From contig JACPDR010000027.1 of NCBI GenBank assembly GCA_016183935.1, forward strand, positions 1-64,000: 64,000 nucleotides of DNA. Reading direction: 5' to 3'. Both the position numbers and the translations under genes were made by a program. This DNA is from Caulobacterales bacterium. Its GTDB lineage: Bacteria > Pseudomonadota > Alphaproteobacteria > Caulobacterales > Caulobacteraceae. This document shows, one piece after another, positions 1-64,000 of the stretch; the stretch's first letter is position 1, and every line of letters begins with the position of its first letter. The notes under the pieces are model-generated. The model was not told where the DNA came from and did no database searches. It saw only the letters and a list, made by a program, of their open reading frames with translations.

Positions 1-1008
1 AACTGCGCCTTCGCCAACGTCCAGCCGCACTCCGGGGCCCAGGCCAACCAGGCCGTCTTCCAGGCCCTGCTGACGCCCGGCGACACCTTCCTCGGCATGG
101 ACCTCGCCTGCGGCGGCCACCTGACCCACGGCTCGCCCGCCAACCAGTCCGGCAAATGGTTCCGGCCCGTGACCTACAAGGTCCGCGAAGACGACCATCT
201 GATCGACTACGACCACGTCGCGCAGATGGCCGAGCAGGAAAAGCCGAAGCTGATTCTCGCCGGCGCCTCGGCCTACAGCCGCCACATCGACTTCAAGCGC
301 TTCCGCGAGATCGCCGACAGCGTCGGCGCGTATCTGATGGTCGACATGGCCCACTACGCCGGCCTGATCGCCGGCGGCGTCTACCCCGACCCGCTGCCGC
401 ACGCCCATGTCGTGACCACCACCACGCATAAGACCCTGCGCGGCCCGCGCGGCGGCATGGTGCTGTCGAACGACGTCGAGCTCGGCAAGAAGATCAACTC
501 GGCGGTCTTCCCCGGCCTGCAGGGCGGGCCGCTGGAGCACGTCATCGCCGCCAAGGCCGTGGCCTTCGGCGAGGCGCTCAAGCCCGAGTTCAAGGCCTAC
601 GCCCGTCAGGTCGTCGACAACGCCCAGGCCCTCGCCGCCGTGCTGGTCGAGCGCGGCGCCGCCATCGTCTCGGGCGGCACCGACAGCCATCTGATGCTGG
701 TCGACCTGCGGCCCAAGGGCGTCACCGGCAAGGCCACCGAGGCCGCGCTCGAACACGCCTTGATGACCTGCAACAAGAACGGCGTGCCCTTCGACACCGC
801 CCCCTTCACGGTCACCTCCGGCGTCCGCCTCGGCACCCCGGCGGGCACCACCCGCGGCTTCGGCGTCGCCGAATTCCAGCAGGTCGGCCACTGGATCGCC
901 GACGTCATCGATTCGATGAAGGGGACGGACGAGGCCGACGCCGCCGTTTCGCAGCGGGTCGCCGGCGAGGTGCGCGAGCTGACGCGCCGCTTCCCGATCT
1001 ACGGATGA
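1..1008 (+). CDS. glyA: Serine hydroxymethyltransferase (5' end cut off by window)
   Basis: PLP enzyme that interconverts serine and glycine while loading one-carbon units onto tetrahydrofolate, in the cytosol. The frame is open from base 1, so the N-terminal part lies outside the window. The visible part starts with [15 protein letters not shown] and continues with GHLTHGSP, the substrate-site region typical of [19 protein letters not shown] carries the PLP-binding lysine (THK), followed by FPGLQGGP. The C-terminus has [16 protein letters not shown]. About 335 residues are present of the usual 420-430. nrdR starts 8 bases downstream on the same strand, so glyA probably leads the nrdR-rib-nusB-thiL transcription unit. 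Confidence 0.97.
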
Positions 1009-1015
1009 TGCGTCG

Positions 1016-1486
1016 ATGAAATGCCCTTTCTGCGGAAACCCGGACACCCAGGTGAAGGACAGCCGCCCGTCTGACGACGGCGCGGCCATCCGTCGCCGCC
1101 GGTCCTGCCCGCAGTGCAGCGGGCGTTTCACCACCTTCGAGCGGGTCCAGCTGCGCGAGCTGATGATCCTCAAGCGCAACGGCCGCCGCACGCCCTTCGA
1201 CCGGGACAAGCTGGAGCGCTCGCTGGCCGTGGCCCTGCGCAAGCGCCCGGTCCAGCCCGAGCAGATCGAACAACTGGTCAGCCGCATCACCCGCCAGCTG
1301 GAAAGCCTCGGCGAGACCGAGATCCCGTCCTCGACCGTCGGCGATTTCATCATGAAGGCGCTCAAGGCGGTCGATGAGGTCGCCTACGTTCGGTACGCCT
1401 CGGTCTACAAGGACTTCCGCCACACCAACGACTTCGCCAAATTCCTGGGCGACGAGGGTCTGGACGACGAGCCCGGCCGGAGCTGA
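1016..1486 (+). CDS. nrdR: NrdR transcriptional repressor of ribonucleotide reductase genes
   Basis: 156 residues, the normal family length. The N-terminal zinc ribbon is formed by CPFC (residues 3-6) and CPQC, with the basic stretch RRRRSC between them, followed by the ATP-cone domain. NrdR proteins sense dATP/ATP and repress nrd operons through NrdR boxes; no such box was found here. It sits between glyA and ribD, and its TGA overlaps the ribD ATG (TGATG), which points to translational coupling. The glyA-nrdR-rib order is common in alphaproteobacteria. Confidence 0.96.
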
Positions 1487-2136
1487 TGCGCCCCCGCGTC
1501 ACCCTGAAGCTGGCCACGTCTCTCGACGGCCGCATCGCTACGGCCTCGGGCGAAAGCCAGTGGATCACCGGCGAACTCGCCCGCGCCGAGGGCCACCGGC
1601 TGCGCGCCTCCCACGACGCGATTCTGGTGGGCGTCGGCACAGCCCTGGCCGACGATCCGCTGCTGACCGTCCGGCAGCCGGGGCTTGAGGACCAGCAGCC
1701 GATCCGGATCGTGCTCGACAGCCGCCAGCGGCTGAAACCGGGCTCGAAGCTGGTCCGGTCGGCGCGCAAGACGCCGCTGATCGTCATGACCGTCCAGCTG
1801 CCGTCGCCGGCCCTGGTTCGTGCCGGCGTCGAGGTGATCAAGGTGCACGCCGGGAGAGACGGCCGGGTCTCGCTGCGCCACATGCTGACGATCCTGCGGG
1901 GCAGGGGGCTCATCTCCCTGCTCGTCGAGGGCGGCGGCGAGGTCGCGGCCAGCTTCCTTCGCGGCGACGCGGTGGACCGCATCGAATGGTTCCGGGCCCC
2001 GATCCTGCTCGGCTCGGAGGGGCGTCCGGGGGTTGGTCCGCTCGACGTGGCGGAGCTCGGACTGGCGCGCCGGTTCCGGCGCCTTGCGGTCGCGCCTTGC
2101 GGTGACGACCTGTGGGAGCGCTACGAGAGGCTCTGA
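1486..2136 (+). CDS. ribD: RibD-type reductase domain (riboflavin biosynthesis), deaminase half absent
   Basis: 216 residues matching only the C-terminal reductase half of RibD, which reduces the ribosylamino-uracil intermediate with NADPH. Motifs seen are VTLKLATSLDGRIA near the N-terminus, SQWITG, DAILVGVGTALADDPLLTVR and LLVEGGGEVAASF. Bifunctional RibD is usually about 350 residues, with an N-terminal zinc deaminase carrying HAE and PCxxxGxxPPC-type motifs. No such domain precedes this start, because nrdR ends directly on it. The deaminase must be encoded elsewhere or be replaced by another enzyme. The stop overlaps the ribE ATG by one base. Confidence 0.9.
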   Translation: MRPRVTLKLATSLDGRIATASGESQWITGELARAEGHRLRASHDAILVGVGTALADDPLLTVRQPGLEDQQPIRIVLDSRQRLKPGSKLVRSARKTPLIVMTVQLPSPALVRAGVEVIKVHAGRDGRVSLRHMLTILRGRGLISLLVEGGGEVAASFLRGDAVDRIEWFRAPILLGSEGRPGVGPLDVAELGLARRFRRLAVAPCGDDLWERYERL

Positions 2137-2726
2137 TGTTCACAGGCATCGTCACAGACATTGGTCGGGTCCGCTCGGTCCGGCAGACCGAGCGTGATCG
2201 GCGCTACGAGATCGAGACGGCGTGGGACACGTCGGGCATCGACCTCGGCGCTTCGATCAGCCACGCCGGCTGCTGCCTGACCGTCACCGAGAAGGGCCCC
2301 GGCTGGTTCGCGGTCGAGGTCTCGGGCGAGACCCTGTCGAAGACAACGCTGGGCGACTGGAGCGAGGGCGACCGGGTCAATCTGGAGCGCGCCGCCAGGC
2401 TGGGCGACGAGATGGGCGGCCATGTGGTCTCGGGCCATGTCGACGGCTTGGGCCGCGTCGTCTCGGTCACGCCGGAGGGCGGCTCGCACCGGATCGAGAT
2501 CGAGGCGCCGGAACCGCTGCACCGCTATATCGCGCCCAAGGGGTCCATCACGGTGGACGGCGTATCGCTGACCGTGAACGCGGTGGAGGGCCGCACCTTC
2601 GGCCTGAACATCATTCCCCACACCTGGGAGGCCACGACCCTGGGCGACCTCAAGCCCGGCGACGCGGTCAATCTCGAGATCGACATGCTGGCGCGTTACC
2701 TCGCGCGGTGGCAGGAGACGGCGTGA
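2136..2726 (+). CDS. ribE: Riboflavin synthase alpha chain
   Basis: 196 residues. It catalyses dismutation of two 6,7-dimethyl-8-ribityllumazine molecules to riboflavin. The start at MFTGIV is the near-invariant N-terminus of the family, and this ATG overlaps the ribD TGA, so the longer upstream open frame is not used. Two lumazine-binding repeats are visible: residues about 1-97, with GCCLTV and GGHVVSGHVDG at the junction, and about 98-190, with KGSITVDGVSLTVN and FGLNIIPHTWEATTL. Some systems call this gene ribC. It is coupled by TGATG to ribBA. Confidence 0.97.
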   Translation: MFTGIVTDIGRVRSVRQTERDRRYEIETAWDTSGIDLGASISHAGCCLTVTEKGPGWFAVEVSGETLSKTTLGDWSEGDRVNLERAARLGDEMGGHVVSGHVDGLGRVVSVTPEGGSHRIEIEAPEPLHRYIAPKGSITVDGVSLTVNAVEGRTFGLNIIPHTWEATTLGDLKPGDAVNLEIDMLARYLARWQETA

Positions 2727-3859
2727 TGCAACTGGCGGCCAACATGAACGACAGCCCGATCAGCTCCATCGAGGACATCCTCGAGGACGCCCGCAACGGC
2801 AAGCCCTACATCCTCGTCGACGCTGAGGATCGGGAGAACGAGGGCGACATCATCATCCCGGCCCAGTTCGCCACGCCGGACCAGATCAATTTCATGGCTC
2901 GCCACGCGCGCGGCCTGATCTGCCTGGCCATCACCGGCGAACGCGCGCGCCAGCTGCGCCTGCCGCCGATGTCGGCCGAGAACCGCGAGAGCATGGGCAC
3001 CGCCTTCACCGTCTCGATCGAGGCCAGGGACGGCGTCACCACGGGCATTTCCGCCGCCGACCGGGCCCGAACCGTGCAGGTCGCCGCCGATCCGACCCGG
3101 GGCGCGGACGACATCGTCTCGCCGGGCCATGTCTTCCCGCTGGTCGCCCGTGACGGCGGCGTGCTGGTCCGCACCGGCCACACCGAGGCGGCCGTCGACA
3201 TCTCCCGCATGGCGGGGCTGACGCCGGCCGGCGTGATCTGCGAGATCATGAACGACGATGGCTCGATGGCGCGGATGCCCGACCTCGTCGCCTTCGCCCA
3301 ACTTCACGGCCTGAAGATCGGCACTATCGCCGACCTGATCGCCTATCGCCGCCGCACCGAACGCTATGTCGAGCGCGTCATGGACACGCCGTTCGAGAGC
3401 GTCCACGGCGGTCCCTTCCGCCTGATGCTCTACCGGAACACCATCGAGGGCGTCGAACACGTGGCCCTCGTGAAGGGCAAGATCGAAGCGGGCAAGCCCA
3501 CCCTGGTGCGAATGCACCAGGTCGATTTCGCCGCCGATCTGCTCGGCCATGTCGAGGCTCGCCAGGATTATGTGCCGCGGGCGTTGAAGGCGATCAGCGA
3601 GCACGCCGGGGCGGGCGTCACCGTGTTCCTGCGGGATCCGGAGCTTCACGGACTGGCCGAGCGGCTGGCGGGCGTTGAAAAGCCCAAGGCCGTCGACCGG
3701 GCGCTGCGCAACTACGGCGTCGGGGCCCAGATCCTGCTCGATCTCGGCGTGCGCGACATGATCGTGATGAGCTCGACCCGCCCCAATCCCACCGCGCTGG
3801 AAGGTTACGGCCTGCGCATCGTCGGCTGGCGCGACATGGACGGAGAAGACCAATCATAA
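2726..3859 (+). CDS. ribBA: 3,4-dihydroxy-2-butanone 4-phosphate synthase with degenerate GTP cyclohydrolase II domain
   Basis: 377 residues starting MQLAANMND; a second ATG at 2744 is possible. The N-terminal DHBP synthase domain (about 10-210) is complete, with the acidic loop [21 protein letters not shown] and [12 protein letters not shown], so it should convert ribulose 5-phosphate to the four-carbon riboflavin precursor. The C-terminal half (about 215-377) has the GTP cyclohydrolase II fold but contains no cysteine. The metal motif GDxFxSxxCDC reads [14 protein letters not shown], and the RGxEGRGIG segment reads [27 protein letters not shown] is kept. GTP cyclohydrolase activity is therefore unlikely; the domain may be structural. 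Confidence 0.93.
3842..3848 (+). promoter_or_regulatory. Shine-Dalgarno sequence for ribH
   Basis: GGAGAAG lies inside the last codons of ribBA, 7 bases before the ATA at 3856 and 4 before an in-frame ATC at 3853. It marks the ribH translation start even though no ATG, GTG or TTG is present there. Confidence 0.6.
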
Positions 3860-4317
3860 GCGACCCCTTCCGCGTCCTCATCGTCGAGGCGCGCTTCTAT
3901 GACGATCTGGCCGACGCCCTTCTGGAAGGGGCGAAGGACGCCCTGCGCGCCCAGGAGGTCGAGTTCGACGTCGTCTCCGTGCCCGGCGCGCTGGAGATTC
4001 CGACCGCCATCGCCCTGGCCGAGGAGGCGGGCCGCTTCCCGACCGCGCCGCGTTACGACGGCTATGTCGCGCTGGGCTGCGTCATCCGCGGCGAGACCTA
4101 TCATTTCGAGATCGTCTCGGATCAGTCGGCGGCGGGGCTGCGCAACCTCGGCCTCAAGGGCGTCGCCATCGGCAACGGCATCCTGACGACCGAGGACGAA
4201 GACCAGGCCTGGGCCCGGGCTCGCCTCAGCGAAGGCGACAAGGGCGGCGGCGCAGCCCGCGCCTGTCTCGATCTGATTGCCTTGCGCAAGCGGCTGCGCG
4301 TAGGACTGGCGTCGTGA
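3856..4317 (+). CDS. ribH: 6,7-dimethyl-8-ribityllumazine synthase with apparent ATA start codon
   Basis: Condenses the pyrimidine and butanone-phosphate precursors to lumazine, forming an icosahedral or pentameric assembly. Family signals are [23 protein letters not shown], with the start of the fold, [33 protein letters not shown] and [15 protein letters not shown]. From ATA at 3856 the product is 153 residues, the usual length. In frame upstream there is no ATG, GTG or TTG before 3856, and the next one is a GTG at 3979 that would remove the first strand and 41 residues. The bases TCATAAG overlap the ribBA stop; with G instead of A they would read TCATGAG, an ATGA overlap like others in this operon. 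Either an ATA (or ATC 3853) start is used with coupling, or this is a mutation or sequence error. Confidence 0.85.
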
Positions 4318-4841
4318 CCGAACCCGCCAGCCTCCAGTCCGTGCTCGAGCAACTCGCCGAAGCCGAAAAACAGCGCGCCGAGCCGCAGCTGACCAGCAAG
4401 CAGCGCCGCGCGCGCACCGTGGCGCGCCTCGCCGCCGTCCAGGCCCTGTATCAAATGGAGCTGGCCGGGGAGGGCGTGGAGACGGTCATCACCGAGTTCT
4501 CGAACCATCGCTTCGACGCCGACATCGAGGGGGAACCGCTCGCCGAGGCCGACGAGGCCTGGTTCGCCGAGATCGTGCGGGGCGTGGTCGGCGGGCAGCG
4601 GGACATCGACAATGCGGTGAAGGCGCGCCTGGCCTCCAACTGGCGGCTTGAACGTCTCGACTCGACCCTGCGGGCTCTCCTGCGCGCCGGCGCCTGGGAG
4701 CTGCGCGAACGGCAGGATGTTCCGAAGGAGATCGTGATCGACGAGTATGTTGAACTGGCCAAGGCCTTCTTCGACGACGCGGAGGCGAAATTCGTCAACG
4801 CCGCCCTGGACGGCGTGGCGCGGGACGCCCGCGCTTCCTGA
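4314..4841 (+). CDS. nusB: Transcription antitermination protein NusB
   Basis: 175 residues from a GTG that overlaps the ribH TGA (GTGA). NusB pairs with NusE (S10) on boxA RNA during rRNA antitermination. The core is recognisable from [20 protein letters not shown] (residues about 34-53) to [29 protein letters not shown] and [14 protein letters not shown] near the C-terminus. The first 30 residues, rich in Glu, Gln and Ala, are an extension relative to short NusB proteins. The ribH-nusB-thiL order is widely conserved in proteobacteria. Confidence 0.95.
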
Positions 4842-5830
4842 TGGCGGCGGTCGACGTCGCCGGTGAGTTCGAGACCATCCGGCGGCTGTTCGCGCCCCTC
4901 GCGCACCCTGAATGGGGCCGGGGCCTGAAGGACGACGTCGCGGTCGTCCCCTCAAAGGCCGGACACGACCTCGTCCTGACCAAGGACGCCCTGGTCGAGG
5001 GCGTTCATTTCCTGCCCACCGACCCCCTCGACACCGTGGCGCGGAAGCTTCTTCGGGTGAACCTGTCGGACCTGGCCGCAAAAGGCGCCGAGGCGTTCGG
5101 CTATCTGCTCGCCTGTCACTGGTCCGAGCGCTGCGGCTGGCCCGAGCGCAAGACCTTCGTAGATGGCCTTCGCACAGACCAGAAGGCGTTCGGCGTCGCC
5201 CTGCTCGGCGGCGACACCGTGGTCACGCCGGGACCGGCCAGCTTCTCGATAACCCTGCTGGGCTGGACGCCAAAGGGCCGCACGGTGGGTCGCGCCGGCG
5301 CCCGCGTCGGCGATCTGGTGTTCGTGACCGGCTCCATCGGCGACGGCTGGCTGGGCCTGCAGGCGGCGCAGAACAAGCTGTCGCTCGAGCCGGACCGGAT
5401 CGCGGCCCTGATCGAGCAGTACCGGATGCCGACGCCGCGCGTCGAATTCACCGGGCCGATCCGCGATTTCGCCAGCGCCTCCATCGATATTTCCGACGGG
5501 CTGGTCGCCGACCTCGGACACATGGCCGAGGCCAGCGGGGCCCGGATCGAGATCGACCTGGAGGTCACGCCCCGGTCCGCCGCGGGGCAGGCCTGGTACG
5601 ACGGCCGGGTCGATGAACAGGCGGCGCTGGAGAAGCTGGTCACCGGCGGGGACGACTACGAGATCGCCTTCACCGCCCGCGCCGCCGACGAGGCCGCGCT
5701 GCGGCGCGAGGCGGACCGGCGCCACCTTCGGCTCACCCGTATCGGCCGGGTCGTGGCGGGGCAGGGGATCGTCGCCCGGTTCGCCGGTCAGCCGGTCGCC
5801 ATCGACCGGCCCGGCTTCACCCACGGCTGA
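4841..5830 (+). CDS. thiL: Thiamine-monophosphate kinase
   Basis: 329 residues. It phosphorylates thiamine monophosphate to the diphosphate cofactor using ATP. The AIR-synthase fold signals are present: GLKDDVAVV near residue 28, LTKDALVEGVHF, RKLLRVNLSDLAAKGAEAFGY (Mg and ATP site), LLGGDTVVTPG, DISDGLVADLGHMAEASG and VTGGDDYEIAF. The ATG overlaps the nusB TGA by one base, so it belongs to the rib-nusB unit. Confidence 0.96.
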   Translation: MAAVDVAGEFETIRRLFAPLAHPEWGRGLKDDVAVVPSKAGHDLVLTKDALVEGVHFLPTDPLDTVARKLLRVNLSDLAAKGAEAFGYLLACHWSERCGWPERKTFVDGLRTDQKAFGVALLGGDTVVTPGPASFSITLLGWTPKGRTVGRAGARVGDLVFVTGSIGDGWLGLQAAQNKLSLEPDRIAALIEQYRMPTPRVEFTGPIRDFASASIDISDGLVADLGHMAEASGARIEIDLEVTPRSAAGQAWYDGRVDEQAALEKLVTGGDDYEIAFTARAADEAALRREADRRHLRLTRIGRVVAGQGIVARFAGQPVAIDRPGFTHG

Positions 5831-5867
5831 CAACGAAATCTCAAGGCGCGCGTCCCATGGTCGGTCC

Positions 5868-6290
5868 ATGCGCCGCCGTGACCTGATCGCCGCCTCCGTC
5901 GTCTTGCCGTCCCTCGCCGCGGCCACGATCGCCGACGCCGGCGACACGCCGGCGCCGGGCGCCAGCCTGGCCATCGCCGGCGTGGGCCTGCCGATCATCG
6001 CCGGCGGGCGTATCCGCAACTACGTCTTCGTCTCGCTGCGCCTGCACCTCGGCGGCTCCGCGACCCCCGAATCGATGCGACCGAAAGAGGCCTATCTGCG
6101 CGACGCCCTGGTTCGCGCCGGGCACCGGACGCCGTTCGTGGTGGCGGATGACTGGACCCGAATCGACGCGGCGGCGCTGTCGGCCAGCCTGATGCGCGCC
6201 GCGGTCCCGATCGCCGGACGCGGGGCCGTGACCCGGGTCGAGGTCGTCAGCCAGGCGCCGCGACGGCGCACCGGCCTGCGGGGCGGCTGA
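5868..6290 (+). CDS. Small exported protein of unknown function
   Basis: 140 residues, not assigned to a family. The N-terminus MRRRDLIAASVVLPSLAAATIADAG is a signal peptide with a twin-arginine look (RRRDLIAAS) and a probable cleavage after an AxA-like site near residue 24. The mature part has one predicted hydrophobic strand region (YVFVSLRLHLGG) and a basic C-terminus. It starts 37 bases after thiL on the same strand and precedes hppA by 179 bases. A FliL-like resemblance in the mature region is faint and not claimed. Confidence 0.7.
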   Translation: MRRRDLIAASVVLPSLAAATIADAGDTPAPGASLAIAGVGLPIIAGGRIRNYVFVSLRLHLGGSATPESMRPKEAYLRDALVRAGHRTPFVVADDWTRIDAAALSASLMRAAVPIAGRGAVTRVEVVSQAPRRRTGLRGG

Positions 6291-6469
6291 GCCTCGTTCA
6301 CCAACCCTGTTGCGTAGCTCCGGCGCATTTGGCACGTTTCCGCCGCATTTCCCCAGGGACGCAGACTCGCGTCCGGTGCGCACGGGGGGACCGGAAGGCG
6401 GAAAGAGGCGAATAACGCCCGCCGCGCCAAGGGTCCGGGCGCCTCTAGAACACAGGGTTTGGAAACGCC

Positions 6470-8626
<2,157 letters not shown>

Positions 8627-8677
8627 TCACCGGCCTTCCGCCGCGTTTCTTCGAGCGCGGCGGAAGCACAACGAAAG

Positions 8678-8709
8678 ACGCCCCGGAGAGCGATCTCCGG
8701 GGCGTTTCC
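8678..8709. terminator. Bidirectional Rho-independent terminator after hppA
   Basis: Perfect 12-bp stem ACGCCCCGGAGA / TCTCCGGGGCGT with a GCGA loop, preceded by GAAAG and followed by TTTCC-like bases. It lies between the convergent hppA and bamE genes and can serve both. The bamE frame runs through it, which is unusual. Confidence 0.85.
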
Positions 8710-9193
8710 GTGTCTACGATGCGTCAGCTGACGACCGCGGGTCGGGGTCTCGCGCCGGTTCATGGCGACCTGCTGCCCGTCATCGAGCCCGAGCGTGCGG
8801 ACCTCGGCCACCTGGCCGGCGTCGTTGAAGGTGATCTCGGTGACCGTCCGCTGGGTCACCTGCGGCAGGTTATAGGTGTATTTCTCGGTGACCTGGCTGA
8901 TGTAGTACCAGATGTTGTCGCGCTCGAAGGTCGAGGTCGTCGACGGCGTGCCGAGCTTGGTCAGCACGGTCTGCTTGGTGTCGGTCCCCGCCACGATGTC
9001 GGCAGGCTTGGCGTCGATGGCCTGAAAGCCGTTCTGACCCACGATCGGAGCGCATCCGGCGGTCAGCGCTGCGGCTGAAAGGGCAGCGAAAAGGAGCTTG
9101 GTACGGAGCATGGACGGCGCCTGCGAGAGAACAAGGTCTTTGACCTAACCGGACCCGAGCCTTAGTTCAACGGCGCGGCGGAAAAGGGGCCGC

Positions 9194-9727
9194 ATGATCA
9201 TGCTTCAGAATCTGTTCCGAACCCGTCCCCGCGAGCGTCTGGGCGAGCCGCTGTATGAACTGGCGGTGCGGCAGGCGCGCGACCCGGGCTTCTATACCCG
9301 GATGGGCGTCGCTGACCGTATCGACGCGCGGTTCGAACTCTACACCCTGCATGTGCTGTTGCTGGTCATGCGGCTGCGAGACGAGGGCGAGGCGGGCAGC
9401 GAGGCCGCGCAGGCCCTGTTCGATGTCTATGTGTCGGCGCTGGACCACGCGCTTCGTGAGCTGGGCGTGGGCGACATCTCGGTCGGCAAGAAGATGCGCA
9501 AGCTGGGCGAGGCGATGTACGGCCGCATGACCGCCTATGAGCCGCCGCTGCGCTCGGGGGCCGCCGCCGGCCTGGCCGCGAGCCTGGCCCGCAACGTGTT
9601 CGAGAGCGAAGAGCCGGCCGCGGGCGAGGCCCTGGCGGCCTATGCGCTGGCCAGCCGCGCCCGACTGGCGGCGCAGGATTTCAAGGCCGCCACGGCGCGG
9701 CCCGACTGGGCGGAGATCAAGGGATGA
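9194..9727 (+). CDS. Ubiquinol-cytochrome c chaperone (CBP3/UQCC1 family)
   Basis: 177 residues. The family helps assembly of cytochrome b into the bc1 complex. Characteristic segments are LYELAVRQARDPGFYTRMGVADRIDARFELYTLHV near residues 20-55, RDEGEAGSEAAQALFDVYVSALDHALRELGVGDISVGKKMRKLGEAMYGR, and the helical C-terminus. ATG codons at 9194 and 9200 are both possible. Its stop overlaps the start of the DUF177 gene (ATGA). It is divergent from bamE, sharing an 82-base promoter region. Confidence 0.9.
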   Translation: MIMLQNLFRTRPRERLGEPLYELAVRQARDPGFYTRMGVADRIDARFELYTLHVLLLVMRLRDEGEAGSEAAQALFDVYVSALDHALRELGVGDISVGKKMRKLGEAMYGRMTAYEPPLRSGAAAGLAASLARNVFESEEPAAGEALAAYALASRARLAAQDFKAATARPDWAEIKG

Positions 9728-10236
9728 GCGGCGTGGACCTGCCCTACAGCGAGCCGGTGCGGTTGCATCAGGTCGGCGGCGGCGTGACCCGGACCCTGGA
9801 GCCGGACGCGGCGGCGCGAGCCCGGATCGCCAAGGCCCTGGACCTCGCCTCACTGGACACGTTCGTGGCGGAGATGACCCTCGCGCCGTCACCCGGCGGC
9901 TGGCGGCTGTCCGGCCGGGTGCGCGCTAGCCTCGCCCAGACCTGCGGCATCACCCTGGAACCGCTGCCGGTCGAAATCGACGCCCCCTTCGCCGTATCAT
10001 TGGCGGAGGCGGTCGATGAGGAGTCCGACGAGATCGTCATCACCCTGGACGACGAATCGCCCGATCCGATCGAGGGCGGGCAAGTTGACCTGGGGCAATA
10101 TGCGGTCGAGCAGCTGGCCCTGCGGCTGGATCCCTTCCCCCGCAAGCCCGGCGCGGAGTTCGTGCAGCCCCCGGAGCCGACGGAAATCTCGCCCTTCGCG
10201 GTGCTGAAGCAGCTTCGGCCGTCCGACGAAGGTTGA
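9724..10236 (+). CDS. DUF177 (YceD-like) protein
   Basis: 170 residues. DUF177 proteins are linked in bacteria to 23S rRNA or rpmF-plsX-fab gene context, though their biochemical role is not settled. Seen here: a central LSGRVRASLAQTCGITLEPLPVEIDAPFAV, which matches the family core with its single Cys, an acidic stretch DEESDEIVITLDDESPDPIEGG, then DLGQYAVEQLALRLDPFPRKPG and C-terminal PFAVLKQL. Alphaproteobacterial members commonly lie next to plsX and fabH, as here. The rpmF gene that often sits between them is absent. Confidence 0.88.
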   Translation: MSGVDLPYSEPVRLHQVGGGVTRTLEPDAAARARIAKALDLASLDTFVAEMTLAPSPGGWRLSGRVRASLAQTCGITLEPLPVEIDAPFAVSLAEAVDEESDEIVITLDDESPDPIEGGQVDLGQYAVEQLALRLDPFPRKPGAEFVQPPEPTEISPFAVLKQLRPSDEG

Positions 10237-10327
10237 CGCAAAGGCGGCGCGGTTGCATCCCCTCGGTGCGGCGCTATCGTCGCCCCAGACGAGCGCCGGG
10301 CTGAAGGCGCGACGGAGTCGAAGCGGC

Positions 10328-11413
10328 TTGTCATCCCCAGTTCTGATTTCGCTCGACGCCATGGGCGGGGACCACGGTCCGCCGGTCGTGGTGGCGGGGG
10401 TGCGCGATTACCGAAAGCACCACGGCGGCGAGGGCGTGCGCTTTCTGCTGCACGGCGACGCGGCCTCGATCCGGGCGGAGATGGCCAGATGCGCCCTGGG
10501 CGACGACATCTGCGAGGTGCGCCACACGGACAAGGTCGTGGCCATGAGCGAGAAACCCGCCCAGGCGATGCGGCGGGGCAAGGGCTCGAGCCTGTGGAAC
10601 GCCATCGAGGCCGTGAAACTGGGTGAGGCCGGTGCGGTCGTCTCGGCGGGCAACACCGGCGCCCTGATGGCGATCTCGAAACTGATCCTGCGGATGTCCG
10701 CCCACGGGCTCGAGCGGCCGGCCATCGTCGCCAGTTGGCCGACCCTGCGGGGCGTCACGGCGGTTCTGGACGTCGGGGCCAATATCGAGAGCGACGCCGA
10801 ACAGCTGGTCGAGTTCGCCATTATGGGCGAGGCGTTCCACGCGGCGGTGCACGGCGCAGCCGGCGGGGCCGATCGTCCGACCATCGGCCTGCTGAACGTC
10901 GGCTCGGAAGACATGAAGGGGCATGAGGAGGTCCGCGAGGCCGCCCGTATCTTGCGTGAAGGCGGGTTCGGGCTCGACTACAGGGGCTTCGTCGAGGGTG
11001 ACGACATCGCCAAGGGCACGGTCGACGTGGTCGTCACCGACGGTTTCACCGGCAATATCGCCCTGAAGACCGCCGAGGGGGTCGCGCGGTTCATCTCGAC
11101 CCTGATGAAGGAGGCGCTGACCTCCAGCGTGCCGGCGAAGGCGGGCGCCCTGCTGGCCCTGCCGGCGCTCAGGCGGATGCGCCAGAAGATCGATCCAAGC
11201 ACCATCAACGGCGGGCCGTTGCTGGGCCTGAACGGCATCGTGGTGAAGAGCCATGGCGGCGCCGACGCCAAGGGTTACGGAAATGCGATCCGCATCGCTG
11301 TCGAACTGGCGCGGAGCGACTATCTGAAGAAGGTCAGCGACAGCCTGAACCGGCTGACCGTCGTGCTTGAACAGCCGGCCGCAGAGGATGCGGCCATGGA
11401 GACTCCCCAGTGA
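10328..11413 (+). CDS. plsX: Phosphate acyltransferase PlsX
   Basis: 361 residues from a TTG start. PlsX converts acyl-ACP to acyl-phosphate for phospholipid synthesis at the membrane surface. The N-terminus VLISLDAMGGDHGP is diagnostic, followed by AMRRGKGSSLWNAIEAVKLGEAGAVVSAGNTGALMA, LNVGSEDMKGHEEV and VVVTDGFTGNIALKTAEG. I chose TTG at 10328 because GGAG lies 10 bases upstream and the resulting protein has the usual length. A longer open frame from TTG 10253 would add 25 residues with no family similarity. The stop overlaps the fabH GTG. Confidence 0.95.
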   Translation: MSSPVLISLDAMGGDHGPPVVVAGVRDYRKHHGGEGVRFLLHGDAASIRAEMARCALGDDICEVRHTDKVVAMSEKPAQAMRRGKGSSLWNAIEAVKLGEAGAVVSAGNTGALMAISKLILRMSAHGLERPAIVASWPTLRGVTAVLDVGANIESDAEQLVEFAIMGEAFHAAVHGAAGGADRPTIGLLNVGSEDMKGHEEVREAARILREGGFGLDYRGFVEGDDIAKGTVDVVVTDGFTGNIALKTAEGVARFISTLMKEALTSSVPAKAGALLALPALRRMRQKIDPSTINGGPLLGLNGIVVKSHGGADAKGYGNAIRIAVELARSDYLKKVSDSLNRLTVVLEQPAAEDAAMETPQ

Positions 11414-12387
11414 GCGTCATTCGCAGCGCCGTGACCGGCGTCGGTTCCTACCTGCCGGAACAGGTCGTGACCAACGCCGACCTGGCGAAGATCGTCGACA
11501 CCTCGGACGAGTGGATCGTCGAGCGCACCGGCATTCGCCAGCGGCACAAAGCGCGCGACGACCAGCCGACCAGCGATCTGGCCGTGGAGGCGTCGAAGCG
11601 GGCTCTGGCCGACGCCGGCCTCAGCGCCGGGGACATCGACATGATCGTGGTGGCCACCACGACGCCGGACATGACCTTCCCGTCGGTCGCCTCGATCGTG
11701 CAGCGCAAGCTCGGCGTGCCGACCTGCATCGCCTTCGACGTCCAGGCGGTCTGTTCGGGCTTCGTCTACGCCCTCAGCGTCGCCGACGGTTTCGTGGCGC
11801 GCGGCATGGCGAAGTGCGCCCTGGTCATCGGCGCCGAGGAGATGACCCGGCTGATGGACTGGACCGACCGGTCGACCTGCGTACTGTTCGGCGACGGGGC
11901 CGGGGCCGTGGTCGTGGAGCCGCGCGAGGGGCAGGGGACCAAGGCCGACCGCGGCCTGCTCGGCTTCGCCCTGCGCTGCGACGGGACCAAGACCGATCTG
12001 CTCTATGTCGACGGAGGTCCGGCGACGACCGGGACGGTCGGGCACCTGCGGATGGCCGGCAACCAGGTGTTCCGCAACGCCGTGGTCAATATCGCCGAGG
12101 CGATCACGGCCTGCTGCGCCGCCTCGGGCATCGAGATCACCGACGTCGACTGGTTCGTGCCGCACCAGGCCAACCAGAGGATCATCAAGGGGGTGGGCGA
12201 CCGTCTGGGGCTGGACGAGAACAAGGTGATCTCGACCGTGGCCCTGCACGCCAACACCTCGGCGGCCTCCATTCCGCTGGCGCTCGACGCGGCCATTCAG
12301 GACGGACGGATCAAGCGCGGCGACCTCGTTCTGGCCGAGGCCATGGGTGGCGGTCTGACATGGGGCGCCTGCGCCTTTCGCCTGTAG
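11410..12387 (+). CDS. fabH: Beta-ketoacyl-ACP synthase III
   Basis: 325 residues from a GTG that overlaps the plsX TGA. FabH starts fatty-acid chains from acetyl-CoA and malonyl-ACP. The catalytic Cys is residue 115 (QAVCSGFVYAL). The His is in WFVPHQANQRI and the Asn in LHANTSAASIPLAL. Also seen are DEWIVERTGIRQR and the C-terminal GDLVLAEAMGGGLTWGA. It forms an operon with DUF177 and plsX. Confidence 0.97.
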   Translation: MSVIRSAVTGVGSYLPEQVVTNADLAKIVDTSDEWIVERTGIRQRHKARDDQPTSDLAVEASKRALADAGLSAGDIDMIVVATTTPDMTFPSVASIVQRKLGVPTCIAFDVQAVCSGFVYALSVADGFVARGMAKCALVIGAEEMTRLMDWTDRSTCVLFGDGAGAVVVEPREGQGTKADRGLLGFALRCDGTKTDLLYVDGGPATTGTVGHLRMAGNQVFRNAVVNIAEAITACCAASGIEITDVDWFVPHQANQRIIKGVGDRLGLDENKVISTVALHANTSAASIPLALDAAIQDGRIKRGDLVLAEAMGGGLTWGACAFRL

Positions 12388-12462
12388 GGCGCAATTCGGC
12401 TTTCCATTTGAAGGCGCTTGCTCTTTTATGGGCGTGACGGACTTTTCTAGGGGAGCGGACCA

Positions 12463-12771
12463 TTGGCTCAGCACCAGACCCTGACGCGGGCGGACCTGTG
12501 TGAGGCGGTCCACGAGGAGGTCGGCCTGTCGCGGCAGGAGTGCTCGGCCCTCGTCGAGCGGACCCTTGAGCTGATCATCGAATCCCTCGAGCGCGGCGAG
12601 ACGGTGAAGCTGTCCGGCTTCGGTGTCTTCCAGGTCCGCGACAAGCGCGCCCGGATGGGCCGCAACCCCAAGACGGGCGAGCCGGCGGCGATCCACCCGC
12701 GCCGGGTCATCAGCTTCCGGGCCTCGCAGATCATGAAGGGCCGGGTTCACGACGCCGTCGTGGAGGCCTGA
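12463..12771 (+). CDS. ihfA: Integration host factor alpha subunit
   Basis: 102 residues. IhfA pairs with IhfB to bend DNA at specific sites. Family signals are [26 protein letters not shown], the [25 protein letters not shown] beta arm, whose NPKTGE tip inserts into the minor groove, and the C-terminal [13 protein letters not shown]. The start is TTG; a GGGGAGCGG ribosome-binding site lies 5-12 bases before it. The next ATG in frame is past the first helices. It is followed six bases later by a MerR gene, an ihfA-merR order common in proteobacteria. Confidence 0.95.
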
Positions 12772-12777
12772 CGCGCC

Positions 12778-13203
12778 GTGGCCAAGAGCCCGAACGCCTT
12801 TCGCACCATTTCCGAAGCGGCCGACGAGGTCGGGACGCCGCAGCACGTGCTGCGCTTCTGGGAAACCAAATTCCCGTTCATCACGCCGCTGAAGCGGGCG
12901 GGCGGGCGGCGCTTCTATCGCCCGCAGGACGTGGTGCTGCTGAAGGCGGTCAAACGGCTGCTGCATGAGGACGGCCTGACCATCAAGGGCGTGCAGCGCC
13001 TGCATCGCGAACAGGGGCTGAAGCGGCTGGCCGTCTATGGGGACCCGGACGGCGCAGTACCGTTCGAGCCCGAGGGCGGCGCGGGAGCACCGCCCGCAGC
13101 GGCGGTTCCGCACGGAAGTTCGTCGATCCGCTTGCGGCAGATCCTGGCCGAACTGGAGGGTGCGCGGGCGCGTCTCGAGGCCGTTCTTTCGAGAACCGCC
13201 TGA
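12778..13203 (+). CDS. MerR-family transcriptional regulator
   Basis: 141 residues from a GTG. The N-terminal winged helix is of MerR type: [56 protein letters not shown] short dimerisation helix follows at the end ([22 protein letters not shown]), with a Gly/Ala/Pro-rich linker around residues 95-115. There are no effector cysteines, so this is the MlrA-like group encoded after ihfA in many proteobacteria and not a metal sensor. The target is unknown. Confidence 0.9.
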
Positions 13204-13258
13204 CAGGTCGCTTTTGGGTTTGCGGGGCGACGGCGCCCCGTCTATAGGGAGCGCCTCT

Positions 13259-13335
<77 letters not shown>

Positions 13336-13362
13336 TCTTCTCCATGAAGGCGGTTGGGCAGG

Positions 13363-13386
13363 GGGCCGCTTTCGGGCGGCCCTTTG
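13363..13386 (+). terminator. Terminator after tRNA-Pro
   Basis: A 7-bp stem GGGCCGC / GCGGCCC around a TTTCGG loop, followed by TTT. It lies 28 bases after the tRNA 3' end. The T tract is short, so strength is uncertain. Confidence 0.6.
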
Positions 13387-13423
13387 CAATTGCGGTTTGT
13401 CACAGACGGCCTGCTGACGCCGC

Positions 13424-14326
13424 TTATTCCGCGCCATCAGCTTCCGCCTTTCGATTCTTGGGCCGGAAGGAAGGGCCTCGCTTGTCCCCCGGTAAACTCA
13501 GGTCGGCACGGACCGGATACGAAGCGTTGGTGTAGCTGAGGAGCACCGGGGGGTAGGGAATCAACCCCAGCCGCGAACCCAAGGCGCTCGGCGTGATAGC
13601 TTCAGTCGTTAGGCTTGCGACCACCCGATTCCGTTTTTGCGCAGCGATGTTTCTTACAAGCCGGTAGTCCATCGTCAGGAAAAGCGGCAGGCCATGGATC
13701 TCGGCAGTGCGGAGGTGCCACGCGTCCTGAGTGTTGTTCGGGCCGAGCACCTTGACCAACTCGTGATATCGCTCGTCATCAGAAGCTGCCAGCCGCGGCT
13801 GTTGGGCGTCGGCTTCCGACAGCGACCGATCGAGCAAGAGAGCCCAAGGACTTCCATCGACGCAGTCGAGCTCGTTCGGCTTTAGCAACGTATGGTCATA
13901 CAGATGGATAGCATCGAAACGGGCGTTGGGGTGCTGGGACTGCTCGACTTTCAATTCTACGGATGACCAGAACTTCAAATGCTGAGTTTTGAACAGGCGG
14001 ACTAAGCCCGGGAGATACTTGATGTCCTCATACTCGGCTTTTTGGGTCTCGCGATTGTGGACCGGGACCCTGGCGAGATAGCCGGTGTCGATGGGGTGCT
14101 TTCCGCCCCAAAGAGACTGCCCGGTAGATATCCACCGGGTCTCGTGCGTGACGGCGTGATGAAGGATGTTGCTGTCGATCAGAACGCCCAGCGGTTTCGC
14201 AGGGTCGAGTTTCGGGCGGGCTAAGACAAGACTGACATCGAGGAGGCGCTGAGCCACGCCCGGCATATACCTGAAGCGCCAGCTCTCAATCATAGCCTCG
14301 AGCCTGTTCCGCCGACCGTTTCTCAT
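13424..14326 (-). CDS. PIN-like domain protein, probable nuclease, lower GC than surroundings
   Basis: 300 residues from ATG 14326; a second ATG at 14293 gives 289. No named family is certain, but the layout is PIN-like. GVLIDSNILHHAV (Asp51) fits the first acidic motif, and NTQDAWHLRTAEIHGLPLFLTMDYRLVRNI carries Asp201 and Asp220 in the spacing of the last two. A middle acid such as Glu124 could complete the site. PIN enzymes are metal-dependent RNases or structure-specific nucleases. Base composition is visibly lower in GC than neighbours, with codons such as TTT, AAA and CAT frequent. No antitoxin-like partner is adjacent. It sits beside tRNA-Pro, which suggests acquisition. Confidence 0.7.
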   Translation of the reverse strand: MRNGRRNRLEAMIESWRFRYMPGVAQRLLDVSLVLARPKLDPAKPLGVLIDSNILHHAVTHETRWISTGQSLWGGKHPIDTGYLARVPVHNRETQKAEYEDIKYLPGLVRLFKTQHLKFWSSVELKVEQSQHPNARFDAIHLYDHTLLKPNELDCVDGSPWALLLDRSLSEADAQQPRLAASDDERYHELVKVLGPNNTQDAWHLRTAEIHGLPLFLTMDYRLVRNIAAQKRNRVVASLTTEAITPSALGSRLGLIPYPPVLLSYTNASYPVRADLSLPGDKRGPSFRPKNRKAEADGAE

Positions 14327-14366
14327 GCGCCGGGTTTCCGCTTCAGATCGTCCAACAGGTCTTGGG

Positions 14367-14573
14367 TCAGCGTTCTCCCGACCCGCGTTCCGCCCATTTG
14401 AACAGCGGATAGAGCGGCACGCCCCAGCCGATTCCGGCGACAGCGAAGACCACGAGGTCGATGAGCTGGCCGGACGGCAGGGCGTCGCGCAGGGCGATGG
14501 CGCCCCAGATCCAGAAGACCAGGAACGCGAGTACGCCGAGCATGGCGATGAAGCGCCGGGTGCGCGGCCCCAT
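14367..14573 (-). CDS. DUF2842 family small membrane protein
   Basis: 68 residues with two transmembrane segments: RRFIAMLGVLAFLVFWIWGAIAL (about 6-28) and LIDLVVFAVAGIGWGVPLYPLFKW (about 38-61). The short loop with LPSG and the C-terminal VPLYPLFKWAER fit the DUF2842 pattern found in alphaproteobacteria. Function unknown. It starts one base after the stop of the next upstream gene on this strand, so the two are coupled. Confidence 0.8.
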   Translation of the reverse strand: MGPRTRRFIAMLGVLAFLVFWIWGAIALRDALPSGQLIDLVVFAVAGIGWGVPLYPLFKWAERGSGER

Positions 14574-14574
14574 G

Positions 14575-14826
14575 TCAGCGCTTGTTCCGGAACAGGAAGA
14601 AGGTCGCCAGGGCGAGGGCCGAGGCGGCCAGCGACCAGCCGACCCAGGTCCACTGGTCCATGGTCGAGACGGCGAAGACGCGGATGGCCAGGAACCAGCC
14701 CGCCACGGCGGCGACGCCGGAGACCAGCGAGGTGGCGAACAGGCCGCGCCGTCCGGTCAACTGATCGGCGGTCCAGGCCAGGGCGAAGGCGCCCAGAACG
14801 GCGATTACGATGTCGGCGTATGGCAA
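14575..14826 (-). CDS. Small three-helix membrane protein of unknown function
   Basis: 83 residues from a TTG start, reading [18 protein letters not shown]. Three hydrophobic segments are seen at about 5-20, 30-50 and 58-75, with a basic end FLFRNKR. The TTG is supported by AGGAG about 7 bases upstream; the longer open frame from 14928 adds residues that look non-coding. The fold could resemble GlsB/YmgE-type membrane proteins, but I do not assign it. It is divergent from heme A synthase, with 136 bases between. Confidence 0.7.
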
Positions 14827-14962
14827 CCGCGTTCTCCTGACCTGCGACGCTCCGGCGCCGAAAACCGACTCGATCTCGCCACCGTGGGCGGGCATACCGC
14901 TCAGGCGGGCGCCGGACCAGCGGCGCATCGCCCAGTGTAACGGTCGGGATGGCGGGCGTCGA

Positions 14963-16063
14963 ATGAAGCGTTTCAGCGGGGGCGATCAAAGTCGGGCGGT
15001 TGCGATCTGGCTGTTCGCGACGGCGGCGCTGGTCTTCGCGATGGTGGTGGTCGGCGGCGTGACGCGGCTGACCGGATCGGGCCTGTCGATCACCGAATGG
15101 AAGCCGATCATGGGCGCCCTGCCGCCGGTGAACGCGGCCGATTGGGCCGAGGCGTTCGAGAAATACCAGGCCATTCCGCAGTACGCGCAGGTCAACGCCG
15201 GCATGACGCTGGGCGAGTTCAAGGGCATTTTCTGGTGGGAGTGGACGCACCGCCAGCTGGGGCGGCTGATCGGCGGAGTGTTCGCCCTGCCGTTCCTCGT
15301 CTTTCTGCTGGCGCGGCTGGCGCCGCCCCGGTCGCTGTTCGGCGGATTGGCCATGCCGCGGCGGTTGATCGGGCGCTGCGCGGTGCTGCTGGCGCTGGGC
15401 GGACTGCAGGGGCTGATCGGCTGGTGGATGGTGTCCAGCGGGCTGAGCGAACGGATCGACGTGGCGCCGGAGCGGCTGGCTGTGCACCTGGGGCTGGCGC
15501 TGCTGATCTTCATGGGCCTGATCTGGACCGGGCTGGAGGCGTGGAACGGCGCGGAGCGTTCGCGGCATCCGGTGGGCTGGAGCCGGGGCGCGGCGATCCT
15601 GCTGGGCGCGGTGTTCCTGCAGTGTCTGCTGGGCGGTCTCGTGGCGGGGGCCAAGGCCGGCTTCGTCTTTACCGACTGGCCCCTGATGAACGGCGAAATC
15701 CTGCCGCCGATCGAGTGGGGGCAGGGGGCGCTGGCCTTCCTGCACGACCAGGGCCTGGTCCAGTTCAATCACCGGGCGATGGCCTACGGCCTCCTGCTCG
15801 GCGGCACCCTGTATGCGTGGCAGGCGTGGCGGTGGCGGCTGGCCGAGGGGCTGGGCGCGGCGGCCTTCACCCTGGCGGCGGCGTTGTGGCTGCAGGCGGT
15901 GCTGGGGGTCGTCACCCTGATCCACGCCGTGCCGCTGTGGCTCGGCGCCCTGCATCAGGCGGGGGCGGCGCTGGTGCTGGCGATCGCGACGGTGAACCTG
16001 TGGCTGGTCCGCCGTTCGCAACCGCGCCTGTTCATGTCCGGACCGAGGTCCAGGGTCCTCTGA
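14963..16063 (+). CDS. ctaA: Heme A synthase (CtaA/COX15)
   Basis: 366 residues with eight transmembrane helices. It oxidises heme O to heme A for aa3-type cytochrome oxidase in the inner membrane. The heme-ligand histidines lie in [36 protein letters not shown] and [37 protein letters not shown] near the N-terminus is typical of alphaproteobacterial and mitochondrial COX15. The extracellular Cys pair of Gram-positive CtaA is absent, as expected for this group. The 3' end overlaps the convergent PhoX gene by 32 bases. Confidence 0.95.
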
Positions 16064-17417
16064 TCGCGAAGGTGATCCCGGGGTACATGATGTTGACGAA
16101 CAGGACCTCGCCGTCGGGCGAGAACACCGCGCCGGCGAACTCGCTGTTGCCGGTGAAGACGTTGCGGCCGATTGTATAGACCTTGCCGTCCGGGGTGACG
16201 CCCTTGAGATGGTTGCGGATGTCGGACGAGTAGTTGTCCTCGCAGACGACCAGGTGGCCCCAGGGCGCGACGGTGATGTTGTCGCCCATGTTCATGGTGC
16301 GCTCGTCGGCGCTTTCGAGGAACAGCTGGATGCGTCCCCCCGCCGCCGACGGGACGTAACGCAGGATCTGGCCGCGGCGCAGCGGACCGCCCGAGGTGGC
16401 GGTCATGTAGAGCTCGCCGTCGCCCCAGAAGATTCCCTCGCCGCGCGCCACCAGGGCGGCCCCGGCGGCATGGCCGCGCAGGCGCAGGTCGTCGTTCGGC
16501 GATTCGACGTCATCCAGATCGACCCAGACCACCTCGCGCCAATCGCCGACGGCCCATTCGCGGGCGTCCTGGTTGCGGGAATCGGCGCCGGGCCTGTCCC
16601 TGAAGGCCATGGCCTGCAGGCGGCCGCCGTCGGCGAGGCGGCCGGGCGTGGCCGGGATGAAGCGGTAGAACAGGCCGTCGTTCTGGTCCTCGGTCAGATA
16701 GACGACGCCGGTCGCGGGATCGATGCAGACCGCCTCGTGGTCGAACCGGCCCATGGCCTTGAGGGGGACGGGGTCGACCAGGCCGGCGGCGGTCGCAGGA
16801 ACCTCGAAGACGAAGCCATGGGGTTTGGTCACGTCGGCCGTGTCGGCGGTCTCGGTGTTCTCCTCGCAGGTCAGCCAGCTGCCCCAGGGGGTGTGGCCGC
16901 CGCAGCAGTTGGTGGAGGTTCCGGCCAGGGACAGGTGCTGACTGACGGTGCGGCGGGTCTCGAGGTCATAGACGAGGGTGGTGGTTCCGCCGGGGAGGGC
17001 GCGGCCGTCCTTGTAGGTGTCGTAGCCCTTCGACGGGTCGAGCAGGCCAATGCGCTCCTGATGGAAGCCGCCAGGGCCGAGGTTACGGTGCAGGCCGCTG
17101 GAGCCCTTGAGTTCGTGGTTGCGGACCAGGGCGACCTTGCCGCCGCCGAGGTCGAAACAGCCCATGCCGTCGGGCTGGCCGGGGACGAACAGGCCGTCGT
17201 CCATGGTGTCGCCGCTCTGGGAGATGACCTGGTAGGTGAAGCCCTCGGGCAGGTCGAGCAGGCGGTTGGAATCGCGGACCAGAGGGCCGTAGCCGTGCAC
17301 CTCGTTAACGTAGGTCTCCTCGGTCGCCGCGGTCTGGGCCTGAACGTTGCGGGCGAGGCCGGCGAAGGCGATCGCGGCGGCCGAGCCGGTGAGAAGGTCG
17401 CGACGTTGCAGGCGCAT
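16032..17417 (-). CDS. PhoX-like (DUF839) secreted phosphatase
   Basis: 461 residues. The N-terminus [20 protein letters not shown] is a Tat signal (RRDLLTG) with cleavage near VQA-QT. The mature protein is a beta-propeller of the DUF839/PhoX class, with [50 protein letters not shown] and [14 protein letters not shown]. PhoX enzymes use Ca and Fe and hydrolyse phosphomonoesters in the periplasm. Conserved acids and the Cys of CCGG/TCEEN are present. Its stop overlaps the end of ctaA. A weak Pho-box-like half-site (TTGTCAC) lies about 70 bases upstream, not enough to claim PhoB control. Confidence 0.85.
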
Positions 17418-18002
17418 GGGAGACTCCGAAGGGGCAGGGCGTTATGGCGGCGCGGGCGGCGGCGGTCATCAGGGTTTCGTGACAATGGGCACGACTCTTC
17501 GCCGCTTGCGGGCAAGCGGTTGGGGAGGGCGCGAGACAGCCGGGCCTCGCCCGGTGTGGGATGTGTTTTACCGTTTCGACGAAGCAGACTGCCCCGCGTG
17601 GTCGTTTTCCACACGCCCTCCGGCTGGCGGCCTTGGCATTCGGGCCTTACCGGATCACCGCCGGGGTCATTGCTGAACCCGACGCGGGGCGGACATGACG
17701 GCCTCAGGACGTCAGCAGCCCGCTTCCAACAGCGCACGGCGAGCAAGCGGGCAGGATCCATCCCCGCCCTCGAGGACCCCCGGACTCTCCGTCGCCCGGG
17801 CTTCATCGCTCGACCACAGCCCGCCGCCATCGAGGAACGTGGATCCGACGCCCTCCCCACCGACGGGATGGGCAGGAGTATGGACCGGCCGCTTCCTATG
17901 GCGGGAAGATTGGCTCGAGAATCTGCGATGTATCTGGAAAGGCCGGGGAATATTTTCTGAACCCGACTATAAATCCGCGAACTGTAAGCACAGCGTCACG
18001 CG

Positions 18003-18031
18003 CTTCCTTCTCCCCCCGGCGGAGAAAGAAG
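18003..18031 (+). other. Hairpin upstream of rplM
   Basis: CTTCCTTCTCC pairs with GGAGAAAGAAG (one mismatch) around a CCCCGGC loop. It is not followed by a T run. It could be a leader hairpin or the end of a transcript from the left; the sequence alone does not decide. Confidence 0.4.
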
Positions 18032-18037
18032 GGATAG

Positions 18038-18051
18038 GGTATTTTAATACC
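18038..18051. promoter_or_regulatory. Operator-like dyad upstream of rplM
   Basis: GGTATT-TT-AATACC, a perfect 6-bp inverted repeat with 2-base centre, in an AT-rich segment 157 bases before the rplM start. The binding protein is unknown. Confidence 0.3.
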
Positions 18052-18207
18052 TCTGTGCGTATCACATTGAAATGTAAGGAAGTAGCGGGATAGCGGGGAC
18101 AAATCCCGCCTTGACCCGGCCACACCCTTCCTCTATCAGCGCGCCTTCCGCTCCTCCCGGTCGCCCGGGACGGGCACTCTGTTCGTCCCCTCCCAGGAAC
18201 CCTCGTC

Positions 18208-18684
18208 ATGCTGAAGAGCACCACGGCTTCGCTGAAGCCGGCCGAGGTCACGAAGAAGTGGATCCATATCGACGCCGAAGGCGTCGTGGTGGGCCGTCTC
18301 GCGACCTTCATCGCCAACCGTCTGCGCGGCAAGCACCGCGGCGACTACACCCCGCACGTCGATTGCGGCGACTATGTCGTCGTCACCAACGTCGACAAGG
18401 TGGTGTTCACCGGCAAGAAGAACACCGACAAGATCTACTACCGCCACACCGGCCACCCGGGCGGCGTCAAGCAGACGACCCCCGAGAAGGTTCTGAACGG
18501 CCGCTTCCCCGAGCGCGTGCTCGAGAAGGCTGTCGAGCGCATGCTGCCCAAGGAGAGCCCGCTGGCCCGCCTGCAGATGACGCACCTGCGCCTGTTCGCC
18601 GGCGCCGCGCACACCCACGAAGCCCAACAGCCGGAAACGATCGACTTCAAGTCGGCGTCTCCCAAGAACACCCGGAGCGTCTGA
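18208..18684 (+). CDS. rplM: 50S ribosomal protein L13
   Basis: 158 residues. Typical L13 segments: [79 protein letters not shown] and [17 protein letters not shown]. It is followed two bases later by rpsI, the universal rplM-rpsI pair. Upstream is a long region with an AT-rich part that probably holds the promoter. Confidence 0.98.
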
Positions 18685-18686
18685 GC

Positions 18687-19211
18687 ATGACCGACGTGAC
18701 TGCCGAAACGCCCGCCGTGGAAACCCCCGCCGCCGAAACCCTGACCGGCTTCGACGCCCTGAAGGGGATGCAATCCCCGGGCGCGGGCGAAGAGCACCCT
18801 GTCTATGTCCAGAAGCTGGACGCCCAGGGCCGCGCCTATTCGACCGGCAAGCGCAAGAACGCGATCGCCCGCGTGTGGATCAAGCCGGGCACCGGCAAGA
18901 TCACCATCAACGGCAAGGATCAGATGCAGTATTTCGCCCGCGAAATCCTGCGCATGATGATCGCCCAGCCGCTGGAAGTGACCGACCGCGTCACCCAGTT
19001 CGACGTCGATTGCACGGTCCAGGGCTCGGGCCTGTCGGGCCAGGCCGGCGCCATCCGCCACGGCCTGTCGCACGCCCTGACCCACTATGAGCCGGCGCTG
19101 CGCCCGGTCCTGAAGCCGCACGGCTTCCTGACCCGGGACAGCCGCGTCGTCGAGCGCAAGAAGTACGGCCGCGCCAAGGCCCGCAAGTCGTTCCAGTTCT
19201 CGAAGCGCTAG
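18687..19211 (+). CDS. rpsI: 30S ribosomal protein S9
   Basis: 174 residues from ATG 18687. The first 45 residues, rich in Thr, Pro, Ala and Glu, are an N-terminal extension seen in alphaproteobacteria. The S9 core runs from [26 protein letters not shown] to the C-terminal [20 protein letters not shown], the tail that reaches the P-site tRNA. A strong terminator follows 26 bases after the stop. Confidence 0.98.
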
Positions 19212-19236
19212 TCGCAACCGCGACTTGGTTTACAAA

Positions 19237-19265
19237 GGCGCTCCGGGAAACCGGGGCGCCTTTTT
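19237..19265 (+). terminator. Rho-independent terminator of rplM-rpsI
   Basis: 10-bp stem GGCGCTCCGG / CCGGGGCGCC (one T-G wobble) with GAAA loop, followed by TTTTT. A textbook intrinsic terminator. Confidence 0.93.
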
Positions 19266-19289
19266 CTTTGGCCGGTAGGGGGTGGGCTT

Positions 19290-19748
19290 ATGACGGTTGG
19301 GAAATCTTTGGTCGGAGCGGCAATCTTGGCGTTCGGAGGGTGCAGCCTGCCCAATGACGACATCTGCACTTCGCTGCCTCCCGTCGAGACGCGAATGCAG
19401 GCGAGTCTGGTGGCGAATGCACCGGCATCTGATCCTTCAGCGCGTGTCTTCGCTTCAATTACGGTGGCCGAGTTCTGCATCCAGCAAACCGCACGGAAAT
19501 TCGCATCGGCCGACGACCGAGCCGATGTCGTTGCAGACGCCGTGATCGCGCATTGTCGGGAAGCCGTCAGCCAAGTCATAGCAGCCCAGCGAGCCGCCGA
19601 TCGCGCGAGCAACAATACGTCTCCGGTAGTGTCCTTTTCCAGCGGTCGCATCACCACTTTGGAGGCCCGAACCTTTGCAGAAATGGAACAGCTTGCTTTG
19701 GCTCGGGTAGTTGAAGCTCGAGCAGGTCACTGCAAGGCGGCAAAGTAG
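19290..19748 (+). CDS. Putative lipoprotein of unknown function
   Basis: 152 residues, family not recognised. The N-terminus MTVGKSLVGAAILAFGGCSLP is a signal peptide with lipobox FGGC (Cys18). The mature part has four further cysteines (DDICTS, EFCIQQ, AHCREAV, GHCKAAK) and is mainly helical. Base composition is lower in GC than the ribosomal and argC genes on each side, and synonymous codon use differs, which suggests a later insertion. It ends 5 bases before argC. Confidence 0.65.
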   Translation: MTVGKSLVGAAILAFGGCSLPNDDICTSLPPVETRMQASLVANAPASDPSARVFASITVAEFCIQQTARKFASADDRADVVADAVIAHCREAVSQVIAAQRAADRASNNTSPVVSFSSGRITTLEARTFAEMEQLALARVVEARAGHCKAAK

Positions 19749-19753
19749 CGACC

Positions 19754-20683
19754 ATGACCCACACTATCTTCATCGACGGCGAGGCCGGGACCACGGGGCT
19801 GGAGATCCGCGAGCGGGTGGAGGCGCGCGGCGATCTGGAGCTGATCCTGCTGGGCGACCGGCGGCGCGACCTGGAGGCGCGGCGCGAGACGCTGAACAGC
19901 GCCGATGCGGTGATCCTGTGCCTGCCGGACGACGCCGCGCGCGAGGCGGTGGCGATGATCGACAATCCGGCGGTGCGGGTGATCGACGCCTCGACGGCCT
20001 ATCGGGTCGATCCGGCCTGGACCTATGGCTTCGCCGAGATGGCGCCGGGTCAGCGGGAAAAGATCTCGGGGGCGACGCGGGTGTCGAACCCGGGTTGCTA
20101 TCCGACCGGCTTCATCGGGCTGGTCCGGCCGCTGGTCAGCGCGGGGATCATCCCGGCGGGCTGGCCGGTGACGGTCAATGCGGTGTCGGGCTATTCCGGC
20201 GGCGGCAAGGCGATGATCGCGGAGTTCGAGGCGGGGGCCGAGGCCTTCCGCGCCTATGGGCTGTCGCTGAAGCACAAGCATGTGCCGGAGATGACGCGGC
20301 ACACGGGGCTGGAACGGCCGGTGCTGTTCGCGCCGGCGGTGGGGTCGTACCGGCAGGGGATGCTGGTCGAGGTTCCGCTGCACCTGGGCGCCTTGCCTGG
20401 CTCGCCGTCGGTGGAGGTGGTGCACGGGGCGCTGGCCGAGGCCCACGCCGGGGCGCGCTTCGTCGAGGTGGCCGAGCTGGAGGCGACCGAGGCCATGACC
20501 GGGATCGATCCGGAGGGGCTGAACGGCACCAACCGGATGCGGCTGCACGTGTTCGGGGACCGGGGCGGGGAGCAGGTCCGGCTGGTGGCGCTGCTGGACA
20601 ACCTCGGCAAGGGCGCGTCGGGAGCGGCGGTGCAGAACCTGAACCTGATGCTGGGGCTGGACGAGGGGACGGGGCTCAGCTGA
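19754..20683 (+). CDS. argC: N-acetyl-gamma-glutamyl-phosphate reductase
   Basis: 309 residues, the short (type 2) form. It reduces N-acetylglutamyl phosphate to the semialdehyde in arginine synthesis. The nucleotide-binding motif is DGEAGTTGLEIRERV near the N-terminus. The active-site Cys is in SNPGCYPTGFIGLVRPL. NAVSGYSGGGK, KHKHVPEM and NGTNRMRLHVFGD complete the family pattern, and NLGKGASGAAVQNLNLMLG is the typical C-terminus. It lies downstream of rplM-rpsI, as in other Caulobacterales, with one lipoprotein gene inserted between. Confidence 0.95.
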   Translation: MTHTIFIDGEAGTTGLEIRERVEARGDLELILLGDRRRDLEARRETLNSADAVILCLPDDAAREAVAMIDNPAVRVIDASTAYRVDPAWTYGFAEMAPGQREKISGATRVSNPGCYPTGFIGLVRPLVSAGIIPAGWPVTVNAVSGYSGGGKAMIAEFEAGAEAFRAYGLSLKHKHVPEMTRHTGLERPVLFAPAVGSYRQGMLVEVPLHLGALPGSPSVEVVHGALAEAHAGARFVEVAELEATEAMTGIDPEGLNGTNRMRLHVFGDRGGEQVRLVALLDNLGKGASGAAVQNLNLMLGLDEGTGLS

Positions 20684-20745
20684 CCCTCTCCCATCGGGAG
20701 GGGGATGCTTGAAAACCGCGGCCCTCGCTCCGACGTATCAGGATC

Positions 20746-21240
20746 ATGACCCATCTTTCCCGCCGCCATCTGATGCTGACCGTCGGCGCCTTCGCTGCGG
20801 GCGGCTGCTCGCCCGGGCCCGCCGACGCCTCGGAGCGACAGTATGCGGACTCGCCGTTCCGACGGCTGACGGACGCGCAATGGCGGGCGCGGTTGCCGGC
20901 GGCGAGCTATCAGACGCTGAGGCACGAGGCGACGGAGCGGCCGTACACCAGCGCGCTGAACGACGAGCACCGGCGCGGGACCTATGTGTGTCGGGGCTGC
21001 GAGCTGCCCCTGTTCCGCTCGCAGTGGAAGTTCGAGAGCGGGACCGGCTGGCCGAGCTTCTACGATGTCATCAAGGCCAACATCGGCACGAAGACCGACT
21101 ACGGCATCGGCATTCCGCGCACGGAGTATCACTGCGCCCGCTGCCTGGGGCATCAGGGGCATATCTTCGACGACGGGCCGCGGCCGACCGGCAAGCGCTA
21201 TTGCAACAACGGCGTGGCGTTGAGCTTCAGGCCTGCTTGA
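20746..21240 (+). CDS. msrB: Exported peptide-methionine (R)-S-oxide reductase
   Basis: 164 residues. It reduces methionine-R-sulfoxide in proteins. The N-terminus MTHLSRRHLMLTVGAFAAGGCSP combines a Tat-like RRHLM with a lipobox-like GGC (Cys22), so the enzyme is probably exported and perhaps lipid-anchored. The MsrB domain has two zinc CxxC pairs (CRGC and CARC), GTGWPSFYD and the catalytic Cys in GKRYCNNGVALSF. Most MsrB proteins are cytosolic and begin near SDEEW-like sequence, so the signal is a notable addition. It overlaps the convergent membrane-protein gene by 14 bases. Confidence 0.93.
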   Translation: MTHLSRRHLMLTVGAFAAGGCSPGPADASERQYADSPFRRLTDAQWRARLPAASYQTLRHEATERPYTSALNDEHRRGTYVCRGCELPLFRSQWKFESGTGWPSFYDVIKANIGTKTDYGIGIPRTEYHCARCLGHQGHIFDDGPRPTGKRYCNNGVALSFRPA

Positions 21241-21601
21241 GCGCCGCCCGGGCCGACTGCAGGGTCAGGCCCGTCCAGACGCCGGCCATGATCAGCATCA
21301 GGCCGTAGTCGCCGTTCGGGGCGATCAGCGGCAGGGCGGCTGAGAGGATGATGACGAGCGGAAACACCATGGCCATGATCAGGGTGGCCGGGGCGGTGCG
21401 GTCGATAAGCGGCTTGGGCTTGCGCTTGCGGCTGTGCATCCACAGGCCGTTCAACACGATGAAGCCGAGGGCGCTGAACAGGGCGCAGGCGAGATAGACC
21501 GGCGCGCGGTCGGCCGTGGCCGTGGAGATGGCGCTGAGGGCGACCAGGAACAGGGCGAGGACGCTGGTCACGGCCAGCAGGACGTTGGGGGTGCGGTTCA
21601 A
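21227..21601 (-). CDS. Small four-helix membrane protein of unknown function
   Basis: 124 residues from TTG 21601, which overlaps the phaC stop (TTGA). Four hydrophobic segments: about 7-27, 36-53, 72-90 and 96-112, with a basic loop HSRKRKPKPL between 2 and 3. No family recognised. Coupling to phaC suggests co-expression but gives no function. Confidence 0.6.
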   Translation of the reverse strand: MNRTPNVLLAVTSVLALFLVALSAISTATADRAPVYLACALFSALGFIVLNGLWMHSRKRKPKPLIDRTAPATLIMAMVFPLVIILSAALPLIAPNGDYGLMLIMAGVWTGLTLQSARAALKQA

Positions 21602-23547
21602 GACTTGACCTTCACATAGGCGCCGGGGGCGGGTTCGATGGGCTTCAAGGGTCCTCTGGACGGATTCCGCGCCGGGACCCAATCGCCGGAACGGGCGTGC
21701 AGCCAGTCGGCCCAGTGGTTCCACCAGCTGCCGGGGCGTTCCTCGGCCCCGGCCTGCCATTCGACAAGGCTGTCGGGGAGGGCCGGGTTGAGCCAGTGCT
21801 GGTATTTGTTGGCGGCAGGCGGATTGACCACGCCGGCGATGTGGCCCGAGCCGGCCAGGGTCAGGGTGACGGCGGCGTTCCTGAAGGCCTTCGCCGAGCG
21901 GTAGACCGAGGCCATGGGCGCGATGTGGTCCTCGCGGCTGGCCTGGAAGTAGAGCGGGATGCGGACCTTCGACAGGTCGACGCGAACGCCGCCGATCTCG
22001 AACTGGCCCTGCGAAAGGGCGTTGCGGCCGTACATCGAGCGCAGATAGTCCATGTGCAGCGTCTTCGGCATGCGGGTCTGGTCGGCGTTCCAGAACAGCA
22101 GGTCGAAGGCGGGCGGGTCCTTGCCCAGCAGATAGTTACTGACGAAGAAGGACCAGATCAGGTCGTTGGCGCGCAGGGCGTTGAAGGTTTCGGCCATGGC
22201 CGCGCCGGGCAGGACGCCGCCGGCCGCGTCCATCTGCTGCTCGATCTCGTTGAGCCAGTGGTCGTCGGTGAACAGCAGCAGGTCGCCGGCCTCGGCGAAG
22301 TCGTGCTGGGCGGCGAAGAAGGTGTTGGCGCTGACGCGGGTGTCGTTGTGTTCCGCCATGTGGGCGAGGGCGGCGCCCATCAGGGTGCCGCCGATGCAGT
22401 AGCCGACGGTGTTGATGTGGTCGGTCTGCGATTGCTCGAGCGCCTTCTCGACGGCGCGGTAGACGCCCTTCTGGAGGTAGTCGTCGAAGCCGTAGTTCGC
22501 CTTGTCGACGTCCGGATTGACCCAGGAGCAGACGAAGACGGTGAAGCCCTGGCTGGACAGCCAGCGGATCATCGAGTTCTCCGGCTGGAGGTCGAGGATG
22601 TAGAATTTGTTGATCCACGGCGGGAAGATCAGCAGCGGAATCGCGCGCTGCTTCTCCGTGGCGGGATCGTACTGGATCAGTTCGAACAGCTCGTCGCGCC
22701 AGACCACCTGGCCGGGGGCGGTGGCGACGTTTTTTCCGACCTCGAAGCGGCCGTAGTCGGCCTGGCTGATCTTCAGCTTGCCGGCGCCGCGCTCCAGGTC
22801 GGCGGCGAAATTCTGCATGCCCTTGACCAGCGATTCGCCGTTGGTCTCGGCCAGGGCCTTCAGGGCGGCCGGGTTGGAGGCGAGGAAGTTGGAGGGGGAG
22901 AAGGCGTCGGTCAGCAGTTTGGTGAAGAACTCGGCGCGGCGTTTGGTGCGCGGGTCGATGTCCTCGACGCTGGAGACTAGGCCGTTCATCCAGTCGGCGG
23001 TGACCAGATAGGACTGGCGCATGACATCGAACATCGGGTTCTCGGACCAGGCCGGGTCCTTGAAGCGCTTGTCCTTCGAGGGCGGGGCGGGGGATTCCTC
23101 TCCGGCGGCGCGGCGGGTCGTGGAGGCCCACAGGTCCATGTAGCGGTTGAACAGGTCGGCCTGGGCGGCGAACAGCTTGTCGGGGCGCGAGGCGAGGCCG
23201 GTCATCACCTGGGTCATGGCCGGGCCGACGTTGAACGGGTCCGGCGACAGGGCGGCGGGCCGGTCGGCCTGACTGAGGGCGGCTTCGGCGATGGCGGCCT
23301 GGGCGGTCATGGCCGCCTTGGCCAGGTTGAGCGACAGGGTCTCCAGCATCTGGCGCTGGTCGGCGCCGGGGAAGGCGAGGGCGGGATCGGGGGCAGGCCG
23401 GGGCTCCGTGGCCGGTCCGGGCGTGGCGGCGGCCTTCGCGGCGCGGGGGCGCGGGGGCTTGGCCGAGGTGGGGCGGCCGGACTTGCGGGCCGGGCGCGGG
23501 GCGTCGGTTCCGGGGGCCGGAGGCGGGGGGATCGGACGCTTGGCCAT
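21598..23547 (-). CDS. phaC: Class I poly(3-hydroxyalkanoate) synthase
   Basis: 649 residues starting MAKRPIPPP; GGAG lies nine bases upstream, while 13 further upstream residues look non-coding. It polymerises hydroxyacyl-CoA into storage polyester on granules. The alpha/beta-hydrolase catalytic triad is visible: Cys in the lipase box TVGYCIGGTLMGAALAHM, Asp in REDHIAPM and His in GSGHIAGVVNPP. WINKFYILDLQPENSMIRWL is also typical. The first 60 residues are a Pro/Ala/Lys-rich disordered extension. No phaAB, phaR or phasin gene is present nearby. Confidence 0.95.
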   Translation of the reverse strand: MAKRPIPPPPAPGTDAPRPARKSGRPTSAKPPRPRAAKAAATPGPATEPRPAPDPALAFPGADQRQMLETLSLNLAKAAMTAQAAIAEAALSQADRPAALSPDPFNVGPAMTQVMTGLASRPDKLFAAQADLFNRYMDLWASTTRRAAGEESPAPPSKDKRFKDPAWSENPMFDVMRQSYLVTADWMNGLVSSVEDIDPRTKRRAEFFTKLLTDAFSPSNFLASNPAALKALAETNGESLVKGMQNFAADLERGAGKLKISQADYGRFEVGKNVATAPGQVVWRDELFELIQYDPATEKQRAIPLLIFPPWINKFYILDLQPENSMIRWLSSQGFTVFVCSWVNPDVDKANYGFDDYLQKGVYRAVEKALEQSQTDHINTVGYCIGGTLMGAALAHMAEHNDTRVSANTFFAAQHDFAEAGDLLLFTDDHWLNEIEQQMDAAGGVLPGAAMAETFNALRANDLIWSFFVSNYLLGKDPPAFDLLFWNADQTRMPKTLHMDYLRSMYGRNALSQGQFEIGGVRVDLSKVRIPLYFQASREDHIAPMASVYRSAKAFRNAAVTLTLAGSGHIAGVVNPPAANKYQHWLNPALPDSLVEWQAGAEERPGSWWNHWADWLHARSGDWVPARNPSRGPLKPIEPAPGAYVKVKS

Positions 23548-23625
23548 GCGCAGGGACTCCGGGGAGGACGTCAGGATCGGACGCAAGGGCCGCCGTCGCC
23601 CTTCCGCCAGTCGCGATCATGGCAT

Positions 23626-24084
23626 ATGACCGGCCCTGAAATGAACGCGCCGATCCGGAAATTCGCAGCGGTCCTGGCCGCCGCCGTCGCCTCGGCCGGT
23701 CTGACGGCCTGCGTGGGAGCGTTCAATCCGCAGACGGACCCGACCTCGCCTGTGGCGCCGCGGGTCCAGGCGCTGGTCGACGCCAACCGCGAATACCCCC
23801 GCTGGGCCGACTTTCCGAAGTCGCCCGAGCCCCAGCCCGACCCGGCCGTCGTCGCCGCCGAGGTCAATACGCTGCGGGTGACGAGCGGAGCGCTGGCGGG
23901 CGAGGTCTCGCGCATCGAATGGACGCTCAACGAAGATCCCGCCGCCTTCGCCGAGGCGGTGCGGGCCCGGGTCGACGCGGTGCAGGTCGCGCCCGTGACG
24001 CAGAATACCGCCGCCGAGATCGAGGAATTCGCCCGGCGCGTCCGCGAGCGGGGCCGCGCGCCGCCGCCCATTCCCCGCCGCTAG
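23626..24084 (+). CDS. Putative lipoprotein of unknown function
   Basis: 152 residues from ATG 23626, or 147 from ATG 23641 (MNAPIRKF), which gives a tighter signal peptide. The lipobox is LTAC before VGAF. The mature region carries PRWADFPKSPEPQPDP and a C-terminal helix ending ERGRAPPPIPRR. It resembles small Caulobacterales envelope lipoproteins, but no family is assigned. It is divergent from phaC and 60 bases upstream of glpX. Confidence 0.7.
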   Translation: MTGPEMNAPIRKFAAVLAAAVASAGLTACVGAFNPQTDPTSPVAPRVQALVDANREYPRWADFPKSPEPQPDPAVVAAEVNTLRVTSGALAGEVSRIEWTLNEDPAAFAEAVRARVDAVQVAPVTQNTAAEIEEFARRVRERGRAPPPIPRR

Positions 24085-24144
24085 TCCACACAATCAGTCG
24101 CCGGGACGACAGAATCCCGGGATCATCGTCCTCAGGAGAACGCC

Positions 24145-25101
24145 ATGGCCGTCACGGCCCCCTACGCTTCGACGCTGGCCGCAGATGCGGCGCGGGTCAC
24201 CGAACTGGCCGCCATCGCCTCGTACGCCCAGATCGGCCGCGGCGACGAGAAGCAGGCCGACCAGCTGGCCGTCGACGCCATGCGCACGGCGCTGAACGCG
24301 CTCGACATCGACGGCAAGATCGTCATCGGCGAGGGCGAACGCGACGAGGCGCCGATGCTGTACATCGGCGAGAAGGTCGGCACCGGGAAGGGCCCGGCCA
24401 TCGACATCGCCCTCGATCCGCTGGAAGGCACGACGCTGACGGCCAAGGCCATGGCCAACGCCCTGTGCGTGCTGTCGATGTCGGCCGAGGGCGGCATGCT
24501 GCACGCGCCCGACACCTATATGGACAAGATCGCCATCGGGCCGGGCTATGCGCCGGGCACGGTCGATCTCGACATGAAGCCGCAGGACAACGTCCGCTCG
24601 CTGGCCTCGGCCAAGGGCGTCGATCCGCGCGACATCACCGTCTGCGTCATGGACCGGCCGCGTCACGCCGAGCTGATCGCCGCCCTGCGCGAGGTCGGGG
24701 CCAAGGTGCTGCTGATCACCGACGGCGACGTGGCGGGCGTGATCCACACGGCCGAGCCGGAGACCGGCATCGACCTGTATCTGGGATCGGGCGGGGCGCC
24801 GGAGGGCGTGCTGGCGGCCTCGGCGCTCAAGTGCGTCGGCGGCCATTTCCAGGGCCGGCTGATCTTCCGCAACGACGACGAGCGGGCCCGGGCCGAGCGC
24901 ACCGGGGTCAAGGATTTCGACCGCAAAGACGACCTGCACGAACTGGTCTCCAAGGATGCGGTGTTCGCGGCCACCGGGGTGACCAAGGGCGCCATGCTGG
25001 ACGGGGTGCTGGTCCGTGACGGCTTCGTCTCGACCCACACGCTGGTGATGGATTCCTCGACCCGGACGATCCAGCGCATCCGCACGACACGGCCGGTCTG
25101 A
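24145..25101 (+). CDS. glpX: Class II fructose-1,6-bisphosphatase
   Basis: 318 residues. It removes the 1-phosphate from fructose 1,6-bisphosphate in gluconeogenesis. Metal and substrate motifs: GKIVIGEGERDEAPML, DIALDPLEGTTLTAKAMANALCVL, ITDGDVAGVI and GSGGAPEGVLAASALKCVGG. The C-terminal part VFAATGVTKGAMLDGV also fits. Its stop overlaps the recJ ATG (TGATG). Confidence 0.96.
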   Translation: MAVTAPYASTLAADAARVTELAAIASYAQIGRGDEKQADQLAVDAMRTALNALDIDGKIVIGEGERDEAPMLYIGEKVGTGKGPAIDIALDPLEGTTLTAKAMANALCVLSMSAEGGMLHAPDTYMDKIAIGPGYAPGTVDLDMKPQDNVRSLASAKGVDPRDITVCVMDRPRHAELIAALREVGAKVLLITDGDVAGVIHTAEPETGIDLYLGSGGAPEGVLAASALKCVGGHFQGRLIFRNDDERARAERTGVKDFDRKDDLHELVSKDAVFAATGVTKGAMLDGVLVRDGFVSTHTLVMDSSTRTIQRIRTTRPV

Positions 25102-26903
25102 TGGCCGACGGGGGGAGCCTGCCTGCGTTTCTGGGGGTTTCCCGCTCGCTGTCCGGGCGCGCCTGGCGGCAGAGGCCGGCCGAGGCGGCGTTGATCCGCG
25201 CCCATATGCAGGCGCTCAACCTCGAGGAGCCGCTGGCCCGGGCGCTGGCGGCGCGCGGGGTCGGGGCCGACCAGGGCGCGGACTTCCTGCAACCGACGCT
25301 GAAGGCGCTGTTCCCCGATCCGTCCAGCTTCATGGACATGGACGCGGCGGCGGAGGCGATCCTCGACGCCCTGCAGGCGCAGGCCTCGATCCATGTGTTC
25401 GCCGACTATGACGTCGACGGGGCGTCGAGCGCGGCCCTGCTGGTGCGCTGGTTCCGGGCCATGGGCGCGGAGCTGCCGATCTATGTGCCCGACCGGGTCA
25501 CCGAGGGCTATGGCCCGAGCCCCAGGGCCTTCGACACGCTGAAGGCTTCGGGCGCCGATCTGGTCATCACGGTCGACTGCGGCGCGGCGGCCAATGAGGC
25601 GGTGGCCCATGCGGCGGCGGTCGGCTTGAAGGTGGTGGTCATCGACCATCACATGATGCGCGAGCATCCACCGGTCTGCGCGGCCGTGGTCAATCCGAAC
25701 CGCCCGGGCTGCAACTCCGGGCAGGGTAATCTGGCGGCGGCGGGGGTGGTGTTCGTGCTGCTGGCCGCGCTGAACCGCGAGGCGCGGCGGCGCGGACTGT
25801 TCGAGGGGCGGGAGCAGCCGGACATTCGACAGTGGCTGGATCTGGCGGCCATGGGGGCGATCTGCGACGTCACCGGCCTGACGGGGTTCAACCGGGCCCT
25901 GACCAGCCTCGGCCTGCGGGTCATGTCGGAGTGGGGCAATCCGGGCCTGCGGGCGCTGCTGGCGGCGGCGGGGAGCGAACCGGGGCCGGCCAAGTCGAAC
26001 CATGCCGGCTTTATCCTCGGTCCCCGCATCAACGCCGGCGGGCGGATCGGCAAATCGGACCTCGGCGCGCGGCTGCTGTCGACCGACGACCCGGACGAGG
26101 CGCGCGAACTGGCGCAGGAGCTGGACGCGCTGAACATCGCCCGCCGCGAGGTCGAGCGGCAGGTCACGGACCAGGCGACCCGCATGGTCGAGGCCACCGG
26201 CGCCCACGCCGACGGTTCGGCGGTCGTGGTCATCGAGGGAGCCGACTGGCATCCCGGCGTTGTCGGCATCGTCGCGGGACGGCTGCGCGAGCGCTGGCGC
26301 AAGCCGGTGGTGGTGATCGGGGTCGACGCGGTCAACGGGGTCGGCAAGGGCTCGGGCCGCTCGCAGCCGGGCATGAACCTGGGCCGGGCGGTGCAGGCGG
26401 CCTGGGAGGCGGGCGTGCTGATGGCCGGCGGCGGCCACGCCATGGCGGCGGGGCTGACGGTGAAGGCCGACGACATCGGGCGGCTGCGCGACTTTCTCAA
26501 CGAGCGGATGGCGGGAGAGCAGGCCGCGGCGGACGCGCTGGACGGGGTCGAGGTCGACGCCCTGATCGAGCCCGGGGCGGCGTCCCGGGCGCTGTTCGAA
26601 CAGTTCGAGCAACTGGCCCCGTTCGGCCCGGCCAATCCCGAGCCGCTGTTCGCCCTCGAGCATGTCGCCGTGCGCGACCCGGTGGCCATGAACGGCGGCC
26701 ATGTGCGCTGCCGGCTGGTCGGGGCGGACGGGGCGTCCGTGAAGGCCATCGCCTGGCGCTGCGCCGACCTGCCATTGGGCAAGGCGCTGCTGGCCGGGCA
26801 GGGCGGTCTGAGCGTCGCCGGGCGGCTGAAGGCCGACGACTGGAACGGCCGGCGGGGGGTGCAGTTCGAGATCGAGGACGTCGCCGATCCGCGGATGGCG
26901 TAA
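25101..26903 (+). CDS. recJ: Single-stranded-DNA-specific exonuclease RecJ
   Basis: 600 residues. A 5'-3' ssDNA exonuclease used in recombination and repair. The DHH phosphoesterase motifs are HVFADYDVDGASSAALL, VIDHHMMREH and DLAAMGAICDV. The DHHA1 domain carries GGGHAMAAGLTVK, and NAGGRIGKSDLGARLL and FGPANPEPLF lie further on. Length and order are normal. It is followed by tRNA-Glu 85 bases later. Confidence 0.96.
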   Translation: MADGGSLPAFLGVSRSLSGRAWRQRPAEAALIRAHMQALNLEEPLARALAARGVGADQGADFLQPTLKALFPDPSSFMDMDAAAEAILDALQAQASIHVFADYDVDGASSAALLVRWFRAMGAELPIYVPDRVTEGYGPSPRAFDTLKASGADLVITVDCGAAANEAVAHAAAVGLKVVVIDHHMMREHPPVCAAVVNPNRPGCNSGQGNLAAAGVVFVLLAALNREARRRGLFEGREQPDIRQWLDLAAMGAICDVTGLTGFNRALTSLGLRVMSEWGNPGLRALLAAAGSEPGPAKSNHAGFILGPRINAGGRIGKSDLGARLLSTDDPDEARELAQELDALNIARREVERQVTDQATRMVEATGAHADGSAVVVIEGADWHPGVVGIVAGRLRERWRKPVVVIGVDAVNGVGKGSGRSQPGMNLGRAVQAAWEAGVLMAGGGHAMAAGLTVKADDIGRLRDFLNERMAGEQAAADALDGVEVDALIEPGAASRALFEQFEQLAPFGPANPEPLFALEHVAVRDPVAMNGGHVRCRLVGADGASVKAIAWRCADLPLGKALLAGQGGLSVAGRLKADDWNGRRGVQFEIEDVADPRMA

Positions 26904-26988
26904 ACGTCGATCACCTCGGGCATTTTCTACGGCAAAGCCGCTTGCACCCTTCGGAATCGGCGGCTATATCGCCGCTTCCCCGCGCCGC

Positions 26989-27063
26989 GGTCCCTTCGTC
27001 TATCGGTTAGGACGTCAGGTTTTCAACCTGAAAAGAGGGGTTCGACTCCCCTAGGGACTGCCA
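26989..27063 (+). tRNA. tRNA-Glu (anticodon TTC)
   Basis: 75 bases. The acceptor stem GGTCCCT pairs with AGGGACT (one G-T at the end), then discriminator G and encoded CCA. The anticodon stem-loop is TCAGG-TTTTCAA-CCTGA, anticodon TTC. The T arm is GGGGTTCGACTCCCC. Confidence 0.96.
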
Positions 27064-27332
27064 CGCGGGGCTTCCCTCTACATCGCTGACGCCGCCGCCT
27101 TCCGGACCCCGCCCGGCCGGAGCGGTCGCCATGGATCGGCGCATCCAAGCACGATCACACCCCGGCGAGCCCGATCCCCGGCCGACGCGCCCCGCCGTTG
27201 GAAGCGGTTACAGGCATCAGTTGAAAAAAATGTTCGCGTTCGGGCTGAAACTTACGTTTTTGGCTTTTCCGACATTCACAGAACCGTGTTAAATAACCGC
27301 CGCTCGCACTGATCGCGGGCCGGGGGAAGACT

Positions 27333-27893
27333 GTGTCCGACTACGAGGGCGTTGAGACGGTCGAGACGGTGCGGATCGCCGGCCGGATAAAATGGTTCGA
27401 TCCCGGCAAGGGATACGGTTTCATCGTACCCGATGAGCCGGGCCTGACCGATATGAAGGATGTGCTGCTGCACATCTCCAGCCTGCGCGACAGCGGGCGC
27501 GACAGCGCCGCGGAGGGCGCTCCGATCACGTGTGACTGCGCCCGCCGGCCCAAGGGCTGGCAGGTGACCGAGGTCCATGATCTGGGAGAGGGCGACCCCG
27601 ACGCCGCGAACCTTCCCCGCCGCGGCTACGACGCATTGCGGCGGGAAGGCCGCGCCCTGCCTGTCCTCGACGACAGCGGCGGCGGCATGGAAACGGCCGT
27701 GGTCAAATGGTTCAACCGCACCAAGGGCTACGGCTTCGTGGTCCGGGACGGCCAGCCCGGCGACATCTTCGTCCATGTCGAGACGCTGCGACGCTGCGGG
27801 CTGGACGACCTGCTGCCCGGCGAGGCGGTGGCCGTGCGCTTCGCGGAGGGCCCGAAGGGGCTGGTGGTCGCTGAAATCCGCCCCACCGGCTGA
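27333..27893 (+). CDS. Two-domain cold-shock protein
   Basis: 186 residues from GTG. There are two complete cold-shock domains. The first (about 13-80) has [18 protein letters not shown] and DVLLHIS; the second (about 119-184) has [16 protein letters not shown] and DIFVHVE. RNP1 (KGYGFI/V) and RNP2 are intact in both, so both should bind single-stranded nucleic acid. A charged linker of about 40 residues joins them. Two-domain proteins of this kind are known from Caulobacter (CspC/CspD). The 269 bases upstream include an AT-rich stretch (27220-27300), a likely promoter and leader. Confidence 0.93.
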
Positions 27894-27985
27894 CCGGCCT
27901 CCCCAGCGGCGGCCGGGCGCGCTAGACTGGGTTTGCCGCGCGCTCTGATCGGCGCAGTCTGCGGCGGAATGGTCCTGAGGATGGA

Positions 27986-28462
27986 ATGATGTTGGTTCGT
28001 CGCGGCTTTCTCGCCGGCCTCGCCGGTTTGGTCCTGCTGGCGGGATGCGCGGGCGCGGGTACGGCCCAGGGCCCCAACGGGGAGCCGCTGGAGGCGCTGA
28101 CGGTGACCACCTCGACCGGCGAGCACCGATTCATGGTCGAGATCGCCGACGACGAGATGGAGCGCCAGCGCGGCCTGATGCATCGGGAGCCGCTGGCCGA
28201 CGATCGCGGCATGCTGTTCCAGTTCCCCGACGTGGCCGAGCGCGGCTTCTGGATGCACAACACGCCCAGCCCGCTGGACATCATCTACATCGACCCCTAC
28301 GGCCGCATCGTCTCGATCGCGAAGAACGCCACGCCGAACTCGGACGCCCTCATCCCGTCGAACGGACCGGCCATGGGGGTGCTGGAGCTGCGCGCCGGAC
28401 GGGCCGACGAGATCGCCGCCAAACCGGGCGACAAGGTCCGCCATCCGTTCTTCGCCGAATAG
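27986..28462 (+). CDS. DUF192 family exported protein
   Basis: 158 residues; ATG at 27986 or 27989. The signal peptide ends in lipobox LLAGC. The DUF192 domain follows: [54 protein letters not shown] and [15 protein letters not shown]. The family is small, periplasmic and without a settled biochemical role. It is followed by tRNA-Pro 56 bases later. Confidence 0.9.
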
Positions 28463-28518
28463 GCTCCGTTCCGCGTTGCGGCGCGGGGCGGCGCGTGGCA
28501 AACACCGCGCCTCTGGAT

Positions 28519-28595
<77 letters not shown>

Positions 28596-28684
28596 TTTGA
28601 GTGGGCCGCGGTTGTCGGCTCTTCGGGACCTTCCGATCCGACGCGGCCCGGGGTTGACCGGGCCGCGATCGTCGACCGGGCCGG

Positions 28685-29971
28685 TCAGATGGCCGCCAGC
28701 GCCTGTTCAAGATCGGCGTACAGGTCGTCGACGTTCTCGATGCCGACCGACAGCCGGACCAGGTTGTCGCCGATGCCGCAGCGGGCCTTGGCCTCGGCGC
28801 TGTAGTCCGAATGGGTGGTGCTGGACGGGTGGGAGACGAGGCTCTCGGTGCCGCCCAGGCTGACGGCCAGCTTGAACAGACGCAGGGCGTTGAGCATGCG
28901 GAAGGCTTCCGCCTCGCCGCCCCTGAGCCGCAGAGAGAAGGTCGAGCCCGCGCCCGAGCACTGGCGTGCGAAGATGGCCTGCTGGGCCGGAGAGCTCTCG
29001 GCTCCGCCGGCGTCCAGCACAGCCTCGATCCTGGCGTGGCCGCGCAGGCGGCTGACCAGGTCCATGGCGTTCCGCTGCGACCGTTCCATGCGAATGTGCA
29101 GGGTCTCGAGGCTGCGCATCAACAGCCAGGCGGTGTGCGGGTCGGTGACCGTGCCGCAGATCGTGCGCATCTCGGCGACCCGTCCCATCAGGTCGGCGCG
29201 GCCCATGCAGGCGCCGGCGATCAGGTCGGAATGGCCGCCGACGTATTTGGTCAGCGAATACAGGATCAGATCGGCCCCGTGCTGGAGCGGCTTCTGCCAC
29301 AGCGGGCCGAGGAAGGTGTTGTCGACCACCAGCGGCGGCGCTTCCGCCTGGCCCAGGGCGCGGATCGCGGCGGCGGCGGCCTGGAGATCGATCAGCTGGT
29401 TGGTCGGATTGGCCGGGGTCTCGACGTAGACCGCCGCCAGGCGGCCGCCCCGGGACGCCGCGGCCGCCGCGGCCTCGCCGATGGCGCGGGTCAGGGCCTC
29501 GCCGCCGTCGCAGTCGGCGACGCTGACGGTCTCGACCCCCATGCGGGGCAGGATGCGGTCGAACAGGTATTCGGTGCCGCCGTAGGCGGGGGCCGTGTAG
29601 ACCACGACGTCATTCGGACGGCTGAGCGCCAGAATGGTGGTCGAGATCGCCGCCATGCCACTGGAGAAGACCAGCGCCTTGTCGGCGTCGTCCCAGACGG
29701 CGAGCCGGTCCTCGAGGATCTCGAGATTGGGATTGTTGATCCGCGAGTAGATCAGGCCCAGCGCCTCGTCCGGGTCCTTTTCGCGCAGCCCGTAGGCCAC
29801 CTCGAAGAAACGCTTGCCGTCCTCGGCCGACCTGAACACGAAGGTCGAGGTCTGGAAGATCGGCGCCTTGATCGACCCCTCCGACAGGGCGGGGTCGTAG
29901 CCATAGCCCATCATCAGGGTCTCGGGGGACAGCGGACGATCGCCCAAGGTGCGGCTGCGGTGGCGATTCAT
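28685..29971 (-). CDS. Cystathionine gamma-synthase / methionine gamma-lyase family PLP enzyme
   Basis: 428 residues. Cys/Met-metabolism PLP family. The PLP lysine is in [65 protein letters not shown] and [15 protein letters not shown] are also present, with [18 protein letters not shown] at the C-terminus. Whether it makes cystathionine, degrades methionine or uses O-acetylhomoserine cannot be read from sequence. It is longer than E. coli MetB (about 386) by an N-terminal extension. It is transcribed away from the complex I gene. Confidence 0.88.
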
Positions 29972-30106
29972 AGGCGTGTTCCCCTCACTGACGATCGCTC
30001 CTGATAGGGGGTTCGAGGGTATGCGCCAAGCGGTGGTGGACCCGCCGTGGAGCAGCCGCTATCAGGAGCGCAATGAGCCCTCGCGGCCCACCACCAGGAC
30101 GTCTCC

Positions 30107-30412
30107 ATGCTCGCCCGCATCTATCGCCCCGCCAAGACCGCCATGCAGTCCGGCAAGGCCAACACCAGACAGTGGCGGCTCGAATTCGAACCGGCGTCGG
30201 CGCGCAGCATCGATCCGCTGATGGGCTGGACCAGCTCGGCGGACATGAACGGCCAGGTGCGGCTGGATTTCGACTCGAAAGAGGAGGCGATCGCCTACGC
30301 CGAGCGTTACGGCATCCCGTTCCGCCTGCACGAGCCGCAGGAGCCGCCGGTGATTCTCAAGGCCTATGCCGACAACTTCGCCACCAACCGCCGGGTCCCC
30401 TGGACGCACTAG
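30107..30412 (+). CDS. NDUFS4-like complex I accessory subunit
   Basis: 101 residues. Alphaproteobacterial homologue of the mitochondrial 18-kDa subunit of NADH dehydrogenase. Family pattern: ARIYRPAKTAMQSGKANTRQWRLEFEP, MGWTSSADMNGQVRLDFDSKEEAIAYAERYGIPF and a C-terminal YADNFATNRRVPWTH. The subunit sits on the peripheral arm at the membrane side of the cytosol. It is not in a nuo operon, which is usual for this gene. Confidence 0.94.
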   Translation: MLARIYRPAKTAMQSGKANTRQWRLEFEPASARSIDPLMGWTSSADMNGQVRLDFDSKEEAIAYAERYGIPFRLHEPQEPPVILKAYADNFATNRRVPWTH

Positions 30413-30424
30413 ACGCCGGCTCGC

Positions 30425-30488
30425 CTACCGCGCCTCGCGCTACTTGAGCCATTCCTTTGCGGCTATCGCGCTTCGCGCTACTTGAGCC
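30425..30488. repeat. Short direct repeat with GC-rich core before tRNA-Arg
   Basis: Two 26-base copies, 30425-30450 and 30463-30488, period 38, differing at two positions. Shared pieces are CGCGC, CGCGCTACTTGAGCC. Each contains the palindromic core CGCGC..CGCGC. They lie between the complex I gene and tRNA-Arg and could be a local duplication. Confidence 0.8.
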
Positions 30489-30497
30489 GCTGCCCAG

Positions 30498-30574
30498 GCG
30501 CCCATAGCTCAACCGGATAGAGCACCCGCCTTCTAAGCGGACGGTTGCAGGTTCGAGTCCTGCTGGGCGCGCCA
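30498..30574 (+). tRNA. tRNA-Arg (anticodon TCT)
   Basis: 77 bases. The acceptor GCGCCCA pairs with TGGGCGC, then G and encoded CCA. The anticodon loop CTTCTAA gives anticodon TCT for AGA codons, rare in this GC-rich genome. The stem is CCGC / GCGG with a C-A at the fifth pair. Confidence 0.94.
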
Positions 30575-30688
30575 CGGGCTCACGGGTCTGATCCGCCTTT
30601 CGACGAGGCGAGTGATGCGCCCGCGCAACGGTCCGGGGCAAAAGGGCCCGGGGACACAACTTCTGATGAGAAAACCTTGGCCTGAAGG

Positions 30689-30719
30689 TTGAAATGTCAC
30701 CAAAATCGCGGCCTATAGC
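30689..30719 (+). promoter_or_regulatory. Candidate sigma-70-like promoter
   Basis: TTGAAA and TATAGC separated by 19 bases, with the small membrane-protein gene starting 23 bases after. The spacing is longer than the usual 17, so this is a candidate only. Confidence 0.35.
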
Positions 30720-30741
30720 TTGGCCATTAAGGGAGTTTTCC

Positions 30742-30966
30742 ATGAAGAAGATCGCCACCGCCGTTTTGGTCGGCACCATGCTTGTCGCCGGCCAAGCTTT
30801 CGCCACGACCGAATCCGCCGCCCGCGTGGGTGACCGGGTCGGCGCCGCCTCGACCGAGTCGAGCGAATTCGCCGGCGGCATTCCTGCCGGCGTCATCTTC
30901 ATCGCCGCTGCGGTCGCCGGCTTCGCGCTCATCACGAGCGTCGACGACGACAGCGAAAGCGATTGA
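30742..30966 (+). CDS. Small membrane-anchored protein with acidic C-terminus
   Basis: 74 residues from ATG 30742, with GGGAG 9-14 bases upstream; an upstream in-frame ATG at 30694 has no support. The N-terminal signal peptide MKKIATAVLVGTMLVAGQAFA is cleaved after AFA. A second hydrophobic segment follows (IPAGVIFIAAAVAGFALITSV), and the tail ends DDDSESD. Small proteins with this signal-TM-acidic-tail layout are found across alphaproteobacteria without known function. A strong terminator follows, so it is a single-gene unit. Confidence 0.75.
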   Translation: MKKIATAVLVGTMLVAGQAFATTESAARVGDRVGAASTESSEFAGGIPAGVIFIAAAVAGFALITSVDDDSESD

Positions 30967-30998
30967 TCCTCGCGTCCCAGGACGTCTGAGTTCGAAGG

Positions 30999-31029
30999 GC
31001 CTCCGTCGCGAAAGCGGCGGAGGCTTTTT
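30999..31029 (+). terminator. Rho-independent terminator
   Basis: 11-bp stem GCCTCCGTCGC / GCGGCGGAGGC (one wobble) with GAAA loop and TTTTT. It ends the 74-residue membrane-protein gene. Confidence 0.92.
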
Positions 31030-31077
31030 CGTGGGCGAGGCGCGGCAACCGGCGCCGAAGCCCGCCGTTGAGTTCCG

Positions 31078-31851
31078 GTGCGGATCGCCACCTTCAACAT
31101 CAACGGGGTCAACACCCGGCTGGCCAATCTGCTGGAATGGCTGGAGGCGGCGCGTCCGGACGTGGCCTGCCTGCAGGAACTGAAGGCCACCGACGCCCAG
31201 TTTCCCGCCGCGGCGATCCGGGCGATGGGCTACCACGCCGTCTGGAAGGGTGAGCATCGCTGGAATGGGGTGGCGATCCTGGCCCGGGGCGCCGAACCCG
31301 TGGTGACGCGGCGAAGCCTGCCGGGCGAGCCGGCGGACGTTCAGAGCCGCTATCTGGAGGCGGCCGTCGACGGGGTGCTGGTGGCGTCGCTGTACCTGCC
31401 CAACGGCAATCCGCAGCCGGGGCCGAGGTTCGACTACAAGCTGGCGTGGATGGAGCGGCTCAACGCCCACGCGGCGGCGCTGCTGGCCACCGGCGCGCCC
31501 GTGGTGCTGGCGGGGGACTATAACGTCGTGCCGACCGAGGCCGACATCTACAACAGCCGCTCGTGGAAGAAGGACGCCCTGCTGCAGCCCGAGAGCCGGG
31601 CGGCGTTCGTGCGGCTGCTGGCCCAGGGCTGGACCGACGCCTTGCGCGAGCGATACCCGCAAGATCCGCCGCCGTGGACGTTCTGGCAGTATTTCCGGCA
31701 GGCGTGGGAGCGGGACGCCGGCCTGCGCATCGACCACCTGCTGCTGAGCCCGGCGGCGGCGGAGCGGCTCACCGACGCGGGCGTCGACCGGGAGGTGCGC
31801 GGGCGGGAGCGGGCCAGCGACCACGCGCCGGTGTGGATCGAACTGGACTGA
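31078..31851 (+). CDS. xth: Exodeoxyribonuclease III
   Basis: 257 residues from GTG. A Mg-dependent AP endonuclease and 3' exonuclease in base-excision repair. Active-site motifs: TFNINGVNTR, CLQELK, YLPNGNP, LAGDYNVVPTEADIYN, RIDHLLLS and the final SDHAPVWIELD. Length and order are normal for the family. The coiled-coil gene follows 30 bases later on the same strand. Confidence 0.95.
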   Translation: MRIATFNINGVNTRLANLLEWLEAARPDVACLQELKATDAQFPAAAIRAMGYHAVWKGEHRWNGVAILARGAEPVVTRRSLPGEPADVQSRYLEAAVDGVLVASLYLPNGNPQPGPRFDYKLAWMERLNAHAAALLATGAPVVLAGDYNVVPTEADIYNSRSWKKDALLQPESRAAFVRLLAQGWTDALRERYPQDPPPWTFWQYFRQAWERDAGLRIDHLLLSPAAAERLTDAGVDREVRGRERASDHAPVWIELD

Positions 31852-31881
31852 ACCGGCGGCGGCCGGGGCCGTTGGGTCGGG

Positions 31882-32346
31882 ATGGCCCGCAAGCTGAAGG
31901 TGTTCTGTTATTCGGACGGATTCCACTCGTGGACGGTGGCGGCGCCGTCGCGGGCCAGGGCGCTGGAGGCGTGGGGCGTCAAACGCGACCTGTTCAAGGA
32001 CGGCTCGGCCAAGGAGATCGACATCGGTCCCGACCGGGAAGCGGCCCTGGCCGCTCCGGGAGAACTGATCGAGCGCGGACTGTCGGTGGATATCGGCAAG
32101 GTCGAGCGGACGGCCGCGCCGAAGGCGAAGGCGAAGCGCGAATCGGACGCGAAGGCGCTGGCGGAGGTGGAGGCGCTTGAGGCGGACCTGGCGGCGCTCG
32201 ACGAGGCCCAGGCGGAGGAGACGGCGGCCATGGAGGCGGAGCGCGTCGCGCTGGACCGGCGGGCGGCGGCGCTGACCGGGCGGCAGACGAAGGCGCGGAA
32301 CGACCTGAAGGCGAAGCTGAAGGCGGCGCGGGCGAAGCTCAGCTAG
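31882..32346 (+). CDS. Coiled-coil protein of unknown function
   Basis: 154 residues. The N-terminal 65 residues form a compact domain, KLKVFCYSDGFHSWTVAAPSRARALEAWGVKRDLFKDGSAKEI, which looks like a small globular alpha/beta unit. Residues about 75-154 are a highly charged helix rich in Ala, Glu, Lys and Asp, a probable coiled coil that ends basic (KAKLKAARAKLS). No family is assigned. The order after xth suggests co-transcription. Confidence 0.7.
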   Translation: MARKLKVFCYSDGFHSWTVAAPSRARALEAWGVKRDLFKDGSAKEIDIGPDREAALAAPGELIERGLSVDIGKVERTAAPKAKAKRESDAKALAEVEALEADLAALDEAQAEETAAMEAERVALDRRAAALTGRQTKARNDLKAKLKAARAKLS

Positions 32347-33508
32347 CCGCGCGCCAGGCGGCGAGGCCACGCTCCAGGTCGACGATCAGGTCGGCGGGGT
32401 CCTCGAGGCCGACGTGGAGGCGGAGCAGTTCGCCGGCGAGGGTCGGCGGCGAGCGGCGGAAGGCGAGTTGGCCGGTTTCGTGGGTGATCAGGCTCTCGAA
32501 CCCGCCCCAGGAGTAGCCGAGGCCGAACAGCTCCAGCCCCGACATCAGGGCGTGGGCGGCGGTGTCCGAGCCGCCGCGCATGACCACGCCGAAGATGGAG
32601 GCGGCGCCCGCATAGTCGCGGCGCCAGAGGTCGTGGCCGGGCGCGCCCGGCAGGGCGGGGTAGAGGACTTCGGCCACTTCCGGACGGGTTTGCAGCCATT
32701 CGGCGACGGAGAGGGCGGAGCGGGCCTGTTCGGCGTAGCGCAGCGGCAGGGTGCGCAGGCCCCGCAGCGCCAGCCAGGCGTCGTCGGGCGAGACGCGCCA
32801 GCCGAGATCCTCGATGGTTTCGCCGATCTGGCGGGCGACGGCGGGGTCGGCGACGGCGATGGAGCCCATCAGCAGGTCGGAATGGCCGCCGACGTATTTG
32901 GTCACCGCCTGGACGCTGACGTCGACGCCGTGGGTCAGCGGACGGAAGGCGAGGCCGGCGGCCCAGGTGTTGTCCATCACCGTGAGCACGCCGCGGGCCC
33001 GGCAGGCGGCGGCGAGGGCGCGGACGTCGAGCAGTTCGAAGGTCAGGGACGCGGGCGATTCGATCATTAGCAGCCGGGTCCGGTCGGTCAGGGCCGCGAG
33101 GATCTCGTCCACACCGGCGTCCGGGGCATGGAAGGCGCTGTCGATTCCGCGGGCCTTGAGGTGACGATTGAGGAAGCGGCGGCTGGGGCCGTAAAGCGCG
33201 TCGGTGGCCAGCACCGAATCGCCGGGGCGAAGCAGAGCGGTCAGGGGCACGGTGACGGCGGCGAGGCCGGACGGCACAAGCCAGACGTCGGCGGCGCCCT
33301 CGAGATCGGCCAGGGCGGCGCGAAGCTCGCGGGCGGCGGACAGGTCCTCGATGCCGTAGACCGGGCCGGCGCTTTCGTCGCGCATGGCTCCGGGCGCGTC
33401 GTTGAGCAGGGTCGAGGCGCGCTCGACCGGCGGACTGACCGGGCGGCGGCCCAGGCCGCGGCGGGTGGCCGAAGCGATCAGGCGGGTTCGGTCGGAGCGG
33501 TCAGCCAT
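32339..33508 (-). CDS. metC: Cystathionine beta-lyase-like PLP enzyme
   Basis: 389 residues, the usual length of MetC. It would cleave cystathionine to homocysteine, pyruvate and ammonia. The PLP lysine lies in [20 protein letters not shown]. Other signals are PVYGIEDLSAARELRAALADLEGA, LVPSGLAAVTVPLTALL, LMIESPASLTFELLDVRAL, VMDNTWAAGLAFRP and the late GYSWGGFESLI. The WGG rather than GG in that last motif favours MetC-type over gamma-synthases. Its end overlaps the coiled-coil gene by 8 bases. It is divergent from the binding-protein gene. Confidence 0.88.
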   Translation of the reverse strand: MADRSDRTRLIASATRRGLGRRPVSPPVERASTLLNDAPGAMRDESAGPVYGIEDLSAARELRAALADLEGAADVWLVPSGLAAVTVPLTALLRPGDSVLATDALYGPSRRFLNRHLKARGIDSAFHAPDAGVDEILAALTDRTRLLMIESPASLTFELLDVRALAAACRARGVLTVMDNTWAAGLAFRPLTHGVDVSVQAVTKYVGGHSDLLMGSIAVADPAVARQIGETIEDLGWRVSPDDAWLALRGLRTLPLRYAEQARSALSVAEWLQTRPEVAEVLYPALPGAPGHDLWRRDYAGAASIFGVVMRGGSDTAAHALMSGLELFGLGYSWGGFESLITHETGQLAFRRSPPTLAGELLRLHVGLEDPADLIVDLERGLAAWRAAS

Positions 33509-33599
33509 CGGGAGCCGGTGGAGGGTTGCGGTTCATCCGGCAAAAGCCTCTAAAGCGAGCAGGGGCGCAAGGTCTGGAATCGCGAGGGCGAGGAGCAGC

Positions 33600-34709
33600 A
33601 TGCGGACAGAGGTGGTTCGGCAAGCGAGTGTGGCGGGCGTGGCGTTGGTCCTCGGGCTGGCCGTCGCGGCCTGTGGCGGCGACGACCGGAAGAACGAGAC
33701 CGACACGGTCGCGCCTGTCGTGACCGCGACCGAAGCGCCCGAATTCGCCAGCCCCACCTTGCAGGCGATCAAACGCCGGGGCCGGCTGAATTGCGGCGTG
33801 CACGAAGGGCTGGTCGGCTTCGCCTATACCGACAACCGGGGCGAATGGCGCGGCTTCGACGCCGACTTCTGCCGGGCCCTGGCCGCCGCCGTGCTGGGCA
33901 GTCCGAACGCCGTGCGCTTCGTGCCCCTGACCTCGAGCCAGCGTTTTGACGCGTTGCGCAGCGGCCGTATCGACGTGCTGTGGCGCGCCACCTCGTGGAC
34001 GATGTCGCGCGAGATATCCGAAGGGGTCCGGTTCGCCGGGATCAACTACTATGACGGACAGGGCTTCCTGGTCCGCCGCGCGCTCGATCTGGCCAGCGCG
34101 GCCGAGCTGAACGGGGCCCGGGTGTGCGTGCAGCGGGAGACCACGTCGGAGCTGAACGCGGCCGACTTCTTCCGCGCCCGGAACATCGAATACCGGCCGG
34201 TCGTGACCGCCAACGAGGAGGCGGCGCGCAACGCCTATGCGCGGGAGGACTGTGACGCGTTCAGCGCCGACATCTCGGCGTTGGCGGCGGCGCGGACCCT
34301 GCTGCCCAACCCGGAGCAGCACGCCATCCTGCCCGACGTGATTTCCAAGGAGCCGCTCGGCCCGGCGGTGAAGCGGGGCGACGAGTCGTGGACGTCGATC
34401 GTGCGCTGGACCCTGAACGCCCTGGTGCTGGCCGAAGAGCTGGGAGTCACCGCCGGCAACGCCGAACAACTGGCCAGGGAATCGCGCGATCCGCAGATTC
34501 GCCGGCTTCTGGGCGCTGAAGGCGACCTCGGGGCGAGCATGGGCCTGTCGAAGGACTGGGCGAAGAACGCCATTGAAGCCACGGGAAATTATGGCGAAAT
34601 ATTCAACCGGAACATTGGACCCGATTCATCTCTCGACCTGGCGCGGGGGCTTAACGCACAATGGAAGGCTCGGCCGGGCGGCCTGATCTACGCCCTGCCG
34701 ATCCGATAA
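33600..34709 (+). CDS. AapJ/BztA-like amino-acid-binding lipoprotein
   Basis: 369 residues from ATG 33600. The N-terminus ends in lipobox VAAC-GG, so it is a lipoprotein anchored at the membrane. The binding-protein fold of the general L-amino-acid type follows: LQAIKRRGRLNCGVHEGLVGFAYTDNRGEWRGFDADFCRALAAAVLG, RFDALRSGRIDVLWRATSWTMSRE and VCVQRETTSELNAADFF. The AapQMP/BztBCD permease and ATPase genes that normally follow are absent. Instead a DAACS symporter gene begins 28 bases downstream on the same strand. Confidence 0.92.
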   Translation: MRTEVVRQASVAGVALVLGLAVAACGGDDRKNETDTVAPVVTATEAPEFASPTLQAIKRRGRLNCGVHEGLVGFAYTDNRGEWRGFDADFCRALAAAVLGSPNAVRFVPLTSSQRFDALRSGRIDVLWRATSWTMSREISEGVRFAGINYYDGQGFLVRRALDLASAAELNGARVCVQRETTSELNAADFFRARNIEYRPVVTANEEAARNAYAREDCDAFSADISALAAARTLLPNPEQHAILPDVISKEPLGPAVKRGDESWTSIVRWTLNALVLAEELGVTAGNAEQLARESRDPQIRRLLGAEGDLGASMGLSKDWAKNAIEATGNYGEIFNRNIGPDSSLDLARGLNAQWKARPGGLIYALPIR

Positions 34710-34737
34710 CGACATCGGCCGCGCGCCGGGGGGAAAC

Positions 34738-36060
34738 ATGGAAACCACGAAACGCGGCGGGATCGCCCTGCACTGGCTGATGCTCATCGGCTTCATCGTC
34801 GGCCTGGGCGGCGGGCTGTTCGTCAATCTGGCGGTGGGCGCCGACGCGCCGTGGGTGCTGTGGCTGACCTCGAACATCACCGGGCCGGCGGGACAGATCT
34901 TCCTGCGCCTGCTGTTCATGCTGGTGATCCCGCTGCTCTTCTCGGCGCTGGTCATCGGCGTGGCCGAGATGGGCGACCTGAAGGCGTTGGGTCGGGCCGG
35001 GTGGAAGACCCTCGCCTTCACCGTGGTCCTGTCGGGCATGGCGGTGGTGATCGGGCTGGTCATGGTCAACCTGTTCCGCCCGGGCGACGGTGTCGATGCG
35101 GACCTGGCGGCGGCGCTGCTGGCCCAGGGGCAGGCCGGTGCGGCCTCGATCGTCGGCAACGCGCCCGAGACCATCAACCTCGGCCAGTTCTTCCTCGACC
35201 TGATCCCGTCCAACGTCTTCACCGCCGCGGCGGAGAACCAGATCCTGCCGGTGATGGTCTTCGCCCTGCTGTTCGGCATCGGCCTGGTCATGGCCCGGAG
35301 CCCGGCGACGGACCGGCTGCAGGAGGTGGTCCTGGGCCTGTTCGAGATCACCATGAAGCTGATCAACCTGGTGATCAAACTGGCCCCGTTCGCCATCGCG
35401 GCGCTGATGTTCAACCTCGCGGCCCTGTTCGGCTGGGACCTGCTGGTGCGGCTGGCGGCCTACGTCGGCGTCGCCGTCGGGGCGATGCTGATTCATATGT
35501 TCGTGGTCTATCCGATCGCGGTCTGGACCCTCGGCGGCATGTCGCCGCTCAAATTCTTCCAGGCCATCCGCGAGCCGATGGTGGTCGCCTTCTCGACCGC
35601 CTCGTCGAACGCCAGCCTGCCGGTCTCGCTGCGCGCCGCCGAGTTCGAGCTCAAGCTGCCGCGCAAGATCGCCCGCTTCGTGCTGACCGTGGGGGCCACG
35701 GCCAACCAGAACGGCACCGCCCTGTTCGAAGGGGTGACGGTGCTGTTCCTCGCCCAGTTCTTCGGCATCGACCTGACCATCTGGCAGCAGGTGGTGGTGA
35801 TGCTGGTCTGCATCCTCGGCGGCATCGGCACGGCCGGCGTGCCGGCGGGATCGCTGCCGGTCGTGGCGATGATCCTGGTGATGGTCGGGGTGCCCGCCGA
35901 GGGCATAGGCCTGATCCTCGGCGTCGACCGCTTCCTCGACATGTGCCGGACCACGCTGAACGTCACCGGCGACCTCGTGGCGGCGACCGTGGTCTCGCGC
36001 GGCGAGAGCGATGAGGTGGTGCCGCCGGGGCTGCCCGAGCCGGTGGCGCCGCGGGCCTAG
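34738..36060 (+). CDS. DAACS-family acidic amino acid/dicarboxylate:cation symporter
   Basis: 440 residues with eight transmembrane helices and two hairpins. Signals: LRLLFMLVIPLLFSALV, the serine-rich HP1 STASSNASLPVS, TM7 TANQNGTALFEG and TM8 VDRFLDMCRTTLNVTGD. The last matches Asp390, Asp394, Arg397 and Asn401 of GltPh, and the Arg predicts an acidic substrate. TM7 reads NQNGT where sodium-coupled members have NMDGT, so Met311 and Asp312 equivalents are changed, and sodium coupling may differ. It probably forms an operon with the binding protein upstream. It overlaps the convergent sulfurtransferase by 4 bases. Confidence 0.92.
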   Translation: METTKRGGIALHWLMLIGFIVGLGGGLFVNLAVGADAPWVLWLTSNITGPAGQIFLRLLFMLVIPLLFSALVIGVAEMGDLKALGRAGWKTLAFTVVLSGMAVVIGLVMVNLFRPGDGVDADLAAALLAQGQAGAASIVGNAPETINLGQFFLDLIPSNVFTAAAENQILPVMVFALLFGIGLVMARSPATDRLQEVVLGLFEITMKLINLVIKLAPFAIAALMFNLAALFGWDLLVRLAAYVGVAVGAMLIHMFVVYPIAVWTLGGMSPLKFFQAIREPMVVAFSTASSNASLPVSLRAAEFELKLPRKIARFVLTVGATANQNGTALFEGVTVLFLAQFFGIDLTIWQQVVVMLVCILGGIGTAGVPAGSLPVVAMILVMVGVPAEGIGLILGVDRFLDMCRTTLNVTGDLVAATVVSRGESDEVVPPGLPEPVAPRA

Positions 36061-36896
36061 GGGCCGGCGACGACCGGCGTATCGTCGCGTCCGCCCCACT
36101 CGGCCCAGCTGCCGTCATAGACGCGGGAGGGGCGGCCGAGGGCGGCGAGGCCGAGGCTGAGAATGGCGGCGGTGACGCCGGAGCCGCAGCTGGTGACCAC
36201 GGGTCTGCCCGGGTCGACGCCGGCGTCGCGGAAGGCCGCCTCCAGCCTGTCCGCGGACTTCATCGTGCCGTCCGGGTTGAGGATACGGGGGAAGGGCAGG
36301 CTCAGGGCGCCGGGCATGTGGCCGGAACGCAGGCCGGGGCGCGGTTCGGCCGCGCGGCCCTCGAAGCGGTCGGCGGCGCGGGCGTCGACCACCTGGGCCT
36401 CGCCCGCCAGCGCGGCCCGGACGGCTTCGATATCGGCGAGGAGCTCGCGGTCCGGGCGGGCGGTGAACACCGCCGGGATCGCCGCCGCCGGCGGTCCGGA
36501 TTCGACTGATCGGCCCTCGGCCCGCCATTTCGGCAGGCCGCCGTCCAGCACCCGCACCCGTGAGGCGCCCATGGCCCGGAACATCCACCAGGCGCGGGCG
36601 GATGAGCGGATGCCGACGGTGTCGTAGACGACGATGTGATCGGCCTCGCTCAGACCCAACCCGCCCATGCGGGCCCCGAACGCCACGGGCGACGGCAGCA
36701 TGTGGGGCAGATCGCTGTTCGGGTCGGAGCTGGCCTCCAGGTCGAAGAAGACCGCGCCGGGCAGGCGGGCCGCCTCGAAATCCGGGCGGCCGTCGCGGCC
36801 GTCCAGATGCCAGCTGGCGTCGACGAGGCGGAGATTCGGTTCGTCCAGGCGCGCGGCGAGATCCGCGGTGGAGATCAGCGGCGGGAGGTCGGGCAT
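36057..36896 (-). CDS. sseA: 3-mercaptopyruvate/thiosulfate sulfurtransferase
   Basis: 279 residues starting MPDLPPLIS; 25 further open upstream residues look non-coding. Two rhodanese domains: an inactive first one with WHLDGRDGRPDFEAARLPGAVFFDLE and VVYDTVGIRSSARAWWMFRAMG, and a second with VVDARAADRFEG, RSGHMPGALSLPF and the active Cys loop TSCGSGVTAAILSLGL. The CGSGVT loop is the 3-mercaptopyruvate sulfurtransferase form, while thiosulfate enzymes usually have CRKGVT. Confidence 0.93.
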   Translation of the reverse strand: MPDLPPLISTADLAARLDEPNLRLVDASWHLDGRDGRPDFEAARLPGAVFFDLEASSDPNSDLPHMLPSPVAFGARMGGLGLSEADHIVVYDTVGIRSSARAWWMFRAMGASRVRVLDGGLPKWRAEGRSVESGPPAAAIPAVFTARPDRELLADIEAVRAALAGEAQVVDARAADRFEGRAAEPRPGLRSGHMPGALSLPFPRILNPDGTMKSADRLEAAFRDAGVDPGRPVVTSCGSGVTAAILSLGLAALGRPSRVYDGSWAEWGGRDDTPVVAGP

Positions 36897-37054
36897 GGCC
36901 CAGTCTAGCAGACCGGCGGGTGTCGTCCCAAGCGCGGTGGCCTTGCTCCCGGGCTCCGTGTAGCTTGCCAAGCTGAAGGTCCGGCGCCACCTGATCGCCT
37001 TACAGGCGCCGCAAGGGGCGCGCGCCCCTCCGCTGTCATTCCGGAAAGATCGCC

Positions 37055-37918
37055 GTGTCCAAGCCCAACGCCATCATCGACATCAAGGACGGCCTGAAGC
37101 GCCCCGTCAGCATCGGCGGCGGCCAGCGCATCGTCTTCATCGCCGGCCCGTGCCAGCTGGAAAGCCGCCAGCACGCGCTGGAGATGGCCCATGCGCTGAA
37201 GGAGATCGGCGAGCGGCTGAACGTCGGGATCATCTACAAGACCAGTTTCGACAAGGCCAACCGGACCAGCGCCAACGCCGCGCGGGGGCTGGGCCTGGCG
37301 GGCTCGCTGCCGATCTTCGCCGAGATTCGCGAGAGCGTCGGCCTGCCGGTGCTGACCGACGTGCACAACGAGGCGCATTGCGCCGAGGCGGCGCAAGCGG
37401 TCGACGTGCTGCAGATCCCGGCCTTCCTGAGCCGCCAGACCGACCTGCTGCTGGCCGCCGCCGCGACCGGCAAGGCCATCAACATCAAGAAGGGCCAGTT
37501 TCTCGCCCCGTGGGACATGAAGAACGTCATCGCCAAGGTGGTCGGGGCGGGCAATCCGAACGTCATGGCCTGCGAGCGCGGGGCCAGCTTCGGCTACAAC
37601 ACCCTGGTCAGCGACATGCGGGCCCTGCCGATCCTGCGCGAGATCGGTTGCCCGGTCGTGTTCGACGCCACCCACAGCGTGCAGCAGCCGGGCGGGCAGG
37701 GCACATCCTCGGGCGGCCAGCGCGAATTCGTACCGGTGCTGGCCCGGGCGGCCGTGGCCGTGGGCGTGGACGCGGTGTTCATGGAAACCCATCAGGACCC
37801 CGACAATGCGCCGTCGGACGGGCCGAACATGGTGCCGCTGGACCAGTTCGAGGCGCTGTGCGCCGACCTGATCGCCTACGACGACCTGACCAAGGCGCGG
37901 ATGGCGAAGGCCGCGTGA
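37055..37918 (+). CDS. kdsA: 3-deoxy-D-manno-octulosonate-8-phosphate synthase, metal-dependent type
   Basis: 287 residues from GTG. It makes KDO-8-phosphate from arabinose-5-phosphate and phosphoenolpyruvate for LPS core. Signals: [62 protein letters not shown] and [22 protein letters not shown]. The Cys in AGPC is the metal ligand of metallo-KdsA; enzymes without metal have Asn there. It is followed 12 bases later by hldE, so KDO and heptose synthesis are joined. Confidence 0.95.
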
Positions 37919-37930
37919 ATCCGTTAGGCC

Positions 37931-39391
37931 ATGGTCATGGCTGAACGGACTCTCGACCTCGGCGGACTGCAGGCCCTGCTGGAGCGCGTGCGCGGGCTGA
38001 AGGTGGCCTGCGTCGGCGACCTGATGCTGGACCGCTACGTCTACGGCGAGGTCAGTCGGATCTCGCCCGAAGCCCCCATTCCCGTGCTGAAGACCAGGCG
38101 TCGGACGGCCATGCCAGGCGGGGTCGGCAATGTGGCGCGCAATGTCGCGGCGCTGGGCGGCGTGGCGCGGCTGGGCGCGGTGGCCGGTCAGGACGCGGCC
38201 GGGGACGAGCTGGCGGCGTTGATCGCGGCTGAAGACGGCGTGGAGGACGCACTCGAGCGGCGCTCGGGCGTGGAGACGATCATCAAGACCCGCTTCGTCG
38301 CCGCCGGCCAGCAGCTGTTGCGTCTCGACGAAGAAGCGACGGCGTTGTTGGCGACGGAAACCGCCGCGTTTACCGGCGCTTCGGTGTATTTATTGTCAGA
38401 TTACGCAAAGGGTGTGGTCAGCGATCTGGTGATCACCCAGGCGCTGACAGCGGCGCTGGAGAGCGGCGCGCCAGTGATCGTCGATCCCAAGGGCCGCGAC
38501 TTCGCCCGCTACGGCGCGGTCGACCTCATCAAGCCCAACGCCAGCGAACTGGCGGCCGCCACGGGCTTGCCGGTGGACACCGACGAGGAGGTCGAGGCGG
38601 CGCTGGGCGCGCTGCTACGAACGACGACCGCGAAGGCGATCGTGGTGACCCGGGCCGGCAAGGGCATGAGCCTGATGCGGCGTGGAGAGGCGGCGAGACA
38701 TTTCCCCGGCCGGGCGCGCGAGGTGTTCGATGTCTCGGGCGCCGGCGACACCGGCCTGGCGGCGCTGGGGCTGGCGCTGGGCGCCGGCGCGTCGCTGGAG
38801 ACGGCGGTGGAGTTCGCCATCCTCGCCTCGGGCGTGGTGGTCGGCAAGGCGGGCACGGCCGTGGTCACGCCGGCCGAACTGATCGACGCCGAGATGAGCC
38901 AGCACGCGGCCGGGGCCCACGCCAAGGTGATGCCGCTGGACGAGCTGTCCCATGTGGTCGAGGGCTGGAAGCGGCAGGGGCTGAAGGTCGGCTTCACCAA
39001 CGGCTGTTTCGACATCCTGCACCGGGGGCATGTCGCGTATCTGGCGCAGGCGCGGTCGTGGTGCGACCGGCTGGTGGTGGCCTTGAACACCGACGCCTCG
39101 GTACGCCGACTCAAGGGCGAGGGACGGCCGATCAACGACCTCGACAGCCGGGCCGTGGTCATCGGCGGGCTGCAGAGCGTCGACCGGGTGACCTCGTTCG
39201 ACGAGCCGACGCCGCTGACCCTGATCGAGCGGCTGCGGCCTGACGTGCTGATCAAGGGGGCGGACTACACCCGCGAGGGCGTGGTCGGCGGCGACCTGGT
39301 CGAGAGCTGGGGCGGGGAGGTCAGGCTGGCGACGTTCGAGGACGGCTTCTCCACCACGCGGAGGATCGAGAAGATGAAGGACCAGGGATGA
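37931..39391 (+). CDS. hldE: Bifunctional heptose-7-phosphate kinase/heptose-1-phosphate adenylyltransferase
   Basis: 486 residues; ATG 37931 or 37937. The N-terminal PfkB-type kinase domain (about 1-330) has GDLMLDRYVYGEVSRISPEAPIPVLK, MPGGVGNVARNVAALGG, VIVDPKGRDFARYG, IKPNASEL and DVSGAGDTGLAALGLAL. The C-terminal nucleotidyltransferase domain (about 345-486) has VGFTNGCFDILHRGHVAYLAQARS and VLIKGADYTREGVVGGDLVE. Together they make ADP-glycero-manno-heptose. The stop overlaps the hldD ATG. Confidence 0.96.
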   Translation: MVMAERTLDLGGLQALLERVRGLKVACVGDLMLDRYVYGEVSRISPEAPIPVLKTRRRTAMPGGVGNVARNVAALGGVARLGAVAGQDAAGDELAALIAAEDGVEDALERRSGVETIIKTRFVAAGQQLLRLDEEATALLATETAAFTGASVYLLSDYAKGVVSDLVITQALTAALESGAPVIVDPKGRDFARYGAVDLIKPNASELAAATGLPVDTDEEVEAALGALLRTTTAKAIVVTRAGKGMSLMRRGEAARHFPGRAREVFDVSGAGDTGLAALGLALGAGASLETAVEFAILASGVVVGKAGTAVVTPAELIDAEMSQHAAGAHAKVMPLDELSHVVEGWKRQGLKVGFTNGCFDILHRGHVAYLAQARSWCDRLVVALNTDASVRRLKGEGRPINDLDSRAVVIGGLQSVDRVTSFDEPTPLTLIERLRPDVLIKGADYTREGVVGGDLVESWGGEVRLATFEDGFSTTRRIEKMKDQG

Positions 39392-40389
39392 GCCGGCGGA
39401 TGATCGTGGTCACCGGCGGGGCCGGCTTCATCGGATCGAACACAGTGGCGCGGCTGTGCGCCCGGGACCAGGCGGAGGTGGTCGTCTGCGACCGGCTGGA
39501 AGACGCCGCCCTCGGCAAGTGGAAGAATATCGCCAAACACCCGATCGCCGACTTCTGGCAGCCCGAGGAGCTGTTCGAACAGCTGGAGCGGCACGCCGAA
39601 CAGGTCGAGGCCGTGGTGCACATGGGAGCGATCTCCTCGACCACGGAGACGGACGCCGACCTGATCCTGAGGACCAATTTCACCCTGTCGCGCGACCTCT
39701 GGGACTGGTGTGCGCTGCGGGACGCGCGGATGATCTACGCCTCGTCGGCAGCCACCTATGGCGATGGGGAACAGGGCTTCGACGACAATGACAGCCTCGA
39801 GGCCTTGTCGTCCCTTCGGCCGCTGAACGCCTACGGCTATTCGAAGATGCTGTTCGACCAGTACGCGGCCCGGCAGTCGGACCGGGGCCAGTCGCCGAGC
39901 CAGTGGGCGGGGCTGAAATTCTTCAACGTCTACGGCCCGAACGAGGCCCACAAGGGCGGCATGAAGTCGGTCGTGGCGCAGATCTGGCCCAAGGTCGCGG
40001 CCGACGAGCCGGTGACGTTGTTCCGCTCGCACAACCCGGCCTACGCCGACGGGGGCCAGATGCGCGACTTCGTGTTCGTCGACGACGTGGTCGATATCGT
40101 CGACTGGCTGCTGGAGACGCCGGCGGTGTCGGGGGTGTTCAACGCCGGGTCGGGGCAGGCGCGATCGTTCCTCGATCTCGCCAACGCCACCTTCGCGGCG
40201 GCCGGCAAGACGCCGCGGATCGAATACGTCGATACGCCCGAGAGCATCCGCGACAAGTACCAGTATTTCACCGAGGCCCGCATGGAGCGGGTGCGCGCCG
40301 CCGGGTTCGAGGGGCAGTCGACGCCGCTGGAAGAAGGCGTCCGGCGCTATGTGCAGGACTTCCTGGCCACGGCGGACCCGTATCGATGA
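39388..40389 (+). CDS. hldD: ADP-glyceromanno-heptose 6-epimerase
   Basis: 333 residues. It is a short-chain NAD(P)-dependent epimerase giving ADP-L-glycero-D-manno-heptose. Rossmann motif VVTGGAGFIGSNTVARL; active-site YGYSK, SSAATYGDGEQGF and FNVYGPNEAHKGGMKSVVAQ, then DFVFVDDVVDIVDWLLE. ATGA overlaps join it to hldE upstream and the DUF3089 gene downstream. Confidence 0.96.
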   Translation: MSRRMIVVTGGAGFIGSNTVARLCARDQAEVVVCDRLEDAALGKWKNIAKHPIADFWQPEELFEQLERHAEQVEAVVHMGAISSTTETDADLILRTNFTLSRDLWDWCALRDARMIYASSAATYGDGEQGFDDNDSLEALSSLRPLNAYGYSKMLFDQYAARQSDRGQSPSQWAGLKFFNVYGPNEAHKGGMKSVVAQIWPKVAADEPVTLFRSHNPAYADGGQMRDFVFVDDVVDIVDWLLETPAVSGVFNAGSGQARSFLDLANATFAAAGKTPRIEYVDTPESIRDKYQYFTEARMERVRAAGFEGQSTPLEEGVRRYVQDFLATADPYR

Positions 40390-41492
40390 AGGGGCCGAGG
40401 CTGACCTTCCGGCAGTGGGTCGGCTGGATCGGCTTCGCGCTGGTCTTCCTGCTGACGGCGGCGTCGGCGGTATGGCGCGGCGACATCCTCAGGGCCGGGC
40501 TGGACCCGCAGGTGCCGTTCCAGACCTATCAGCCGCCGCCGGCGCCCGATTACGGACGGCCGGACGCCTGGGCGTTGCGCGACGCCCGCGCCACGGAGTC
40601 CGGACCGGCGGCGGTCTTCTTCGTGCATTCGACCACCTATGACGGCGGACGCCACTGGAACGGGCCGATCGGCCATCCGGAGGCGGACGCCTGGCTGCGG
40701 CGGGTGGTGCTGCCCAACTATGCGGGGCCGTTCGCCGTGCTGGGGGCGGTCAGCGCGCCGCGCTACCGGCAGGGCAGCCTGTATACCCGGCTGACGCTGC
40801 GCGACGATGCGCGGGAAGCCCGGGCCTTCGCCTGGCGGGACGTCGTCGCGGCGTTCGAAGCCTGGATTGAGCGCCATCCGGACGGGCCGATCGTGCTGGC
40901 GGGGGTGGAGCAGGGCGGCGAACTGGTCGAGCGGCTACTGCGCGAGCGGGTGGCGCCCGATCCGGCGCTACGCCAACGGCTGGTGGCGGCCTATCTGATG
41001 GACGTGGTGGTTCCGGCCGACGGGCTGTCGCCGCTGGTTCCGGCCTGCGAGCGGCGCGAGCAAACGGGCTGCGTGGTCGGCTTTTCGCCGGTCAGCGAGG
41101 GCAATGACGGGGCCGCGCGACGACGGCTGAGGCGGGCGCTGGTCTGGAACGAGCGCGGACGGCTGGTCGAACTCGGGGATCGCGAGGCGCTGTGCGTCAA
41201 CCCGGTGACGGGATCGACCTCGACCGCGCCGGTGGCGGCGCGCCAGAACCGCGGCGCGACCAACGCCACGGGGCTGGAATGGGGCACCCATCCGGCCCTT
41301 CTGGCGCGCGAGATCGCCACCCAGTGCCGCGACGGCCTGCTGCGCTACAGCGAACCCGATCGGGAGTCCTTCCGCCAGTCCGGCAGCTGGGCCGATCGTA
41401 GAAAGTCGCGCCCATACAACCTTTTCTACGGCGATATTGAAGCGGACGCCAAAGCGCGACTGGCGGCCTGGCAGGCGGGGCGCGGCGCCTAA
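40386..41492 (+). CDS. DUF3089 family protein with altered nucleophile motif
   Basis: 368 residues, ATG overlapping the hldD stop. One N-terminal transmembrane helix (about 11-27), then a DUF3089 alpha/beta-hydrolase-like domain: AVFFVHSTTYDGGRHWNGPIGHPEAD, AVLGAVSAPRYRQG, AFEAWIERHPDGPIVLAGVEQGGELVERLL and GLEWGTHPALLAREIATQCRDG. DUF3089 members typically carry GHSQG at the elbow; here it reads GVEQG, so the Ser nucleophile is Glu. Hydrolase activity is therefore doubtful. The position at the end of an LPS-core operon suggests an envelope role. It overlaps the convergent GFA gene by 4 bases. Confidence 0.85.
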   Translation: MKGPRLTFRQWVGWIGFALVFLLTAASAVWRGDILRAGLDPQVPFQTYQPPPAPDYGRPDAWALRDARATESGPAAVFFVHSTTYDGGRHWNGPIGHPEADAWLRRVVLPNYAGPFAVLGAVSAPRYRQGSLYTRLTLRDDAREARAFAWRDVVAAFEAWIERHPDGPIVLAGVEQGGELVERLLRERVAPDPALRQRLVAAYLMDVVVPADGLSPLVPACERREQTGCVVGFSPVSEGNDGAARRRLRRALVWNERGRLVELGDREALCVNPVTGSTSTAPVAARQNRGATNATGLEWGTHPALLAREIATQCRDGLLRYSEPDRESFRQSGSWADRRKSRPYNLFYGDIEADAKARLAAWQAGRGA

Positions 41493-41911
41493 CCGGGGGT
41501 ATCCGGCATTCGTTCATACGTCGGCAGCGTGGGATCCAGCCTGTCCCACGCATGGGCGCGGACGCCGAACGTCACCGCCTGCGGCCTGAACCGGCCGGGA
41601 TCGTCGAGGCTGGCGGCGGGGACGGCGATCATGTCCGGCATAAACGAGAACGTCAGATGGACCGGCGTGCCGCACGTCGGACAGAAGGCGTGAAGCTTCT
41701 CGTTGCCGTTGTCGGCCGCGACCCGCCAGGTGTTGGCTTCGCCGGTTATCGCCATATCGGCGCGCCGGGGAAAGGTCAGCCAGGACCCGTGCCCCACGCC
41801 GCTGCGCTTCTGGCAGTCGAGGCAGTGGCAGTGGTTCTGGAACACCGGTTCGGCGGACGTCTCGTAACGGATGGCCCCGCAGGCGCATCCGCCGGTCCAG
41901 GGGCCGGCCAT
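41489..41911 (-). CDS. GFA-family zinc protein (glutathione-dependent formaldehyde-activating-like)
   Basis: 140 residues. Mss4-like fold with zinc cysteines in GGCACGAIRYE, HCHCLDCQKRSG and FCPTCGTPVHL. The family includes S-hydroxymethylglutathione synthase, but many members have other or unknown roles, and the sequence does not decide. It lies next to the SRPBCC gene, two bases apart, on the same strand. Confidence 0.88.
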   Translation of the reverse strand: MAGPWTGGCACGAIRYETSAEPVFQNHCHCLDCQKRSGVGHGSWLTFPRRADMAITGEANTWRVAADNGNEKLHAFCPTCGTPVHLTFSFMPDMIAVPAASLDDPGRFRPQAVTFGVRAHAWDRLDPTLPTYERMPDTPG

Positions 41912-41913
41912 GG

Positions 41914-42378
41914 TCAGGCCGCCTTCGGCTTGGCGAAGACGTCGAGGCCGCGGCCGGTCTCGAGGAAGGATTTCAGGCTGGAGAGAACGACCGGCCAGCC
42001 CTTCTGGACGCCGTTGGCCATCCCGCTGCCCGACTGGAGGTCGTCGTGGCTGACGGTGAGCCGGACCATGTCGTCATAGGGTTCGATGTCGAACGTCACC
42101 CGGCTGTACGCGTCCGGATCGGAGGCCTGGGAGGCGTTGGCCCAGGTGATGACGAGACGGGTTGGCGGCGACGTCTCGACGACCTCGCCGACCAGTTCGA
42201 CGGTCCGTTCGTCATTGGCGCGGACGTGCTCCCACTTCGACCCGGGCTTCCAGTCGGAGATATTCTCGTGGCCCCAGTAGCGGCGGGCCAGCTCGGGTCT
42301 GGTGATGGCCTCGAAGACCTTTTCGGGGGTGGAGGCGATGTAGGTCACATAGACGAAGCTGATGGTTTCGCGGGTCAT
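41914..42378 (-). CDS. SRPBCC (AHSA1-like) protein
   Basis: 154 residues starting MTRETISFVY. START-like ligand-binding fold: YVTYIASTPEKVFEAITRPELARRYWGHENISDWKPGSKWEH and VTFDIEPYDDMVRLTVSHDDL, with GWPVVLSSLKSFLETG. ATG 42378 overlaps the stop of the ArsR gene (ATGA). The pair ArsR-SRPBCC is common in proteobacteria; the ligand is not known. Confidence 0.88.
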   Translation of the reverse strand: MTRETISFVYVTYIASTPEKVFEAITRPELARRYWGHENISDWKPGSKWEHVRANDERTVELVGEVVETSPPTRLVITWANASQASDPDAYSRVTFDIEPYDDMVRLTVSHDDLQSGSGMANGVQKGWPVVLSSLKSFLETGRGLDVFAKPKAA

Positions 42379-42704
42379 TCCGGGTCTCCTTCGAGTTCCT
42401 GTTTGAGATCGTGCAGCAGGCTGAGCCGCTGGGTTTCGAACTTCCGCACCCACCGCTCGTAGACTTCGTGGATCGGGACGGGGTTGATGAAGTGAAGCTT
42501 TTCCCGGCCCCGCCGGACCGTGCTCACCAGATTCGCCGCCTCGAGGAGTTCGAGGTGCTGGGTGGCGGACTGGCGGGCCATATCGAGGTTTTCGCAGAGC
42601 TGGCCGAGCGTCTGTCCGTTCTTCTCGCAGAGAAGGTCGAGCAGCTTTCTGCGGGTCGGATCGGCCAGCGCCTTGAAAACCTTGTCGTCGTGCATCGGCC
42701 TCAC
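42375..42704 (-). CDS. ArsR-family transcriptional regulator
   Basis: 109 residues from ATG 42704, or 106 from ATG 42695. Winged helix: KVFKALADPTRRKLLDLLCEKNGQTLGQLCENLDMARQSATQHLELLEAANLVSTVRRGREKLHFINPVPIHEVYERWV. Metal-binding Cys pairs of metal sensors are not evident, so the inducer is probably organic. A dyad at 42725-42740 lies 20 bases upstream and may be its operator. Confidence 0.9.
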   Translation of the reverse strand: MRPMHDDKVFKALADPTRRKLLDLLCEKNGQTLGQLCENLDMARQSATQHLELLEAANLVSTVRRGREKLHFINPVPIHEVYERWVRKFETQRLSLLHDLKQELEGDPE

Positions 42705-42724
42705 TCGGTGTAAGAAGACAATAG

Positions 42725-42740
42725 GCAGGTAAATGCCTGC
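42725..42740. promoter_or_regulatory. Candidate ArsR operator
   Basis: GCAGG-TAAATG-CCTGC, a 5-bp inverted repeat with a 6-base centre, 20 bases upstream of the ArsR start. Autoregulation at such dyads is normal for the family. Confidence 0.35.
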
Positions 42741-42780
42741 ATGTCAAATTGCGGGATGGATCGCCGCTATCCCCTGAGTC

Positions 42781-42812
42781 CGTCATCCTCGGGCTTGACC
42801 CGAGGATCAGAC
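42781..42812 (+). repeat. Dispersed REP-like palindrome, copy 1
   Basis: 32 bases containing TCATCCTCGGGCTTGACC and CGAGGATCAGAC. Inside, CCTCGGG pairs with CCCGAGG around CTTGA. It is the exact reverse complement of 42884-42915; a third copy is at 63561-63592. Confidence 0.9.
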
Positions 42813-42883
42813 GTGGAGGCGATCTGTGCGGCGGGGACGGCCCCGCGACCGTTGTCATGCAATCTCCCACCGAGCACCGGACG

Positions 42884-42915
42884 GTCTGATCCTCGGGTCA
42901 AGCCCGAGGATGACG
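42884..42915 (-). repeat. Dispersed REP-like palindrome, copy 2 (inverted)
   Basis: Exact reverse complement of copy 1. The two frame a 135-base unit at 42781-42915 with 71 bases between. Such pairs are typical of REP doublets mobilised by RAYT transposases; no RAYT gene is in the window. Confidence 0.9.
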
Positions 42916-42932
42916 AGGGAAAGGGCCCGCGC

Positions 42933-45020
42933 CTAGTCGACCCCGGGCCGGTCGTTGCGCCAGTCGAACAGGGCCTCGAGCACCCTGATCGCCTCGCCGC
43001 GGGGCGAGGTCAGGTCCGGGTCGCGGGCGAGCACCAGTCGGGCGTCGTCGGCGGCGGCGAGGAGCAGTTCCCGGTGCCGGATCGGATCGGCGAAGCGATA
43101 GGCAGGGAAGCCGCTCTGCTTCAGGCCCAGGGGATCGCCGCCGCCGCGCAGGCGGAAATCCTCCTCGGCGATCTCGAAGCCGTCCTCGGTGCGGCGCAGG
43201 GTCTCGAGCCGGAGGCGGGCGGTTTCGCCGAGGCCGTCGTCGCCCCCGCCGTAGAGCAGCAGGCAGGTGCTGGCGGCGGTCCCGCGCCCGACCCGGCCGC
43301 GCAGCTGGTGAAGTTGGGCCAGGCCGAAGCGGTCGGCGTGTTCGATGACCATGATCGAGGCGTTGGGCACGTCGACGCCGACCTCGACCACGGTCGTGGC
43401 GACCAGCAGGGGCAGGCGCCCGTCGGCGAATTCGGCCATCACCGCCTCGCGCTCGGCGCCGGCCATCTGGCCGTGGGCGAGGCCGACCTCGACGCCCATG
43501 ATGCGGCGCAGGTCGGCGGCGCGGGCCTCGGCGGCGGCGAGATCGGAGGCTTCGCTCTCGGCCACCAGCGGACAGATCCAGTAGGCCTGGGCGCCGCTGT
43601 CGAGGGCGGCCTTGAGCCGTTTGGCCACCTCGCCGATGCGGGCCAGCGGCAGGACCGCGGTCGTCACCGGTGTGCGGCCCGGCGGCTTCTCGGTCAGGCG
43701 CGATACCTCGAGCTCGCCGTACTGGGTCAACTCCAGGGTGCGGGGGATGGGGGTGGCCGACATGGTCAGCAGATGAACGCCGCCGGTGCGCGGGTCGCCC
43801 TTGGCCTGCAACCGCTGGCGCTCGTTGACGCCGAAGCGGTGCTGTTCGTCGATGACCGCCAGCGCCAGCCGGTCGAAGCGGACGGCGTCCTGGAACAGGG
43901 CGTGGGTGCCGATGGCGACCTTGGCCTCGCCGGACGCCAGGGCGGCCAGCCGGGCGCGCCGCTCGGCCGGCGTGTCGCGGCCGGTCAGCAGGACGGTGGG
44001 CACGCCGGCGGCTTCCAGCATCGGGGCGAGGCGCTGCCAGTGCTGGCGGGCGAGGATTTCGGTCGGGGCCATCAGGGCCGACTGGAAGCCGGAGGCGGCG
44101 GCGTCGGCGAGCGCCAGGGCGGCGACGGCGGTCTTGCCGGAGCCGACGTCGCCCTGCAGCAGGCGGCCCATCTGTTCGCCCGACGTTAGGTCCCGGCGGA
44201 TCTCGGCGATGGCCTGGACCTGGGCGCCGGTCAGGTCGAAGGGCAGGGCGGCGAGCACCCTTTCCGAAGGCTCGCCGGGCGTGACGACCGGGGCAGGGGT
44301 GATCTGGCGAGCCCGACGGCGGCGGGCCAGCGCGAGCTGGTGGGCCAGCAGTTCATCGTAGGCCAGTCGCTTGCGGACCGCGGTGTCGGGCAGGAGGTCG
44401 GGCTCGGCGGCGGGGGCGTGCAGGGCGCCGAGGGCCGCCCGCCAGCCGGGCCAGCGTCGTTTGGCCAACCAGGCCGGGTCCTGCCACTCGGGCAGTTCTG
44501 GCGCGTGCTCAAGCGCGCCCTGCACCAGTTTGCGGATCACGCGGGAGGTCAGGCCCGCGGTGGCCGGATAGACCGGCTCAACGGCGGCGATGTCGTCGGC
44601 CTGGGCCAGGGTGAAGACGTCCGGATGGACGATCTGGACCTCGTTGTTGAAGCGCTCGACCTTGCCCGAAACCAGCCGGCGTTCGCCCTTGGGCAGCAGG
44701 CGGTCGATGTGCTGGGCCGAGCCGCCGAACCAGATCAGGTGCACGAAGCCGTCGGCGTCGGAGGCGCGGACCTTGATCGGCGCGCCGGGTTTGCCGGGGA
44801 CGATCAGGCGGTCGACGACGACCTCGAAGATTCCGACCTGGCCCTCGACGGCGCTCGTGGCGGTCATCGGGCGGCGAACGATCAGGCCGGAGGGCGACAG
44901 GAACAGCAGGTCGCGAACCAGCGGTCCGGCCAGCTTCTGGACGAGCGGCAAGATTTTCGGCCCCACGCCTTTCAGGGTGGAAACCTCGGCGAACAGGGGA
45001 AAGAGACTCGGCGGCCGCAT
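42933..45020 (-). CDS. recG: ATP-dependent DNA helicase RecG
   Basis: 695 residues starting MRPPSLFPLFAEV; 17 further open residues upstream look non-coding. RecG reverses stalled forks and branch-migrates Holliday junctions. The N-terminal wedge domain is followed by helicase motifs: Walker A LQGDVGSGKTAVAALAL, MAPTEILARQH, DEQHRFGVNERQRLQAKG, TMSATPIPRTLEL, VATTVVEVGVDVPNASIMV and QLHQLRGRVGRG. Length is normal. Its promoter region is divergent from sdhE-mfd. Confidence 0.96.
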   Translation of the reverse strand: MRPPSLFPLFAEVSTLKGVGPKILPLVQKLAGPLVRDLLFLSPSGLIVRRPMTATSAVEGQVGIFEVVVDRLIVPGKPGAPIKVRASDADGFVHLIWFGGSAQHIDRLLPKGERRLVSGKVERFNNEVQIVHPDVFTLAQADDIAAVEPVYPATAGLTSRVIRKLVQGALEHAPELPEWQDPAWLAKRRWPGWRAALGALHAPAAEPDLLPDTAVRKRLAYDELLAHQLALARRRRARQITPAPVVTPGEPSERVLAALPFDLTGAQVQAIAEIRRDLTSGEQMGRLLQGDVGSGKTAVAALALADAAASGFQSALMAPTEILARQHWQRLAPMLEAAGVPTVLLTGRDTPAERRARLAALASGEAKVAIGTHALFQDAVRFDRLALAVIDEQHRFGVNERQRLQAKGDPRTGGVHLLTMSATPIPRTLELTQYGELEVSRLTEKPPGRTPVTTAVLPLARIGEVAKRLKAALDSGAQAYWICPLVAESEASDLAAAEARAADLRRIMGVEVGLAHGQMAGAEREAVMAEFADGRLPLLVATTVVEVGVDVPNASIMVIEHADRFGLAQLHQLRGRVGRGTAASTCLLLYGGGDDGLGETARLRLETLRRTEDGFEIAEEDFRLRGGGDPLGLKQSGFPAYRFADPIRHRELLLAAADDARLVLARDPDLTSPRGEAIRVLEALFDWRNDRPGVD

Positions 45021-45134
45021 CGGCGACAGCATAGCTGGCGAAAGCGCGTCTGGAACGCTATCTGACCGCACTCATTGTCGAGGGCCGCCCTTCGGGGTCG
45101 GCGGTCGACCCGAACCGACCGGGCAAGGAAGCTT

Positions 45135-45440
45135 GTGGCCGATATCGACGCACGCCTGAAAGAGAGATTGGGCCGCATCGCCTTCCGCGCGTGGCGGCGC
45201 GGCTTCCGCGAAGCCGACCTGGTGCTCGGCCCGTTCGTGGATCGGGTCGGACCGACGCTGGACGAAACGGAACTGAATTCCCTGGAGGCTCTGCTGGCGC
45301 AGGACGACGATCACCAACTCTACGCCTGGATCATTGGTAGCGAGCCGACGCCGGCCGAGCACGACACGCCGGTGATGGCGAAGATCCGGGGCTTCATGCG
45401 CGAGCACGTCGCCGCGGCGGTGGCCGAGGGGGCCGGCTGA
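45135..45440 (+). CDS. sdhE: FAD assembly factor SdhE
   Basis: 101 residues from GTG 45135. SdhE helps attach FAD covalently to succinate dehydrogenase. The motif RRGFREADLVLGPFVD contains the RGxxE signature needed for flavinylation. A longer frame from TTG 45075 would add 20 residues not found in relatives. The stop overlaps the mfd ATG by one base; sdhE-mfd is a common alphaproteobacterial pair. Confidence 0.93.
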   Translation: MADIDARLKERLGRIAFRAWRRGFREADLVLGPFVDRVGPTLDETELNSLEALLAQDDDHQLYAWIIGSEPTPAEHDTPVMAKIRGFMREHVAAAVAEGAG

Positions 45441-48400
45441 TGGACGCCGTCACGCCGAAACGCACCGATCAGGAACTGGGCGGGGCGCCGGAGGGGCTGG
45501 ACGCCCTGACCGTGGCCGGGCGGCTGCGCGCCGACGGCGGCGTCGGCGCCTTCGTGGCCCGCGACTACGCACGCATGGGCGAGTTCGTGCAGGCCTTCCG
45601 CTTCTTCGCGAACGACATTGAAGTAGTGGAGTTTCCGGCATGGGACTGCCTGCCCTACGACCGGCTGAGTCCGACCTCGTCAGTGTCGGCCGAGCGGATG
45701 GCGGCCCTGACCCGGCTGGCCCAGCGCGAGCCGGGCGATCGCCGCCCGCTGCTGGTGGTCACGACCGTCAGCGCGGCGATGCAGCGGACGCCGCCGCGCG
45801 AGGTGACCTGCGGAGCCGGGTTCGCGACCACGGTCGGGCTCGACCTCGATACGGCGGCGCTGGAGCGGTATTTCGCCGCCAACGGCTATATGCGCGCCTC
45901 GACGGTGTCGGAGCGGGGCGAGTTCGCCGTGCGCGGCGGGGTGATCGACGTCTTCCCGCCCGGCTTCGAGGAGCCGGTGCGCCTGGACATGTTCGGCTCG
46001 GAGCTGGAGTCGATCCGCACCTTCGATCCGGCCACCCAGAGGTCGACGGGGCAGCTCCGCGACGTCTCACTGGCGCCGGTGTCGGAGGCCCTGCTGGACC
46101 CGGACAGCATCTCGCGCTTCCGCACCGGCTATCTGGAGCTGTTCGGGGCGCCCGGCGAGGACGCCCTGTATTCGGCCATCAGCGAAGGCGCGCGGCGGCA
46201 GGGCATGGAGCACTGGCTGCCGCTGCTCTACGCGCGGCTGGAGACGCTGTTCGACTACCTGCCGGACGACGCGCGGCTTTTCCTCGACAACCAGGTCGAG
46301 GCGGCGCGGGCCGAGCGCTGGACGCTGACGAAGGACGCCTATGACGCCCGGCGCGATGCGGCCATGGGCAAGGGCGGGGCGGCCTATCGCGCCTTGCCGC
46401 CCGAGCGGCTGTACCTGCCGGAGAACGACTGGAACAGCGCGCTGGCGGGCCGCTGGGTGCGGCGGCTGTCGCCGTTCAGCGGCCAAAGTCCGCAAGAGGG
46501 GGGCGAGGACGCCGGCGGCCGGCTGGGGCGCAGCTTCGCGGCCGAACGGGCCCAGGACAGCGTCAATCTGTTCGAGGCGGTGGCGCGGCACGCCGAAGCC
46601 GTGAAGGCGGCCGGCAAGCGGGTGCTGTTCGCCTCGTGGACCGAGGGCTCGTCCGAGCGGCTGGCCTCGATGCTGGCCGACCACGGGCTGGAGCATGTGG
46701 TGGCGGTGCGCGACTGGGCGGATGTCCAGAAGGCGCCGAAGGACATCTACCTGCGCGGCGTTCTGCCGGTCGAGCACGGGTTCGAGACGGCGGACATCGC
46801 CGTCATCTCAGAGACCGACATGCTGGGCGACCGGCTGGCGCGGCCGAAGAAGAAGCGGCGGGCGTCCAACTTCCTCGCCGAGGCCTCGGCCCTGACGACC
46901 GGCGACCTGGTGGTCCACCTCGATCACGGCATCGGCCGCTACGAGGGGCTGAAGACGCTGGAGATCCAGGAGGCCCCGCACGACTGCCTCGAACTGCTCT
47001 ACGCGGGGGAGAGCAAGCTGTATCTGCCGGTCGAGAACATCGATCTGCTGACCCGCTACGGCACGGACGCCGACGGGGTGCAGCTGGACCGGCTGGGCGG
47101 CGCGGGCTGGCAGGCGCGCAAGGCCAAGGCCAAGGCCCGCCTGCGCGACATGGCCGAGGGGCTGATCGCACTGGCGGCCAAGCGGTCGCTGCGGACCTCC
47201 GAGGCGATCACGCCGCCGCAGGGACTGTTCGACGAATTCTGCGCCCGCTTCCCCTACGAGGAGACCGACGACCAGCTGGCGGCCATCGGCGACGTGCTGG
47301 AGGACCTCGGCAAGGGCACGCCGATGGACCGGCTGATCTGCGGCGACGTCGGCTTCGGCAAGACCGAGGTGGCGCTGCGGGCGGCCTTCGTAGTGGCCAT
47401 GACGGGCCAGCAGGTCGCCGTCGTCTGCCCGACGACCCTGCTGGCGCGGCAGCATTTCAAGACCTTCAGCGAGCGCTTCGCCGGCTGGCCGATCAAGGTG
47501 CGGCACCTGTCGCGAATGGTGACGGCGAGGGAGGCGGCGGAGACCCGGGCGGGGCTGAAGGACGGCTCGTTCGAAATCGTCGTCGGCACCCATGCGGTGC
47601 TGAGCGAACAGGTCGGGTTCAAGGACCTCGGCCTGGTGATCGTCGACGAGGAGCAGCACTTCGGGGTCAAGCACAAGGAGAAGCTGAAGTCCTTGCGCGC
47701 CGACGTGCACCTGCTGACGCTGACGGCGACGCCGATCCCGCGGACGCTGCAAATGGCGCTGTCGGGCATTCGCGAGATGTCGATCATCGCCACGCCGCCG
47801 GTCGACCGGCTGGCGGTGCGGACCTATGTCACGCCATGGGACCCGGTGCTGGTCCGCGAGGCCCTGCTGCGCGAGAAATACCGCGGCGGACAGGCCTACT
47901 ACGTCGTGCCGCGGCTCAGCGACCTGCCGGACATCGAGCAGTTCCTTCGCGAGAAGGTCCCCGAGATCAAATTCGTGGTCGGCCACGGCCAGATGTCGCC
48001 GACCCAGCTGGAAGACGTGATGAGCGCCTTCTATGACGGCAGCTACGACCTGCTGCTGTCGACCACCATCGTCGAGAGCGGTCTGGACGTGCCGACGGCC
48101 AACACCCTGATCGTGCACAAGGCCGACATGTTCGGCCTGGCCCAGCTGCACCAGATCCGAGGCCGGATCGGCCGGGCCAAGGCCCGGGCCTTCGCCTATC
48201 TGACCACGCCGCCGAACAAGCCGATGAGCCTGTCGTCCGAGCGGCGGCTGCAGGTGCTGCAATCGCTGGACAACCTGGGCGCCGGCTTCCAGTTGGCCAG
48301 CCACGACCTGGATCAACGCGGCGGCGGCAACCTGCTGGGCGACGAGCAGTCGGGCCATATCCGCGAGGTCGGCGTCGAGCTGTACCAGCAGATGCTGGAG

Positions 48401-48910
48401 GACGCCGTGGCCGAGCTGCGTCAGGCGGGCGAGGGCGCCGGCGTCGTCGACCGCGGTTGGTCGCCGGCCATCAATGTCGGCGCGGCGGTGCTGATACCGG
48501 AAGAGTATGTGCCCGACCTGAACGTGCGGCTGAGCCTGTACCGCCGCCTGTCGGACGCCGAGAATTCAGAGACGCGTGAAGCGCTGGCCGCCGAACTGAT
48601 CGACCGGTTCGGGCCGCTGCCGGACGAGGCCAAACAGCTGCTGCGCATCGTGGGCATCAAGGCCAACTGCAAGACCGCCTGTATCGAGCGCATCGACATC
48701 GGGCCCAAGGGCGCCGTGCTGACCCTGCGCAACAACGAGTTCCCCAATCCGATGGGGCTGGTCGGGCTGATCCAGAAGAACCACGCCTTCTGGAAGATCC
48801 GGCCGGACCAGAAGATCGTGGTCAAGGGCGATTGGGACACGCCGGAAGACCGGTTGAAGGTCGCCGAGCGCATCACCGCCGACCTGGCGCGGGTGGCGGG
48901 AGCGGGCTGA
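45440..48910 (+). CDS. mfd: Transcription-repair coupling factor Mfd
   Basis: 1156 residues. Mfd displaces stalled RNA polymerase and recruits UvrA. The N-terminal UvrB-like module includes VVEFPAWDCLPYDRLSPTSSV and GEFAVRGGVIDVFPPG. The RNA-polymerase-interaction region has GDLVVHLDHGIGRYEGL and NIDLLTRYG. The RecG-like motor has Walker A CGDVGFGKTEVALRAAF, VDEEQHFGVKHKE, TLTATPIPRTLQM and STTIVESGLDVP. A C-terminal D7 domain follows. Length is normal. Confidence 0.97.
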   Translation: MDAVTPKRTDQELGGAPEGLDALTVAGRLRADGGVGAFVARDYARMGEFVQAFRFFANDIEVVEFPAWDCLPYDRLSPTSSVSAERMAALTRLAQREPGDRRPLLVVTTVSAAMQRTPPREVTCGAGFATTVGLDLDTAALERYFAANGYMRASTVSERGEFAVRGGVIDVFPPGFEEPVRLDMFGSELESIRTFDPATQRSTGQLRDVSLAPVSEALLDPDSISRFRTGYLELFGAPGEDALYSAISEGARRQGMEHWLPLLYARLETLFDYLPDDARLFLDNQVEAARAERWTLTKDAYDARRDAAMGKGGAAYRALPPERLYLPENDWNSALAGRWVRRLSPFSGQSPQEGGEDAGGRLGRSFAAERAQDSVNLFEAVARHAEAVKAAGKRVLFASWTEGSSERLASMLADHGLEHVVAVRDWADVQKAPKDIYLRGVLPVEHGFETADIAVISETDMLGDRLARPKKKRRASNFLAEASALTTGDLVVHLDHGIGRYEGLKTLEIQEAPHDCLELLYAGESKLYLPVENIDLLTRYGTDADGVQLDRLGGAGWQARKAKAKARLRDMAEGLIALAAKRSLRTSEAITPPQGLFDEFCARFPYEETDDQLAAIGDVLEDLGKGTPMDRLICGDVGFGKTEVALRAAFVVAMTGQQVAVVCPTTLLARQHFKTFSERFAGWPIKVRHLSRMVTAREAAETRAGLKDGSFEIVVGTHAVLSEQVGFKDLGLVIVDEEQHFGVKHKEKLKSLRADVHLLTLTATPIPRTLQMALSGIREMSIIATPPVDRLAVRTYVTPWDPVLVREALLREKYRGGQAYYVVPRLSDLPDIEQFLREKVPEIKFVVGHGQMSPTQLEDVMSAFYDGSYDLLLSTTIVESGLDVPTANTLIVHKADMFGLAQLHQIRGRIGRAKARAFAYLTTPPNKPMSLSSERRLQVLQSLDNLGAGFQLASHDLDQRGGGNLLGDEQSGHIREVGVELYQQMLEDAVAELRQAGEGAGVVDRGWSPAINVGAAVLIPEEYVPDLNVRLSLYRRLSDAENSETREALAAELIDRFGPLPDEAKQLLRIVGIKANCKTACIERIDIGPKGAVLTLRNNEFPNPMGLVGLIQKNHAFWKIRPDQKIVVKGDWDTPEDRLKVAERITADLARVAGAG

Positions 48911-48911
48911 G

Positions 48912-49400
48912 ATGGAGATACGGGAGGCGACGGAGGCCGACTGGCCTGCGATCTGGCCGATCGTGGAAGCCGTCGTGCGCGCGGGCGAGACCTATACCTA
49001 TCCGCGCGACATGGACCCGACATTTGGGCGGACGCTGTGGATGCAGCCGCCGCCGGGGGTGACGCTGGTGGCGGTCGATGAGGGCGGCCGCGTGCTCGGG
49101 ACCGCCAAGACCGGTCCGAACCACATGGGGCCCGGCGCGCATGTGGCCACGGCCAGCTTCATGGTCGCGACGGAGGCGCGGGGGCAGGGCGTGGGCCGGG
49201 CGCTCGGCGAGGCCGTGATCGCCCGCGCGACAGCCGATGGCTACCGCGCCATGCAGTTCAACGCCGTGGTCGAGGCCAACCGTTCCGCCGTCCGACTGTG
49301 GCAGGCGCTGGGCTTCAGGATCATCGGCACGACGCCCGAGGCGTTCGACCACCCCCGCGAGGGGTTGGTCGGCCTGCACATCATGCACCGGCGGCTTTGA
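48912..49400 (+). CDS. GNAT-family acetyltransferase
   Basis: 162 residues. N-acetyltransferase fold: IREATEADWPAIWPIVEAVVRAGETYTYP, the acetyl-CoA motif VATEARGQGVGRALGEAVI, and the C-terminal NRSAVRLWQALGFRIIGTTPEAFDHP. The YTYP segment near the N-terminus is seen in one common GNAT subfamily of proteobacteria. Substrate unknown. It starts one base after mfd. Confidence 0.88.
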   Translation: MEIREATEADWPAIWPIVEAVVRAGETYTYPRDMDPTFGRTLWMQPPPGVTLVAVDEGGRVLGTAKTGPNHMGPGAHVATASFMVATEARGQGVGRALGEAVIARATADGYRAMQFNAVVEANRSAVRLWQALGFRIIGTTPEAFDHPREGLVGLHIMHRRL

Positions 49401-49404
49401 CGGC

Positions 49405-50148
49405 CTAGCTGGCGTGCGGCTCGGCGTTGTCGAAGCGGGCGTCCCACCAGCCCTTCCAGCGGGCTTCCAGATCGACGAAGGCCGCGCCGGACAGGCCGTA
49501 GGTGGTCAGGGTCAGCATGGTCGAGCCGCGCGGGCGCTTGTCCTCCCTGGGCGGGCTGTCCACCACCACCAGCAGGCCGTCGCCCCAGGCGTCGACGGTC
49601 ACGCCGATCTGATGGCGCGCGGTGAACCAGACCTGGCCCGAGGCGTCCGCGTCGGGTCCGAGCGGCATCGACCACGGTTCGCCCGGGGCCGGGGCGGCGT
49701 CGAGGCCCAGCAGCGACCGGCCCAGTTGATCGGCGTGCGGCGGACCCGAGAAGAACAGCGTGCGGCGCGTCTGGCCGGGGTGGCGGGCGAAGGCGAAGGC
49801 CAGTTGATGGGTGAAGGAAATCCAGCCCTCGACCATGCCGTCGAAGACGTCGGTCCACTCGCCGGCGGGGGCTGAGCGGACCACGCGGACCACGCTGGAA
49901 TCGCCACGCGCCTCGACCTCGTAGCGGTCGTTGACGCCGACGAAGGTGACGGTCCGGGTCGCCTCGTCCGCCTCGGCGTGGGTGATGAAGATGAAGTCGA
50001 TCTCGTCCTTCAGGCCGTCGGTCTCCCAGCCGAACCAGTTGCTGATCTGCCGAGGATCGCGCAGGGCGGCCCAGACCGCGTCGGCGGGGGCGGGCACGGT
50101 GACCTCGACGAGGACGTGGTCTTCCATGGGCTTGGCGGATTCGGTCAT
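49405..50148 (-). CDS. SRPBCC-domain protein
   Basis: 247 residues. START-like domain at the N-terminus: VEVTVPAPADAVWAALRDPRQISNWFGWE, then VTFVGVNDRYEVEARG and GWISFTHQLAFAF. Residues 150-247 are a second part with DAWGDGLLVVVDSPP and TLTTYGLSG that I do not recognise. It follows the HTH gene on the same strand by 4 bases; together they look like the ArsR-SRPBCC pair at 41914-42704. Confidence 0.82.
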   Translation of the reverse strand: MTESAKPMEDHVLVEVTVPAPADAVWAALRDPRQISNWFGWETDGLKDEIDFIFITHAEADEATRTVTFVGVNDRYEVEARGDSSVVRVVRSAPAGEWTDVFDGMVEGWISFTHQLAFAFARHPGQTRRTLFFSGPPHADQLGRSLLGLDAAPAPGEPWSMPLGPDADASGQVWFTARHQIGVTVDAWGDGLLVVVDSPPREDKRPRGSTMLTLTTYGLSGAAFVDLEARWKGWWDARFDNAEPHAS

Positions 50149-50152
50149 GGGT

Positions 50153-50749
50153 TCAGTTCCTGGCGGACGAGGGCTTGCGAACCGCCGGGTAGGCGGCGGC
50201 GGTGAGGCGGTAGCGGCGTCCCGCGGGCGCGGCGTATCTGCGGGCCAGCGCGGTGACGGCGGCGCTGACCTCTTCGGTGAAGGCGTCGAAATCCGCTGGC
50301 GTGGCGAAGCTCACGTCGGCCTCGACCGTCAGGGTCAGCAGACGCGACCCTTCGGCGGCGGCGTCCTGACGCATCCGGGCGACGTCGCGGACGATGGTCG
50401 AAGCGGTCGAGATCAGGTGGTCGGCGGCGTGACGATCCTGGGCCTCGATCGCATCCGGATCGGGCGGAGCCTGCATCAGGGCCGGGTCGAGGACATAATC
50501 CCGGGCGGCGACGAACAGGCGTTCGGTGAAGCCGCGCTTGCGTCGCTCGCCCGCGGGCTGGACCAGACCGGCGGCTTCGAGGGCGCGCAGATGATAGCCG
50601 ATCTTCTGGCGCGGCATATCGAGCCGTTCGGCCAGTCCCGCCGCCGAAGCCGGGTCTCCGAGGGCGTTCAGGATGCGGCGACGGATGGGCGCCAGCGCCA
50701 GAAGGGCGGTGTCGAGATCGTCAAGCAGGGCTGGGGGTCGGGCCGTCAT
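50153..50749 (-). CDS. ArsR/PadR-like HTH regulator
   Basis: 198 residues. Winged helix in residues about 15-75: LALAPIRRRILNALGDPASAAGLAERLDMPRQKIGYHLRALEAAGLVQPAGERRKRGF. The remaining 120 residues are a helical effector or dimer region, longer than a plain ArsR. The gene is autonomous: popA ends 42 bases upstream, and a dyad overlapping a TTGACA lies in that gap. Confidence 0.82.
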   Translation of the reverse strand: MTARPPALLDDLDTALLALAPIRRRILNALGDPASAAGLAERLDMPRQKIGYHLRALEAAGLVQPAGERRKRGFTERLFVAARDYVLDPALMQAPPDPDAIEAQDRHAADHLISTASTIVRDVARMRQDAAAEGSRLLTLTVEADVSFATPADFDAFTEEVSAAVTALARRYAAPAGRRYRLTAAAYPAVRKPSSARN

Positions 50750-50767
50750 GGCTCCAAACCTGCATTA

Positions 50768-50783
50768 GACAAATATAGTTGTC
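50768..50783. promoter_or_regulatory. Candidate operator/promoter of the HTH gene
   Basis: GACAA-ATATAG-TTGTC, a perfect 5-bp dyad with a 6-base centre in an AT-rich gap. On the minus strand the right arm forms TTGACA (50785-50780), a -35-like hexamer, so binding would block the promoter. No clear -10 was identified. Confidence 0.45.
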
Positions 50784-50791
50784 AAATCGGC

Positions 50792-52105
50792 CTAGGCGCG
50801 CGAGCCGACGTCCTTCGACGCGCGCTCGAGCACGGCGGCGGGCGGTTCTCCGGGCGCGACCTCGGCCACGCCCACCTCGAACTCGACGACGAAGGGCGAG
50901 CGGTCGGGGCCGGCGTCGAAGGCGGTGCAGCCGATGACGGCGGCGATGCGGTCGGCGGCGATGCGCGCGGACGGGCCCCGTGTCGCGGGCAGGGCGAGGG
51001 CGAAGACGTCGGGCGACAGCCGGGCGGCCGTGTCCTCTGTGCGGATCAGGCGCGAAACCATGGCCCCGATCTGGGGCAGGGCGCGGTCGAGCCAGCCGTC
51101 CTTGCGGGCCTCCGTCACGGCAGGGGTTTCCGAGACCCGGAGAACGACAACCGACAGGGGGCGTCGTCGCAGGCGCGCGCCATCGGCGATCCGGGCGAGG
51201 TGGCTGGCGAACAGTTCGGGCGTGAACAGGCCGGTGGCGGGATCGGTCAGGCCGGATCCGCGCGCGCTCTCCAGCGCTCGCCGGACGGCGACGTGGCGCC
51301 GGTGATGCCGGGCCAGGGCGACGATCCGCTCGGCGGTCTCGTCTTCCGGCGTATCGGCGGCGGCGACGTCGGCGAAGCCTCGGTTGTAGAGCTCCGACAG
51401 GTTTATTTCGCCGGAACCGCGCAGATAGAGCACCGCCGGAATGTGATAGAGGCGGGTGTTCCGCTTCATGCCCGAGGCGATCGACAGGGCCGGGGCGTGG
51501 TCCTCCGCCCCCCACAGCACGGCGGCGTCGAACGGCCGCTCGTGCAGGTAATCGAAGGCGGTGTAGGGCGTCGGCGCGGCCACCACTTCGCAACCGCGGG
51601 CGACCAGGGCGTTGGACAGGGCCAGGAAGTGGCGGTCGGGCTTGCCGGCGGCCAGCACTCGCAGGGGGCTGGCGTCGGCGTCGGCGAGGGGCAGGGGCTC
51701 GCCCCGGGCGGCGAAGGTGGCCTCGCGCAGGCTCACCTCTTCCTCGGCGATGGCCGAGCGGACGAGATTCTCGAGCCGAAGGGCCGCTTGGGCGGCGTGT
51801 GGCGGGCTCGACATGGCGATGTCGGCGACCCCGGGGGGCCAATCCACCGCTTCGGGGCCGATGGCCATGACCGGGAGGCAGCGTGGCGAAACGGTCTGGC
51901 GCAGGGCGGTGACGCCATCGGCCGCATCCGGGATGCGCGTGTCCAGGATCACAGTCTCGAGCGGCCAGTCGATCAGGACCTGCACGGCGCCGGCCAGCGA
52001 CCGGGCGGTGACCGTGCGCCAGCCCAGCGCGTCCAGTCCCTGGCACAGGGAGCCGATCAGGTCGTCATCGGGGGCGACGACCAGAATACGCGGATCGGAA
52101 GTCAA
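50792..52105 (-). CDS. popA: PopA-like REC-REC-GGDEF c-di-GMP effector
   Basis: 437 residues with two receiver domains and a degenerate GGDEF domain. The first (about 1-120) has ILVVAPDDDL and the phospho-acceptor region VILDTRIP. The second (about 145-265) lacks a clear phospho-Asp and carries the PopA-like SGMKRNTRLYHIPAVLYL. In the GGDEF domain the I-site RTED (RxxD) is present and the A-site reads RLSPDVFALALP, so it should bind but not make c-di-GMP. Caulobacter PopA recruits RcdA and CtrA for ClpXP proteolysis at the cell pole. Confidence 0.88.
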   Translation of the reverse strand: MTSDPRILVVAPDDDLIGSLCQGLDALGWRTVTARSLAGAVQVLIDWPLETVILDTRIPDAADGVTALRQTVSPRCLPVMAIGPEAVDWPPGVADIAMSSPPHAAQAALRLENLVRSAIAEEEVSLREATFAARGEPLPLADADASPLRVLAAGKPDRHFLALSNALVARGCEVVAAPTPYTAFDYLHERPFDAAVLWGAEDHAPALSIASGMKRNTRLYHIPAVLYLRGSGEINLSELYNRGFADVAAADTPEDETAERIVALARHHRRHVAVRRALESARGSGLTDPATGLFTPELFASHLARIADGARLRRRPLSVVVLRVSETPAVTEARKDGWLDRALPQIGAMVSRLIRTEDTAARLSPDVFALALPATRGPSARIAADRIAAVIGCTAFDAGPDRSPFVVEFEVGVAEVAPGEPPAAVLERASKDVGSRA

Positions 52106-52262
52106 AGGCGGTGTCTCCAGCAGCCCCCCACCCGGGCTGCGCTCTCAAGCGGGCGGACCATAGCGAGGGTCGCCTTGGCGAGGCAACCTGGCGGGCCATC
52201 CTTTCCCCATCGTCGAATTAGGTTAAAGGAAAGCGGCATCGGGGGCGGGACAGGGTATCAGT

Positions 52263-53222
52263 TTGCAGGCCAGGGCGGATATCAAGGAAGCCGTGCGTTG
52301 GGCGACGCCCGCGTTGTGGGGGCGTCTGGCGGTCAGGGCGTTCGCGCGCAGCTGGGGCCGGGACGTCATGCTCTACACCGGCGGCGTGTCGTTCTTCGCC
52401 CTGCTGGCGGTGTTCCCCGCGATCGCGATCCTGATCGGTTTCTACAAGGCGGTCCTGTCGATCGGCCAGGTCAGCGAGCAGGCGGCGGCCCTGGCCGACG
52501 TCATGCCGCACGCCGCGCGCGCCATCTTCATGACCGAGATCGACCGGCTGGCCCACGCGTCGGCGCGGACCGTGTCCGCCCAGAGCGCCTTCGCCCTGAT
52601 CATCGGCGGATATGCGGCGCATAGGGGATTCAAAGCTCTGCTGGCCGGACTTAACCTGATCCATGACGAGACGGAGCCGCACGGCTTCCTCAAATTCAAC
52701 CTGCTGGCCTTCTTCGTGGCCCTGTTCGCCTTTGCCCTGTTCACCGTCGTGTCGGGCGCCGTCGTGACCTCGCGGCTGCTGGAGCATGCCGGGCCGGGCG
52801 CCGCGCCCAACGGCGTCGGCCAGGAGGTGGCGCTGGTCGGCCTCTGGCCGGCTCTCGGGCTGGGGGTGGGGCTGACCATGCTCTACCGCTACGCCATGTC
52901 CCACCGGGACCGGGTCGAGTGGTTCCCGGCCATCGTCGGCGGCGTGGTGGCGACGGTGATGTCGACCATCTCGTCCTGGCTGTGCGCCATCTATGTCGAG
53001 CAGATCGCGCCGTTGGGCGCGACCTACGGCTCGGTCGGCGCGATCGTCGTGCTGCTGATCTGGCTGTCGTGGAACGTCAACGCCATCTTCTACGGTGGGG
53101 CCTTCGCGACCGAGATGGAGATCGTCCAGCGGTCGAGGGGCGCGCCCGAGCTCGAGCCGGCCGATCCGCTGCCGGAGTCCGTGGTCAGTCTGTCGGAGCG
53201 ACGGGCGTCTCGACGTCGATAG
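52263..53222 (+). CDS. YihY/BrkB family membrane protein
   Basis: 319 residues from TTG 52263 (GTG 52293 is an alternative). About six transmembrane helices. Signals: DVMLYTGGVSFFALLAVFPAIAILIG, GLNLIHDETEPHGFLKFNLLAFFV, TMLYRYAMSHRDRVEWFPAIVGGVVATVM and APLGATYGSVGAIVVLLIWLSWNVNAIFYGG. The family was once called RNase BN, which is not supported; its role remains uncertain. The 3' end overlaps the convergent TusA-like gene by 38 bases. Confidence 0.92.
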   Translation: MQARADIKEAVRWATPALWGRLAVRAFARSWGRDVMLYTGGVSFFALLAVFPAIAILIGFYKAVLSIGQVSEQAAALADVMPHAARAIFMTEIDRLAHASARTVSAQSAFALIIGGYAAHRGFKALLAGLNLIHDETEPHGFLKFNLLAFFVALFAFALFTVVSGAVVTSRLLEHAGPGAAPNGVGQEVALVGLWPALGLGVGLTMLYRYAMSHRDRVEWFPAIVGGVVATVMSTISSWLCAIYVEQIAPLGATYGSVGAIVVLLIWLSWNVNAIFYGGAFATEMEIVQRSRGAPELEPADPLPESVVSLSERRASRRR

Positions 53223-53415
53223 CCAGGACGCCGTCGGTCTCGACGATCGAGATCACCCGGCCGCCGATTCCCGCCATCAGATGCGGCACGTCGATCCGGG
53301 CCATCGGATCGGTGGCGAGCAAGGTGAGGCGCGCGCCGGGGGCGGCGTCGCGCAGGGCCTTCTGCAGTTTGAGGCTGGGGGTCGGGCAGCGGTGGCCGCG
53401 GGCGTCGACGATCAT
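53185..53415 (-). CDS. TusA-family sulfur carrier-like protein
   Basis: 76 residues. DARGHRCPTPSLKLQKALRD contains the Cys-Pro-x-Pro active site of TusA/SirA proteins (Cys10). Such proteins relay persulfide sulfur to tRNA thiolation or molybdopterin. Specific partners cannot be read here. ATG overlaps the pncC stop (ATGA). Confidence 0.88.
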   Translation of the reverse strand: MIVDARGHRCPTPSLKLQKALRDAAPGARLTLLATDPMARIDVPHLMAGIGGRVISIVETDGVLAIDVETPVAPTD

Positions 53416-53903
53416 GCGCCGATCCGGTCCAGCAGCAGTTCCAGGGCGACGCGGACGCTGTCCGCCCTGACGGCCTCGCGGCCGATGTCGCCGAAACGGC
53501 GCTCAAGGTGGATCAGGCCGGCGGGACCGGCCGCCGCGAAATGCACCAGTCCGACCGGCTTGTCGACCGAACCGCCGCCCGGGCCGGCGATTCCGGTCAC
53601 GGCCACGGAAATCCGCGCCGGCGAACGGGCGAGGACGCCTTGCGCCATGGCGCGGGCGACCGGTTCGGACACCGCGCCATGGCGTTCGATCAGCTCCATC
53701 GGCACGCCCAGCAGATCGACCTTGGCGGCGTTGGAGTAGGTGACGAAGCCGCGCTCGACGACCGCCGAGGAGCCGGCGATGGCGGTCAGGGCCCCGGATA
53801 CCAGGCCGCCGGTGCAACTCTCGGCGGTGGCGATCGTCAGGCCGCGCGATGCGGCGGTCTCGACGACGGCGTGGGCGAGGATCTCGATATCGTCGGCAAA
53901 CAT
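53412..53903 (-). CDS. pncC: CinA C-terminal domain protein, nicotinamide-nucleotide amidohydrolase
   Basis: 163 residues starting MFADDIEIL. CinA_C fold: TIATAESCTGGLVSGALTAIAGSS, GFVTYSNAAKVDLLGVP, GAVSEPVARAMAQGVL and VAVTGIAGPGGGSVDKPVGLVHFA. It hydrolyses NMN to nicotinate mononucleotide. The CinA N-terminal domain is absent, as in many proteobacteria. Confidence 0.92.
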   Translation of the reverse strand: MFADDIEILAHAVVETAASRGLTIATAESCTGGLVSGALTAIAGSSAVVERGFVTYSNAAKVDLLGVPMELIERHGAVSEPVARAMAQGVLARSPARISVAVTGIAGPGGGSVDKPVGLVHFAAAGPAGLIHLERRFGDIGREAVRADSVRVALELLLDRIGA

Positions 53904-53985
53904 CAAACGGGGCCTTCCGAAGCGGCGGCGAGTCGGTCCAGGGTGGCGCGAAGCGCCCGGGGCGGCGCAAGCATACGGGGCGGGC

Positions 53986-56298
53986 ATGAGCGACACCACC
54001 GGCGACTCTGGCGTCTCCGCCGCACCCGTTCGGCCGGTCGACCGGTTGACCCCGCTGCTGTTCGCGGTGGCTATCTTCACCTCCGCCTCGCTGGTCTTCG
54101 TGGTCCAGCCGATGGTGACCAAGCTGGTCCTGCCGATGCTGGGCGGATCGCCGGCGGTGTGGAACACGGCGATGGTGTTCTTCCAGGCCGCGCTGCTGGC
54201 CGGGTATCTCTATGCCCACCTGCTGCAGCGGATCGCCTCGATCAAGCTGCAGGTCGCGGTCCACCTTGGACTGCTGCTGCTCGCCGCCCTGTTCCTGCCG
54301 CTGCACATCAACGGCTGGCTGGGCGACCCCGATCCGGCGGCGCCCATCGCCTGGCTGCTGGCGACGCTGACCCTGTCTGTCGGCGCCCCGTTCGCGGTGC
54401 TGTCGGCGACGGCCCCGCTGCTGCAGGCGTGGTTCGCGCGGGTGCGGGCCGGTTATCCCGATGGCAAGAACCCCTACGTCCTCTACGCCGCCTCCAACCT
54501 GGGCAGCTTCCTGGCGCTGTTGTCCTACCCGTTCCTGATCGAGCCGCTGACCAATCTGGCCGGACAGAGGCTGGGCTGGAGCGGCGGATACGCGGCCTTC
54601 CTGCTGATGGTGGCGGCGCTGGCGTTCACGGTCTGGCGCCGGCGCCTCGACCGCACCGTCGAACCGGCCCCGCTGGCCGCGACGCCGCCGATCCCGTGGC
54701 GCGAGAAGGGCGTCCTCATCCTGCTCGCCGCGGCCCCGTCCAGCCTGATGCTGGGCGTGACGGCCCACCTGTCGACGGACGTGGCGTCGGCGCCCTTCCT
54801 GTGGGTCATGCCGCTGGCGCTGTACCTGCTGACGTTCGTCATCGCCTTCCAGACGAAGCCGTGGATTCCCCTGCCGGTGACCCTGGTGCTGCAGGGCGCG
54901 CTGGGAGCGCTCTGCGTCGTGGTGGTGGCTTTCCGCACGCTGGACTTCCGGATCGCCTTCGCGGTCCACATCCTGACCTTCTTCCTCACCGCCCTGATGT
55001 GCCACCAGACCCTGGCGGCGCGGCGGCCGCCGCCGGACCGGCTGACGGAATTCTACCTGCTGCTGTCGGTCGGCGGCGTGGTCGGGGGGGCGTTCACGGC
55101 CCTGCTGGCGCCGGTGATCTTCAACGTGGTCTGGGAGTACCCGCTGGTGCTGGTGCTCGTCGGCCTGGCCCGGCCGTGGGGCCGCGGCCGGCTGCGCGGC
55201 GAGGAGGTCGGGACGCTGGTCGCGGCGGCCGCCGTCACCGGCCTGGCCGCAGGCCTGTCGTGGTGGCTGACGACCGACCTCGAGGCCTGGGGCGCGCTGT
55301 GGCGCATGGCGCCCGGCGTGAACCTGACCAGCCTGTGCATGATGCTGCTGGGACCGGCCGCGATCTGCGCCTTCCTGCTGCGCGACCGGGCTCCGGCGTT
55401 CACGGCGGTCCTGCTGATGACCGCCCTGGCCTCCCAGTACGTCTCGCGCGGGTACGACTACAGCTATTCGGAACGAAGCTTCTTCGGCGTCATGCGGGTG
55501 GCGAAGATCGTCGATCCGCGGCTGGGCGGCGACGTCCACGTGCTGATGCATGGCACCACCCTGCACGGGGCCCAGGCGCGCGATCCCCGCTTCGACTGCA
55601 CCCCGTCGCTCTACTATAATCCGCAGACCCCGATCGGGCAGGCGGCGGATATCGTCGAGGCGCGGGGGCCGGCCAATATCGGCGTCGTCGGCCAGGGCTC
55701 GGGCGGCATGGCGGCCTACAAGCGGGCCCAGGACACCATGACCTTCTTCGAGATCGACCCGATGGTCGACAGGATGTCGCGCGATCCCCGCTGGTTCACC
55801 TACATCTCGGACTGCGCGGCCGGGGACATCCGAACCGTGCTGGGCGACGCGCGCCTGACCCTGAACCGCGAGCCGGCCGGGTCGTACGACCTGCTGATCA
55901 TCGACGCCTTCTCGTCGGACGCGGTGCCGACCCACCTCCTGACGATGGAGGCGATCGAGGGCTATCTGCGGCTGCTGAAGCCGGACGGAGTGCTGCTGCT
56001 GCACCTGTCGAACCGGAACCTGGAGATCACCCTGCCTGCCGTCGCAGCGGCGCGGGCCCTCGGCAAGCCGAGCCTGCACAACCTCTATCTCGAAGACGGC
56101 ACGCAGCCCGACATGGCCGTCGCCTCGACCGAGGCCCTGATCATCTCGCCGACCGAGGCGGGCCTGGCCGGCTTCCGCTCGCATCCGGACTGGGCCGTAT
56201 CGCCGGAGACGTCGGTGCGGCCGTGGACGGACGACTACGTCAACCTGTTCGGCTCGCTGTGGCGCGCCTTCCGGCCGCCGCCCGAGCGGCCGAACTAG
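53986..56298 (+). CDS. Membrane-fused spermidine-synthase-like protein
   Basis: 770 residues from ATG 53986. The N-terminal half (about 20-480) contains many hydrophobic segments resembling an MFS-like or SpeE-fused membrane module, e.g. [41 protein letters not shown]. The C-terminal part (about 540-770) has a class-I methyltransferase-like fold: [29 protein letters not shown] and [24 protein letters not shown]. In soluble SpeE the acid-rich loop is typically DxxDP; here DAFSSDAVP, so aminopropyl transfer is unproven. It ends 4 bases into convergent ispDF. Confidence 0.88.
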
Positions 56299-57446
56299 AG
56301 CGGCAGATCTATCGTCGCCACGGCCTGGGCGGCGAGGCCTTCGCCGCGGCCGGTGAAGCCCATGGCCTCGGTCGTGGTCGCCTTGACGCTGACGGCGTCG
56401 AGCGGGAGCGACAGCAGGGCGGCCAGTCGCTCGCGCATGGCCTGACGGTGCGGCTTCACCTTCGGCCGCTCGCAGATCAGGGTCACGTCGACATTGACCA
56501 GCCGGCCGCCGCGGGCGTGCAACCGCTCGACGGCGTGGATCAGGAAACGGTCGGAGGACGCGCCCTTCCACTGCGGATCAGTGGGCGGGAAATGGTCGCC
56601 GATGTCGCCGTCGCCCATGGCGCCGAGAAGGGCGTCGGTCAGGGCGTGCAGGCCGGCGTCGGCGTCGGAATGGCCGATCAGGGTCTGGTCGTGGGCGATC
56701 TCGACGCCGCACAGCCAGACCGAAGCGCCGGGTCCCCAGCGGTGGGCGTCGAAGCCCTGGCCGACGCGGGTCTGGCGGGGAAGAAGGGCCTCGGCCATGG
56801 CGAAATCCTCCGGATAGGTGAGCTTCATCAGGCGGGGATCGCCCTCGACGAGGCGGACGCGGCCGCCGGCGCGCTGGACCACGGACGCCTCATCGGTGGC
56901 CGACTCGTTCGCGGGCCAGCCGGCGTAGGCGTCTGTAATGGTTCCGAACCGGAAGGCCTGGGGCGTCTGGGCGCGCCACAGGCCGTCGCGCTCGACCGTG
57001 CGGTCCATGAGGCCGTCCGACGCCCGGCGCAGGCTGTCGGCGACGGGCAGGGCGGGCAGGGCGCCGTCGGCCTCCGCCAGCGCCTCGAGCGTCCGGCGGA
57101 TCACGGCGGCGTCCAGCAGCGGCCGCGCCGCGTCGTGGACCAGCACCGGCCGCTCACGCGGACCCCCGAGGACGGAAAGGCCGTTGCGCACCGAATCCGC
57201 GCGGGCCGCCCCGCCAATGGCCAACCGCCATCCCGTCAGGCCGGCCAAGGCGTCCCCGGCCTCGGCCGCGGACCCGGGCGGCACCACCACGATCAGATCC
57301 TCGGTCCCCGACGCCAGCAGCGCCTCGACCGACCAGCGGATCACGGGCTTGCCGCCCAGAAGCCGCCACTGCTTGCCCCCGCCTGCGCGGGAGCCGGAAC
57401 CGGCGGCGACCACGATGGCGGCGAAGGCGGGGAATGGCGATGTCAT
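56295..57446 (-). CDS. ispDF: Bifunctional IspD/IspF of the MEP isoprenoid pathway
   Basis: 383 residues. The N-terminal IspD domain (about 1-225) has [47 protein letters not shown] and [13 protein letters not shown]. The C-terminal IspF domain (about 230-383) has [11 protein letters not shown] (zinc DxH), [43 protein letters not shown] and [21 protein letters not shown]. The fused form is common in alphaproteobacteria. It is divergent from dusB (63 bases between). Confidence 0.97.
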
Positions 57447-57509
57447 TCCGGCCTTCTAATCGCCGCCGTCGTGCTTGACGAGGGCGCGTCGAGCAGCGGT
57501 AAGGGGCCG

Positions 57510-58562
57510 ATGGCCACAGGCGTGCAGATTGGCGACGTGTGGGTGCCCGGACGGGTGCTGACCGCGCCCATGACCGGAATCACCGACCTGCCGTTCCGGC
57601 GGCTGGCCTCGCGGCTGGGCGCGGCCTATGTCGCCACCGAGATGGTCGCCGCCGCTGAACTGGCCCGGGCGCGGCCCGACGTGGTGCGGCGCGCGGCCGT
57701 CGGAGAGGGCCTTCCGCTGACGGTGATCCAGCTGGTCGGGCGCGATCCCGCCGCCATGGCGGAGGGCGCGCGCATGGCCGAGCGGGCGGGCGCCGACATC
57801 ATCGACCTCAACTTCGGCTGTCCCGCCAAGGAAGTCACCGGCGCGGCGTGCGGCTCGGCCCTGATGCGGACGCCGGACCTGGCCTGCCGGCTGATGGAGG
57901 CGGCGGTGACCGCCACCTCCCGCCCGGTCACGGTCAAGATGCGGCTGGGCTGGGACGACGCCAGCCGCAACGCGCCGGAACTGGCCCGGCGGGCCGAGGC
58001 CATCGGCGTTCGGGCGATCACGGTGCATGGCCGGACGCGTCAGCAATTCTACACCGGCGCCGCCGACTGGAGCGCGGTCGGCGAGGTCAAGGCGGCGGTG
58101 GGCGTGCCGGTGATCGTCAACGGCGACATCGTCACCGCCGAAGACGCGCGGACGGCCTTGGCGCAGTCGGGCGCCGACGCCCTGATGCTGGGCCGCGGCG
58201 TCTATGGGCGGCCTTGGCTGGCGGCGCACCTGGAGCGGGCGCTGGCTGACGGCACTGTGCTGGAAGAGCCGGGCGCGGAGGAACGGCTGGCCATCGTGAT
58301 CGAGCATTTGCGGGCCTCGGTCGCCTTCTACGGCCTGCCGCTGGGCCTGAAGATGTTCCGCAAACACCTCGGCTGGTACGTCGAACAGGCGCCCTGGCCC
58401 GCCGATCCGCTGGAACGGCGCGCCGCCAAGGCCCGGCTGTGCCGGCTGGATGCGCCGGAGGAGGTCGAGACGGCGCTGGCGGAGCTGTGGCGCCCGGTGA
58501 CGCTTTCCGGCAACTCCGCTGTTGATATTGGGCCACAGTTCGCCGAAGCTGGAGCGGCATGA
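57510..58562 (+). CDS. dusB: tRNA-dihydrouridine synthase (DusB/NifR3)
   Basis: 350 residues from ATG 57510. FMN enzyme that reduces uridines in tRNA. VLTAPMTGITDLPFRRLASRLGAAYVATEMV, QLVGRDPAAMAEGARMAERAGADIIDLNFGCPAKEVTGAACGSALM (catalytic Cys in NFGCPAK), VTVKMRLGWDD, HGRTRQQFYTGAADW and LMLGRGVYGRPWL. In many alphaproteobacteria this gene (nifR3) leads ntrB-ntrC-ntrY-ntrX; here ntrY starts directly at its stop (ATGA). Confidence 0.96.
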   Translation: MATGVQIGDVWVPGRVLTAPMTGITDLPFRRLASRLGAAYVATEMVAAAELARARPDVVRRAAVGEGLPLTVIQLVGRDPAAMAEGARMAERAGADIIDLNFGCPAKEVTGAACGSALMRTPDLACRLMEAAVTATSRPVTVKMRLGWDDASRNAPELARRAEAIGVRAITVHGRTRQQFYTGAADWSAVGEVKAAVGVPVIVNGDIVTAEDARTALAQSGADALMLGRGVYGRPWLAAHLERALADGTVLEEPGAEERLAIVIEHLRASVAFYGLPLGLKMFRKHLGWYVEQAPWPADPLERRAAKARLCRLDAPEEVETALAELWRPVTLSGNSAVDIGPQFAEAGAA

Positions 58563-60859
58563 CGGACGCGCCCCCTACGGCAACCGGACCCGACGCCGCC
58601 CCGCTCCGCGGGCCGGCGCGCTGGTTCGCCGGCTGGTCGGAGGATCGTCGGCGCACCACTTTCCTGATCGCCTACACCGTCGCCTTCCTGATCACGATCG
58701 CGGCGATCTGGCTCGTGGCCGTGGCGCCCGGCGCCAGCGGCGAGGGCGCACGGGGCATGGCCAGCCAGGCCGTGCTGATCATCCTGAGCATCAATCTGCT
58801 GCTGATCGGCGGACTGGCGATCGTCATCGGGCGACGGGTGCTGTCATTGTTCCAGCGCCGCACCCACGCCGGGGCGCGGCTGCATCTGCGCTTCGTCACC
58901 GTGTTCTCGCTGGTGGCGCCCGTGCCGGCGGTGCTGATCGCCCTGGTATTCGGGGTGCTGGTCAACCGGGGCGTCGATCAGTGGTTCAGCGACAATGTCC
59001 AGGCGGCCGTGAGAAACAGCGCCACCATCGGCCGGGCCTACGTGGAAGACGTGTCCCACGAGATGGACTCGGACCTCGTCGTCATCTCCGAGCAGCTCGC
59101 TGACGCCAACGTCCGGCTGATGTTCGCCAACCGCATCCAGTTCTCCGACGCCCTGGTCCAGATCGCCGATCTGTTCGGCTATCCGGCCATCTATATCCTC
59201 GGGGCGGACGGGGAGGTGCTGGCCAGCGGCGAAGGGGCCGGTGCTCCACCCTATCTCGCGCCGCCGCGGGAAATGCTGGAGGCGGCCTCCGAGGAGGGGC
59301 AGCCGCCGCAGCAGATCACTGAAGCTCCTGACGCTGTCAGGTCGTTGATGGCGCTGCCGGCCTACGGCGACGCCTACCTCTATCTGGTGCGCCCACTGCA
59401 GCCGGGACTGATCGCCCAGATGCGCAACGGCGAGGCGGCGATCGTCGCCTACCGCGAGGCGCAGGAGAGCCGCGAGCGTATCCAGGCCGCCTTCGCCCTG
59501 AGCTATATCGAGACCGCCCTGCTGGTGCTGGTCGGGGCGGTGTGGCTGGGCATGTCGGCGGCGACGGCCATTTCGGCGCCGATCGGCCGGCTGGTCGAGG
59601 CGGCGGACCGCGTGGCCGGCGGCGACCTGACCGCGCGGGTTGAGGGCGAGGACGGCCCCGGCGAGATCAAGAACCTGACCGCCGCGTTCAACCGCATGAC
59701 CGGCGATCTCGAGGCGCAGCAGGCGGCGCTGAGGGCGGCGAGCGAAGAGGCCACCGGCCGGACGTTGTTCATCGAGACCGTGCTCTCGGGCGTCTCCGCC
59801 GGGGTCATAGGCGTGGACAAGCGGCGGCGGGTCTCGGCCATCAACGACAGCGCGGTGGAACTGCTCGGCCTCTCCGACGCCCGGATCATCGGCCGGCCGC
59901 TGGGCGAAGCCGCGCCGGAGCTGGGCGAATTGGCCGGCCGGGCCGAGGCGCATATCGAGGAAGAGATCGACGTCAGCCGCGACGGCGAGACGCGGCGCTT
60001 GCGGGTGCGGATCGAGGGCGGCGTCGGCGGCGAGATGGTGCTGACCTTCGACGACATCACCCGACTGGTGACGGCCCAACGCAACGCCGCCTGGCGCGAC
60101 GTGGCCCGGCGCATCGCCCACGAGATCAAGAACCCGCTGACCCCGATCCAGCTGTCGGCCGAGCGGCTGCGGCGGCGCTATCGCAAACAGGTTGGCGACG
60201 ACGTCGAGGTGTTCGACCGCTGCACCGAAACGATCATCCGCCAGGTGGGCGACATCGGCCGGATGGTGGACGAGTTCTCGTCCTTCGCGCGCATGCCGGC
60301 GCCCCGCTTCACCGCCGAGAATCCGGCCGAATTGCTGCGCGAGGCGGTCTTCGCCCAGCGCGTGGCCGCGCCCGATATCGGCGTCGAACTGATCGAACCC
60401 CTGCCCAAGGTGGTGCTGCACGCCGACGGACGAATGGTCGGGCAGGCCTTGGCCAACATCCTGAAGAACGCCGGCGAGGCGGTGGGGGCGCGGCGGGCCG
60501 CCGCCCCGAAGCCGGAGGACGGCAAGCGCCCCGGCGTATCCGCGCGCCTGGAAGTGGCCGACGACATGGCCACCTTCATCATCGAGGACGACGGCGTCGG
60601 CCTGCCGGCCCGCGACCGCGACCGGCTGACCGAACCCTATGTGACCACGCGCGAGAAGGGCACCGGCCTTGGCCTGGCCATCGTCAAGCGCATCTGTGAG
60701 GAACACGGCGGCGAGCTGAAGCTGGCCGACGCCGAGCAGTTGTCCGGCGCGCGCGTGTGCCTGATCTTCCCCCTGAAATCTCCACTGCAAGCGACCGGCG
60801 CGACCGGAGGCAAGGACGCGAAGGCGTCCCGGTCCCGGACTGTTCCGGCCGGCGAATAG
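58559..60859 (+). CDS. ntrY: NtrY-type membrane sensor histidine kinase
   Basis: 766 residues. Transmembrane segments near 35-55, 70-92, 112-135 and about 325-345; periplasmic or loop region between. Then HAMP (AISAPIGRLVEAADRVAGGDLTARVEGEDGPGEI), a PAS domain with VLSGVSAGVIGVDKRRRVSAINDSAVELLG, HisKA with His521 in RRIAHEIKNPLTPIQLSAERLRRRY, and a HATPase domain (NILKNAGEAVGARRAA, EDDGVGLPARD, GTGLGLAIVKRI). It signals to NtrX, encoded 9 bases downstream. Confidence 0.95.
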   Translation: MTDAPPTATGPDAAPLRGPARWFAGWSEDRRRTTFLIAYTVAFLITIAAIWLVAVAPGASGEGARGMASQAVLIILSINLLLIGGLAIVIGRRVLSLFQRRTHAGARLHLRFVTVFSLVAPVPAVLIALVFGVLVNRGVDQWFSDNVQAAVRNSATIGRAYVEDVSHEMDSDLVVISEQLADANVRLMFANRIQFSDALVQIADLFGYPAIYILGADGEVLASGEGAGAPPYLAPPREMLEAASEEGQPPQQITEAPDAVRSLMALPAYGDAYLYLVRPLQPGLIAQMRNGEAAIVAYREAQESRERIQAAFALSYIETALLVLVGAVWLGMSAATAISAPIGRLVEAADRVAGGDLTARVEGEDGPGEIKNLTAAFNRMTGDLEAQQAALRAASEEATGRTLFIETVLSGVSAGVIGVDKRRRVSAINDSAVELLGLSDARIIGRPLGEAAPELGELAGRAEAHIEEEIDVSRDGETRRLRVRIEGGVGGEMVLTFDDITRLVTAQRNAAWRDVARRIAHEIKNPLTPIQLSAERLRRRYRKQVGDDVEVFDRCTETIIRQVGDIGRMVDEFSSFARMPAPRFTAENPAELLREAVFAQRVAAPDIGVELIEPLPKVVLHADGRMVGQALANILKNAGEAVGARRAAAPKPEDGKRPGVSARLEVADDMATFIIEDDGVGLPARDRDRLTEPYVTTREKGTGLGLAIVKRICEEHGGELKLADAEQLSGARVCLIFPLKSPLQATGATGGKDAKASRSRTVPAGE

Positions 60860-60868
60860 CGAGGCGAC

Positions 60869-62287
60869 ATGCGATCCACGGGAGCCGATATTCTGGTCGT
60901 CGACGACGAGGCGGACATCCGCGAACTGGTCTCCGGCCTGCTCGAGGACGAAGGTCACGCGGTGCGCGTCGCCTCTAACTCGGACGAGGCCCTCGCCGCG
61001 ATCCGGGCGCGCAAGCCGTCGTTGGCCCTGCTGGACATCTGGATGCAGGGCGGGGGCCTGGACGGGCTCGAGCTGCTGGATGTCATCAAGGAGCTGGATC
61101 CCGACCTGCCGGTGGTGATGATCTCGGGCCACGGCAACATCGAGACGGCGGTCACGGCCCTGCAGCGCGGGGCCTATGACTTCATCGAGAAGCCGTTCAA
61201 GTCCGACCGGCTGGTCGTGGTGGTTCAGCGCGCGCTGGAAGCCTCGTCCCTGAAGCGCGAGAACCGGCGGCTGCGGGCCCAGGTCGCGGCGCCGACCGGT
61301 TTCATCGGCCGATCAGCGGCGGCGCAGGCGCTGCGCGGCACCATCGCCAAGGTGGCCCCGGCCAACAGCCGGGTGCTGATCTCCGGCCCGCCGGGCTGCG
61401 GCAAGGAGCTGGTGGCGCGTCAGATCCACGAGGCCAGCGCGCGGGCCCGCGGCGAGTTCGTGGCCATTGCGGCGGCCGGCATGACGCCGGAGCGTCTCGA
61501 CCTGGAGCTGTTCGGCGAGGAAGGTCACGACGGCCGTCCGAGCAAGATCGGGGTGTTCGAGCGGGCCCACAACGGCACCCTCTACCTCGACGATGTCGGC
61601 GACATGCCGCGCGAGAGCCAGAGCCGCATCCTGCGCGTGCTGGTCGAGCAGCGCTTCCGCCGCGTCGGGGGCGAGCAGGACGTCCAGGTCGACGTCCGGG
61701 TGATCACCTCCACCTCGCGCGATCTCAAGCAGGAGATCGCCGAGGGCCGGTTCCGCGAGGACCTGTTCCACCGGCTGAACGTGGTGCCGATCCGCGTGCC
61801 CGCGCTGGCGGAGCGGCGCGAGGACATCCAGGAGCTGGTCGACTATTTCATCGAGACGCTTGCCGCGTCCCAGGGTCTGCCCCGGCGACGGCTCGGCGAC
61901 GACGCCATCGCCGTGCTGCAGGTCCATCCCTGGCCGGGCAACGTCCGCCAGCTGAGGAACAACGTCGAACGGCTGCTGATCCTGGCGACCGGCGACGTCA
62001 ACGAACCCATCGGCGCCGACGCCCTGCCACAGGAGGCGACCAGCGCCGGCTCGAGCGGCTCGCTGGGGGCCGAGCGGATCATCGCCCTGCCGTTGCGCGA
62101 GGCGCGCGAGGTGTTCGAGCGCGAATATCTCGCCGCGCAGATCATGCGCTTCGGCGGCAATATCTCGCGCACCGCCGCCTTCATCGGCATGGAGCGCTCG
62201 GCCCTGCACCGCAAGCTGAAGTCGCTGGGCGTCTCGCCCGCGCGCGGGGCCGTCGAGGACGAGGAAGAAGGAGCCCTCGAGGCATGA
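60869..62287 (+). CDS. ntrX: NtrX response regulator without GAFTGA motif
   Basis: 472 residues. Receiver domain (1-120): VVDDEADIRELVSGLL and phospho-Asp56 in ALLDIWMQGGG. AAA+ domain (about 135-370) has a Walker A GPPGCGKELVARQIHEAS and Walker B GTLYLDDVGDM. The loop where sigma54 activators have GAFTGA reads EEGHDGRPSKIGVFERA, so GAFTGA is absent and direct sigma54 activation is unlikely. The C-terminus is a Fis-type HTH: MRFGGNISRTAAFIGMERSALHRKLKSLGV. The stop overlaps dat. Confidence 0.95.
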   Translation: MRSTGADILVVDDEADIRELVSGLLEDEGHAVRVASNSDEALAAIRARKPSLALLDIWMQGGGLDGLELLDVIKELDPDLPVVMISGHGNIETAVTALQRGAYDFIEKPFKSDRLVVVVQRALEASSLKRENRRLRAQVAAPTGFIGRSAAAQALRGTIAKVAPANSRVLISGPPGCGKELVARQIHEASARARGEFVAIAAAGMTPERLDLELFGEEGHDGRPSKIGVFERAHNGTLYLDDVGDMPRESQSRILRVLVEQRFRRVGGEQDVQVDVRVITSTSRDLKQEIAEGRFREDLFHRLNVVPIRVPALAERREDIQELVDYFIETLAASQGLPRRRLGDDAIAVLQVHPWPGNVRQLRNNVERLLILATGDVNEPIGADALPQEATSAGSSGSLGAERIIALPLREAREVFEREYLAAQIMRFGGNISRTAAFIGMERSALHRKLKSLGVSPARGAVEDEEEGALEA

Positions 62288-63147
62288 GCCGCGTCGCCTA
62301 TGTCAACGGAACCTACCGTCCGCACGCCGATGCGACGGTGCATGTCGAGGACCGCGGCTTCCAGTTCGCCGACGGCGTCTATGAGGTGTGGTCGGTGTTC
62401 GAGGGGCGGCTGGCCGACTTCGACGGCCACATGACGCGCCTGCACCGCAGCCTGGACGAACTGCGCATTCCGATCCCGATGACCCGCGAGGCGCTGGGCC
62501 GGGTCTTGAAGGAGACGGTGCGGCGCAATCGGGTGCGCGAGGGGCTGGTCTACATCCAGGTGACCCGCGGCACGGCCCGGCGCGACCATCCGTTCCCGGC
62601 CGAAGGCACGCCGCCGAGCGTCATCGTCACGGCGCGCTCGTTGCCGTTGTCGAAGGGCAATGCGGCGGCGGCGAAGGGCGTGGCCGTCATCACCCAGCCG
62701 GACATCCGCTGGGGCCGTTGCGACATCAAGACGGTCGGCTTGCTGCCTAACGTGCTGGCCAAGCAGGCGGCGAAGGAGCGCGGCGCGGCCGAAGCGTGGA
62801 TGGTCGACGAGATGGGGCTGGTCACCGAGGGCTCCTCGACCAACGCCTGGATTGTCGACGAGGACGGCAAGTTGCGCACGCGGGACACCCAGTCAAACAT
62901 CCTGCACGGCATCACCCGCGCGGCGGTGATGCGGATGGCCGCCGACGAGGGGCTGGAGGTCGAGGAGCGGGCCTTCTCGGTCGACGAGGCCAAGCGGGCG
63001 CGGGAGGCCTTCTACACCTCGGCCAGCGGCTTCGTGATGCCGGCGGTGTCGATCGACGGGACCCGGATCGGCGACGGCAAGCCCGGCCCGGTGGCGACGC
63101 GGCTGCGCGCCCTGTACCTCGATCAGGCGCGCCGCGACGCCATCTAG
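62284..63147 (+). CDS. dat: D-amino-acid/branched-chain aminotransferase class IV
   Basis: 287 residues. Class IV PLP aminotransferase. Signals: VHVEDRGFQFADGVYEVWSVFEGRLADFDGHMTRLHRSLDEL, VYIQVTRGTARRDHPFP, RCDIKTVGLLPNVLAKQAAKERGAAEAWMVDEMGLVTEGSSTNAWIVD (PLP Lys in DIKTV) and LHGITRAAVMRMA. DAT-type sequence features favour D-alanine transaminase, but substrate is inferred. The ntrX-dat-hfq-hflX order is a known alphaproteobacterial neighbourhood. Confidence 0.92.
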   Translation: MSRVAYVNGTYRPHADATVHVEDRGFQFADGVYEVWSVFEGRLADFDGHMTRLHRSLDELRIPIPMTREALGRVLKETVRRNRVREGLVYIQVTRGTARRDHPFPAEGTPPSVIVTARSLPLSKGNAAAAKGVAVITQPDIRWGRCDIKTVGLLPNVLAKQAAKERGAAEAWMVDEMGLVTEGSSTNAWIVDEDGKLRTRDTQSNILHGITRAAVMRMAADEGLEVEERAFSVDEAKRAREAFYTSASGFVMPAVSIDGTRIGDGKPGPVATRLRALYLDQARRDAI

Positions 63148-63253
63148 GCGTTGCGAGCGCCGCAGGGGCGGTTAAGGTGCCGGGCCGGACGCGCGATCCG
63201 GCCCCGACCGCTCCCCCGGCCGGCGCAACAAGCAAGAACAGGCTGAACCTGCC

Positions 63254-63499
63254 ATGTCGCAAGACAAGTCCAAGAACCTTCAGGACACCTTCCTCAACAG
63301 CGTCCGCAAGACCAAGACGCCGCTGACCATCTTCCTGGTCAACGGGGTCAAGCTGCAGGGCATCGTGACCTGGTTCGATAACTTCTGTGTGCTGCTGCGC
63401 CGGGACGGCCAGTCCCAGCTGGTCTACAAGCACGCCATCTCGACCATCATGCCGTCGGTGCCGGTGCAGCTGTACGAGCCGGAAGCGGACGAGGACTGA
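63254..63499 (+). CDS. hfq: RNA chaperone Hfq
   Basis: 81 residues. Sm-like hexameric RNA-binding protein for small RNA pairing. [58 protein letters not shown] includes Sm1 and the Sm2 motif YKHAIST. The C-terminus is short and acidic (YEPEADED), as in other alphaproteobacteria. Confidence 0.98.
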
Positions 63500-63502
63500 T
63501 CT

Positions 63503-63536
63503 GCGCCCACGGGATGGCCCTGTGGCCTGTGGGCGC
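63503..63536 (+). terminator. Possible hairpin after hfq
   Basis: GCGCCCAC pairs with GTGGGCGC across an 18-base loop, 3 bases after the hfq stop. No T run follows. It could stabilise or end the hfq transcript; uncertain. Confidence 0.35.
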
Positions 63537-63560
63537 CTATCTGACGCTCAGCACCAGATA

Positions 63561-63592
63561 GTCCGATCCTCGGGTCAAGCCCGAGGATGACG
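63561..63592 (-). repeat. Dispersed REP-like palindrome, copy 3
   Basis: Matches copy 2 (42884-42915) at 31 of 32 positions, with C for T at the fourth. It lies between hfq and hflX. Confidence 0.9.
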
Positions 63593-63617
63593 ACCCAGAG
63601 AAAGCAACCCTCCACAC

Positions 63618-64000
63618 TTGGCCACCCCACTGATCGACCACGCCGTCCCGCTGATCCGGGCCATCGTCATCCACCCCGACGGCCGCAGCGAGAGTTCGCG
63701 ACTGGCCAAAGAACGTCTTGAGGAGGCCGCCGGCCTCGCCCGGGCGCTCGACCTCGACGTCCGCGCCGAGGAGATCGTGCGCGTGCGCAAGCCGACGCCG
63801 GCCACCTTGTTCGGCTCGGGCAAGGTCGAGGAGTTGGCCGCGCTGGTCCGCGCCGCCGACGTCGACGACGACCTGTCGCCGGTGCAGCAGCGCAACCTCG
63901 AGAAGGCCTGGGACTGCAAGGTCATCGACCGCACCGGCCTGATCCTCGAAATTTTCGGACGCCGGGCTCGGACCAAGGAAGGCCGGCTTCAGGTCGAGCT
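63618..64000 (+). CDS. hflX: GTPase HflX (3' part outside window)
   Basis: 127 codons visible from TTG 63618, the first start after an in-frame stop at 63588. The N-terminal HflX domain is recognised by AIVIHPDGRSESSRLAKERLEEAAGLA, RVRKPTPATLFGSGKVEELAALV, DDLSPVQQRNLEKAWDCKVIDRTGLILEIFGRRARTKEG. HflX rescues stalled ribosomes. The G domain lies beyond the window. hfq-hflX is a conserved pair. No clear Shine-Dalgarno sequence is visible before the TTG. Confidence 0.93.
   Translation, partial: MATPLIDHAVPLIRAIVIHPDGRSESSRLAKERLEEAAGLARALDLDVRAEEIVRVRKPTPATLFGSGKVEELAALVRAADVDDDLSPVQQRNLEKAWDCKVIDRTGLILEIFGRRARTKEGRLQVE

What the first reader, a model, noticed from the sequence alone, without database searches (positions are those of the whole stretch)
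33600..36060. ABC-type amino-acid binding lipoprotein paired with a DAACS symporter
An AapJ-like solute-binding protein is followed 28 bases later by a DAACS carrier, not by ABC permease and ATPase genes. DAACS carriers are not known to need a binding protein, unlike TRAP transporters. The symporter also has NQNGT for NMDGT at the sodium site, while the substrate Arg is kept. This could be a binding-protein-assisted secondary transporter, or a sensor and carrier pair.
Basis: partly seen in the sequence, partly recalled or inferred. Interest (0 to 1): 0.55.

Follow-up and report, generated by a model that had tools for sequence, protein, structure and literature searches.

The report
Amino-acid binding lipoprotein beside a symporter
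In Brevundimonas bacteria an old ABC amino-acid importer seems to have lost its pump parts and kept only its binding protein, which now sits beside an unrelated one-protein amino-acid carrier; whether the two work together is open, and relatives have each one without the other.

Summary
In detail: an AapJ-type lipoprotein (33600-34709) is followed after 28 bases by a complete DAACS carrier (34738-36060). The window's genome (genus Brevundimonas) shows no other SBP_bac_3 protein and no polar amino-acid ABC permease. Of 47 genomes of the genus examined, 46 have both genes, 44 of these side by side. At one slot (metC / ... / sseA) the family shows J-Q-M-P, J-DAACS-Q-M-P, J-DAACS and J alone, so this is most likely a remodelled aap locus. 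Tight partnership is not favoured: close DAACS relatives occur without this binding protein (23 of 23 genomes of another family of the order, 12 of 12 more distant ones); linked and stand-alone DAACS copies show no diagnostic core residue; and the binding protein persists alone in eight other genera. Against this, paired binding proteins keep both likely ligand residues in 32 of 32, orphans in 15 of 18, and the one Brevundimonas orphan has lost both. NQNGT is a subfamily signature (44 of 44 close relatives compared). Best reading: independent acidic amino-acid carrier plus retained receptor, probably on one transcript. Facultative delivery, as proposed for TAXI-GltS (2025), is not excluded and would be important.

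The parts
33600..34709 (+). AapJ-like amino-acid binding lipoprotein (SBP_bac_3), 369 aa
   Evidence: AlphaFold model pLDDT 76, best PDB match 4z9n, TM 0.81/0.94
33663..33674 (+). lipobox V-A-A-C25 (inferred lipidation site)
   Evidence: read from the translation; a Cys near the N-terminus is seen in the first block of the orthologue alignment (print-out cut further down)
33966..33968 (+). residue 123, Arg: Glu in 72 of 73 orthologues with aapQ beside them; Glu in 3 of 52 without. Candidate former permease contact (inference)
34008..34010 (+). Arg137, likely ligand carboxylate Arg (role inferred)
   Evidence: invariant in the 14-sequence alignment; lost in 3 of 18 orphans
34269..34271 (+). Asp224, likely ligand amino-group Asp (role inferred)
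   Evidence: invariant in the 14-sequence alignment; lost in 2 of 18 orphans
34710..34737 (+). 28-base gap between the two genes; no terminator-like site on the + strand found by a simple scan
34738..36060 (+). DAACS carrier (PF00375 SDF), 440 aa, NQNGT subfamily
   Evidence: AlphaFold model pLDDT 79, TM to several GltPh chains 0.82
35704..35718 (+). NQNGT (GltPh N310-M311-D312-G313-T314)
35947..35949 (+). Arg404 (GltPh R397), substrate arginine, kept
32339..33508 (-). metC-type cystathionine beta-lyase, divergent flank of the slot
   Evidence: TIGR01324 414 bits, cut-off 365.9
36057..36971 (-). rhodanese (sseA-type, name recalled), convergent flank of the slot

Best explanation
The locus is a remodelled aap operon. 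An ancestor had aapJQMP between metC and sseA; a DAACS gene of the NQNGT subfamily came to lie directly behind aapJ (both systems still coexist in genus g17), and in Brevundimonas aapQMP was lost. Today the two genes probably share a transcript (inferred from the 28-base gap). The DAACS carries acidic amino acids by its own elevator, coupled to ions in a way that cannot be read from the sequence. The lipoprotein is a periplasmic amino-acid receptor kept for a job that does not need the DAACS (binding or buffering, or reporting amino acids to a sensor not identified). Shown: locus states, stability in the genus, separate existence of both genes in relatives, purifying selection on orphan copies. 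Inferred: the order of events, co-transcription, substrates, independence of function.
For: Four states at one slot. The own genome shows no TIGR01726 permease and no other SBP_bac_3 protein. Close DAACS relatives occur without a match to this SBP: 23 of 23 genomes of family f3 (68-80% identity, with 22 Brevundimonas genomes matching in the same call) and 12 of 12 in f17/f197/f218 (56-63%, no positive control). No core residue separates DAACS with neighbour SBP (25) from those without (19): 2 near-diagnostic columns against a mean of 0.88 and a maximum of 4 in 200 random splits. The SBP stands without permease or orthologous DAACS in 42 of 52 orthologues outside the genus, with dN/dS 0.05-0.17 in five pairs, like 0.09-0.14 in five Brevundimonas pairs. 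Glu123, present where aapQMP is, is lost in paired and most orphan SBPs alike. SBP distances follow DAACS distances (rho 0.61) no better than those of the neighbour metC (0.63).
Against: Adjacency kept in 44 of 46 genomes, and one genome (G411) without either gene, is what a functional pair would show, though G411 also lacks a close metC orthologue. Both likely ligand residues are kept in 32 of 32 paired SBPs but in 15 of 18 orphans; G092, the Brevundimonas genome whose DAACS lies elsewhere, has lost both and has a long branch, as do several other orphans. Paired SBPs carry Arg at 123 in 31 of 32, which could be a new contact. No sensor partner is known. A carrier able to work alone in one family may still be helped by an SBP in another.
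Confidence: 0.52

Rival explanations
1. Facultative binding-protein-assisted DAACS: the loaded lipoprotein hands substrate to the outward-facing elevator and raises its affinity or imposes direction, as proposed for TAXI-GltS.
For: Stable co-orientation in the genus (44 of 46); ligand residues kept in 32 of 32 paired SBPs and lost in the Brevundimonas SBP whose carrier has moved away (G092); a carrier with altered ion sites, T92L, M311Q, D312N, S279N with D405 kept; precedent and elevator argument in PMC12344293 (abstract and sections 17, 18 read); plausible overlap of substrates (R404 kept; AapJ-type SBP).
Against: Same altered motif in carriers without this SBP; no diagnostic residue; no excess tree correlation; the pairing was found only in Brevundimonas and g17 of one family, and no fusion was seen in the loci read; SBP and DAACS trees conflict for the window genome.
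Confidence: 0.22
2. Passenger: the SBP is a remnant of aap still expressed but of little use, and the DAACS sits behind it because the promoter was convenient.
For: The slot is re-used: in two genomes of family f129 an NMDGT-type DAACS alone sits between metC and sseA. Three of 18 orphan SBPs have lost likely ligand residues.
Against: dN/dS 0.05-0.17 in five orphan pairs; 103 of 136 columns conserved in ABC-linked SBPs are kept at 90% or more in the Brevundimonas set, 99 at 80% or more in orphans.
Confidence: 0.12
3. The SBP feeds an ABC permease encoded elsewhere, in trans.
For: Orphan SBPs that use distant permeases are known in general (recalled).
Against: No TIGR01726 match in the own genome and none above cut-off in 37 of the 42 genomes with the orphan; loss of the conserved Glu123.
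Confidence: 0.04

Closest known systems
AapJQMP general L-amino-acid ABC importer (function recalled; AapJ-type structure 4z9n, Brucella ovis, with glutathione)
   Same: AapJ-type SBP over its full length (52% identity to 4z9n in the model search, TM 0.81/0.94), same metC-linked slot, Q, M and P still present in related genera
   Different: aapQMP not found in the window genome; Glu123 is replaced by Arg
DAACS / SLC1 carriers (GltPh, GltTk, GltP; ancestral uncoupled transporter 9bgz/9bh0)
   Same: SDF fold; HP1 serines and the R397, N401, D405 positions kept; best sequence matches 9bgz, then GltPh
   Different: NQNGT for NMDGT and T92L, M311Q, D312N, S279N: neither the full Na+ set nor the H+ signature ([T/S]92 hydrophobic, M311L, D405N) quoted from PMC12668577 (passages only)
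TAXI-GltS, proposed SBP-dependent secondary transporter (PMC12344293)
   Same: SBP lipoprotein gene next to a glutamate-type elevator symporter instead of its usual permease
   Different: There: TAXI SBP, ESS-family carrier, linkage in disparate taxa, 3-bp overlap and natural fusions. Here: ABC-family SBP, DAACS carrier, pairing found in two genera of one family, no fusion seen
TRAP and TTT transporters
   Same: SBP with a secondary carrier
   Different: Other SBP families and other membrane parts (recalled); the SBP is a standard component there, while close relatives of this carrier lack one

Membership tests
DAACS (PF00375) | SDF domain above the curated cut-off over the whole length | tested here: met
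   372.5 bits, cut-off 27.9, profile 1-386 of 387
DAACS (PF00375) | substrate residues of acidic amino-acid carriers (R397, N401, D405 positions) | tested here: met
   R404, N408, D412 aligned to GltPh and invariant in the 14-sequence alignment
DAACS, Na+-coupled type | full Na+ site residues including T/S92 and D312 | tested here: not met
   L98 and N325; NQNGT in 44 of 44 subfamily members
DAACS, H+-coupled type | signature [T/S]92 hydrophobic, M311L, D405N (PMC12668577) | tested here: not met
   only the first holds; 311 is Gln, D405 is kept
AapJ / HAAT substrate-binding protein | SBP_bac_3 domain and AapJ-type length and C-terminus | tested here: met
   the subfamily model TIGR01096 gives 165 bits, below its cut-off of 256
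AapJQMP ABC importer | linked or genomic AapQ, AapM, AapP | tested here: not met
   no TIGR01726 match in the own genome (95% complete); no permease or ATPase gene follows
SBP-dependent secondary transporter | SBP-carrier linkage in disparate taxa or as fusions | tested here: not met
   found only in Brevundimonas and g17; 9 DAACS and 1 DAACS-Q-M-P among 80 named loci; 0 of 23 and 0 of 14 genomes with the carrier elsewhere match this SBP. Other SBP families beside other DAACS carriers were not searched for
SBP-dependent secondary transporter | transport depends on or is improved by the SBP | not testable with these tools
   needs uptake assays

The most novel reading that the evidence does not exclude
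Brevundimonas has turned an ABC-type amino-acid receptor into a facultative feeder of a DAACS elevator whose ion sites are degenerate, so that the binding protein supplies affinity and perhaps direction that the ion gradient no longer gives in full: a second, independently evolved class of SBP-assisted elevator beside TAXI-GltS, caught with a living intermediate (J-DAACS-Q-M-P).
Probability: 0.2. Interest if true: 0.8.

Novelty: new variant of a known kind. Interest (0 to 1): 0.45.

Why it matters
Binding proteins are the rule for ABC importers and the exception for secondary carriers; a 2025 paper (PMC12344293) says that further classes would allow a test of whether something in the elevator mechanism lets a carrier accept one. 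This locus offers that test with natural controls: the same carrier without the binding protein, the same binding protein without the carrier, and one genus with carrier and ABC pump together.

Tried and rejected
Intact aapQMP elsewhere in the genome: searched, none found. NQNGT as a private oddity of the paired carrier: rejected, a subfamily signature. Co-evolution by distance correlation: SBP-DAACS 0.61 (23 genomes), metC-SBP 0.63 and metC-DAACS 0.55 (18 genomes, those with a metC match in the held stretch), so no excess. Independent double origin of the pairing in g17 and Brevundimonas: one clade is not rejected for the SBP (p-AU 0.056) or the DAACS (0.43), inconclusive. Glu123 against aapQMP presence on a tree: only 2 changes of aapQMP state, 1-2 independent pairs, so no statistical weight. 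Promoter and terminator scan: nothing above chance. A class-level sample of 385 genomes gave no NQNGT carrier outside the genus among its 12 matches; the nine others have NMDGT. Paper searches on the pairing or on orphan SBPs; their listings showed TAXI-GltS but no SBP-DAACS pair by title or abstract; only PMC12344293 and PMC12668577 were opened, so absence from print is not claimed beyond those listings.

Rows dropped before counts: L133, L142 and L103 of the 80 named loci were left out. L103 duplicates genome G031. L133 and L142 have several kb downstream with no Q, M or P recognised; both have Glu123, so they speak against the Glu123 rule and are counted in the 3 of 52. SBP matches under 200 bits were not counted as orthologues. 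In one search, 61 of 123 rows were used. In one search the further pairs gave 0.10 (g17), 0.34 (G009-G007, ABC-linked) and 0.01 (G060-G068 second copies).

Full report
What is there. An amino-acid binding lipoprotein of Pfam family SBP_bac_3 (33600-34709, 369 aa) is followed after 28 bases by a full-length DAACS carrier (34738-36060, 440 aa). On the left a divergent cystathionine beta-lyase gene (32339-33508), on the right a convergent rhodanese gene (36057-36971) close the slot. The SBP's best structural relative by sequence and by fold is 4z9n, a Brucella ovis periplasmic binding protein solved with glutathione. The carrier's nearest solved relatives are an ancestral uncoupled aspartate transporter (9bgz, 9bh0) and GltPh.

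The genome. The window's genome (2.93 Mb, 55 contigs, 95% complete) has four SDF genes, one SBP_bac_3 match, which is this one, and no TIGR01726 polar amino-acid permease match. Seven of the nine closest named loci are titled Brevundimonas, one of them with the contig length of genome G049 of the window's genus, so the genus handle g1 is taken to be Brevundimonas.

Conservation. In 47 genomes of the genus, 46 have both genes and one (G411) has neither. In 44 of the 46 they are direct neighbours on one strand with at most 63 bases between the matches, read from the coordinates. In G002 another DAACS, scoring best with the DctA and GltP models but below their cut-offs, lies between them. In G092 the SBP sits alone between metC and sseA and the DAACS lies alone on another contig. 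G411 also lacks a close metC orthologue (best match 42%), so it may have lost the whole stretch. The DAACS of G457 has one in-frame TAG.

History of the locus. Outside the genus, one search gave 52 SBP orthologues above 200 bits in the family. Eight are followed by TIGR01726 permeases, with the ATPase gene in the six of these loci that were read. Two (both of g17) are followed by DAACS and then Q, M and P. The other 42, in eight genera, have neither an adjacent permease above cut-off nor the orthologous DAACS; at least one of the 42 (G104) lies at a contig end and cannot be judged. Of 12 such orphan loci read at 13-16 kb, nine lie between metC and sseA, two beside sseA only, and one shows neither. 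So one slot shows J-Q-M-P, J-DAACS-Q-M-P, J-DAACS and J alone. In g17 (read in G017) the five genes are open frames in tight array. Among 80 named loci found with an SBP profile, 61 read QMP, 3 Q and 2 QM (four of these five are cut by a contig end), 9 DAACS, 1 DAACS-Q-M-P (this is G031 again), and 4 none. The simplest history is an aapJQMP ancestor, arrival of a DAACS behind J, and loss of QMP. Whether the pairing of g17 and that of Brevundimonas are one event is not settled: one clade is not rejected for either gene (p-AU 0.056 and 0.43).

Does the carrier need the binding protein? The same DAACS at 68-80% identity is present in 23 genomes of another family of the order (f3), none of which has a match to the SBP, while 22 Brevundimonas genomes in the same call do. 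In the 18 loci of that family read, no relative of the SBP, Q, M or P was found beside it; SBPs of unrelated families were not tested for. More distant members (56-63%) in three further families also lack the SBP, 12 of 12 (that search held no positive control of its own), and none of ten neighbouring proteins tested there matches a binding-protein family. Comparing 25 SBP-linked with 19 stand-alone carriers, no column of the core separates them. One tail column, filled in four rows only, does; two columns lean apart, against a mean of 0.88 and a maximum of 4 in 200 random splits. I therefore see no footprint of docking on the carrier.

Does the binding protein need the carrier? It persists without it in the 42 orthologues above, with dN/dS between 0.05 and 0.17 in five orphan pairs, like 0.09-0.14 in five Brevundimonas pairs; two of the orphan pairs are near saturation at silent sites. 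Of the 42 genomes, 37 have no TIGR01726 permease above cut-off anywhere. A result the other way: Arg137 and Asp224, by position the likely ligand contacts (role inferred), are both kept in 32 of 32 paired SBPs but in 15 of 18 orphans in the alignment. G092, the Brevundimonas genome whose carrier has moved away, has lost both, and G030 and G004 have changed one or both. Several orphans also have long branches. That is what one would expect if the carrier keeps its neighbour useful, at least in this genus, and it moved my odds for assistance from 0.20 to 0.22.

One column tells the past. Residue 123 is Glu in 72 of 73 SBPs with aapQ beside them (70 of 71 of the J-Q-M-P type, both of g17), in 0 of 32 paired with DAACS only, and in 1 of 18 orphans. 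Two further SBPs without recognised QMP, left out of that count, also have Glu, which makes 3 of 52. The tree holds only about two changes of aapQMP state, so this has no statistical weight, but it fits a permease contact dropped after the pump was lost, with or without a DAACS. In the paired SBPs it is Arg in 31 of 32, which could be ancestry or a new contact.

Do the two evolve together? DAACS and SBP trees conflict for the window genome: its SBP and metC group with G073 and G143, its DAACS with G139, G135 and G131. Distances correlate 0.61 between SBP and DAACS, 0.63 between metC and SBP and 0.55 between metC and DAACS. So the pair is no more linked than the neighbour is, and the carrier gene seems to have been exchanged within the genus.

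The ion sites. Against GltPh the carrier has T92L, M311Q, D312N and S279N, and keeps S93, T308, N310, R397, N401 and D405 (GltPh numbering). PMC12668577 (passages only) gives [T/S]92 to a hydrophobic residue, M311L and D405N as the mark of proton-coupled members and says that the NMD loop takes part in all three sodium sites. This carrier fits neither set; its coupling is open. The motif is shared by all 44 close relatives compared, and in the 12 more distant ones it is NQNGT in 11 and NQNGS in one.

How it most likely works, and what is known. I hold the two proteins to be an independent carrier and an independent receptor, probably on one transcript (0.52). Facultative delivery is the chief rival (0.22). 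It has a precedent: PMC12344293 (abstract, section on GltS and Discussion read) proposes a TAXI lipoprotein feeding the elevator GltS, on linkage in disparate taxa, translational coupling and natural fusions, with functional coupling still to be shown. The present pair lacks the wide linkage, and no fusion was seen. SBPs that report to sensor kinases are described in Pseudomonas (PMC11113362, search listing only), which is the model for a receptor role; no partner was identified here.

Verdict. Real, conserved in one genus, best explained as a remodelled aap locus; direct cooperation is unproven and, on balance, not favoured by the comparative evidence.

Noticed in passing
L175 and L183 (genomes G786, G703, family f129): A different, NMDGT-type DAACS sits alone between metC and sseA, the very slot that holds aapJ in Caulobacteraceae; no match to the SBP in either genome.
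   Followed up: partly
L063:5923-7026 and L066:6089-7435 (G092): The one Brevundimonas genome with SBP and DAACS apart has an SBP that lost both likely ligand residues and evolves fast.
   Followed up: partly
L062:6749-8041 (G002): A second DAACS gene, best matched by the DctA and GltP models (below their cut-offs), lies between the SBP and the NQNGT carrier, all three in one direction.
   Followed up: partly
L088 (G463): One Brevundimonas genome carries a further divergent aapJ (48%) with Q-like and P-like genes, besides its J-DAACS pair.
   Followed up: no
G457:C87:7458-8756: The DAACS match has one in-frame TAG; either a broken carrier or a sequence error.
   Followed up: no
window SBP residue 123 (33966-33968) and orthologues: A Glu present in nearly every AapJ with its permease is lost in most without; a candidate AapJ-AapQM contact worth testing in an ABC importer.
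   Followed up: partly
window 28685-29971 and 32339-33508: Two Cys/Met-metabolism PLP enzymes on the minus strand within 5 kb, the second flanking the SBP.
   Followed up: no
window DAACS 34738-36060 against metC and SBP: Conflicting trees suggest the carrier gene alone was exchanged between Brevundimonas lineages at a conserved slot.
   Followed up: partly
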